DNA of 38,997 nucleotides from Gammaproteobacteria bacterium (GTDB lineage: Bacteria > Pseudomonadota > Gammaproteobacteria > Steroidobacterales > Steroidobacteraceae). Position 1 is the first letter of the stretch; every line of letters starts with the position of its first letter. The DNA is taken from NCBI GenBank assembly GCA_024642505.1, contig JAHEAZ010000018.1, forward strand, positions 1 through 38,997, in the 5' to 3' direction. Shown piece after piece: positions 1 to 38,997 of this stretch. Under the pieces are notes generated by a model. It did no database searches. It was not told the origin of the DNA and saw nothing but the letters and a program-made list of their open reading frames with translations. Both the position numbers and the translations under genes were made by a program.

Positions 1-65
1 CGTTCGCCGCCGAGGCCTTCGAGGGCACGTTGACCGACCTGTACGCGCCCAAGAAGGGTGCCTGA
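1..65 (+). CDS. C-terminal end of an unidentified protein (partial)
   Basis: The window opens inside a plus-strand reading frame (frame starting at base 3) that ends with TGA at 63-65. The visible tail reads FAAEAFEGTLTDLYAPKKGA. This is too short to assign to a family with confidence. It has normal codon use for this GC-rich genome and is followed after only 9 bp by the convergent stop codon of the DoxX gene, so it is probably the true end of a neighbouring gene and not a chance frame. No function is proposed. Confidence 0.5.
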   Translation, partial: FAAEAFEGTLTDLYAPKKGA

Positions 66-74
66 CTACCGGAT

Positions 75-578
75 TCAGTCGCGCGCGTAGCGAAGCCGTA
101 TCAGGTGGTCGATGCTGGCCCTGCCGGCGCCGCCGAACAACAATGGCAGCAGCATCACCAGCAGGATGAGCGGCAGCTTGTAGTTGCCGAAACCCTTGTC
201 GGTGATCGCGTAACCCCGGAGCAACTCCGATAGAGAGTTCCACTCTGCCGGCCAGTGGACTCCAGCGATCGCGACCACCGTCAGGATCAGCAGGCTGGTC
301 GACCAGAAGCGTGTCGCCAGGCCTAGCCAGATTGCCACACCACCGACCAGCTCGGACCAGGTCGCGAGAAACCAGCTGATCTCAACCGGCATGACGCTGA
401 AGGGAAAGGGAAAATTTTCCTGAACTGCCGAAAACCAGTTTTCGCCCTGGAGCTTGGCTAGCCCCGACTCGAAGAACTCCCAGCCGACGATGGCCCGCAG
501 CGCCAGTTGCGGCAGCCAGCTGCCGATCCTGTCGAGTGTCCGATGGGTCCTGTCAGTGAAGTCGATCAAGGCTTTCAT
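75..578 (-). CDS. DoxX-family membrane protein of a bufferin-type (DUF692/DUF2063) cassette
   Basis: The 167-residue protein starts at ATG 578 (MKALIDF); the frame stays open further upstream, but that part lies inside the DUF2063 gene. It has about four hydrophobic segments and the DoxX-like early motif in which a helix runs into [11 protein letters not shown], followed by the conserved region [16 protein letters not shown]. DoxX proteins are small inner-membrane proteins often tied to redox or thiol chemistry, but the exact reaction is not settled. It lies 13 bp downstream of the DUF2063 gene and is surely co-transcribed with it and the DUF692 gene. A DoxX gene is a recurrent companion of such pairs (the X of HvfABCX). 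Family assignment is firm; its role in the cassette is inferred from context. Confidence 0.88.
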
Positions 579-591
579 GTAACGCGTCCTG

Positions 592-1350
592 TCAGTGGCG
601 GAAGGTTCCGGGGACGATGCCGCGCTCATGCAAGTGCGCGAGCATGCGCGCACCCTGTTCGAACAGCTGCGCGGCGTTTGCGCCTGGCATTTCGGCGGCG
701 ACCTCTCGCAACAGTTCAGCACCAGTCGCAGCGCGTCCGGCCTCGATCAACACGAGCAACCGGGTAGTCGGGGCATCGACTTGCAGGAAGCCGACCTGAC
801 CGGAAGGCTTGCGATGGACCACGACGAAGGTGGCGACCGGCGGCAGCTCGACCGGCTGGAACTCCCTGGAAATCCGGTGCACCGGCCAGCGGTAGGCCAG
901 CGGCCAGGCAAGCGGCGAGAGAACGGGTCGACCTTCGAGCAGATCGCCGGCCGGGTCGATGCCGGCCATTGGCTCCTCGACCTCGGCGATCGACAGGGCG
1001 AGCTCGACCCACTCGTAGTGGGCCAGCTCGGTCAGGAAAGCCGGTTCCCCGACGGACTGCTCGCCCGCCGCCCCCAGCCACTCGACGAACTCGCGCGGCA
1101 GCTCGAGAAAATACGGCGTACGCGCCTTGTGCCCGGCATAGAAGCGGCGAATCACGTCACTCCAGCGCTCCTCGCCGAGGATGGCGCGACAGACCGGAAA
1201 GGTGCTGGCCAGCAGGTCGCGGACGTTGTTGAAGAACAACTCGCGGTAGATGTTCATGCGCCTCGGTTCGATCCCGGCGGGTGCCGGAACGCGTGCCGGA
1301 TCACGCAGGTGCGCCGCGAAATCGAGCTGCAGACGCTGGAAGTCCGTCAT
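592..1350 (-). CDS. DUF2063 protein, BufC/HvfC-type partner of DUF692 enzyme
   Basis: The 252-residue protein starts with [18 protein letters not shown]. Its N-terminal half matches the DUF2063 (putative DNA-binding domain, BufC/HvfC) pattern: a helical region with [17 protein letters not shown], then [13 protein letters not shown], and [17 protein letters not shown]. In bufferin and methanobactin systems proteins of this kind pair with a DUF692 enzyme and help it bind or modify the precursor peptide, despite the old DNA-binding name. The ATG at 1350 overlaps the DUF692 stop as ATGA, so translation is coupled. I chose this start over the longer open frame (which runs to 1488) because of that overlap and because the family begins here. 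Function in this organism is inferred from the pairing. Confidence 0.88.
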
Positions 1351-2225
1351 TCGGCCACCACCAGCTTGCGCTGCCCTGCCACATGGTGCCTGGACTGCAG
1401 CTCGCGGATCCGGGTTACTTCGCCGACCAGTTCCTTCAGCGGCGGGAAGTTGAAATCGCGCTCGAGCAGCGTGGCGACCGGCCCACAATGTTCATACGCG
1501 GCATCGAGCAACGACCAAACGTCCTCGCAGACTGCCGTTCCGTGGGTGTCTACGCGCAGGTCAGGTCCCTCGACGTAGTGACCCGCGGTATGGAGGTACC
1601 AGACTCTCCCGGCGGGCAGCGAGCGCAGGAATTCGGCTGGGTCATAGCGATGATTGGTCGCGTTGACGAAGATGTTGTTGACGTCGAGGAGCAGGCCACA
1701 GTCGGCTTCCTGCAGCACTGCTGTGACGAACTCGATCTCTGACATTTCGGCGCCCGGCGCTGCGTAGTAGGACACGTTCTCGATGCCGATCGGCCGCTCG
1801 AGGATTTCCTGTGCCCGGCGAATGCGTGCAGCGACATGGCGGACCGCATCACTGGTAAAGGGAATCGGCATCAGGTCGTACAGGTGACCTTCGTCCGTGC
1901 AGTAGCTGAGGTGCTCGGTGTAGGCGCGGATGCCATGTACGTCGAGGAAGTCACGGATGTCGCCCAGGAGTCGCTCATCCAGCGGCGCCGGTCCACCGAG
2001 CGACAGGGACAGGCCGTGGGCAACGAACGGAAAGCGCTCGGTAAACGCCCGCAGCCGCTTGCCCAGCGATCCGCCGACGCCAATCCAGTTTTCGGGCGCA
2101 AGCTCGAAGAAATCGACGCCTGCCGCGCCGTGGGCCTCGAGTTCGGCGAGCAGGCCGCGGCGTAGGCCAAGGCCCGCTCCGGCGACGGGCTGTTGCCTGG
2201 TGGCTTCTGTCGTGCGTGTCGGCAT
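1347..2225 (-). CDS. DUF692 metalloenzyme, BufB/HvfB/MbnB family
   Basis: This 292-residue TIM-barrel protein belongs to DUF692, the multinuclear iron oxygenase family that includes MbnB (methanobactin) and BufB (bufferin). Known members oxidise cysteine residues of a small precursor peptide into heterocycles that bind copper. Candidate metal ligands are visible in order: H70 in AHGLSLS, H105 in TEHLSY, E149 in IEN, D181 and N184 in DVNNIFVN, H212 in YLHTAGH, D226 and H228 in DTHG, and E255 in LERD. The set looks complete, so the enzyme should be active. Start ATG 2225 is preceded by a good AAGGA ribosome binding site six bases away. It leads the cassette DUF692-DUF2063-DoxX; the gene before it is DUF1841, 41 bp upstream, and not a bufferin precursor. 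Confidence 0.93.
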
Positions 2226-2266
2226 GTTGGTCCTTGCTGAATAAGACCCGCGCCGGCATGGAATTA

Positions 2267-2710
2267 TTACCGGCCCTGGGCGCGGCGCCGGCTCCGCTCA
2301 AGGAAGACCCTGTCGTCTGGTGGCCGGCCGGCACGCTGGGCTTCCCAGAGAGTCTCGCCCAGGCAATCAAGCAATACGTGCTCGGCGTCGTGGGTCTCAG
2401 GGTGGGTCACCAGCAGTTGCTCGAAAACCGCGCGAATCCCGCGGGGTCGATCCGCAGCGATGCTGTCGCGGACCGCGAGGTGCAGGCTCATGTGCAGGAA
2501 GGGATTGCCCTGGCCTTCTTCGGGGCTCCAGTCGCGGTCAAGCGAATCCGTATCGCCGCCCAGCACAGCGTGGTATTCGGGATGTATCTGCACCACCGCG
2601 GCAATCTGCGTTTCGAAAGGTTCGAGCGGCAGGCCGGCGCAGCGCCTGCGCCAGGCCTCACGCCATACGTGGCGCAGTGTCCCGCGATCCTGGTCAGCGA
2701 AAAATGGCAT
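2267..2710 (-). CDS. DUF1841 family protein
   Basis: The 147-residue soluble protein carries the DUF1841 hallmarks [16 protein letters not shown] near the middle and [18 protein letters not shown] toward the C-terminus, the latter followed by TLWEAQRAG. The family is found mainly in Beta- and Gammaproteobacteria and has no established function. The conserved histidines (HMSLH, HDAEH) could bind a metal, which is my inference. Its ATG lies one base after the nth stop codon, so it is translated with endonuclease III. It stops 41 bp before the DUF692 gene, so the bufferin-type cassette may be read through from this operon. Confidence 0.88.
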
Positions 2711-2711
2711 G

Positions 2712-3392
2712 TCAGCGGTGCCGACGTGCCGCCCGATCGGTTTTTCCGACCGGCGACTTGCCGGGAGTCTTGTGGCGGTACTCGCACAGGTCCGCGATCG
2801 GGCAGGAGGGGCAGTCGGGTTTTCGTGCCTTGCACACGTAGCGGCCGTGCAGTATCAGCCAGTGGTGGGCGTCGCGTCTGAATTCGGGCTCGACCACCTT
2901 CAACAGGCGATCCTCCACCCGGCGTACATTCCCTCCGGGCGCGAGTCCCGTACGGTTCGAAACCCTGAAGATGTGGGTATCGACCGCGATGGTGGGCTCC
3001 CCGAAGGCGGTATTGAGGACGACATTTGCCGTCTTGCGCCCGACCCCGGGTAGCGCCTCGAGATCCTCGCGGCGGTCCGGAACCCGTCCCGCGTGCCTTT
3101 CCAGCAGTTGCCGGGACATGGCTGCGAGGTTACTGGCCTTGGCCGACCACAGTCCGATCGAACGGATATAGGGGGCGAGACCGTCCGCTCCGAGCGCGAC
3201 GAGCGCCTCGGGGGTTCGTGCCGCGGCAAAGAGTCGTCGTGTCGCCTGGTTGACGCTCTTGTCGGTCGCCTGGGCCGAGAGGATCACGGCGACCAGCAGT
3301 TCAAACGGCGTGCCGTACTCGAGTTCGGTCGTCGGGAATGGATTGGCCGCGCGAAGCCGCTCAAAAATCTGCCGTCGCTTCGTGGCATTCAC
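2712..3392 (-). CDS. nth: endonuclease III (DNA glycosylase/AP lyase)
   Basis: Endonuclease III excises oxidised pyrimidines from DNA and cuts the resulting abasic site in base excision repair. The 226-residue protein shows the helix-hairpin-helix motif [11 protein letters not shown] with the catalytic lysine, then AVDTHIFRV with the catalytic aspartate, and the C-terminal [4Fe-4S] loop with cysteines spaced C-x6-C-x2-C-x5-C. The tail after the cluster is about 18 residues longer and more basic than in E. coli Nth. The start is GTG at 3392, overlapping the upstream rnfB stop as GTGA, which argues for translational coupling. The order rnfB-nth-DUF1841 resembles that of xanthomonad-like genomes; in E. 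coli nth also ends the rsx (rnf) operon. Confidence 0.96.
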
Positions 3393-3982
3393 GGCGTCGG
3401 CGATCGGTCGCCGGCCGGTCCCGCGGCCAGGTGGGCGTCGAGGGCCGTGCGCCAGCGCTGATGATCCCGCTCGCGCCGCTGCTGGCGGGACTCATGGAGC
3501 CCCCGAAAATGGGCGGCGCGCCGCAGGATCGTGGCGCCGTCCAGTACGACCGGAGGCAGGCCGGGAGCGGGCACCAGTTCGATGCAATCGACAGGACAGG
3601 GCGGCAGGCAGAGTTCGCAGCCGGAGCAGTCGGCCGCGATGACAGTGTGCATCCACTTGCGGGCGCCGATGATCGCGTCGGTCGGGCAGGCGTCGATGCA
3701 CTTGGCGCAGCCAATGCACGCGACCTCGTCCACCCTGGCCACTTGGGGAGGAACTTCCTGGCCGCATCCGGGATCGAGCGGCAGGGCCGGCGTATTGAGC
3801 AACCGGGACAAGGCAGCGATCACGCCGACGCCGCCCGGTGGGCAGCGATTGATGGCGGTCTCGCCGCCAGCCAGTGATTCCGCATAGGGCCGGCAGCCCG
3901 CAAATCCACAGCGTGTGCACTGCGTTTGCGGCAGGGCCGCGTCGATGCGTCCCGCGAGATCGGCTGCAACGGGTCCGGTCAT
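3389..3982 (-). CDS. rnfB: RnfB-like iron-sulfur protein lacking the membrane anchor
   Basis: The 197-residue protein matches RnfB/RsxB: an N-terminal 4Fe-4S domain with C22, C25, C30 and C47 ([17 protein letters not shown]), then two ferredoxin-type clusters ([16 protein letters not shown] and [16 protein letters not shown]). RnfB normally passes electrons in the membrane Rnf complex, which couples ferredoxin and NADH redox to ion flow or, as Rsx, reduces SoxR. Here the N-terminal membrane helix of classical RnfB is absent and no other rnf genes are present, so this is probably a soluble ferredoxin-like protein. I chose ATG 3982 over the in-frame TTG at 4006, whose codon lies nearer the metG stop. 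It follows metG by 28 bp and overlaps nth. Confidence 0.88.
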
Positions 3983-4010
3983 CCTGCGCCGCTCGTTCCG
4001 GACCAACCGG

Positions 4011-6005
4011 TCACTTGACCTTCATGCCTGGCAGCGCTCCGGGATCCGGCGTAACCAGGAAGACCTCGGACCCGCCTGGGCCCGCAGCCAGCACCATTCC
4101 TTCCGAAACGCCGAAGCGCATCTTGCGTGGTTTCAGGTTGGCGAGAAGGACCACATGTCGGCCCACCAGCGTGTCAGGCTGGTAAGCCTGCCGGATTCCT
4201 GCGAAGACCGTGCGCGACTCGCCACCAGCATCGACAGTCAGCTTGAGCAGCTTGTCCGCGCCCTCGACCGTCTCGGCGGAAACGATCCGCGCGACTCGAA
4301 GGTCGAGCCGCGCGAAGTCGTCGATGGTGACCAGGCCAGTTTCGTCCTTAGCAACCTTGGCTGGCGCGGGTTCTCCCGCGGGCTCCACCAGTGCGCGAAC
4401 CTGTTTCAGGTCGAGCCGGGTGGCCAGCGCCTCGTAGGCCGCGATGCGCGTCCCGAGCAGGGGGCTTGCAACCGACCGCCAGCTGGATTCCGATTCACCA
4501 AGGAAACGTGCGGCGCGCTCGGCCATCGCCGGCATGACCGGGGCCAGGTAGGTCATCAACACCCGGAAGAGGTTAAGGCCCTGGGTGCAGATCGCTTGCA
4601 CCTCGGCGGCGCGGGCGGGGTCCTTGGCGAGCAGCCAGGGCTTGTGCTGGTCGATGTACTGGTTGGCACGATCGGCCAGTGCCATGACCTCGCGTACGAC
4701 CGATGAGTACTCGCGCGCTTCGTAAAGTGACGCGATTTGCTCGCCTGCTGCGGCAAAGGCGGCATGAAGCGCCGGATCGGGCAGCGCGGCGGCGAGCCGG
4801 CCATCGTGGCTGCGGGTGATGAAGCCGGCGCAGCGGCTGGCGATGTTGACCAGCTTGCCTACGATCTCGGCGTTCACGCGCGTCGCGAATTCTTCCAGGT
4901 TCAGGTCGATGTCGTCGACGCCTGGTCCGAGCTTGGCGGCGATGAAGTAGCGGAAATACTCGGGCGGCAGATGCTCGAGGTAGCGCTCCGCGGTAATGAA
5001 CGTACCCCGGGACTTGGACATCTTCTGACCATTGACGGTCAGGAAACCGTGGACGTAGACCCCTGTGGGCTTGCGGAAACCAGCGCCCTCCAGGGTCGCT
5101 GGCCAGAACAGCGAGTGAAAGTAGAGGATGTCTTTGCCAATGAAGTGATGCAATTCGGTGTCGCCGCCTGGCCGCCAGTACGCATCAAAGTCCATGCCGG
5201 TTCGGGCGCAGAGGTTGGCGAAGCTGGCCATGTAACCGATAGGCGCATCCAGCCAGACATAGAAGTACTTGCCGGGCGCGCCCGGGATCTCGAAGCCGAA
5301 ATAGGGCGCGTCGCGTGACACGTCCCAGTCCCGCAGCCCGGCCTCGAACCATTCATCGAGCTTATTCGCGACGGCTTCGTGCAGCGTCCCGGATCGTGTC
5401 CACTTGCGCAGCATCGGCTCGAAATCTCCGAGGCGAAAGAACAGGTGCTCCGATTCACGCTCGACCGGGCGAGTGCCAGACAGCACCGATAGCGGGTCCT
5501 TGAGGTCCGCCGGAGAGTAGGTTGCGCCGCAGGCCTCGCAGCTGTCGCCGTATTGGTCAGGAGTATTGCAGCGGGGGCAGGTGCCCTTGACGTAGCGGTC
5601 TGGCAGGAACATCTGTGCCTGCTCGTCGTAGGCCTGCGTGACCTTCCTCCGCGTAATGTGGCCGGCGTCGTCGAGTGCCTTGAATACCAGCTCGGTATAG
5701 TGCTTGTTCTCCGGCGAGTGGGTCGTGTAATAGTTGTCGAAGCTGATCAGGAAAGCGCCGAAACTCCTTCTGCGTTCCGCACCGACGCGCTCGATCAGTT
5801 GCTCAGGGCTGATGCCCTCGGACCTGGCCTGCAGCATGATCGGTGTGCCGTGCGTGTCGTCAGCGCAGACATAGGTGCACTGGTGGCCACGCATCCGCTG
5901 GAAACGAACCCAGATGTCCGTCTGGACCATCTCGGTCATGCCGCCGAGATGCGTGGGGCCGTTGGCGTAGGGCAGGGCGCTGGTTACGAGTAGCTTCCGC
6001 GGCAT
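4011..6005 (-). CDS. metG: methionyl-tRNA synthetase
   Basis: MetRS charges initiator and elongator tRNA with methionine. The 664-residue protein has the full E. coli-type layout: Rossmann catalytic core starting [16 protein letters not shown], a zinc knuckle with CPRC and CEAC, the KMSKSRGTF loop, an anticodon-binding helical domain and a C-terminal EMAP/Trbp111-like OB fold ([30 protein letters not shown]). The HIGH signature reads HLGG instead of the usual HLGH. ATG 6005 matches the normal N-terminus; an in-frame GTG at 6029 would add eight residues but lies at or upstream of the likely transcript start set by a CATAAT element at 6037-6032. It heads the metG-rnfB-nth-DUF1841 run. Confidence 0.97.
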
Positions 6006-6031
6006 GGTCGGGTTCCGTAGTTGAACCACAA

Positions 6032-6037
6032 ATTATG
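6032..6037 (-). promoter_or_regulatory. metG: candidate -10 element for metG
   Basis: Read on the minus strand, CATAAT lies 26 bases upstream of the metG ATG, in an otherwise GC-rich gap, and would place transcription start near 6025. No good -35 hexamer is visible at 16-18 bp, so this is only a candidate. If true, the in-frame GTG at 6029 would not be in the message. Confidence 0.35.
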
Positions 6038-6087
6038 CCACTACTGGCAGGAGCGGACCCGGCGCTGGAGAGGTTGGCCTCCTGTGG

Positions 6088-6107
6088 ACACAGCCCTGCT
6101 GCTGTGT
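6088..6107 (-). terminator. hairpin after pilU, weak terminator candidate
   Basis: A perfect 7-bp inverted repeat, ACACAGC and GCTGTGT, with a 6-base loop begins 16 bases beyond the pilU stop codon. There is no T-run after it on the minus strand, so intrinsic termination is doubtful. It may instead protect the 3' end of the kinase-pilT-pilU message or mark a Rho-dependent end before metG. Confidence 0.25.
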
Positions 6108-6123
6108 GGCGCGGCCATCGCGC

Positions 6124-7185
6124 TCAATCCAGGTCCTTGACCTGCTCGAACTTGGGCTTGTTATTGGCTTTCTCGTAGGCCGAACGGCCGCTGATCACGC
6201 CGCCGTCGTACAGATGCTGAATTGCCGAATCCATGGTCCGCATGCCCTGTGCTGCACCGGATTGCATGGCGTTTTCGAGCTGGTCGATCTTGCCCTGGCG
6301 GATCAGGTTCGACACTGCCGGGGTGTTTATCAGGATCTCCAGCGCACAGGCCCGGCCACGGCCACCTTTTTGCAGGATCAGCTGCTGGGAGATGACGCCG
6401 CGCAGCGAAGTGGACAGCATGGTTCGGACGTGGCTCTGTTTGTCGGCGGGAAAGGCGTTGACCATCCGGTCGACCGCGGCCGACGCACCATTGGTGTGCA
6501 GTGTCGCCATCACCAGGATGCCCATCTCCGCCGCGGTGATGGCCGTACTCATCGTCTCGAGGTCGCGCAGCTCGCCGACCAGGATGATGTCCGGATCCTC
6601 GCGCAGGGCGGAATGCAGGGCGGCCGAGAATGATGGCGCATGGACCCCGACCTCGCGCTGGCTGATCAGGCAGTTCTTGCGCGGATGCATGAACTCGATC
6701 GGGTCCTCGATCGTGAGGATATGTCCCTTCATCCGGACGTTCAGGTCGTCGATCATCGCCGCGAGGGTCGTGGACTTGCCGGATCCGGTCTTGCCGGTTA
6801 CCAGGATCAACCCATTGCTGACCTTGCACAGGTTCTTGACCGCCTCCGGCATCTTCAGTTGTTCGAGGGTCATCGCCTGCGACGGAATTGCGCGGAATAC
6901 TGCGCCCATGCCGTCGAGATGTCGCAGCACGTTCACGCGGAAGCGGGCTAGTGTGCCGAGGCTGTAGGCGAAATCGGCACCCTCCTTGGTTTCGAATCGC
7001 TCTATCGCCTGCCGCGGCATGATCTCGTAGAGCGCCTCCCGGACCAGCTCCGCTGCGAGCCGGTCTTCGCGGAGCGTCATCAACTTGCCGTACTGCCGGA
7101 TACGTGGCGGTCCACCCGCCATGAAGTGCAGGTCGGAGCCATTGCGCTTGAGGATCTCCTCCAGGTATTCGTCGATGCGTGCCAA
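6124..7185 (-). CDS. pilU: PilU-like type IV pilus retraction ATPase
   Basis: The 353-residue protein is a PilT/PilU-family hexameric ATPase that powers retraction of type IV pili at the cytoplasmic face of the inner membrane. It has the N-terminal PAS-like domain (GSDLHFMAGGPPRIRQYG), Walker A GKTGSGKST at 131-139, the Asp box TIEDPIEFMH, Walker B EDPDIILVGELRD and the His box MATLHTN. The segment after it (VDRMVNAFP, SLRGVISQQLI) looks more like PilU than PilT, although an AVSNLIRQ motif resembling PilT's AIRNLIRE is also present, so the paralogue name is tentative. The start is TTG at 7185, supported by a strong AGGGGG four bases upstream. It is last in the kinase-pilT-pilU operon, 21 bp after pilT. 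Confidence 0.9.
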   Translation of the reverse strand: MARIDEYLEEILKRNGSDLHFMAGGPPRIRQYGKLMTLREDRLAAELVREALYEIMPRQAIERFETKEGADFAYSLGTLARFRVNVLRHLDGMGAVFRAIPSQAMTLEQLKMPEAVKNLCKVSNGLILVTGKTGSGKSTTLAAMIDDLNVRMKGHILTIEDPIEFMHPRKNCLISQREVGVHAPSFSAALHSALREDPDIILVGELRDLETMSTAITAAEMGILVMATLHTNGASAAVDRMVNAFPADKQSHVRTMLSTSLRGVISQQLILQKGGRGRACALEILINTPAVSNLIRQGKIDQLENAMQSGAAQGMRTMDSAIQHLYDGGVISGRSAYEKANNKPKFEQVKDLD

Positions 7186-7206
7186 GCTGCCCCCTGCTCT
7201 GGACTC

Positions 7207-8292
7207 TCAGATGTCGAACTGCGGCAACAGGCTTCGGTCGACGACGAACTTCGACAATCCCTTCTTGTCGGTGGCGATCGCATAAGCGTCGTCCGGATCA
7301 ATCTCCTTGGCCTTGACAGCAGCCAGCAGTGCCTGGTCGAGCAACTGCATGCCCTGGTCCTTGCCGGTCTGCAGCTGGGCCGGGATCTGGTGTGTCTGGT
7401 CGGTCTGGATCAGCTTGGCGATGGCGCGGTTCATGACCATGACCTCACAAATCGCGCGACGGCCGCGTCCCTCCGGACGCTTGACCAGGGCCTGGGTGAT
7501 CACCGCCAGCAGGCTCTGCGACAGGAAGCTCTTGGTCTGTTCGCGTTCTTCGATCGGCAGCGCGTCGATGATCCTGTCGATCGTCTTGGTGGCGCTGGTC
7601 GTATGCAGCGTGCCGAGCACGAGATGGCCCGTTTCGGCTGCGGTCATGGCCATCGAGATCGTCTCGGAGTCGCGCATCTCGCCGACCAGGATCACGTCCG
7701 GGTCCTCGCGCATGGCGGCCCGGACACCCTCTGCGAAGCTGGGCAAGTGTGTGCCGAGTTCGCGCTGGAGGACCTGGCTCTGCTTGCTGCGGTGGACGAA
7801 CTCGATGGGATCCTCCAGGCTCACGATGTTCAGGCTGCGGCTGGAGTTGACCAGGTCGATCATGGCTGCGAGCGTCGTCGACTTGCCGGTACCGGTGGAC
7901 CCGGTGACCAGGATCATTCCCTGGTGATAGTCACAAAGCTTGGCGACTATCGGCGGGAGCGCCAGGCTTTCGATGGTCGGGATTTCGCTGGGAATGGAGC
8001 GAAAAACGGCTCCAATGCCCGAATCCTTGCGAAATACGTTGACCCGGAACCTGCCGCCTTCCTCGCTTACGTAGGAAAAGTCGATATCCTCGCCGCCGCG
8101 GAAGCGGTCCTGGTGTCCTCGCGTCAGGATCTCCATGACGTAGCTCTCGAGCTCGGGTCCGCCCAGTTCGCGGAACCGGATCGGAACCAGGTCGCCATTC
8201 ATGCGCAACATGGGCGGCACACCGACGGCCAGGTGCACGTCGGAACAACCCTGGGCCAGGCCCAGCTTGAGGAAAGCATCAATGCGCGGCAT
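7207..8292 (-). CDS. pilT: PilT-like type IV pilus retraction ATPase
   Basis: The 361-residue ATPase shows all PilT-family elements: GCSDVHLAVGVPPMLR in the N-terminal domain, Walker A GSTGTGKST at 131-139, Asp box SLEDPIEFVH at about 158-167, Walker B EDPDVILVGEMRD at about 196-208, and the His box TGHLVLGTLHTTSATKTIDR, which is very PilT-like. PilT drives pilus depolymerisation and so twitching motility. The AIRNLIRE motif needed by PilT is degenerate here (RAIAKLIQTD). It lies 15 bp after the HEAT-repeat kinase gene and 21 bp before a second paralogue, so the three should be made together. No pilin or pilus assembly gene is in the window; main pilT/pilU copies may exist elsewhere. Confidence 0.92.
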   Translation of the reverse strand: MPRIDAFLKLGLAQGCSDVHLAVGVPPMLRMNGDLVPIRFRELGGPELESYVMEILTRGHQDRFRGGEDIDFSYVSEEGGRFRVNVFRKDSGIGAVFRSIPSEIPTIESLALPPIVAKLCDYHQGMILVTGSTGTGKSTTLAAMIDLVNSSRSLNIVSLEDPIEFVHRSKQSQVLQRELGTHLPSFAEGVRAAMREDPDVILVGEMRDSETISMAMTAAETGHLVLGTLHTTSATKTIDRIIDALPIEEREQTKSFLSQSLLAVITQALVKRPEGRGRRAICEVMVMNRAIAKLIQTDQTHQIPAQLQTGKDQGMQLLDQALLAAVKAKEIDPDDAYAIATDKKGLSKFVVDRSLLPQFDI

Positions 8293-8307
8293 TGACGCCG
8301 GAGTGAA

Positions 8308-10725
8308 TCACAAGAAGGGTTCGAGCGCCAGTCTCAACTCGTCCATGGTCTGGACGCGCTTCCCCTTGTCGACCGCCATGGCCCGCATGACGAGATCCGA
8401 GAGTTCCTGCGGGAGGTTGGGATTGAGCTCGATTGCGGGGCGCGCACGGCCCTGTACGTGCTGGTACATGACGGACATATGGTCGCCGCGGTGATAGGGC
8501 GGGGAGCCAGTAAGCATCTCGTAGAGGATCACGCCCACCGAGTAGACGTCGGCGCGCTCGTCGACCTTCTTGCCGAGAATCTGCTCGGGCGCCATGTATT
8601 TCGGCGAGCCAATGACATAGCCGGTCTTGGTGAGCTGCGTGTCGGTCTCGCGGTGCGCCGCGGCCACGCCGAAGTCGACGATTTTCAGCAATCCCTCGTC
8701 GTTTATCAGTATGTTGGCCGGTTTCAGGTCACGATGGACGATACCTACCTTGTGCGCCACCATCATGCCGGTCGCCATGTCGATGCCGAAGCGAACCGCC
8801 CGGGAAATTGGCATCGGCTTGCCCTCGCTGACCTCGCCGCCGAGGGTGTGCGAGGCGAAATACTCCATCGAGATCGCGTAGTGACCGCGGATCTGCAGGA
8901 AGTCGTAGATACGGATGACGTTCGGATGGGTGATCTTGCGGCTGTAGCGCAACTCGTGGACGAAGCGCTGCATCATCTCCTCGTCCTGCGAGACGCTGGG
9001 ATTCAGGAACTTGAGAATCAGCCGCTCCTCCACCACGGTGTCCTCGAACAACAGCACCGTGCCGAAGGCACCCTTGCCGATCTTCTCGATGAACTTATAG
9101 CGCCCCTCGATCAGGTCGCCCGGCTTGAGCGTCGAGATGTCGAGCTTGGACTGCGCCTCGGCCGCCTTCATGATTGCGGCGACATCGGCGGAGTCGATCA
9201 ACATGGTCTTGCCGCCTTCACCCGCACTTGCGAAAGTGCCCGAAATCGCCAGGCCGGCGCCGCTGCCGAACCTCGGGCCGGTCGCCGAGATGGAAGGCCC
9301 GAACTTGGCATCGAGTTCGGACAGCGCCCGCTGCGCAGCGTCGGCCACCGACTTCTCGCGCGAGAGCGTTATCGGCTCGATGCGGGCGCGGATCTGTTCG
9401 GCGGTGCTTTCCTCGGCCATCTTGACCAGTGCGCCCATCGCCTCGATCACGACGTCGGTCTCCGGTCGGCCCAGGGTACCGAGCACCGGCTCGACGGCAC
9501 GTGGGTCGGCGATCAGGCCCAGCGCACGCACCACCGTGGAGACGGACTTCGGGTTGACCGAAAGCATCTCCAGTAGTCGCGGCACGGCCTTGCGGGAGGA
9601 CATTGCACCGAGGGCGTCCACTGCCCGTTCACTTACCCACCAGTCCGAGTCCCTGGTTGCCTCGATCAGGTGATTGACGGCCCGTTCGTCGCGGGTCTGG
9701 TTGAGGATCTCGATCGCGGTGCGGCGGATTTCCTGGTCGCGATCGTTGACCAGTGACAAGGCCGCATTGATCACCCGCGGCCCGCCGATCCTGCCGAGCG
9801 CGTCCGCGGCACGGCTGCGAACCCACCAGTCGTCGTCCTTGATTGCCTGCAGCAGGTACTTTACCGAGCGCTCGTCGCCGACCTCGTTCAGTACCTCCAC
9901 CGCCGCCCGCCGCGAGTACTCCGATTCGTCCTTCAGCACGTCCACCAGGTGCTGTACCGTTTCCGGGTGCTTGGCCTTGCAGAGGATCTCGATTGCGAGG
10001 TTCTGGACCTCCATCTCCGAGTCCTTGAGCAGCGGCGCGATCAGGACCGGATCGATGACACCAGACATCCCGGCAATGGCCTGCAGCGCGGCCGAGCGAA
10101 CCATCTTGTTGGGGTCCCTCAGCGTCGCCTGCAAGGCGGTTCGGACACGTGGCTTGTTGAACTTGGCGAGGATGGAAATGATGTGCATCCGCGCGATCGG
10201 GTCCTTGCCCTCGACCCGAGCCAGCAGTTCGTCCACGGAACTCTCGTTGGCGACTTCGGCGATGACCTTGAACAGGGCGCTCTTCTCCGCGGCATCCTGC
10301 TGGTAGGCGGCGTTAAGCAAGTCACGCACCGCGAAGCGGTCGCGATGCGCCCCAATGACGCCCAGCAGCGCCGGGCGCGAAATGCCCGGCTGCCCCAGCA
10401 GGTCGAGCAGCAGTGACGGGGAGTATGAACGGGACGAGGACAGGGCCCAGGCCACGGCCGAGACCGCGCGAGCATTCTCTTCCGCCATGGCCCGCGCCAG
10501 TACCGGAAAGGACTTGTTGTCCACGAGCGCGGTGAGCACGTCGACCAGCGCGGCAGTTTCGCGCTTGTCAGCGGCCGCCAGCGTCGCCACGATCGGCTCG
10601 ATCGCGTCCGCACCGAGTCCCTTCAGCTTCTCGAGCGCCTGGCGCGCCGCTGGGCTGTCCGGGTCTCCCGAGTCCCGGATTTCCGCAATCAGGCGATCTG
10701 CGCGAAACTTGCTGAAGAATCCCAT
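8308..10725 (-). CDS. HEAT-repeat Ser/Thr protein kinase
   Basis: This 805-residue cytosolic protein joins an N-terminal array of HEAT (PBS-lyase-like) helical repeats, about residues 30-485, to a C-terminal eukaryotic-type protein kinase, about 541-805, through a Gly/Ser/Ala-rich linker. The kinase looks active: glycine loop GKGAFGTV at 550-557, Lys572 in LILKFL, HRDLKPANIL with Asp666, DFG at 684-686 and APE at 712-714. There is no membrane segment or extracellular sensor, so the HEAT array probably recruits partners or substrates. Two repeats share a DxDWWV motif (residues 297 and 359 onward). ATG 10725 follows an AGGACCGGA ribosome binding stretch; a longer open frame upstream lacks support. 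It leads an operon with two PilT-type ATPases, which suggests control of pilus retraction by phosphorylation (inference). Confidence 0.93.
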   Translation of the reverse strand: MGFFSKFRADRLIAEIRDSGDPDSPAARQALEKLKGLGADAIEPIVATLAAADKRETAALVDVLTALVDNKSFPVLARAMAEENARAVSAVAWALSSSRSYSPSLLLDLLGQPGISRPALLGVIGAHRDRFAVRDLLNAAYQQDAAEKSALFKVIAEVANESSVDELLARVEGKDPIARMHIISILAKFNKPRVRTALQATLRDPNKMVRSAALQAIAGMSGVIDPVLIAPLLKDSEMEVQNLAIEILCKAKHPETVQHLVDVLKDESEYSRRAAVEVLNEVGDERSVKYLLQAIKDDDWWVRSRAADALGRIGGPRVINAALSLVNDRDQEIRRTAIEILNQTRDERAVNHLIEATRDSDWWVSERAVDALGAMSSRKAVPRLLEMLSVNPKSVSTVVRALGLIADPRAVEPVLGTLGRPETDVVIEAMGALVKMAEESTAEQIRARIEPITLSREKSVADAAQRALSELDAKFGPSISATGPRFGSGAGLAISGTFASAGEGGKTMLIDSADVAAIMKAAEAQSKLDISTLKPGDLIEGRYKFIEKIGKGAFGTVLLFEDTVVEERLILKFLNPSVSQDEEMMQRFVHELRYSRKITHPNVIRIYDFLQIRGHYAISMEYFASHTLGGEVSEGKPMPISRAVRFGIDMATGMMVAHKVGIVHRDLKPANILINDEGLLKIVDFGVAAAHRETDTQLTKTGYVIGSPKYMAPEQILGKKVDERADVYSVGVILYEMLTGSPPYHRGDHMSVMYQHVQGRARPAIELNPNLPQELSDLVMRAMAVDKGKRVQTMDELRLALEPFL

Positions 10726-10869
10726 TCCGGTCCTGTAGATTCGGACCCCAGCGCGGTCGCCGCAGTCCCTGACGGTCACCTCGATGCCAGTCTCTACGGG
10801 GTCATCCAGACGGCGGACCCCGGGGACGGCCATCCCAGCCAAAAGTATGACATACGGACAGCCTGCGGC

Positions 10870-10896
10870 TTGCTGTGAGTGCTCATCCGGTACAAT
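10870..10896 (+). promoter_or_regulatory. apbC: candidate sigma-70 promoter for apbC-dcd
   Basis: TTGCTG at 10870-10875 and TACAAT at 10891-10896 are separated by 15 bp, shorter than the ideal 17. The -10 is good, the spacing poor. It lies 34 bp before the apbC start in the 205-bp divergent gap with the kinase gene; I saw no clear promoter for the kinase in the same gap. Confidence 0.35.
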
Positions 10897-10930
10897 CCGC
10901 AGCCCAGTCCCGGGAGACAGGAATGCAATC

Positions 10931-12016
10931 ATGACTGAGACCGAGCTTCGCGCCGCTGTCGATGGCTTCATTGAGCCCTTGCTGGGCGTCACCCTGCAGG
11001 AGGCGGGGGCGGTACGTGGCCTGCGCCTGGCGGATGGCGGCCTGTCGGTCGAGATCGTGCTCGGATTCCCCATAACCGGTTATGCGCCCCAGTTCCAGGC
11101 GGCGCTCGAGGCGCATCTTCGCCAGCAGGGTTTCGAGGGTCCGCTGCGCGTCGACCTGTCGCACAGCATTCCGGCTTTCGTCGGCAACCGCGGCGCGCCG
11201 CCGCTGCCGGGTATCAGTAATGTGGTAGCGGTCGCTTCCGGCAAGGGCGGGGTCGGCAAGTCCACGGTCGCGGCCAACCTCGCCCTGGCACTGGCCAGAC
11301 AGGGTGCGCGGGTCGGCATGCTGGATGCGGATATCTATGGACCGAGCCAGCCGCGCATGATGGGACTCAGCGGCCAGCGGCCCACGACCCGTGACGGCAA
11401 GAGCTTCGAACCTCCATCCAGCCACGGCGTCAAGGTCATGTCGATCGGGTTCCTTATCGACGAGGAACAACCGATGGTCTGGCGCGGTCCCATGGTGACG
11501 CAGGCGCTGACCCAGTTGCTTGGGGAGACGCGCTGGGAGACCCTCGATTACCTGATCGTGGACATGCCCCCGGGCACCGGCGACATCCAGCTGACCCTGG
11601 CGCAGCGCGTCCCGCTGAGCGGCGCAGTCGTGGTTACGACCCCGCAGGAGATCGCGCTGCTGGATGCCCGTAAGGGACTGATGATGTTCCGCAAGGTCGA
11701 AGTGCCGGTGCTCGGCGTCGTGGAGAACATGAGCGTGCACCATTGCCCTGCCTGCGGACACGAGTCGCACGTCTTCGGTGCGGGCGGCGGCCGCGCCATG
11801 GCCGAGCGTTACGGCGTGCCCTTGCTCGGCGAATTGCCCCTCGACCTGAATATCCGCGAGCAGGCCGACGCCGGCACTCCGACGGTCATCGGCGATCCGG
11901 ATTCGCCGGCCGCGCGCGCCTACATGGATGTGGCACGCAAGGCAGCCGCCCAGCTTGCGTTCGCCTCCATCCGGGGCGCTGGCAGTTTCCCCAAGATCAG
12001 CGTCGAGGATGACTGA
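10931..12016 (+). CDS. apbC: iron-sulfur cluster carrier ATPase ApbC/Mrp
   Basis: ApbC (Mrp) is a dimeric P-loop NTPase that carries [4Fe-4S] clusters to apo-proteins. The 361-residue protein has an N-terminal MIP18/DUF59-like domain (about 1-85), a deviant Walker [11 protein letters not shown] at 103-112, Asp in [16 protein letters not shown], the VDMPPGTGD switch region, and the cluster-binding CPAC (C272, C275). ATG 10931 is preceded by AGGA at a suitable distance. It overlaps dcd by one base (TGATG), so the two are coupled. In related bacteria apbC and metG are commonly neighbours; here a kinase-pilT-pilU block lies between them. Confidence 0.95.
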
Positions 12017-12582
12017 TGAGCATCAAGTCGGACCGCTGGATCCGCGCCATGGCCGAGGGCCGCGGCATGATCGAGCCCTATTCCGCCGGCCAGGTCCGTG
12101 CGGCCGAGGGCCGCCGAATCGTGTCCTATGGCACGTCGAGCTACGGCTACGACGTGCGCTGTGCAAACGAATTCAAGATCTTTACCAACATCAACTCGAC
12201 GATCGTCGATCCCAAACAGTTCGACGTAAACAACTTCGTCGACCAGGTCTCCGATGTCTGCATCATCCCGCCGAACTCGTTTGCGCTGGCTCGTACGGTG
12301 GAGTTCCTGCGGATTCCGCGCAACGTGATGGTCGTTTGCCTCGGCAAGAGCACCTATGCGCGCTGCGGCATCATCGTCAACGTGACCCCGCTCGAGCCGG
12401 AGTGGGAGGGGCACGTAACGCTCGAATTCTCGAACACGACGCCGCTACCGGCCAAGATCTACGCGAACGAAGGGATCGCCCAGCTGCTGTTCTTCGAGTC
12501 GGACGAAACCTGCGAGACTTCGTATCGTGACCGTGGCGGCAAGTACCAGGGTCAGACCGGAGTGACCCTGCCCAGGACCTGA
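12016..12582 (+). CDS. dcd: dCTP deaminase
   Basis: Dcd converts dCTP to dUTP, feeding dTMP synthesis. The 188-residue homotrimeric enzyme shows [11 protein letters not shown], the catalytic stretch [12 protein letters not shown] followed by [19 protein letters not shown], in which Glu137 aligns with the E. coli catalytic Glu138, and a C-terminal flap ([11 protein letters not shown]). Length matches the family (E. coli 193). Translation is coupled to apbC by the TGATG overlap. The stop codon TGA at 12580-12582 directly abuts the stop of the convergent DUF3108 gene, forming TGATCA, so there is no room for a separate terminator between them. Confidence 0.96.
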
Positions 12583-13302
12583 TCAGTCGCCCGGCCGGTA
12601 CTTCTGCAGGTACATCGCGAACAGGCGCTTGCCCTTGCGGTACTGCTCGACCTGCACCGTGAAGTAGCCAAGGCTGGGTGCCAGCCACATGTGGGTTTCG
12701 CGGTCACTGCCTTCCCTGGAGCTCTTGTAGACCACGGTGTCGAAAGTTCCGGCAGCGGTCTTGATGCGTTCCTTGCGCAGGAAAGTGTGGTCGTAGACCT
12801 TGATCTTGGGCCCGTCGAGCATCGGCAGCTGCCCGGGCTCGCGGCCGTTCTGTAGCGCGAACATCATCGCGAACTGGTAGGAGACTGGGTCTTGCGTGTG
12901 GGGCAGCAGCGCCGCATCGACGACTTTCCCCTTGGCGTTCCCCGTTGCGCGGGCCCCTTGCCAGTCGAAATCGAGCGCGATGTCCTCCTGTTCCGTTTCC
13001 GAGGCATCATCGAAACGGAACCTGAGCGGCTGCACGCCGCCGTCCGCAACCTCGAACCACGAGGTCTGCACCAGGGTTCCGCTGACCACCAGCGAGGCCG
13101 GGAAGCTGGCATCTCCACGCGTCTCCATGACCCACCGGCCGGGTGCCGGATCCCGCTTGAGCTCGAGGCGGGTCTTGCCGGCACTCAGGAACGAGTACTT
13201 GACCGTGAATTCGGCGACGAATGGCTGGAGGCCCGCGGCCTCCACCGCGCCGGCAGTCAGCAGGAAGAGCGTTACCAAGATGGCGGCGGCATGGGTCTTC
13301 AA
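12583..13302 (-). CDS. DUF3108 exported protein
   Basis: The 239-residue protein has a Sec signal peptide (hydrophobic stretch about residues 5-18, likely cleaved after AVEA, near residue 22) and the DUF3108 body, with YSFLSAGKTRLELKRD near the mature N-terminus and GTFDTVVYKSSREGSDRETHMWLAP, THMWLAPSLGYFTVQVEQYR toward the end. The fold is beta-rich, resembling LolA/VioE-like outer-envelope domains in shape, but function is unknown. The start is TTG at 13302, overlapping the purN stop as TTGA; no ATG upstream would keep the signal peptide intact. It follows purM-purN and is probably translated only by reinitiation, hence at a low level. Confidence 0.9.
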   Translation of the reverse strand: MKTHAAAILVTLFLLTAGAVEAAGLQPFVAEFTVKYSFLSAGKTRLELKRDPAPGRWVMETRGDASFPASLVVSGTLVQTSWFEVADGGVQPLRFRFDDASETEQEDIALDFDWQGARATGNAKGKVVDAALLPHTQDPVSYQFAMMFALQNGREPGQLPMLDGPKIKVYDHTFLRKERIKTAAGTFDTVVYKSSREGSDRETHMWLAPSLGYFTVQVEQYRKGKRLFAMYLQKYRPGD

Positions 13303-13949
13303 GTTTCACCTCTCAGGATCGGCTGCTCGAGCCTCTGCCCATCCAGCCAGCAGGCTCCGTCACGCATGGCAAGCCGCCCTTCGGCAAACCAACCCACGGC
13401 TTCCGGGTAAATCATGTGTTCCCAGTGCTGAACGCGGGCTGAAAGCGACTGCTCGTCGTCGCCATCCATCACTCGAATGGTGGCCTGAACGATCCGCGGA
13501 CCGGCATCCAGTTCCTCGGTGACGAAATGCACCGTGCAACCGTGCATGCGGTCGCCCGCTTCAAGGACCCGCCGGTGGGTATGCAGTCCCGGGTAGCGCG
13601 GCAATAGCGAAGGATGGATGTTCAAGAGCCGGCCAGCGTACTGCCTGGTAAAGCTGGGATCGAGGATCTTCATGAAGCCAGCCAGCACCACCAGCCCCGG
13701 TTCATACCGGGCTGTCGCGTCAGCTAGGACCCGGCCGTAGGCTGCCCGATCCATGCCCGGGGTCTGTGGCACGGCGCTCGCCTCGATGCCCAGGCTGCGC
13801 GCCAGCGCCAGTCCGGCCGCTTCCGGTCGGTCGCTGATGACGGCGGTGACGCGGGCAGGTATCCGGCCCGCGAGTCCGGCGCGCGCGATGGATTCCATAT
13901 TGGAACCCCGTCCCGAGACCAGCACCGCGACGGCTAGCGGGCGGTCCAT
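13299..13949 (-). CDS. purN: phosphoribosylglycinamide formyltransferase
   Basis: PurN transfers a formyl group from 10-formyl-tetrahydrofolate to GAR in the third step of purine synthesis. The 216-residue enzyme has the N-terminal LVSGRGSNMESI phosphate site and the catalytic centre NIHPSLLPRYPGLHTHRRVL and CTVHFVTEELDAGP with Asn, His and Asp in the expected places. It overlaps purM by one base (TGATG) and DUF3108 by four (TTGA), so all three are in one coupled message with purM first. Confidence 0.97.
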   Translation of the reverse strand: MDRPLAVAVLVSGRGSNMESIARAGLAGRIPARVTAVISDRPEAAGLALARSLGIEASAVPQTPGMDRAAYGRVLADATARYEPGLVVLAGFMKILDPSFTRQYAGRLLNIHPSLLPRYPGLHTHRRVLEAGDRMHGCTVHFVTEELDAGPRIVQATIRVMDGDDEQSLSARVQHWEHMIYPEAVGWFAEGRLAMRDGACWLDGQRLEQPILRGET

Positions 13950-14980
13950 CAGTCAAAAACGACCCCGCGATCACCGGCTGCAACGGCGCCGATGACCCGG
14001 GCTTCCTCGCCAGCGGCGGTCAGGGCTGCCAGTGCGCGATCCGCGTCGGAGGCTGCGACCTGCAGGGTCATGCCGATTCCGCAATTGAAGGTCCGGTGCA
14101 TCTCGGCATCGGCTATGTTGCCGGCCTCCTGGATCCAGCGCCAAACGCCCCCGCGCGTCCAGGCACCCGCGTCGAGCCGGACCTCCAGCCCTGCAGGAAG
14201 CACGCGCGGGATGTTGTCGCTAAGCCCGCCACCGGTGATGTGGGCGATACCGTGCACCGCAACCTGGTCCAGCAAGCCCAGCACCGCCCGGACGTATATG
14301 CGGGTCGGCGCCATCAGCAGGTCGAACAACGGCTCGCCGTCGACGCGGGTGCGCTCATCGACGCCGCTCTCGGTGATCAACCTGCGGATCAGTGAAAAAC
14401 CGTTCGAATGGGGCCCCGACGACGGCAGGCCTATGACGACGTCGCCTGCGCAAGTCGCGCTGCCGTCGACAATTCGTTCCTTTTCGACGACCCCGACGCA
14501 GAACCCCGCCAGGTCGTAATCGGTGCCCTCGTACATCCCGGGCATTTCCGCGGTCTCGCCGCCGACCAGTGCGCAGCCGGCCAGCGCGCAGCCGTCCGCG
14601 ATGCCTCCGATGACCTTCTCGGCGGTGTCCACGTCCAGCCGACCGGTGGCGTAGTAATCCAGGAAAAACAGCGGCTCGGCGCCCTGGACGACGACGTCGT
14701 TGACGCACATCCCTACCAAATCGATCCCGACCGTGTCGTGCCGGCCGGTATCGATGGCCAGGCGTAGCTTGGTGCCGACGCCGTCGGTACCGGACACCAG
14801 AACCGGACGGTGCCAGCGGCCGGGCGGAAGCTCGAACAGGGCACCAAAACCGCCGATTCCGCCCAGCACCTCGGGACGCAGGGTGCTGCGTACACGCGGC
14901 TTGATGCGTCTTACCAGCTCTTCGCCGGCATCGATATCTACCCCCGAATCGCGGTAGGTGAGGGGAGTCCGGTCGTTCAT
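13949..14980 (-). CDS. purM: phosphoribosylformylglycinamidine cyclo-ligase (AIR synthetase)
   Basis: PurM closes the imidazole ring of AIR in the fifth step of purine synthesis, using ATP. The 343-residue protein has the usual order: [17 protein letters not shown] at the N-terminus, [13 protein letters not shown] loop, [30 protein letters not shown], and [15 protein letters not shown]. It heads the purM-purN-DUF3108 operon and is divergent from the DUF2066 gene, with a 111-bp gap that holds a TACAAT element in the right orientation. This arrangement (purNM facing a DUF2066 gene and hda nearby) is common in Gammaproteobacteria. Confidence 0.97.
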
Positions 14981-15029
14981 CAGGGCTTCCAGCAGGGAGA
15001 GGACAGGATCGTCGCTCGCGTCGGGTAAT

Positions 15030-15057
15030 ATTGTAACCCGGGCTCGGCATCATGCCG
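15030..15057 (-). promoter_or_regulatory. purM: candidate purM -10 element with overlapping palindrome
   Basis: On the minus strand TACAAT (15035-15030) lies 49 bases upstream of the purM ATG. A 13-base palindrome, CGGCATCATGCCG (15045-15057), covers the place where the -35 would be, so a repressor could act there. It does not resemble the E. coli PurR box. No strong -35 hexamer is seen. Confidence 0.3.
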
Positions 15058-15091
15058 GGCTTCGAAGTCAAGTTTGGAGGGCAGGAAGATC

Positions 15092-16099
15092 ATGGCTGTG
15101 AGCCCGATCAGGAGGCGGCTGGCGAGTTCCTGGATTGCCTTGTGCCTGTTCGCCGCCGTCGGTGCGTCGGCTGACAGCCTCGGCAACCTGTACGAGACGA
15201 CCGTGCCCGTGGGAACGGCGGGCGAGGCAGCCGCGTTCCGGACCGGGATGTCGGACGTGCTGGTACGGGTCACGGGGCGCCGCGATGCGCCTGCGCTGGC
15301 GGGACTCGCGCCTCTCGTCAGCGATGCGTCGCGTTACGTCATTTCGTATCGCCGGGCCACGGGCGGCAACCTGACGGTGGCCTTCGACGGGGATGCGGTC
15401 GAGCGGGCGGTTGCCGCGGCCGGGCTGCCATTCTGGGGCGAGCAGCGTCCGCTGACGCTGGTCTGGATGGCGGTCGATCGCGGTGGCGGCCAGCGCGGTC
15501 TCGTGACCGCCGAAGCGGCCAGCAGCGAGCGGCGGGTAGTGGAGCAGGCGGCGATGCAACGGGGGCTGCCCCTCGTATGGCCTTCTGCCGCGGGTGACGA
15601 GAACTTGCGCGGCCGCTTCGAACAGGTCTGGTCCGGCGACGTGGCGTCCCTGGCAGCGGCAGCTGGCCGCTATGGGGCGGAAGGCGTACTGATCGGGCGG
15701 GCGGTTTCCACCGGCCGCGGCCAGTACACCGTCGACTGGTCGTCGCAGGGTGCCGGTGGGTCGCTGACCCTGCGCGGCGGCCTCGAAGACGGCGTGCATG
15801 CGATTGCGGATCGCTATGCGAGTCGCTACGCCTCCACATCGGCCGGGCAGCGGAACGAGCTCCTCGTGACCATTGCCGGGGTGACCACCCTTGCCCGGTA
15901 CGCCGACGTAACGCGCTATCTCGAATCGCTTGGCGTGGTGCGCGAGCTGTCCGTGCACGAGGTCCAGCCCGAGGCTGTGGTCTTCCGCCTGACGGTACGT
16001 GGCGACCTGGGGGCGCTGCAGCGCGAGGTGGCCGCTGGTGGCCGCCTGGCGCGGGCGGATGACGGCTCGGGAGCAGCGGTCTTCACCTACCGTCCATGA
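15092..16099 (+). CDS. DUF2066 exported protein
   Basis: The 335-residue protein starts at ATG 15092, directly after AGGAAG, which I prefer over the in-frame TTG at 15074. It has a signal peptide (MAVSPIRRRLASSWIALCLF, cleavage probably after ASA near residue 27) and the DUF2066 pattern: LYETTVPV, AFRTGMSDVLVRVTGR, and later LPFWGEQRPLTLVWMAVD. Family function is unknown; the protein is likely periplasmic or envelope-associated. Its stop overlaps the next start as ATGA, putting it in an operon with the phosphatidyltransferase and hda. Confidence 0.9.
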   Translation: MAVSPIRRRLASSWIALCLFAAVGASADSLGNLYETTVPVGTAGEAAAFRTGMSDVLVRVTGRRDAPALAGLAPLVSDASRYVISYRRATGGNLTVAFDGDAVERAVAAAGLPFWGEQRPLTLVWMAVDRGGGQRGLVTAEAASSERRVVEQAAMQRGLPLVWPSAAGDENLRGRFEQVWSGDVASLAAAAGRYGAEGVLIGRAVSTGRGQYTVDWSSQGAGGSLTLRGGLEDGVHAIADRYASRYASTSAGQRNELLVTIAGVTTLARYADVTRYLESLGVVRELSVHEVQPEAVVFRLTVRGDLGALQREVAAGGRLARADDGSGAAVFTYRP

Positions 16100-16668
16100 A
16101 CCTCTCCAGCCTGCCCAACCTGATCTGCGTGCTGAGGATGCTGCTCGCGGTCCCGGTTGTCTGGACGCTGGTCGACGGCCGGTTCGGCTGGACCTTGCTG
16201 CTATTCGTCATCGCGGCGATTTCCGACGGGCTCGACGGTTTCCTGGCCAAGCGGTTCGATTGGACCAGCGAGGCGGGCAAGATCCTCGATCCGGTTGCCG
16301 ACAAGCTGCTGCTTGTCAGCGTGTTCGTGACACTGACCTTGCTCGGCATGGTGCCGTTGTGGCTGGCCGCTACCGTCGTTATCCGCGACCTGGTCATTGG
16401 CATTGGGGCCGCCGTATACAAGTGGCGCTTCGGGCCGATCGACGGCCACCCGACGCAACCGAGCAAGCTCAATACGGTAATGCAGATCTGCTACGTGATT
16501 TGTGCGGTCGCCAATGCGGCGACCCCCGTAGTGCCTGCTGCCTGGGTCATCGCGCTGGGTGCGGCGACGTTCGTGACGACTTTCGTCAGCGGCGTTGACT
16601 ACACGATGACCTACATTCGCAGGGCAGTGGAAGTCTCCCGCGGCCGGCGCATGGCGTCGCAGTCGTGA
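16096..16668 (+). CDS. CDP-alcohol phosphatidyltransferase (PgsA-like)
   Basis: This 190-residue inner-membrane enzyme has about five to six hydrophobic helices and the CDP-alcohol signature spread over SDGLDGFLAKR, then EAGKILDPVADK, which fits DG-x2-A-(K/R)-x8-G-x3-D-x3-D with Lys in place of the usual Arg. It resembles PgsA, which makes phosphatidylglycerophosphate from CDP-diacylglycerol and glycerol-3-phosphate, but the family uses several alcohols and the substrate cannot be read from sequence alone. The start overlaps the DUF2066 stop (ATGA) and its own stop overlaps hda (TGATG). The basic C-terminal tail (RRAVEVSRGRR) is likely cytoplasmic. Confidence 0.92.
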   Translation: MNLSSLPNLICVLRMLLAVPVVWTLVDGRFGWTLLLFVIAAISDGLDGFLAKRFDWTSEAGKILDPVADKLLLVSVFVTLTLLGMVPLWLAATVVIRDLVIGIGAAVYKWRFGPIDGHPTQPSKLNTVMQICYVICAVANAATPVVPAAWVIALGAATFVTTFVSGVDYTMTYIRRAVEVSRGRRMASQS

Positions 16669-17360
16669 TGCGGCAGCTGCCGCTCGGCGTCCAGCTGGCG
16701 GTCTCGTCGCGCTTCGAGACGTTTCGCGCCGGACACAACCTGGCGGCGATCGAGGAGCTGTGCGCGCTCGGACGCGCTCCCGGTCAGGTACCGTTGTGGC
16801 TGTGTGGCGCCGAGGGCACCGGCAAGACCCACCTCCTGCAGGCCGCCGTCGTTCGCCTGAGCGAGCGCGGCTCCGCCGCCGCCTACCTGCCGCTCGAGCG
16901 CTGCGCCGGGCTCGGGCCGAGCCTTCTTGACGGATTCGAGCAGCTGGATGCAGTCCTGCTCGACGACCTGGAGCGGATCGCCGGCGATCCACTGTGGGAG
17001 GGCGCGTTGTTTACCCTGCACAACGAGCTACAGGAGCAGGGCGGACGATTGGTCGTTGCGGCCCGCTTGCCGCCAGCCGCGTTGCCGTGGCAGCTGGCGG
17101 ATCTGCGCTCGCGCGTCGCAGCGTCGAGCGTACATACGCTCAAGCCGTTGCCGGAGCAAGACCAGGCCGAGGCGCTACTGGCGCGTGCGGCCGCGCGCGG
17201 CCTGGAAATTCCTGCAGAGACGCTCAGCTACCTGCTCCGGCACGCCCCGCGGGACTTTGGCGCACTGTGCCGGTTGCTGGATCGGCTCGACGACGCGTCC
17301 CTGGCCACGCAGAGGCGCCTGACAGTGCCGCTTGCGCGTGAGGTCCTTGAAGGGCCCTGA
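16668..17360 (+). CDS. hda: DnaA regulatory inactivator Hda
   Basis: Hda, bound to the sliding clamp, stimulates ATP hydrolysis by DnaA after initiation (RIDA) and so prevents extra rounds of replication. The 230-residue protein has the N-terminal clamp-binding motif QLPLGVQL (residues 3-10), Walker A GAEGTGKT (47-54), Walker B AVLLDDLERIAG, and the AAA+ lid with LPEQDQAEALLARAA and LRHAPRDFGALCRLLDRLD. I used ATG 16668, which overlaps the upstream stop as TGATG; a GTG at 16665 is equally possible and adds one residue. It ends the operon, 12 bp from a convergent gene. Confidence 0.95.
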   Translation: MRQLPLGVQLAVSSRFETFRAGHNLAAIEELCALGRAPGQVPLWLCGAEGTGKTHLLQAAVVRLSERGSAAAYLPLERCAGLGPSLLDGFEQLDAVLLDDLERIAGDPLWEGALFTLHNELQEQGGRLVVAARLPPAALPWQLADLRSRVAASSVHTLKPLPEQDQAEALLARAAARGLEIPAETLSYLLRHAPRDFGALCRLLDRLDDASLATQRRLTVPLAREVLEGP

Positions 17361-17372
17361 ATCCGCAGGTTG

Positions 17373-17723
17373 TCAGTGGCGCGGCATTGTCCTGAGCGCC
17401 GCAACCACGGCGGCCAGCGCCAGGAACGAGAGCAAGGCCGACAGGGCTGCCAGGCCGCGGGCCCCAGGGTTGGCAACCAGTTCGGTCAGCGACCACGCCA
17501 GCCCGGGCGTCAGGGTCAATGGCGCCCAGCGGTAAGTGCGCCGCTGGTTCAAGGCCAGTCCAGCCACCGGCAGCAGCAACGGTCCGACCGTCAATACGGC
17601 GAGCGTGATGCCGGCCATGGCGTCCCTGCCAGCCAAAGACCAGCCCAGAAGTGCGATTGCGAGGGCGAGCCACAGGACCAGGACTGCGAGACGTGCCCGG
17701 CGGAAGCTCCGCTCATCGTTCAA
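17373..17723 (-). CDS. DUF2069 small membrane protein
   Basis: The 116-residue protein is almost entirely membrane: about four hydrophobic helices with short loops, including LNQRRTYRWAPLTLTPGL between the second and third and LAALSALLSFLALAAVVAAL at the end. It matches DUF2069, an uncharacterised inner-membrane family usually found next to wrbA in Gammaproteobacteria. The start is TTG at 17723, overlapping the wrbA stop as TTGA; no ATG is available in frame. Function is unknown; the steady link with WrbA suggests a role near quinone redox at the membrane (inference). Confidence 0.88.
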   Translation of the reverse strand: MNDERSFRRARLAVLVLWLALAIALLGWSLAGRDAMAGITLAVLTVGPLLLPVAGLALNQRRTYRWAPLTLTPGLAWSLTELVANPGARGLAALSALLSFLALAAVVAALRTMPRH

Positions 17724-18328
17724 GCAATCCCTCCCGCGTCCTTGATCGCCAGCGCAAGTCGCGCGATTCTCCTTCCCAGCACCTGCGCAGCCGAACGTTC
17801 CTCCGCAGACAGCTGCGGGCGGTTCTCGTCACCCGCGACGTGGCTTGCGCCGTAGGGTGTGCCGCCACTTTGGGTGGCGGATACCGCCTTCTCCGTGAAC
17901 GGTACCCCGACCAGCACCATCCCGTGATGCAGCAGGGGCAACATCATCGACAACAGCGTGCTTTCCTGGCCGCCGTGCATGGTCTGTCCCGAGGTAAAGA
18001 CGCCTGCGGGCTTTCCGGCCAGCGTCCCAGCCAGCCACTGGGCTGCGGTCCGGTCCAGAAAGACCTTGAGTGGCGCTGCCATGTTGCCGAAACGAACCGG
18101 GCTACCGAGCACCAGCCCGGCGCATTCTTCGAGGTCACGGGGTTCCGCGTAGGGGGCGCCGCTTGCCGGAACCGGTGGGAGTGCAACTTCGGTGGCCGGG
18201 GCAACCGGGGGAACGGTGCGCAATCGGACGCTTGCGCCCTCGACGCTGTCGATGCCGCGGGCGACCTGGCGGGCGAGCTCGGCGGTGCCGCCGTAGCGCG
18301 AATAGAACAGAACCAGGATCTCGGTCAT
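17720..18328 (-). CDS. wrbA: NAD(P)H:quinone oxidoreductase, WrbA family
   Basis: WrbA is a tetrameric FMN flavodoxin-like enzyme that reduces quinones by two electrons, avoiding semiquinone radicals. The 202-residue protein has the FMN phosphate loop YSRYGGTAELA, then GSPVRFGNMAAPLKVFLDRTA, TSGQTMHGGQESTLLSMM, LHHGMVLVGVPF and GGTPYGASHVAGDENRP, all typical of WrbA. The ATG at 18328 follows a strong GAGGAAA site. It is divergent from a lipoprotein gene, with a 173-bp gap containing a very stable GC hairpin, and is coupled downstream to DUF2069. Confidence 0.95.
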   Translation of the reverse strand: MTEILVLFYSRYGGTAELARQVARGIDSVEGASVRLRTVPPVAPATEVALPPVPASGAPYAEPRDLEECAGLVLGSPVRFGNMAAPLKVFLDRTAAQWLAGTLAGKPAGVFTSGQTMHGGQESTLLSMMLPLLHHGMVLVGVPFTEKAVSATQSGGTPYGASHVAGDENRPQLSAEERSAAQVLGRRIARLALAIKDAGGIA

Positions 18329-18393
18329 CGCTTCGTTTCCTCAATAGTTGCGCTCGGTTGAGCGGACTTGTCCGGTTGGTGCCAAGCATAAGC

Positions 18394-18416
18394 GGCGCGC
18401 GCGCAACGCGCGCGCC
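18394..18416. repeat. perfect 10-bp GC inverted repeat between wrbA and lipoprotein gene
   Basis: GGCGCGCGCG, a 3-base CAA loop and CGCGCGCGCC form a perfect hairpin of pure G/C in the 173-bp divergent gap. No T-run follows on either strand. The alternating CG track is the type that can adopt Z-DNA under negative supercoiling. It lies about 66 bp upstream of wrbA and 86 bp upstream of the lipoprotein start. Confidence 0.7.
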
Positions 18417-18501
18417 CGAAGCGGCACCCGGGAGTCCTTGACGGGCGGCTTTGGCCGCTGTTAGTTTCAGCGTAGTTTTTCTCCGCTGTTCAAATGGTTA
18501 C

Positions 18502-18786
18502 ATGAAGAAAATCGTCGCTATCTGCCTGTTGGCCATGGCTGCCTGCGCGGCTGCGCCCGTGCAGGAGATGAGCGACGCGCGACAGGCGGTTCGCGCCGCA
18601 CTGGCTGCCGGTGCCCAGGAGCGTGCGCCGGCCGAGGTGGCGGCAGCACAGCAGCTGATCGACGAGGCGCAGCAGCAGCTGCAACGCCATGAGTACCGAC
18701 AGGCCGGCGATACGGCCGTCGAGGCGCGCCAGCAGGCGCTCCGTGCGCTGGAGATTTCGCGCGAGGCCGCCGCGGCCGGGCGCTGA
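18502..18786 (+). CDS. small DUF4398 lipoprotein
   Basis: The 94-residue precursor has a lysine-rich start (MKKI), a hydrophobic core and a likely lipobox AMAAC with Cys15 as the lipidated residue; Met at -3 is unusual but tolerated. The mature part is one long alanine/glutamine-rich helix (EVAAAQQLIDEAQQQLQRHE, then YRQAGDTAVEARQQALRA) matching DUF4398, and should form a coiled coil. Such proteins are anchored to the outer membrane and resemble small murein-lipoprotein-like structural factors, but no function is proven. It precedes acylphosphatase by 18 bp. A TTGACG at 18438-18443 might serve as its -35, with no convincing -10. Confidence 0.86.
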   Translation: MKKIVAICLLAMAACAAAPVQEMSDARQAVRAALAAGAQERAPAEVAAAQQLIDEAQQQLQRHEYRQAGDTAVEARQQALRALEISREAAAAGR

Positions 18787-18804
18787 GCGGCGAAGCCGGA
18801 TTCC

Positions 18805-19095
18805 ATGGCCGTAAAGCAGGTCGCCCGTCAGGCAATGGTTCACGGGCGCGTCCAGGGCGTCTGGTACCGCGCAAGCACTGCCGAAAGGGCGCGGGACCTG
18901 GGACTGCGTGGTCATGCCCGGAACCTCGAGGACGGTACCGTGGAGGTGTTGGCCATCGGTCCGGCGCCGGCGGTCGATGAGTTGCTTGAGTGGCTGTGGC
19001 AGGGTCCGCCGCTTGCCAAGGTCACACGGGTAGAGGTGCAGGAAATCGACGCCGAGGCGGTTGCCGCCGGGACCGGGAAATTCTCAACGCGTTGA
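18805..19095 (+). CDS. acyP: acylphosphatase
   Basis: The 96-residue protein is a standard-size acylphosphatase, a small alpha/beta enzyme that hydrolyses carboxyl-phosphate bonds such as those in acetyl phosphate and carbamoyl phosphate. The phosphate-binding loop VHGRVQGVWYRAS contains the catalytic arginine, and the catalytic asparagine is in GHARNLEDGTVEV. The C-terminal extension after the usual strand is short. It probably shares a message with the lipoprotein gene and ends 7 bp from the convergent transglycosylase gene. Confidence 0.95.
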   Translation: MAVKQVARQAMVHGRVQGVWYRASTAERARDLGLRGHARNLEDGTVEVLAIGPAPAVDELLEWLWQGPPLAKVTRVEVQEIDAEAVAAGTGKFSTR

Positions 19096-19097
19096 AC

Positions 19098-19139
19098 CGT
19101 GCTCAGCGGTGCCAGCGTGACTCGAGCCGGCTGAGCACG
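19098..19139. repeat. 10-bp inverted repeat at convergent gene ends
   Basis: CGTGCTCAGC (19098-19107) and GCTGAGCACG (19130-19139) are perfect inverted arms around a 22-base loop. The left arm covers the stop codon of the transglycosylase gene and the acyP 3' end. It could act as a bidirectional terminator or 3' RNA-stabilising stem for both converging messages, although no T-run is present. Confidence 0.55.
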
Positions 19140-19711
19140 AGGTCGGGATACGTGCGTTGCCCCAGGCTGCCGTTGTAGCGCGCCAGGGCCCGGCGGTAGT
19201 CACCCTTCTCGCGCTCCATGTAATACGCCAGGATGCTGGTGCCCATGCGGATATTCAGCTCGACGTCAATCAGATCCTGGGTCTCGAGTCCGAGCTGATT
19301 GGGCCAGAACGGCATGACCTGCATCAGCCCGATCGCGCCCGCGTAGGACACGGCGAAGGGATCGAACGCGCTCTCGACGTCGATCACTGCCAGCACCAGT
19401 TGGGGCCGCTCACGCAGCATGTGGTGCTTGTTGGACTCGCAGTGGACTGCCTCGAGGATCCGGCGGGCCGCCGCCCCTGGATCGTCACCCAGTCTCAGGT
19501 CGGTCGGCTTCTGTTTCAGGCGACTTTCGACCCGCGGCTGCATTTGCGTGTACCAGACGATGTCGTCGTACTTGTCGTCGAAACAGGGTCGCGCCGTAAT
19601 GGCTGCCTCGATGACCTCACGGAGGCCCGGGTCGCGCTGCCCATCGGCCATTGATGGCAAGGAGACAATTGCCGCCGCCAGGATCAGAACTTTCCCCAAC
19701 ACGGTTTTCAT
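19103..19711 (-). CDS. exported lytic transglycosylase, Slt family 1-like
   Basis: The 202-residue protein has a signal peptide (hydrophobic residues 5-20, cleavage near SMA-DG) and a C-terminal goose-lysozyme-like SLT domain. The catalytic glutamate is E113 in VIDVESAFDPFAVSYAGAIG, followed by GLMQVMPFW and the ARYNGSLG motif near the end. It should cleave peptidoglycan glycan strands to 1,6-anhydromuramyl products in the periplasm. The N-terminal part (REVIEAAITARPCFDDKYDD) is an uncharacterised helical region. ATG 19711, 22 bp after proS, is preceded closely by GGAAG. The order proS-transglycosylase is seen in related genomes. Confidence 0.92.
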   Translation of the reverse strand: MKTVLGKVLILAAAIVSLPSMADGQRDPGLREVIEAAITARPCFDDKYDDIVWYTQMQPRVESRLKQKPTDLRLGDDPGAAARRILEAVHCESNKHHMLRERPQLVLAVIDVESAFDPFAVSYAGAIGLMQVMPFWPNQLGLETQDLIDVELNIRMGTSILAYYMEREKGDYRRALARYNGSLGQRTYPDLVLSRLESRWHR

Positions 19712-19733
19712 GACTTCCGGGTGGTTCCGCACA

Positions 19734-21446
19734 TCAGCGGCCACCGAGGCGCTCCCGGATCGCCGTTGCCGCATCCTCGAGTGGCAGATCCTCGTTTTCG
19801 GTTGCGCGGCGGTGCCGATACTCAAGCTTGCCGGAATCGAGACCCCGCTCCGCCACCACGACCCGATGCGGGATCCCCACCAGTTCCGCGTCAGCAAACT
19901 TGACTCCCGGACGCGCATCGCGGTCGTCGAGCAGTACGTCCACGCCTGCCTCGATCAGCTGGTCGTAGAGTCGCTCGGCGGTGTCGCGCACCCGCGCGGA
20001 CTTGGCCCAGTTGAGGCCGATGATCGCCACGGCGAACGGCGCAATCGGCTCGGGCCAGATGATGCCTCGATCGTCGTGATTTTGTTCGATCGCCGCGGCA
20101 ACCACGCGCGTCACGCCGATCCCGTAGCAGCCCATGGCCATGGAGACGCTCTTGCCCTGCTCATCGAGAACCGTGGCGCCCAGTGCTTCGCTGTACTTGC
20201 ACCCGAGCTGGAAGATATGGCCGACCTCGATGCCGCGGGCGATCCGTAGTCGGCCGCTGCCGCTCGGGCTGGGGTCGCCTGCGACTGCGTTGCGAAGGTC
20301 GACCGCGCGGGGTTCGGGCAGGTCGCGACCCCAGTTGACCCCGGTGAGGTGGGCGTCGCGCTCGTTCGCACCGCAGGCAAAGTCGGTAAGCTGCAGTGCC
20401 GAGTGATCCGCGTAGACCGGGCAATCCAGGCCGACCGGCCCGATGAACCCGGCCTCGCAGCCGGTCGCCGCCAGTATCTGCGCAGGCTGGGCCATCCGGA
20501 GCGGACTGGCGACACCCGGCAGCTTCTGCGCCTTGACGGCGTTGAGCTCGTGATCGCCCCGAACAATCAGGCCGACCAGGCCGCCATCGTCGGATTCCAC
20601 CAGCAAGGTCTTGACCAGCTGTGCCGGACGCAGCTTCAGGAACTCACTCACCTCCGCAATTGTCCGTGCGCCCGGCGTTGCGACCTTGGTCAGCGTCTCA
20701 GTCCCGTCAGGTCGTGGTGCGGTGGGCGGCAGGGCGGCGGCCATCTCCAGGTTGGCGGCGTAGTCGTCGGCGTCGGAAAAGACGATGGCGTCCTCCCCTG
20801 AGCTGGCCAGCACGTGAAATTCCTGCGACGCGCTGCCGCCGATGGCTCCTGTGTCAGCCAGCACTGCCCGGAAATCCAGCTGCATCCTCGTGAAGATGGC
20901 CGTGTACGCCGCGTGCATGCGTTGGTAACCCTGCTCGAGTGAGGCCGCGTCGACATGGAAGCTGTAGGCGTCCTTCATCAGGAATTCGCGCGCGCGCATG
21001 ACCCCGAATCGCGGCCTGATTTCGTCCCGGAACTTGGTCTGGATCTGGTAGAAATTGACCGGCAACTGCCGGTAGGACTTGAGTTCGCGCCGCGCGATGT
21101 CGGTGATGACCTCCTCATGGGTCGGACCGAGCACCATGTCGCGGCCGTGCCGATCCTTGAATCGCAGCAGCTCGGGGCCGAATTGGTCCCAGCGCCCGGA
21201 TTCGACCCACAGCTCTCCCGGCTGCGCGACCGGCATCGAGACCTCGAGGGCCCCGGCGCGATCCATTTCCTCGCGAATGATCTGCTCGACCTTGCGCAGC
21301 ACCCGGAGCCCCAGCGGCATCCAGGTATACAGCCCGCCCGCCAGCCTGCGGATCAGGCCGGCCCGCAACATCAGCTGGTGGCTGACCACCTCGGCATCAG
21401 CGGGCACTTCCTTGAGGTTCTGGATCGGGTAGGAGGAAAGACGCAT
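19734..21446 (-). CDS. proS: prolyl-tRNA synthetase
   Basis: ProRS charges tRNA with proline. The 570-residue protein is the bacterial type, with class II motifs (motif 2 around [21 protein letters not shown], in which [17 protein letters not shown] is diagnostic; motif 3 around [13 protein letters not shown]) and an inserted YbaK-like editing domain between them (about residues 230-390, with [15 protein letters not shown]), which removes mischarged alanine. A C-terminal anticodon-binding domain follows ([32 protein letters not shown]). ATG 21446 has GAGG upstream at a good distance. It is divergent from pssA. Confidence 0.97.
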
Positions 21447-21532
21447 GAATGGCCTCGACGCGGTCAGGAGGGCCGCTTATGGTGAGTATCTTAGGCGGAG
21501 GCTCCCTATCGTGCCATGCTGCGGATCACGCG

Positions 21533-21561
21533 TTGTGACGCCGCCACGGGAACCCTATCAT
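21533..21561 (+). promoter_or_regulatory. pssA: sigma-70-type promoter for pssA operon
   Basis: TTGTGA (21533-21538) and TATCAT (21556-21561) are separated by exactly 17 bp. This is the best promoter match in the window. Transcription would start near 21568, which leaves a 44-base leader if pssA starts at ATG 21612, but only about 14 bases, with the Shine-Dalgarno cut, if it starts at GTG 21582. Confidence 0.6.
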
Positions 21562-21611
21562 GCGGTTAAGGGACGGCAATCGTGTCGTCCGGCCGCCCGC
21601 GGACCCGAAAG

Positions 21612-22382
21612 ATGAACCTGCAGCAAGAACCAGCCAACACCCGCCGCGGCATCTACCTGCTGCCGAACCTGTTGACCACCGGCTGCCTGTTTTTCGGCTT
21701 CTATGCCATCGTTGCCGCAATTGACGGCAATTTCGAACGCGCCGGGATCGCGATCTTCGTGGCCATGGTATTCGATGGGCTCGACGGCCGCGTGGCGCGG
21801 CTGACAGGCACCGAGACCGTATTCGGCAAGGAGTTCGACAGTCTTGCTGACATGGTCGCCTTCGGGCTCGCGCCGGCGATCGTGTGCTACCAGTGGGGCG
21901 TGGCCCGGATCGCGGAGTACGGTGCAGCCTGGGGCCGTTTCGGATGGATTGCGGCTTTTTTCTACGCGGCTGCGGCGGCCATGCGTTTGGCCCGCTTCAA
22001 CGCGCGTGCCGCGACCGCTGATAAACGTTATTTCGAGGGCCTGCCGAGTCCGTCTGCCGCGGCCATTGTCGCCGCCTTCGTCTGGCTGGCCCATAAGTAC
22101 GACCTCGAGGGGCTCTACGGGCTGGTGCTGGCATTCACGGTGACGGCCACCGCGGGTGCGCTGATGGTCAGCCGCTTCTCCTATCCAAGCTTCAAGGACA
22201 GGGCTGCCGGAGAGCGGGTTCGCTATTCGCGTTTCCTGATCGTGCCGGTGGTATTTGCCCTCATCGCCCTCGACCCGCCGTTGATGCTCTTCGGGCTGTT
22301 CGCCGGATACGCCATTTCGGCGCCCCTGGTATGGCTGTGGCGGCGGACGCGCCGCCGTCCACGAAGACCCATTCGGGACTAG
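21612..22382 (+). CDS. pssA: CDP-diacylglycerol-serine O-phosphatidyltransferase
   Basis: PssA joins CDP-diacylglycerol and serine to make phosphatidylserine, the precursor of phosphatidylethanolamine. The 256-residue integral membrane protein is the type II, CDP-alcohol form: after RRGIYLLPNLLTTGCLFFGF comes the signature DGLDGRVARLTGT and then EFDSLADMVAFGLAP, with all aspartates present, and about eight hydrophobic helices. I chose ATG 21612 because the upstream promoter would start transcription near 21568; the in-frame GTG at 21582, with AAGGGA before it, remains possible and adds ten residues. It leads a run with the uracil-DNA glycosylase, 4 bp downstream. Confidence 0.93.
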   Translation: MNLQQEPANTRRGIYLLPNLLTTGCLFFGFYAIVAAIDGNFERAGIAIFVAMVFDGLDGRVARLTGTETVFGKEFDSLADMVAFGLAPAIVCYQWGVARIAEYGAAWGRFGWIAAFFYAAAAAMRLARFNARAATADKRYFEGLPSPSAAAIVAAFVWLAHKYDLEGLYGLVLAFTVTATAGALMVSRFSYPSFKDRAAGERVRYSRFLIVPVVFALIALDPPLMLFGLFAGYAISAPLVWLWRRTRRRPRRPIRD

Positions 22383-22386
22383 CCGC

Positions 22387-23064
22387 GTGGCACGCCATCG
22401 CCTGGAGTACCTGGAAGCCCTGGGCGTCGTCGCCTATGAGCCGCGGCTGGCTGCCCGGGCCGGGAAAGAAGGAGGGTGCCCGGCTGCCACGGACCCGACG
22501 CTCATGGATTGGGACGGACTCGCGGCGACAGTCCAGGGTTGCCGCTGCTGCGAACTGTGCGCCGGCCGTACCCAGACGGTATTTGGAGTAGGCGACCGAC
22601 ACGCGCGCCTGATGGTCATCGGGGAAGCGCCTGGCGCAGAGGAGGATCGGCAGGGCGAGCCTTTCGTCGGGCGTGCCGGCAGGCTCCTGAATGCCATGCT
22701 CAGGGCTGCAGGCCTTTCGCGCGAGCAGGTCTACATCGCCAATATCCTCAAGTGCAGGCCACCGCAAAACCGCGATCCAAAGCCTGTGGAAGTGGCGCAG
22801 TGCCTTCCGTACCTGCTTCGCCAGGTCGAGCTGGTGGCACCGGCGCTCGTGCTGTGTGTCGGGCGGATCGCGGCGCAAAGCCTGCTGGCGACTGACTCGA
22901 CCCTCGGTCGCATGCGCGGCAGGCTCCATCAGCTGCAATCAGGGGTGCCTGTCCTGGTGACCTACCATCCGGCCTATCTGCTGCGCGCGCCGGGCGAGAA
23001 GCGCAAGGCCTGGGAAGACCTGAAGCGGGTGATGGAGGTGCTCGGCGATGGCCACAGCGCGTGA
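22387..23064 (+). CDS. family 4 uracil-DNA glycosylase with [4Fe-4S] cluster
   Basis: The 225-residue enzyme removes uracil from DNA, as in the thermostable family 4 glycosylases. It has motif 1 [17 protein letters not shown], the motif [16 protein letters not shown], and motif 2 YHPAYLLR. Cluster ligands are visible as C55 and C58 (CCELC), C123 and C139, with the 16-residue spacing typical of the family. A poorly conserved N-terminal segment of about 45 residues precedes the domain. The start is GTG at 22387, 4 bp after pssA; an ATG at residue 40 would also leave the catalytic domain intact, so the exact start is not certain. It overlaps rimI by 17 bp. Confidence 0.92.
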
Positions 23065-23545
23065 CGAGCTGAGCAGGCCGGTCTGCCACTTTCGCCCGAT
23101 GACGGCGGACGACGTGGCTTCCGTGGTGGCGCTCGAGAACGCGGTTTACCCGTTTCCCTGGAGCGTACAGATCTTCCGGGATTGCCTGCGCGTGGGCTAT
23201 GACTGCTGGATCATCGACGCCGACCCGCGCGTGGCCGGCTATGGGGTCATGTCGATGGGTGCAGGGGAGTGCCATATCCTGAATCTCTGCGTGACCCCGG
23301 ACTTGCGCCGCCGCGGCGTCGGCAGGGCCCTGCTGACCATGCTGCTGCGCCGGGCGCGTCGCGCTGGGATGCTCCATGCCTTCCTTGAGGTCAGGCCGAG
23401 CAACCCGTCTGCAATTGCGCTCTACGAGGACATGGGCTTCGAGCGCATTGGACTGAGGCGCGGCTACTACCAGGCCGCAGGTGGACGCGAGGATGCGGTC
23501 GTATTCCGCAAGGCCCTCGACGTGCTGCCGGCGGACGGGCCGTAA
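23048..23545 (+). CDS. rimI: ribosomal protein S18-alanine N-acetyltransferase
   Basis: RimI acetylates the N-terminal alanine of ribosomal protein S18. The 165-residue GNAT-fold protein has [20 protein letters not shown] at the start, the acetyl-CoA loop [10 protein letters not shown] (87-92 core), the conserved Glu115 in [19 protein letters not shown] and the Tyr near the C-terminal strand in RRGYYQ. GNAT proteins look alike, so the S18 substrate rests on the RimI-type pattern and on usual context. The start lies inside the glycosylase gene (17-bp overlap), so expression is tied to it. Confidence 0.9.
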
Positions 23546-23615
23546 TGCGGTAGAATCCGCGGCCCTGTCGGCCTCGGGGCCGGTCACCAGTCATATCAAC
23601 CGCCAAAGAACTGCC

Positions 23616-25211
23616 ATGGATCCGCTCGCGCCAGAAATCTCCAGGCGACGCACTTTCGCCATCATTTCGCACCCGGATGCCGGCAAGACCACGCTGACCG
23701 AGAAGTTGCTGCTGTTCGGCGGCGCGATCCAGATGGCGGGCACCGTCAAGGGTCGCAAGGCGGCGCGGCATGCAACCTCCGACTGGATGCGGCTCGAGCA
23801 GCAGCGGGGGATTTCGGTGACCAGCTCGGTGATGCAGTTCCCGTACCAGGAGCGAATCGTCAACCTGCTCGATACCCCCGGTCACGAGGACTTCTCCGAG
23901 GACACCTATCGCACGCTGACCGCGGTTGACTCGGCCTTGATGGTGATCGACTGCGCCAAGGGCGTCGAGGCGCGGACCATCAAGCTGATGGAGGTCTGCC
24001 GGCTGCGCGATACTCCGATCATGACCTTCATCAACAAGCTCGACCGGGAAGGCCGGGAGCCGATGGAGCTGTTGGATGAAATCGAGAAGGTTCTCGGCAT
24101 AGTATGCGCGCCGATCACCTGGCCAATCGGCATGGGGCGGGCCCTGAAGGGGATCTACCACCTGCTGGAGGACCGGATCTACGCCTACGATGCCGCCGAG
24201 TCGGGTCGGATGGGGCGCAACCTGATCATCGACGGCCTGGACTCCGCGGCGGCCGGCGAGTTCCTGGGCGATGACGCCGCGGCGTTTCGCGAGGAGGTGG
24301 AACTGGTCAAGGGCGCAGCGCCGGCCTTCGATCTGGCGCTGTACCTGGCGGCACGCCAGACTCCTGTCTTCTTTGGTTCGGCCATCAGCAATTTCGGCGT
24401 GGAGGAACTGCTGTCGTTTTTTGTCGTACACGCGCCATCGCCGATGCCACGTCATACGACCATACGCACCGTCGAGGCAACCGAGCGACAACTCACGGGC
24501 TTCGTCTTCAAGATCCAGGCGAACATGGATCCGGCCCACAGGGACCGCATTGCCTTCATGCGGATCTGCTCCGGCCGCTACCTCCGCGGCATGCGCCTGA
24601 GGCACGTGCGCCTTGGCAAGGAAGTCCGCATTGCGGATGCGTTGACCTTCATGGCCTCGGACCGCGAGCGTGCCGAAGAGGCGTTCGCCGGCGACATCAT
24701 CGGCCTGCACAATCACGGCACGATCAACATCGGTGACACATTTACCGAAGGTGAATCGCTGATGTTCACGGGCATACCGAACTTCGCTCCGGAGATCTTC
24801 CGGCGCGCCGTCTTGAAGGACCCGCTGCGCATGAAGGCCCTGCAGAAGGGGCTCGACCAGCTATGCGAGGAAGGCGCCACACAGTTGTTCAAGCCGCTTC
24901 GGAACAACGACCTGATTCTCGGTGCAGTCGGGCAGCTTCAGTTCGATGTGGTCGCGTTCAGGCTGGCGGACGAATATGGCGTGCAGTGTGCGTTCGAGCC
25001 GATCAATGTCGCAACTGCCCGCTGGGTCTACTGCACGGATCAGAGGAAGCTGGGAGAGTTCCGCAGCCGTGCCCATGACAACCTCGCCGTGGACCATGCG
25101 GGGCAGCTGGTCTACCTGGCTCCGACCCGTATTAATCTGGAGCTCGCCATCGAGCGGGCGCCGGACGTAATTTTCCGCGAGACACGCGAGCACCTTGCGC
25201 ATGTCGCCTGA
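23616..25211 (+). CDS. prfC: peptide chain release factor 3
   Basis: RF3 is a GTPase that ejects RF1/RF2 from the ribosome after termination. The 531-residue protein has the P-loop SHPDAGKTT (18-26), the RF3-specific [10 protein letters not shown], switch [24 protein letters not shown] (86-93), NKLDRE (140-145) and the C-terminal RF3 domain ([14 protein letters not shown]). ATG 23616 matches family starts; the longer open frame upstream runs through rimI. A TAGAAT at 23551-23556 is a possible -10 element but lacks a -35, so readthrough from rimI is also possible. Confidence 0.97.
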
Positions 25212-25242
25212 CCCGGGGGCTGCCAGGCACTGCACGGGAACT

Positions 25243-25257
25243 GTCCCCAAGGGGGAC
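25243..25257. repeat. short hairpin with repeated CTGTCC motif after prfC
   Basis: GTCCCC, AAG, GGGGAC form a 6-bp stem inside a stretch where CTGTCC occurs twice (25241 and 25257 onward). It lies 31 bp beyond the prfC stop in the 102-bp gap before the MFS gene. It has the look of a REP-like or degraded palindromic element, or a weak terminator without a T-run. A single copy in one window cannot prove a repeat family. Confidence 0.35.
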
Positions 25258-25313
25258 TGTCCGCTTCCGCGGTGGCTTGAGGCTTGTCCGTGCGTCTCGG
25301 CAAAGGACCTTTC

Positions 25314-26585
25314 TTGAAGTCGGTGCTGACCCGCAGGCCGGTAGTCGCCTGGGCCCTTTACGACTGGGCCAACTCAGCCTTCGCGACCACGGTCATGGCG
25401 GGTTTCTTCCCGGTATTCTTCAAGCAGTACTGGAGCATCGGCGTCGAGGCTTCGGTCAGCACCTTTCGCCTCGGTCTGGCCAACGGCGTTGGCAGCTTCA
25501 TCATCGCGATAGCGGCGCCGCTGCTCGGAGCGATAGCCGACCGTAGCGGTTCGCGGGTGCGGCTGCTCGCCATGGCGACGGTGCTCGGTGCGGCCGCGAC
25601 TGGCGGCCTGTACCTGGTGGAGGCAGGTCACTGGCAGCTTGCAGCCGTGCTCTACGGGCTGGCGTCGATAGGATTCTGGAGCGGCGTGACGTTCTGCGAC
25701 TCGCTGCTGCTCGACGTTGCCGCGAAGGACGAACTGGACCTGGTCTCGGCCTACGGATACGCGCTCGGCTACATTGGTGGCGGCTTGCTGTTCGCCATCA
25801 ATGTCCTGATGACCCTCAGGCCGGAGCTTTTCGGCCTTGCACTGGCAAGCGACGCAGTCCGGCTGTCCTTCGTGACCGTGTCCGGCTGGTGGCTGCTGTT
25901 TTCCGTGCCGGTCCTGCTGTATGTCCGCGAGGCAAGGCCTGCGCAGCCGCTTGGCGTCATCGCGGCCGCCCGCGCCGGCTGGCGCGAATTGGGCACGACG
26001 ATCACGCACGTCCGGGCCTATCGGCCGCTGGTCTGGTTCCTGCTCGCCTACTGGCTCTACATCGACGGCGTCAATACGGTCATCAAGATGGCGGTCGACT
26101 ACGGGTTGTCCCTGGGGTTCCCCCAGGAGAGCCTGATTGCCGCGTTGCTGGTCACACAGTTCGTGGCCTTTCCGGCGGCGCTGGCCTTCGGCTGGCTCGG
26201 TTCGAGAATTGGCGCCGTTAACGGTATTTTCATCGCGCTGGCCGTCTACGCTTGCGCGACCGTCGGTGCCTATCAGATGGACAGCACCTGGGAGTTCTAC
26301 GCCCTCGCTGTGACCATTGGCCTGGTTCAGGGCGGCGTGCAGTCGCTGTCGCGCTCATATTTCGGGGCGCTGGTCCCGGCCGGCAAGCAGGGCGAGTTCT
26401 TCGGTTTTTACAACATGATGGGCAAGTTCGCCGCGGTGCTTGGCCCGATGCTGGTCGGTTTCACCGCCCTGATGACCGGCAGCACCCGCGCGGGAATACT
26501 GTCGGTACTGGTACTTTTCGTCGGGGGCGCCGCGCTGCTGTGGAGGGCACGGCGTATGGAGAACCGGATGCAGGGCGCGTCCTGA
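25314..26585 (+). CDS. Atg22/UMF1-type MFS transporter
   Basis: The 423-residue protein has about 12 membrane helices and the start motif of the Atg22-like (UMF1, vacuole effluxer) branch of the major facilitator superfamily: WALYDWANSAFATTVMAGFFP, in which YDWANSAF is diagnostic; later IADRSGSRVRLL corresponds to the MFS loop 2-3 signature and GGVQSLSRSYFG is shared with this branch. Substrate is unknown; yeast Atg22 exports amino acids from the vacuole. I chose TTG 25314 because AAAGGA lies six bases upstream; an earlier TTG at 25284 would add ten residues with no ribosome site. It is a stand-alone gene converging on mtfA. Confidence 0.88.
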   Translation: MKSVLTRRPVVAWALYDWANSAFATTVMAGFFPVFFKQYWSIGVEASVSTFRLGLANGVGSFIIAIAAPLLGAIADRSGSRVRLLAMATVLGAAATGGLYLVEAGHWQLAAVLYGLASIGFWSGVTFCDSLLLDVAAKDELDLVSAYGYALGYIGGGLLFAINVLMTLRPELFGLALASDAVRLSFVTVSGWWLLFSVPVLLYVREARPAQPLGVIAAARAGWRELGTTITHVRAYRPLVWFLLAYWLYIDGVNTVIKMAVDYGLSLGFPQESLIAALLVTQFVAFPAALAFGWLGSRIGAVNGIFIALAVYACATVGAYQMDSTWEFYALAVTIGLVQGGVQSLSRSYFGALVPAGKQGEFFGFYNMMGKFAAVLGPMLVGFTALMTGSTRAGILSVLVLFVGGAALLWRARRMENRMQGAS

Positions 26586-26628
26586 ACCCGGCCCGTGTTC
26601 CGGTCCAGGCTTCGCCGCCATCGTTGGT

Positions 26629-27495
26629 TCAGTACGCGCCGCTCGTGTTGGGGCTTGCAGCGAGCAATTGTTCCTTCCATGACGCAGGGTCGAGCCGGTA
26701 ATACGAGCTCAACTGGCCATACAGCGCAGGATGGCAGTCGCGCAGCAACTCCGCGGCCTCGAAGAAAACCTCGCTGCACACGGCGAAAAACTCGGCCTCG
26801 TCCTCGGCGGCGTAAGGGTCGAGCAATGTAGCCGCCCCGCGATCGACGGCGGCGCGGAGCACATCGAACTCGTGCTGAAAGATCCCGGCCCAACGCGCGT
26901 GCTCGGCCTTGCTGCGCAGCGCCGGCGTACCGTCCGTGCCACCGGCTTCATGGTCTAGGTAGTGGGCGAACTCGTGGATGACCACGTTGTAGGCTTCGGC
27001 GCCCCCGGCGCGTGCCTCGATGTCTTCCCAGGACAGGATGATGCGACCGAGGTCCCATGCCTGGCCGGACAGGACCTGCTCTTCCTCGGTGACTACGCCG
27101 TGCTCGTCATGCCACTGCTCCGGCACCACAAACTGTCCGGGATAGATCAGGATCGAGCGCAGTTCATCGTAGACGTGCTCGTCGCGCCCCAGGACCAGCA
27201 GGCAAGCCTGGGCGGCTACGGTCAGGCGCATGTGCCGGGTCACCCGCAGCCCCCGGCAACCCACGAATTCCTTCTCCCCGATGAAGACCCGAACCAGGCC
27301 GTCCAGGCGCTTCCGCTGCTGCTCCGGCATTCGGTGATACAGGGGTACCCGGCGGCGCAGGTACATCCGGTCGGCCTCGTCCAGTGGAATCGACCGCTGG
27401 TGCGTACGTCGACGTGAACGCATGGCTGGGTGCACGACGACCCAGGCGATGATTGCCGCGGCGGCGAGCAGGACCAGGATGACGCCGAGATTCAC
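26629..27495 (-). CDS. mtfA: zinc-dependent peptidase, MtfA (M90) family
   Basis: MtfA in E. coli is a cytosolic zinc peptidase that binds the regulator Mlc (DgsA). This 288-residue homologue has the HEFAH zinc motif (H174, E175, H178) in VVIHEFAHYLD and a downstream EDEAEFFAVCSEVFFE region that supplies the third ligand. Unlike E. coli MtfA, it begins with a hydrophobic segment (residues 3-22) followed by RSRRR, so it is probably anchored to the membrane with the catalytic part in the cytoplasm. The start is GTG 27495, overlapping the transglutaminase stop as GTGA. It ends the valS-moxR-DUF58-transglutaminase run. No mlc or ptsG is nearby. Confidence 0.92.
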   Translation of the reverse strand: MNLGVILVLLAAAAIIAWVVVHPAMRSRRRTHQRSIPLDEADRMYLRRRVPLYHRMPEQQRKRLDGLVRVFIGEKEFVGCRGLRVTRHMRLTVAAQACLLVLGRDEHVYDELRSILIYPGQFVVPEQWHDEHGVVTEEEQVLSGQAWDLGRIILSWEDIEARAGGAEAYNVVIHEFAHYLDHEAGGTDGTPALRSKAEHARWAGIFQHEFDVLRAAVDRGAATLLDPYAAEDEAEFFAVCSEVFFEAAELLRDCHPALYGQLSSYYRLDPASWKEQLLAASPNTSGAY

Positions 27496-29444
27496 GGCCG
27501 GAATCGTTTCACCAGAGAGCGTAGCAGGTCGAGGTCGCCTGCCTCTGGCGCCGGGGCGTAGCGCAGCCGAAGGTACAGCTCGGTGATTGCCGCCGCCTGC
27601 CGCTCGAGGTCGGGTCTGAACCCCCTGACTCTTGCCAGGTAATCTCGTGGAGCCTCGTGCGGCGCACGTTCGATGCCGCGACGGGCGAGGCGGGAGGTGA
27701 AGACCCGGTAGTTTCGGGTGGCCGCATCGGTGGGTCTACGACGAAATTCCCAGGCGAGCCATGCTGACAGCACAGCGAACCAAAGTGCCAGCCCAGTGCC
27801 CAGCAGGATGCCGAGATGACGCCAGTCCGGTCTCTCGAAACCGAGTGTCTTGAGGATCTGCTCCTGGCTCTCGTCGGAGTAGCGCACGATCCAGTCATTC
27901 CAGCGTGCGTTGACGTTGTCCCAGACCAGCCGGGCTTGCCAGAGCAGGTCGGAATTCCTGAGCAGTCGACCCGGGACAGGTTCGTCATCTGGCAAGGCGG
28001 CGTCGAGCCCGCGCTCGACCCGCTCAGGTGCGACCGCGGCGGTCGGATCCACCCGGGTCCAGCCGCGCCTCGGCAGCCAGACTTCGGACCAGGCATGCGC
28101 GTGCGACTGACGCACGATCAGGTAGCCGCCAACCGGATTCCAGTCGCCGCCCTGGTAGCCACCGACCACGCGCGCCGGGATGCCGGCTGCCCGCATGAGC
28201 ATAGTGAACGAAGAGGCAAAATGACCGCAGAATCCGCGTTGCGTGTTGAAGAGAAAATCGTCGACCGAATCGCGTTCGAGCCGCGGCGGTGTCAAGGTGT
28301 AGTAGAACTCCTGCTCACGGAACATGGCCAGCACATTTTCGATATAGGACTCGTCGTCTGGCGCGGCGCGACGCATGCTGGCGGCCAGTTCGCGGGCTCG
28401 CGGGTTGCGGTCCGGTGGCAACTGCAGGTTGCGGTTACGCAGGGCGGCGCCGAGGTCGATACCGGCCCGAAATACAGGGTAGGACCTGGCGCGGTACTGA
28501 ATCACTGCGTTGATTGGATTGCGTGTCCATAGTTGGTAGTCCCAGCCCTGCTGCGCCATCTCTTTCGGCCACTCCTGCACCATGTCGAGCGCGAACAGCA
28601 TCCGCTGACGGGTCGGCTCCAGGGTCACCGTGTACGAGACTGGATTGCCTCGGAATTCAACCGCCGGCATGAAATAGCTCTGGGCCCTGGCGCGTGACCA
28701 GGTGAAGCCGTCAAACTCGGTCATCACCGGGCCCCGCCAGTAGCGCTGCAGAGGCGGCGGCACGGCCCCGTCGAAGCGGACGCGGAACGCCACGGTGTCG
28801 CTGATCGACAGTTCAGAGATGTCGCCTGGCGACATCTCCTCATTCAGTCCGGTTGCTGCCTGTTCGCGGCTGGGAGCGCCCCAGAAGTGGCCGGCTATCC
28901 TGGGAAAGAACAGGAACAGGATCAGCGTAATCGGCAGTGCCTTGAGCAACATGGCACCGGTGGTTCTAAACGGCCTGAGCGGCTGGTCGTCGGTGCCGGC
29001 ACGTGCCACGTTGAGCAGCGAGGCGGACAGCAACCAGACGGCCGGAAGGACCCAGGCCGCTGCCACCATGTCCTGCCCGTACAGCAAGGTGGACAGGCAC
29101 AAGAACCAGCCAATGAAAACCAGGACCACGTGATCCCGCGGGCGACGAGTCTCCAGTAGCTTGAGCGCTGCCATGAGCGCCAGCAGCGCGGTTCCCGCAT
29201 CGAGACCGGTCAGCGCATGGTAGCTGACGGCAATGGCGGCGGTCGCCGCAAGCGCCACCACGCTTCGCAGCAAACGGCCCGGCAGCGCCCAGCCACGGTG
29301 CTCGGCGAGCAGCCGCCAGGCGCAGACCGTCAGCGCGAGCAGCGTAATCCACGGTCGAAGGTGAACGGTATGCGGCGCCACGGCCAGCACCAGGCCGCCG
29401 ATAGTCCAGCTCAGCCGCCGCATCCCGTCGCGTGGTTCACGCAT
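27492..29444 (-). CDS. tgpA: membrane transglutaminase-like protein, TgpA family
   Basis: The 650-residue protein has about six N-terminal membrane helices (DUF3488, residues 10-180), a periplasmic transglutaminase-like domain and, after one more helix (about 540-565), a cytoplasmic DUF4129 tail. The triad is intact: C406 in RGFCGHFASSF, H450 in SHAHAWSEVW and D466 in VDPTAA, close to Cys404-His448-Asp464 of Pseudomonas TgpA, an essential protein with proposed peptidoglycan-linked activity. I chose ATG 29444 (MREPRDG); the frame runs further but within the DUF58 gene. It overlaps DUF58 by 8 bp and mtfA by 4 bp. The substrate is not known. Confidence 0.93.
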   Translation of the reverse strand: MREPRDGMRRLSWTIGGLVLAVAPHTVHLRPWITLLALTVCAWRLLAEHRGWALPGRLLRSVVALAATAAIAVSYHALTGLDAGTALLALMAALKLLETRRPRDHVVLVFIGWFLCLSTLLYGQDMVAAAWVLPAVWLLSASLLNVARAGTDDQPLRPFRTTGAMLLKALPITLILFLFFPRIAGHFWGAPSREQAATGLNEEMSPGDISELSISDTVAFRVRFDGAVPPPLQRYWRGPVMTEFDGFTWSRARAQSYFMPAVEFRGNPVSYTVTLEPTRQRMLFALDMVQEWPKEMAQQGWDYQLWTRNPINAVIQYRARSYPVFRAGIDLGAALRNRNLQLPPDRNPRARELAASMRRAAPDDESYIENVLAMFREQEFYYTLTPPRLERDSVDDFLFNTQRGFCGHFASSFTMLMRAAGIPARVVGGYQGGDWNPVGGYLIVRQSHAHAWSEVWLPRRGWTRVDPTAAVAPERVERGLDAALPDDEPVPGRLLRNSDLLWQARLVWDNVNARWNDWIVRYSDESQEQILKTLGFERPDWRHLGILLGTGLALWFAVLSAWLAWEFRRRPTDAATRNYRVFTSRLARRGIERAPHEAPRDYLARVRGFRPDLERQAAAITELYLRLRYAPAPEAGDLDLLRSLVKRFRP

Positions 29445-30408
29445 CGGCGCTTTCCGGCGCGTGGAACTCGGCCAGGGCGGCCAGGCAGCGGCGACGCTGC
29501 GACTCACCGGGCTCGGGCGCGAATTCGACTCCGGGCAGGCGCAACCCAAATGCCTCGCCGCGGTCCTGCGCATCGACGATCCACCGTGCCAGGACACTGA
29601 TTCGCGCTTCAAGGTCAGCGCCGGGCGCGTGATCCAGATCGAACATCATGGCGGGAGCGGCCGTTCCGGAAAACTCCTTGACCAGCAGTTCGCCACCCCG
29701 CGCATGCGCTTTCCAGGCGATGCGCTTTGGCGAATCGCCGGGGTGATAGTCCTTGAGGCCCGCGAAGTCCTCGTCGCCATGGCGCTCGCCGCCGGCTCCC
29801 TCGACCCCTGGCGCGCGCGGCGGCGGTGGTGCGCTTGCTGCGGGCTTTGGGTAGACCAGGCAATCGGTGTCAGGGTGCAGGACTGCCCAGGCCCGGAACA
29901 GTCCAAACGGATAGCGCGTCGCGATCTCCCAACGGGTCAAGCGGACGCGTCCGCGTCGGCTGGTCGGTATCCCGAGTCGCACCAGCGCGTCTGCCACGGG
30001 CGCGACGGTCGTGACTGTGCGGCGGCCGGTCCCGTTCGCCACCTCGATGTCGATCCGCGCTGCCTGGCTGGGGTTCGTGAGGCTCAGCCGAAAACCTGCA
30101 TTCTGCCCGGCAAAGGGTGGCTCGGTGCCGGCCCCCGCGATGGCCAGCTCGACCAGATTGCGGTGGCAGGCATGCATTGCTACCAGGCCAAGCGCGGTCA
30201 GCAGGAAGGTCAGCGCCAGTCCGAGGTTGTTGGCGTAGTTGAGTGAGCCGAGCAGCATCGAAAACAACATCACGCCGAAGGCAATGCCGAGGCCCGTGGG
30301 CAGGATGTAGATCCTGCCCCTGTGGAGACGGACCGTGCCGCGATCCGGCCCCTGGCGCCGGCGGATCCAGTTGCGGCCCCAGTTGCGGATGATTGCGGCA
30401 GGTCTCAT
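29437..30408 (-). CDS. DUF58 membrane protein, MoxR partner
   Basis: The 323-residue protein has two N-terminal membrane helices (IYILPTGLGIAFGVMLFSML and a second around residues 60-80) and the DUF58 signature DEDFAGLKDYHPGDSPKRIA followed by WKAHARGGELLVKEF. DUF58 proteins resemble von Willebrand A-type domains in fold and are regular partners of MoxR AAA+ ATPases and of TgpA-type transglutaminases, as here. The molecular role is unproven; a chaperone-adaptor role at the membrane is a common suggestion. It follows moxR by 42 bp and overlaps the transglutaminase gene. Confidence 0.92.
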   Translation of the reverse strand: MRPAAIIRNWGRNWIRRRQGPDRGTVRLHRGRIYILPTGLGIAFGVMLFSMLLGSLNYANNLGLALTFLLTALGLVAMHACHRNLVELAIAGAGTEPPFAGQNAGFRLSLTNPSQAARIDIEVANGTGRRTVTTVAPVADALVRLGIPTSRRGRVRLTRWEIATRYPFGLFRAWAVLHPDTDCLVYPKPAASAPPPPRAPGVEGAGGERHGDEDFAGLKDYHPGDSPKRIAWKAHARGGELLVKEFSGTAAPAMMFDLDHAPGADLEARISVLARWIVDAQDRGEAFGLRLPGVEFAPEPGESQRRRCLAALAEFHAPESADA

Positions 30409-30450
30409 GCATCCTCGCCGTACTTCGCGGCCGTGACGAGCAACCGTCGA

Positions 30451-31398
30451 TCAGGGAATCGGTACTGCTTCCACCAGTGCCCGCGCCATTTCGACCGGCC
30501 CGCGCCGGTCCGCCGCGTCACGCGGCCGCAGGCGATGACCCACGACGGCTGGCAGGACACTTTGCAGGTCTTCCGGCAGCACGCCCGCATTGCCGTGCAG
30601 GAACGCCCATGCCTGCGCTGCGCGCAACAGCGATATGGCAGCACGGGTAGACAGACCGGCGAGGAACTGGCTGCCGTCACGCGAGGCCCGCACGACGGCC
30701 TGCACGTAGTCCAGTAGTGCGTCGCTGGCATGCAACTCCGGGATCCGCTGCTGCAGCGCGAGGATCATCTCGGGATCCAGCACGGCGGGCAGCGTGGCCA
30801 GCAGGTCGCGGCGGTCACGGCCGCGCATCAGCGCGCGTTCGTGGGTAGCAGCCGGATAGCCGAGTTCGATGCGCATCAGGAATCGGTCGAGTTGCGACTC
30901 TGGCAGTGGAAAGGTTCCAACCTGATAAGACGGATTCTGCGTCGCTACGACGAAGAATGGGTCAGGGAGCGGATGCGAGACACCGTCCACGGTTACCTGG
31001 CGCTCTTCCATGGCCTCGAGCAGCGCGCTTTGCGCCTTTGGCGTTGCGCGGTTGACCTCATCGGCGAGCACCAGCTGGGCGAAAACCGGACCGCGGTGAA
31101 ACTGGAATGAGCCGCTGCCACGGTCGTAGACCGACACACCAATGACGTCCGCCGGCAACAGGTCGCTGGTGAACTGGACGCGCTGGTAGGTCAGGCCCAG
31201 CACGCGCGCCAGTGCGTGCGCCAGGGTAGTCTTGCCGACGCCGGGAATGTCCTCGATCAACAGGTGTCCACGGGCGAGCAGGCAGGCGACGCTGAGTCGG
31301 ATCTCGCGATCCTTGCCGAGCACCACCTGGTTCAACTGGGCGATGGCGGCTGAGAGCGATTCACGCTGCGGGTCGGTACTGTCACGGAAGGCGTTCAT
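30451..31398 (-). CDS. MoxR family AAA+ ATPase
   Basis: The 315-residue ATPase has Walker A PGVGKTT (52-58), Walker [11 protein letters not shown], the sensor 1 region [20 protein letters not shown], and the arginine-finger/lid region [16 protein letters not shown]. MoxR proteins act as chaperone-like remodelers for metal- or VWA-type client proteins. Here the client is probably the DUF58 protein encoded next. Its ATG overlaps the valS stop as ATGA, so its translation depends on ribosomes finishing ValRS, an unusual tie between a tRNA synthetase and this module. Confidence 0.94.
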
Positions 31399-34154
31399 CC
31401 CAGCGAGGCTACCCGCTCGAGCTGCGCGTCGAGTTGCTCCAGTTCACGCTTGAAGTCGGTAACCCGGTTACGCTCCTGCTCGACTACCTCTGCCGGGGCG
31501 TTGCCGACGAAACGGGCGTTGCCCAGCTTGCCCTCGGCGCGAGCCAGCTCCTGGATCACCTTGTCACGCCGCTTCGCCAGGCGCGCAAGCTCTGCATCGA
31601 CGTCGATCAGCCCGGCCATGGGGACCAGGATCTTCATGTCGCCCAGTAGCGCCGCGGCCGATTGTGGCGGCGTTTCGCCAGGAGCGAGCGGCCGGGCCGT
31701 TCCGACATTGGCCAGCCGGTCGATGAAGCGCGCGTTGGCGCCGTAGCGCCCGATATCGGTGGCCGAGGCATCCTGCAACAGCACGTCGAAGCGCACCGAG
31801 GGGGCGATGTCCATTTCGCCGCGGATCTGGCGGATGCCGAGGATGAAGCCCATCGTCCAGCTCATTGCAGCCTCGACCCCCGCGTCAACCCCCTGTTCCG
31901 ACGGCATCGGGAAGGGCTCGCGCATGATCGTCGCGCCGTGGCGGCCAGCGCGCGCAACGACGCGCTGCCAGATCTCCTCGGTAATGAAGGGCATCAGCGG
32001 GTGCAGCAGCCTGAGCAAGGTCTCGAGTGTGCTGGCCAGTGTTCTTCTGGTTCCGCGTCGCTGGGCCGGCGTCGCGGTTTCCGACTGGAGGACCGCCTTT
32101 GACAGCTCGAGATACCAGTCGCAGAACTCGTACCAGGTGAACTCATAGGCTGCCTGGGCGGCCAGATCCAGACGATAGTCGCGGAACCCGGCGTGAACGG
32201 CACCGACGGCGGCATCCAAGCGCGAGAGTATCCAGCGGTCTGCCAGCGAGAGTTCGCCGGGGCCCGCGCCGTCGTCCTCCGCAGTCGCCAGCAGAACATA
32301 GCGCGAGGCATTCCATAGCTTGTTGCAGAAGTTGCGGTAGCCTTCTACCCGGCCCAGGTCGAAGCGCAGGTCGCGCGACTGCGTTGCCAGCGACGCAAAG
32401 GTGAAGCGCAAGGCATCGGTGCCGAAGGCGGCGATGCCTTGCGGAAACTGCCTGCGCGTCGACTTCTCGATCGCGGGCGCAAGCTGCGGCTGCATCAGCC
32501 CCGAGGTGCGCTTCGCAACCAGCGATTCGAGGTCGATGCCGTCGACGATGTCGAGCGGATCCAGCACGTTCCCCTTCGACTTCGACATCTTCTGGCCTTC
32601 ATGGTCGCGGATCAGGCCATGGATGTAGACCTCGCGGAATGGCACCTCGCCGGTGAACTTGAGGCCCATCATGATCATCCGCGCAACCCAGAAGAAGATG
32701 ATGTCGAACCCGGTGACCAGCACCGAGGTAGGGTAGTACCTGCCGAGGTCGACTGTACCTTCCGGCCAGCCCAGCGTTGAGAACGGCCACAGTGCAGACG
32801 AGAACCAGGTATCGAGCACGTCCTCGTCCTGCGTCAGCGTCACATCCGTTCCCAGTCGGTGCTGGTCCCGCACCTCCTGTTCGCTTCGCCCCACGTAAAC
32901 CGCCCCCGCAGCGTCGTACCAGGCGGGAATGCGATGCCCCCACCACAGCTGGCGGCTGATGCACCAGTCCTTGATGTTGCGCATCCACTCGTAGTAGGTA
33001 CGGTCCCAGTTGCCGGGAACGAAGCGGATGCGGCCCTGCTCAACGGCCTCGATCGCAGGCTTGGCAAGCGGCCCGATACTCACGTACCACTGGTCGGTCA
33101 GCCAGGGCTCGAGCACGGTGCCGCTGCGATCGCCCCGCGGCACCATCAGCTTGTGCGGCTCGATCCTCTCCAGCTTGCCAGCCGTTTCGAGGTCGGCGAC
33201 CACGCGTTTGCGGGCCTCGAATCGGTCCAGGCCGCGGTACGGTGCGGGCACTTCCGCGGTGAGCGTGGCGTCGGCCTCAAGAATGTTCATGAGGTCCAGT
33301 CCGTGGCGTTGACCGATTTCGTAATCGTTAAAATCGTGCGCCGGCGTGATCTTTACGCACCCGGAGCCGAAGGCCGGGTCAACGTAGGCATCTGCAATGA
33401 TCGGGATTTCGCGCTCGGTCAAGGGCAGGCGGATCATCCTGCCGATCAGCTGGCGATAGCGGTCGTCATCCGGGTGCACCGCGACGGCGGTGTCGCCGAG
33501 CATGGTTTCCGGGCGTGTCGTGGCCACCGTGAGGTATCCGCTTCCGTCGGCGAGCGGGTAGCGCAAGTGCCAGAGGCTGCCCTGTTCTTCCTGCGAGATG
33601 ACCTCGAGGTCGGATAGCGCGGTCTTGAGCACCGGGTCCCAGTTGACCAGTCGCTTGCCGCGATAGATCAGTCCCTCGTCGTAAAGGCGGACGAAAGCCT
33701 CAAGCACGGCTGACGAAAGACCCTCGTCCATCGTGAACCGGTCGCGGCTCCAGTCGACCGAGGCGCCGAGCCGCCTGAGCTGGCGGGAGATCGTCCCGCC
33801 GGACTGTTCCTTCCACCGCCAGACCCGCTCGACGAACTTCTCGCGGCCCAGCTCGCGGCGAGTGAGGCCCTCCGCATTCAGCTGACGCTCGACGACCATC
33901 TGCGTAGCGATGCCGGCATGATCGGTGCCGGGCTGCCAGAGGGCATCCTCGCCGAGCATGCGGTGGTAGCGGACCAGGGCGTCCATCACGGTGTCCTGGA
34001 ACGCATGTCCCATGTGCAGGGTGCCGGTGACGTTGGGTGGCGGTATGACGATGCAATACGCCGGGCCCCGACCCGTCGTAGCAAAGCAACCGCTCTGTTC
34101 CCAGGAGGCGTAGATGCGCTGCTCAATGTCCTGCGGCGAGTAGGTCTTTTCCAT
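31395..34154 (-). CDS. valS: valyl-tRNA synthetase
   Basis: ValRS charges tRNA with valine and edits threonine. The 919-residue class I enzyme has HMGH at 47-50 in [13 protein letters not shown], a CP1 editing domain in which [17 protein letters not shown] is diagnostic, the KMSKSKGN loop ([16 protein letters not shown]), an anticodon-binding domain and the C-terminal coiled-coil arm ([19 protein letters not shown] onward) that clasps tRNA. ATG 34154 fits family starts; a TTG at 34193 would add 13 poor residues. There is no clear Shine-Dalgarno; an 8-bp inverted repeat lies 13 bases upstream. It is separated from the small gene after holC by 119 bp and is coupled to moxR. Confidence 0.97.
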
Positions 34155-34167
34155 TCGGGGCGTGGGG

Positions 34168-34187
34168 ACTGCTGGCAAACCAGCAGT
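34168..34187. repeat. perfect 8-bp inverted repeat just upstream of valS
   Basis: ACTGCTGG and CCAGCAGT are perfect arms around a CAAA loop, ending 13 bases before the valS ATG. The minus-strand sequence TATACT (34190-34185), a possible -10, overlaps the repeat. It can be an operator or, if transcription starts farther up, a leader hairpin next to the start codon. Confidence 0.6.
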
Positions 34188-34273
34188 ATACAAGAGCCGT
34201 GGCGGGTCTCCGCGCTACCGGCCGGCGGTCGCGACCTGCGCCGCAGCGCCGGTGCGACGTCCACGCTCCTGCT

Positions 34274-34597
34274 TCAGTCGTCGCCCGGGTTGAGATGCTC
34301 GCGCAGGGCGTTCGCCACAATTTCTGGCAGCGTGGAACGCAGGCGGTCCAGCACGCGCTCGAACAGCACACCCTCCATCTCGCGGGCGGCATTGTGAAGC
34401 AGTTCATCGGTCAGGTTTAGCGTGCGGCCGAGCAGGTCGGCCTGCAGCGCGGCGAGTTCTTCCACGGAGTGAATACCGGTCTGCTCTGCCGACTCCTCGG
34501 GGGCTACTTGGTGGACGCCGGTGGATCCATTGGAGGCCCGCAATTCCACCACGTCAGTCAGGATCGGAATCGAATCGTCAGCTGGCACGGTCATCAT
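34274..34597 (-). CDS. small acidic protein encoded between holC and valS
   Basis: The 107-residue protein starts MMTVPADDSIPILTDVVEL. The IPILTDVV motif near the start recurs in short proteins encoded between holC and valS in Beta- and Gammaproteobacteria (DUF2486-like), a resemblance I note from memory with moderate confidence. The middle is low in complexity and acidic; the C-terminal 50 residues form an amphipathic helix (LLHNAAREMEGVLFERVLDR, then LRSTLPEIVANALREHL). Function is unknown. Its ATG 34597 overlaps the holC stop in ATGATGA, so a second ATG at 34594 is equally usable. It may interact with polymerase III chi or simply share its regulation. Confidence 0.78.
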   Translation of the reverse strand: MMTVPADDSIPILTDVVELRASNGSTGVHQVAPEESAEQTGIHSVEELAALQADLLGRTLNLTDELLHNAAREMEGVLFERVLDRLRSTLPEIVANALREHLNPGDD

Positions 34598-35034
34598 GCC
34601 GCTCCCATGTTGTGGGTTTCCGGCTCGCGGCCATTCTCGCGGTAGTGGCGAAACCGTTCGCGCCCCGCCCGGCGGCACTCCTCGCTGGCATCGAGTATCT
34701 CGGCAATACGCTCGCAGCGCCCGTACCAGTCCGGCACGTCGTCCCGAAGGTTGACCAGCACGTCCGGCAGGCGTCCTGGCTTGCCGTCGCAGCAGATTGA
34801 CACTGGCGCCGCGTCCCCGGACCCGGGCGGGACCAACTCGTGCGGAACGAAGCTCTGGTCACTGAATCGCCACAGCAGTTCGTCGAGTTCGCGCGCGGCG
34901 TCCGGCGACGCGCAGCGCACCACGACACGGTGCTCACCGAGGTAGGCTTTCTCGACCAGCCGGCAGGCGAACCGGAGCCGCGCCTCGTTGCCCGCTTCCG
35001 GCAGGACATAGAACGTGACCCGCGGTTCGGCCAT
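34594..35034 (-). CDS. holC: DNA polymerase III subunit chi
   Basis: Chi links the clamp loader to single-strand DNA-binding protein at the replication fork. The 146-residue protein begins MAEPRVTFYVLPEAGNEARL and has the HolC pattern CRLVEKAYLGEHRVVVRC, ELDELLWRFSDQSFVPHEL and the PVSICCDGKPGRLPDVLVNL region. ATG 35034 is the family start; the open frame continues upstream into pepA but without support. It lies 5 bp after pepA. The order pepA-holC-valS is classical in Gammaproteobacteria. Confidence 0.94.
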   Translation of the reverse strand: MAEPRVTFYVLPEAGNEARLRFACRLVEKAYLGEHRVVVRCASPDAARELDELLWRFSDQSFVPHELVPPGSGDAAPVSICCDGKPGRLPDVLVNLRDDVPDWYGRCERIAEILDASEECRRAGRERFRHYRENGREPETHNMGAA

Positions 35035-35039
35035 GGCTG

Positions 35040-36527
35040 TCAGGCCTGGCTGAGCAGCCAGTCCACCAGCAGTGGCACCGGCCGACCGGTACTGCCCTTC
35101 CTGGTGCCGGACAGCCACGCAGTGCCGGCGATGTCCAGGTGCGCCCACTTGAGGCCGTCGGTGAACTTCCACAGGAAGCAGGCGGCAGTGACCGCCCCAG
35201 CCTCGCGTCCGCCGATGTTCGCCATGTCGGCGAAATTGCTTTTCAGCTGCTCGGCGTATTCCTCGGCGATCGGCATGTGCCAGGCCCGGTCGTCTGCGCG
35301 CCGTCCTGCTGCGTCGAGGTCCTGGGCCAAGCCCTCGTCGTTCGAAAACAGACCGGTGTAGTGGGCGCCGAGCGCGATCACGCAGGCCCCGGTGAGCGTG
35401 GCGATGTCCACTACTGCCCGCGGCTTGAACTTGCGCGAGTAGGTGATCGCGTCGCAGAGTATGAGGCGCCCTTCGGCATCGGTGTTGAGCACCTCGATGG
35501 TCTTGCCGGACATGGCCGTGACGATATCGCCCGGCTTGGTGGCGCGGCCGCTGGGCATGTTCTCGCAGGCCGGGATCACGCCAACGATGTTCAACTTGGC
35601 CCCGATCCTGGCGATGGCCTCGATGGCGCCGAACACGCTCGCGGCGCCGCCCATGTCGAACTTCATTTCGTCCATGCCCAGCCCGGGCTTGAGGGAAATG
35701 CCGCCCGAGTCAAAGGTGACGCCCTTGCCGACGAGCGCAACCGGGTCACTGGAGGTCTTGCCACCGCGATACTCGATCACGATCAGTTTCGGCGGCTGCT
35801 CCGACCCCCGGGTCACCGACAGAAAGGAACCCATCTTGAGCCGCTTGAGGTCCGCAGCCTCCAGGATCTTCACCCTCACCGCCTTGTGCTCGCGGGCCAG
35901 CTGCCGCGCCCGCGAGGCCAGGTAGGTCGGCGTGCAGACGTTGGCAGGCAGGTTGCCGAGGTCGCGCGTCAGTGCCATGCCGGCAGCGATTCCCTCGCCG
36001 TCAATAAGGCCACGGCGGGCCGGGCCCAGCTCGCCCTTGTCGCCGACGGCGACGCCAACGCGGGTCAGCTTGGGCAGCGGGGGCTTCTTGCCGCTCTTGA
36101 GATCCGGTATGCGATAGAGCGCAGCTGCCACCGACTCAGCGGCAAATCGGGCCGCATAATAGGCGTCGACTTCGGGAATGTTCTCCTGCGGGAAGTAGAG
36201 TACGGCGTCGCGTGCGCCGCTCCTTGACAGCCAGTCGACCGCCGCAGCCACTGCCCGCCGGTACTGTTTGCGGCCAAACTCCGCACGACTGCCGAGCCCG
36301 ACCAGCAAGGCCCGTTCAGCCGGGGTTCCTGGGACTTCCGCGATCGGCAACACCGTACCGGTCTTGCCGCTGAAATCGCCGCGTTTGATGACGCGCCTGA
36401 TGAGGCCACCGCTCTTCTGGTCGAGCGCATTGGCTGCGGATGTGAGATCGCCCTTTTCGTAGACGCCGACGACGGCGCAGGCCGTGCGCTGGCTGGCTGC
36501 GGAGGAACGGGTAGCGTGAAACTGCAT
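35040..36527 (-). CDS. pepA: leucyl aminopeptidase (M17)
   Basis: PepA is a hexameric two-metal aminopeptidase; in E. coli it also binds DNA in XerCD recombination and carAB control. The 495-residue protein has the C-terminal catalytic domain with metal ligands and active residues K268, D273 and K280 in VGKGVTFDSGGISLKPG, D291 in FDMGGAA and the signature NTDAEGRL (348-355). The N-terminal domain is the usual macro-like fold. ATG 36527 is preceded by GAGGGG ten bases away. It heads the pepA-holC-small gene run and is divergent from lptF across 143 bp. Confidence 0.97.
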   Translation of the reverse strand: MQFHATRSSAASQRTACAVVGVYEKGDLTSAANALDQKSGGLIRRVIKRGDFSGKTGTVLPIAEVPGTPAERALLVGLGSRAEFGRKQYRRAVAAAVDWLSRSGARDAVLYFPQENIPEVDAYYAARFAAESVAAALYRIPDLKSGKKPPLPKLTRVGVAVGDKGELGPARRGLIDGEGIAAGMALTRDLGNLPANVCTPTYLASRARQLAREHKAVRVKILEAADLKRLKMGSFLSVTRGSEQPPKLIVIEYRGGKTSSDPVALVGKGVTFDSGGISLKPGLGMDEMKFDMGGAASVFGAIEAIARIGAKLNIVGVIPACENMPSGRATKPGDIVTAMSGKTIEVLNTDAEGRLILCDAITYSRKFKPRAVVDIATLTGACVIALGAHYTGLFSNDEGLAQDLDAAGRRADDRAWHMPIAEEYAEQLKSNFADMANIGGREAGAVTAACFLWKFTDGLKWAHLDIAGTAWLSGTRKGSTGRPVPLLVDWLLSQA

Positions 36528-36626
36528 TTAGGCTCATCCCCTCGGTGGGCCGCCCTGCTTGCCACGACAGATCACATTGAGGCGGCGGCGGCGCTGGTTT
36601 AACGTACGACCGGGCGGAGTGGCAGC

Positions 36627-36656
36627 TTGCCAGCCGTCGCGCGGCATTTGTAACGA
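36627..36656 (+). promoter_or_regulatory. lptF: weak candidate promoter for lptFG
   Basis: TTGCCA (36627-36632) and TAACGA (36651-36656) are 18 bp apart in the pepA-lptF gap. The -10 is poor, but the stretch from 36650 to 36670 is notably AT-rich for this genome. Transcription would start only a few bases before the ATG at 36671, so a slightly different promoter or a downstream start codon is possible. Confidence 0.25.
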
Positions 36657-36670
36657 TAGTTTAGACGAAA

Positions 36671-37795
36671 ATGGGCCTGTCGGACGGGCGCTATCGCGGA
36701 ACAGAATTGCTACGAATCCTCGACCGATATGTTTTCAGGGAGGTGACCATAGCCTGGGTGGCAGTCACCGGCGTCCTGCTAGCCATCCTGGTGAGCAACC
36801 AACTGGCACGGATCCTCGGGTTGGCCGCAGCCAACGGCTTGCCGCAGGAAGTCGTGATGGCACTCATCGGGCTGACGTCAATCCAGAACCTCACGGTGCT
36901 GGTGCCCATCGGGATGCTGCTGGCGGTGATGATGGCTCTAGGCCGCCTGTACCACGACAGCGAGATGGCGGCTATCCGCGCCTGCGGTTCAGGCCCGGAA
37001 CGGCTCTATGTGCCGGTCATGTTGCTTGCGGTGATGGTTGCCGCCGGCCTGGCCTGGCTGGCCTTTGAGGTTTCTCCCGCCGCCTTTGGCCAGGCCCAGG
37101 ACCTGAGGCGTGTGGCGCTGCGGGATGCACAGTTCGGGCAGCTCGAGCCGGGCAAGTTCCGTACCTTCGCCGGCGGCTCGGCGGTGTTCTACGCGGAGCG
37201 GGCGGACGGCGCCGGCGTGCTGTACAACGTCTTTCTGCAGCGACGAGTCGGCGACAAGATAGAAATCGCCACGGCGAGTCGGGCAGTTCACCGGATCGAG
37301 GAGGGCGGGCGCCTGCATATCGTCGTACTCTACGACGGCGAGCGCTATGAGGGCGTGCCGGGTGAACTGACCTTCCGCAAGCTGCGATTCGCCGAACACG
37401 GCATACCGGTCCGGATCCCGGACCCCGATGCCGGCAAACTGCGTTCCGAGGCCAAGACCACCGCGGATCTGATGGCTTCGGTTGACCCCATCGACCATTC
37501 CGAGCTGCAGTGGCGCGTTTCCCTGCCGGTAATGGTGCTGGTGCTGGCCCTGGTGGCCGTGCCGCTGTCCACGCTCAGGCCACGCGAAGGCCGGTACGCT
37601 CGGGTGGCGCTCGCGATTCTGGTCTACTTTGTCTATTCGAACCTGATCTCGGCGGCGCGGGTCTGGGTGGAGAAGGGACAGATCGATCCGCGGATCGGCG
37701 TCTGGTGGGTGCATGTGTTGTTTGTCGTATTCGCGCTCTACCTGCTGCATCGGCAAAGCCCCATCCCGATGATGCTGCGCAGGAGTCCACGATGA
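36671..37795 (+). CDS. lptF: LPS export permease LptF
   Basis: LptF and LptG form the membrane part of the LptB2FG ABC transporter that pulls lipopolysaccharide from the inner membrane. The 374-residue protein has two or three N-terminal helices with the YjgP/YjgQ motif LYHDSEMAAIRACG, a periplasmic jellyroll domain (about 125-270, with GKFRTFAGGSAVFYAERADG) and C-terminal helices after LQWRVSLPVMVLVLALVAVP. ATG 36671 lacks a clear ribosome site; the family often starts at the equivalent of ILDRYVFREV, so a start a few codons downstream is possible. It overlaps lptG as ATGA. Confidence 0.95.
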   Translation: MGLSDGRYRGTELLRILDRYVFREVTIAWVAVTGVLLAILVSNQLARILGLAAANGLPQEVVMALIGLTSIQNLTVLVPIGMLLAVMMALGRLYHDSEMAAIRACGSGPERLYVPVMLLAVMVAAGLAWLAFEVSPAAFGQAQDLRRVALRDAQFGQLEPGKFRTFAGGSAVFYAERADGAGVLYNVFLQRRVGDKIEIATASRAVHRIEEGGRLHIVVLYDGERYEGVPGELTFRKLRFAEHGIPVRIPDPDAGKLRSEAKTTADLMASVDPIDHSELQWRVSLPVMVLVLALVAVPLSTLRPREGRYARVALAILVYFVYSNLISAARVWVEKGQIDPRIGVWWVHVLFVVFALYLLHRQSPIPMMLRRSPR

Positions 37796-38859
37796 CGATC
37801 CTCGATCGCTACATCGCCAGGACGGTGTTGTTGTACACGGTAATGGTCACCGGCGTTTTGATGGCGCTGGCATCGCTGTTCACGTTCATCGGACAGCAGG
37901 ACGACATAGGCGTCGGCGCCTATGACGTTGGCAATGCGTTCGTGTTCACCTTCCTGTCGCTGCCACAGCAGTTGTTCGAGAGCCTGCCGATCGCCACATT
38001 GATCGGCGCGATCCTGGGGCTTGGTACGCTGGCGCGCGACAGCGAGCTGACGGTCATGCGCGCCGCTGGCGTTTCGACGGTACGGCTTGCTTACAGTGCA
38101 GCGCTCGCAGGCGTCCTCCTGATGGGTGCCATGTGGATACTCGGTGAGTACATCGCGCCGCCTGCCGATCAGTATGCGCGGCAGCTGAAGATCTTCAGCA
38201 AGTTTGCCGAATACAACGCGGCCGGTAACAAGAGCTCGTGGGTCAAGGACGGCTCCCGCTTTGTCAACATCCAGCAGCAGACGGCCGAGAACATGTTCGG
38301 CGGCGTGTATGTTTTTGAGTTCGGCAGCGGGCGCCGGCTAGAGCTGGTTGGCCGTGCCGACACGGCGACTTTCGAGGGCGGCAGGACCTGGCGTTTCGAG
38401 AATTACGCCGAGACCAGGCTGAGCGGCGAAGGGACCGTGGCGGATAGCAGCGCGAGCAGGGACATCGACGTGGACATCAATCGCGAGTTCCTCGGTCTGG
38501 CGGTCATTTCCCCTTCGGCCCTGCCGGTACGAGGCCTGTTCGAATATGTCCAGCACCTCAGGGCCAATAGCCTCGAGTCCAGTGCCTATGAAATCGCACT
38601 CTGGTCGCGGATCGCCCGGACTACCGCAATCGTGCTTGTCTGCGTGCTCGCCGTTCCCTTTGCCTTCGGACCGCTGCGCTCCTCGGGTGCGGGGGCACGT
38701 ACCGTGGCTGGCATCATGGTCGGTGTACTGTTTTTCCTGGTGAACCGGACGCTCGAGAACAGCGGCCAGGTCTACAACCTCAACCCCATCCTGGCGGGTT
38801 GGGGACCTACGGCGTTGCTGGCAATCGTTACCGCCGCCGCGGTCTGGCGAGCCCGCTAG
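37792..38859 (+). CDS. lptG: LPS export permease LptG
   Basis: The 355-residue protein is the second YjgP/YjgQ permease of the LPS transporter. It begins MTILDRYIARTVLLYTVMVT, has GLGTLARDSELTVMRAAGVS next to the coupling-helix region, a periplasmic jellyroll domain (about 130-260, with GSRFVNIQQQTAENMFGGVY) and C-terminal helices including PFAFGPLRSSGAGARTVAGI, which is typical of LptG. ATG 37792 overlaps the lptF stop (ATGA), giving coupled, equal production of the two subunits. It ends 18 bp from the convergent RDD gene. Confidence 0.96.
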   Translation: MTILDRYIARTVLLYTVMVTGVLMALASLFTFIGQQDDIGVGAYDVGNAFVFTFLSLPQQLFESLPIATLIGAILGLGTLARDSELTVMRAAGVSTVRLAYSAALAGVLLMGAMWILGEYIAPPADQYARQLKIFSKFAEYNAAGNKSSWVKDGSRFVNIQQQTAENMFGGVYVFEFGSGRRLELVGRADTATFEGGRTWRFENYAETRLSGEGTVADSSASRDIDVDINREFLGLAVISPSALPVRGLFEYVQHLRANSLESSAYEIALWSRIARTTAIVLVCVLAVPFAFGPLRSSGAGARTVAGIMVGVLFFLVNRTLENSGQVYNLNPILAGWGPTALLAIVTAAAVWRAR

Positions 38860-38877
38860 CCGGGCCGCGCGCCGGGA

Positions 38878-38997
38878 TCATCCGGTTCGTTCCACGCGGC
38901 AGCCGGTCAGGCGGTCCTGCAGGCTGCGACTCGCAGGATCGAAAGCCATCCACAGGTAATTCACGGCCACCGGCACCAGCAGGATTGCTGTCCATTG
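38878..38997 (-). CDS. RDD-family membrane protein, C-terminal end (partial)
   Basis: The minus-strand frame open at the right edge ends with TGA at 38880-38878. The 39 visible residues consist of the end of a membrane helix (ILLVPVAVNYLWMAF) followed by DPASRSLQDRLTGCRVERTG, which matches the C-terminal pattern of RDD proteins (last helix, then DP-x-R-x2-LxDRLxGT). RDD proteins are small membrane proteins, some linked to cation exchange. An RDD gene after lptG is seen in related genomes. The start is outside the window. Confidence 0.8.
   Translation of the reverse strand, partial: QWTAILLVPVAVNYLWMAFDPASRSLQDRLTGCRVERTG

Follow-up and report, generated by a model that had tools for sequence, protein, structure and literature searches.

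The first genes of the window, by which we mean the whole stretch of 38,997 nucleotides of gammaproteobacterial DNA analysed here, very likely make up the maturation part of an HvfA-type (captophorin/oxazolin) copper-peptide pathway that is split, its precursor being encoded on another contig of the same genome, C127, and its parts being driven by a common ECF motif. Observed were the gene content of the locus, an unlinked hvfA, the co-occurrence of the two in relatives, a motif shared by their upstream regions and, in other Gammaproteobacteria, a precursor gene filling the slot that is empty here. The source genome measures 3.1 Mb in 156 contigs and is 96.5% complete with 4.2% contamination.

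The hvfBCX locus

Three pathway genes and their two upstream neighbours, DUF1841 and nth, are all encoded on the minus strand of the window:

75..578, minus strand: hvfX, DoxX-family membrane protein of 167 aa (NCBIfam NF050144 HvfX, 133.5 bits, cut-off 80; Pfam DoxX, 70 bits)
592..1350, minus strand: hvfC, DUF2063/NGO1945_C partner protein of 252 aa (NCBIfam NF050145 HvfC, 292.7 bits, cut-off 142)
1347..2225, minus strand: hvfB, MNIO (DUF692) maturase of 292 aa (NCBIfam NF003818 HvfB, 412 bits, cut-off 360)
2231..2235, minus strand: AAGGA, ribosome-binding-like site, read from the sequence
2245..2270, minus strand: putative ECF sigma promoter GTAATAA-N15-GGTC, upstream of hvfB
2267..2710, minus strand: DUF1841 gene (Pfam PF08897, 165 bits), conserved upstream neighbour of hvfB
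2712..3392, minus strand: nth, endonuclease III (Pfam HhH-GPD, HHH, EndIII_4Fe-2S), syntenic anchor of the slot

An earlier note on this DNA had described a complete-looking enzyme, partner and DoxX set without a precursor of its own, coupled by ATGA and preceded at 41 bp by DUF1841, and family scores and coordinates bear this out. The ATGA overlap of hvfB with hvfC lies at 1347-1350, and 41 bp separate the DUF1841 stop (2267-2269) from the hvfB ATG (2225). HvfB also matches Pfam MbnB_TglH_ChrH (330 bits), and the hvfC product matches DUF2063 (95 bits) and NGO1945_C (89 bits) and resembles 3DEE (E 8e-8). The hvfX start is the in-frame ATG at 578 of a longer frame, 75-722, that opens farther upstream. 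The DUF1841 gene probably has no part in the pathway. Base 1 of the window is also base 1 of contig C20, and a convergent lipoamide-dehydrogenase-like gene seems to end within bases 1-65.

The usual order, in which the precursor gene immediately precedes the MNIO gene, is not found in the window, yet the genome does contain the members of the pathway. A precursor hidden at the hvfB locus was rejected, as none appeared in the ORF list or passed the KC-repeat filter; among ORFs of at least 30 aa in the 1.5 kb upstream of hvfB, none has two KC pairs. The search for a sigma-70 promoter of hvfB in window positions 1-3500 found none.

HvfB type and substrate-contact residues

The set had been taken for a bufferin-type cassette. 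Family model and specificity residues place it in the HvfB/EGKCG (captophorin/oxazolin) type and not among the bufferin sets: the window MNIO exceeds the HvfB cut-off (412 against 360 bits) and scores 248 bits with the BufB model, under its cut-off of 310. HvfB aligns with 3BWW (E 9e-72), the Histophilus MNIO, which the available text of PMC13419390 gives as 72.4% identical to HvfB. Residues H70, H105, E149, N183, H212, D226, H228, E255 and D257 are among the invariant positions in the 14 aligned relatives. These His, Glu, Asn and Asp residues are of the kind that binds iron and are offered as a predicted metal site.

Arg22-Arg23 and Asp257-Phe258 were likewise invariant in the 14 rows of HvfB alignment A2. 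According to the parts of PMC13097082 at hand, Arg15-Arg16 and Asp249-Phe250 of FonB are tied to Lys-Cys (EGKCG) substrates and replacement of the Phe by Asp to Cys-Lys (Buf2) substrates; FonB mutants at the contact residues mostly stayed active with changed tolerance. The window HvfB carries LRRG and ERDF (Arg-Arg, Asp-Phe) and the second MNIO of the genome, BufB on contig C137, carries LRPA (Arg-Pro) and ERDD, positions that were matched by motif, with FonB itself outside the alignment. By these contact residues, the unlinked HvfA would be the substrate of HvfB, and BufA2 that of BufB.

The precursor on contig C127

The whole assembly was searched with CG-[DE]-G-x-CG, a DNA pattern that describes two repeats in a row, and its two matches both fall inside one ORF on C127. 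This ORF and the genes directly upstream of it form a putative operon:

L036:6716-7240: ECF sigma factor, directly upstream in the hvfA operon, with sigma-70 regions 2 and 4
L036:7237-7929: DUF3379 protein (119 bits), putative membrane anti-sigma factor, between sigma and hvfA
L036:7998-8282: hvfA, 94 aa with four EGKCG motifs

Read by eye, HvfA begins with a typical Sec signal peptide. It scores 37.7 bits with the HvfA domain model NF050137 (cut-off 19.5) and 32.9 bits with the equivalog NF050188, under the cut-off of 95. The hemB gene lies near the operon in the opposite direction, and 3' of hvfA on the opposite strand is a gene that we take to resemble rlmJ, after which C127 ends. No MNIO gene lies beside hvfA on C127. 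A simple regular expression, which can miss starts and frames, found an HxxxCxxC zinc motif in 6 of 11 DUF3379 stretches. DUF3379 is present in 13 of 20 HvfB genomes and in 5 of 14 HvfB-less genomes, so it is not confined to HvfA.

Of the two possibilities raised earlier, a substrate encoded elsewhere in the genome is thus favoured, whereas a different, unknown protein is not needed. The proposed genome search for a short exported Cys-rich protein led to this HvfA with its four EGKCG motifs and, separately, to BufA2 on C137. We infer that HvfBC modifies the HvfA of C127.

Co-occurrence and linkage in relatives

In a first set of 40 relatives, the own genome included and HvfB-type MNIO defined by 59% identity or more, the EGKCG pattern occurred in 16/16 HvfB-type genomes against 2/24 others. 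The two exceptions were G003 (66% complete, with a repeat gene adjoining hemB) and G010, where a single pattern match was found and no repeat ORF. In 15 of the 16 HvfB genomes hvfA lies on another contig than hvfB; only G038 has it directly before hvfB. One of the 16, G002, showed no hvfC match after hvfB.

The second set comprised 148 genomes of the order with completeness of 90% or more, HvfB being called at E <= 1e-80. HvfB was found in 65, the EGKCG pattern in 59 and both in 51, that is, the pattern occurred in 51/65 HvfB genomes versus 8/83 HvfB-less genomes (Fisher p 2.3e-18); some of the 51 may be chance matches too, since eight HvfB-less genomes also match. An HvfA profile built from 16 HvfA proteins was run on the 14 pattern-less HvfB genomes and on 14 HvfB-negative controls, and it found HvfA in 13 of the former and in none of the latter. 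By pattern or profile, 64 of the 65 HvfB genomes of the order hence have an HvfA match, G041 being the one in which neither detected it. The earlier suggestion that relatives might all lack a precursor and that HvfB might have lost metal binding finds no support here, as the metal-site positions are invariant and relatives keep a precursor elsewhere.

In the 51 genomes with both, hvfA and hvfB were on different contigs in 41, more than 340 kb apart on one contig in three and within 5 kb in seven, six of these close pairs coming from one family and the other from G059. By eye, all 13 profile-found hvfA genes are on contigs other than that of hvfB. The one-contig distances are 1.02 Mb in G070 and 2.1 Mb in G090; in G073, a single contig, the profile-supported hvfA lies 2.37 Mb from hvfB (about 1.7 Mb if circular), and the 343-kb distance there belongs to another pattern match without profile support. 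An assembly break hiding a precursor upstream of hvfB was rejected on the one-contig separations of these three genomes and on the contiguity of nth-DUF1841 with hvfB. A binning artefact is disfavoured because G001 and G005 show the same pairing.

A putative promoter motif shared by maturase and precursor genes

The first block of GWAATAW-N15-GGTC was noticed before hvfB in relatives and the second was added after comparison with the region upstream of the C127 sigma gene. The motif was thus derived from part of the data on which it was then counted, and the counts there are not wholly independent. In the window it reads GTAATAA-N15-GGTC from 2270 to 2245, the first block overlapping the DUF1841 stop, and is followed by AAGGA and the ATG. 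The AAGGA site had been taken to show that hvfB is expressed in its own right; it is weak evidence for this, and the conserved promoter motif is stronger. The 3.1-Mb genome holds three matches, before hvfB, before the sigma-antisigma-hvfA operon and before an msrP-like fragment on contig C120; the reversed-pattern control gave none. The C120 ORF is cut by the contig end and leaves a 91-aa MsrP-like fragment that scores 23 NCBIfam bits (cut-off 207), has no Pfam match and over 81 residues is 57% and 35% identical to the MsrP proteins of G001 and G027. In these two genomes the motif precedes a full-length msrP (470 and 458 bits, cut-off 207), and the G001 protein carries a PF00174 domain.

Among relatives, the motif stands before 11/11 sigma genes and before a second copy of hvfA in both G028 and G039. 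In G005, whose hvfBC locus has no HvfX match, it precedes an hvfX that lies apart (234 bits, cut-off 80). In the first set, 11/11 DUF3379-bearing HvfB genomes have it at hvfB or at the DUF1841 gene preceding hvfB, versus 0/5 DUF3379-less ones (G002, G004, G032, G035 and G038; Fisher p 2.3e-4). In G037 it lies at the DUF1841 gene before hvfB and in G034 inside DUF1841. The chance expectation for 600-bp stretches of the 16 genomes is 0.007. In G028, G030 and G037, further matches lie ahead of genes for AhpC/TSA, thioredoxin-like and DsbC-like proteins. Among 51 loci of relatives beyond hvfB and sigma, few matches precede a plausible target, and most look like chance or are undecided.

In the second survey, 24 of 50 HvfB genomes, those with matches listed or zero (G123 partly listed), were scored by eye; G073 is among the other 26. 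The motif precedes hvfB in 10 of the 24 (G042, G046, G058, G090, G108, G117, G123, G138, G160, G161). Six have hvfA close by and are motif-less at hvfB (G059, G066, G071, G110, G116, G128), and eight have neither (G041, G045, G047, G051, G053, G065, G070, G084). The motif precedes both operons in G090, 2.1 Mb apart, and only the hvfA region in G051. Split genomes without the motif at hvfB are G002, G004, G032 and G035 in the first set and, by eye, G045, G047, G051, G053, G065, G070 and G084 in the second. The motif is therefore common, not universal, in split genomes, and the split state does not depend on a shared promoter.

The C127 sigma factor presumably reads this motif, with stress as the trigger. 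The pairing of sigma and motif is predicted, and several split genomes are motif-less at hvfB, so that the pathway might be split as proposed while another sigma factor reads the motif or the motif is inherited from a once-common upstream region. We consider this improbable: in all 11 genomes the sigma gene itself has the motif before it, and the motif is missing at hvfB in the five DUF3379-less HvfB genomes of the first set and also precedes msrP, the separate hvfX and the second hvfA copies.

The separate Buf2 locus

The assembly holds only two MNIO genes, the window hvfB and the bufB of C137. The latter belongs to a complete Buf2 locus with BufA2 P0001 (90.9 bits, cut-off 60), BufB (382.5 bits, cut-off 310) and a DUF2063 partner; a BufB equivalog with an adjoining DUF2282/BufA2 precursor, the mark of a bufferin cluster, is thus found on C137 and not in the window. 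Both loci encode the same superfamilies, and an exported Cys-rich precursor that probably also binds copper is encoded at C137. They differ in that C137 has a BufA2 precursor, a BufB equivalog and ERDD for ERDF, and GWAATAW-N15-GGTC has no match there. A second full locus, as envisaged earlier, does exist, but the window set is not its degraded duplicate: the two MNIO proteins are 41% identical, belong to different NCBIfam equivalogs and differ in their substrate-contact residues.

With a Buf2 precursor in the same genome, HvfBCX could instead modify BufA2 of C137 or other proteins and leave the EGKCG gene product to no enzyme, and PMC12452194, in its available text, leaves the modification of unlinked precursors open. 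This is slightly less probable still than the alternative on promoter recognition: C137 has its own BufB and DUF2063 partner, HvfB carries the residues of the Lys-Cys type, and nearly every HvfB genome of the order, all except one, has an HvfA match. We retain the HvfA of C127 as the likely substrate.

The nth-DUF1841 slot in other Gammaproteobacteria

The best 80 of 571 HvfB loci, all named, were surveyed in a species-level genome collection. In 51 of them an EGKCG-type ORF lies in the 1.5 kb before hvfB; 17 show nth/DUF1841 upstream and no such ORF, eight have other neighbours and four were too short. The order nth-DUF1841-hvfA-hvfB occurs at seven linked loci (L174 of Thiogranum, L184 and L191 of Thiohalobacter, L201, L213, L217 and L242), and L248, at a contig edge, shows DUF1841-hvfA-hvfB. 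At ten more linked loci hvfA is preceded by nth, which is no more than 1.6 kb from hvfB, with no DUF1841 match. The comparison across relatives that had been suggested thus found hvfA unlinked in most and often filling the slot in more distant Gammaproteobacteria.

Among the same best 80 of 571, the motif is present at 15/15 nth-DUF1841-hvfB loci without hvfA versus 2/51 linked loci. The two are L199 and L226, where it lies before hvfA; L178 and L190, with HvfX between nth and hvfB, have no motif. Six of the 15 hvfA-less motif loci bear the name Woeseia or Woeseiaceae in their titles; another, SG8_30, is the G005 contig, from the genus of the window. The two surveys overlap, L169, L171 and L172 being G005, G026 and G027.

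An HvfB tree was rooted with four BufB rows; L186 and L202, with a short upstream stretch, were left out of the count. Linked loci occupy the outer branches, and the split label (26 split, 52 linked) needs three changes. A tree constrained to a single split clade has a likelihood 58.8 above that of the free quick tree, and one clade is not rejected (p-AU 0.88); as the constrained tree scored better, the drawn quick tree is not optimal and the tree is weak. Linkage of hvfA and hvfB is probably the older state.

That the window set is a decaying remnant, its precursor lost from the slot and its B-C-X genes jobless, is highly improbable: the slot is empty here and filled in other Gammaproteobacteria, and in G002 hvfB lacks a following hvfC match, but the HvfB, HvfC and HvfX frames are intact and above the equivalog cut-offs, the active-site residues are invariant in relatives, and both the motif and an unlinked HvfA are conserved.

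A predicted ECF regulon and its relation to known systems

In the split pathway as we read it, oxidative or copper stress of the envelope would free the C127 sigma factor from the DUF3379 protein. The sigma factor would then transcribe its own operon with hvfA, and also hvfBCX and msrP, so that precursor, maturase and periplasmic methionine repair would rise together. The ECF promoter in the 41-bp gap would drive hvfBCX, and the same motif would drive sigma-antisigma-hvfA and the msrP-like gene. In the cytoplasm, HvfB with HvfC would, most likely, oxidise HvfA at the Lys-Cys positions of its four EGKCG motifs, and the modified HvfA would be exported via Sec and bind copper in the periplasm. 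The best reading is that this lineage took an hvfABCX cluster apart while a shared ECF regulon for periplasmic copper and oxidative stress kept the parts together.

In Haemophilus influenzae, HvfBC makes copper-binding 5-thiooxazoles from the Cys of EGKCG on HvfA, and HvfC is needed (available text of PMC13419390 and PMC13097082). According to the part of PMC7907618 at hand, expression of the Haemophilus DoxX/COG3767/COG3220/DUF2063 cluster depends on RpoE2 and is induced by HOCl, and msrAB and mtsZ are under RpoE2 control as well. The protein families of this RpoE2-linked oxazolin system, hvfABCX, are those of the window set. As far as these sources describe it, however, H. influenzae has the four genes in one cluster and a 67-aa anti-sigma factor, HrsE, whereas the window genome has an unlinked precursor and, as its likely anti-sigma factor, a DUF3379 protein. 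The fonABC genes of Fontimonas thermophila (fontiphorin, captophorins) likewise specify an EGKCG precursor, an MNIO with Arg-Arg and Asp-Phe and a PME1 partner, as given in the text of PMC13097082 at hand; they form a compact cluster, in contrast to the remote precursor and the maturase with its own putative promoter found here.

Unlinked precursors are not new. The available text of PMC12452194 reports precursor genes without MNIO neighbours and suggests their modification by enzymes of a different locus. In its large cluster, about 4,000 MNIO genes adjoin no precursor of the four main types, and hundreds of other small Cys ORFs occur beside those genes. It also notes that a small number of the EGKCG clusters contain genes for oxidored_molybd (PF00174) and ferric reductase. 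In that text, stand-alone bufferin or EGKCG precursors are paired with no particular remote maturase or shared promoter; the pairing, as a split arrangement with a shared promoter, is what we add to the suggestion of remote modification. In the literature searched we found no description of the split arrangement, the shared promoter or a DUF3379 regulon, and among the publications listed for DUF3379, 10 of 424 matches, none mentions it.

We think it reasonably likely that a copper-peptide RiPP operon was dismantled in one gammaproteobacterial lineage, comprising the genus of the window, Woeseiaceae and neighbours. The precursor would have moved into a sigma-antisigma operon, mostly beside hemB, and the maturase would have stayed in the nth-DUF1841 slot and kept or gained the matching ECF promoter, with the hvfX of G005 as a third motif locus. 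DUF3379 would be the sensor (anti-sigma factor) of a periplasmic regulon in which repair of methionine sulfoxide and thiols is joined to copper-binding peptides. A single HvfBC pair would serve at least one remote precursor.

RiPP mining seeks the precursor beside the MNIO gene, and many MNIO genes are consequently left without an assigned substrate. Here promoter motif and co-occurrence allow the pairing and offer a route to assign orphan MNIO genes. Copper-binding peptides and periplasmic methionine repair are joined in one predicted ECF regulon, parallel to and different from that of Haemophilus RpoE2, and DUF3379 gains a testable role.

DUF3379 and other genes linked to the ECF motif

A gene of the uncharacterised Pfam family DUF3379 adjoins the ECF sigma factor in all 11 sigma-hvfA loci, that of the source genome included:

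L036 (contig C127), 7237-7929, +, DUF3379 gene

The DUF3379 protein has a hydrophobic stretch, and a regex found the motif HxxxCxxC in 6 of the 11 DUF3379 sequences from these loci; these two features suggest a membrane anti-sigma factor. DUF3379 also occurs in five of the 14 relatives lacking HvfB (G007, G008, G013, G016 and G019), lying near another MNIO gene in G016 and G019.

These genes in relatives are associated with the ECF motif:

L136 (G005), 152-790, +, HvfX-family gene in a third place in the genome, with its own ECF motif
L127 (G033), 143-583, +, protein of ~145 aa behind a motif match
L148 (G030), 660-1097, -, protein of ~145 aa behind a motif match

The hvfBC locus of G005 has no HvfX match. 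The two ~145-aa proteins, neither with a Pfam match, look alike and come from different families of the order; they are possibly an additional regulon member.

MNIO loci and precursor copies

The source genome holds a complete second MNIO locus on contig C137, which encodes an 86-aa BufA2 precursor together with BufB and a partner protein of the DUF2063 family, and has no ECF motif match:

L001, 2352-2612, -, and L003, 6692-8295, -, second MNIO locus

Around hvfB in relatives, no hvfC match follows the gene in G002 (L008), and no DUF1841 match precedes it in G001 (L085), where only an apparent short remnant is seen. In the window, an ORF end convergent with hvfX resembles the dihydrolipoamide dehydrogenase C-terminus:

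window, 1-65, +, ORF end (...TDLYAPKKGA)

Five genomes carry EGKCG repeats on two contigs and only one HvfB match:

G028, L074, 3827-4453, +, EGKCG repeats
G039, C38, EGKCG repeats
G047, C25, EGKCG repeats
G051, C49, EGKCG repeats
G059, C71, EGKCG repeats

The second copy of G028 has a C-terminal hydrophobic stretch and an Arg/Lys-rich tail. In these five genomes one maturase may serve two precursors.
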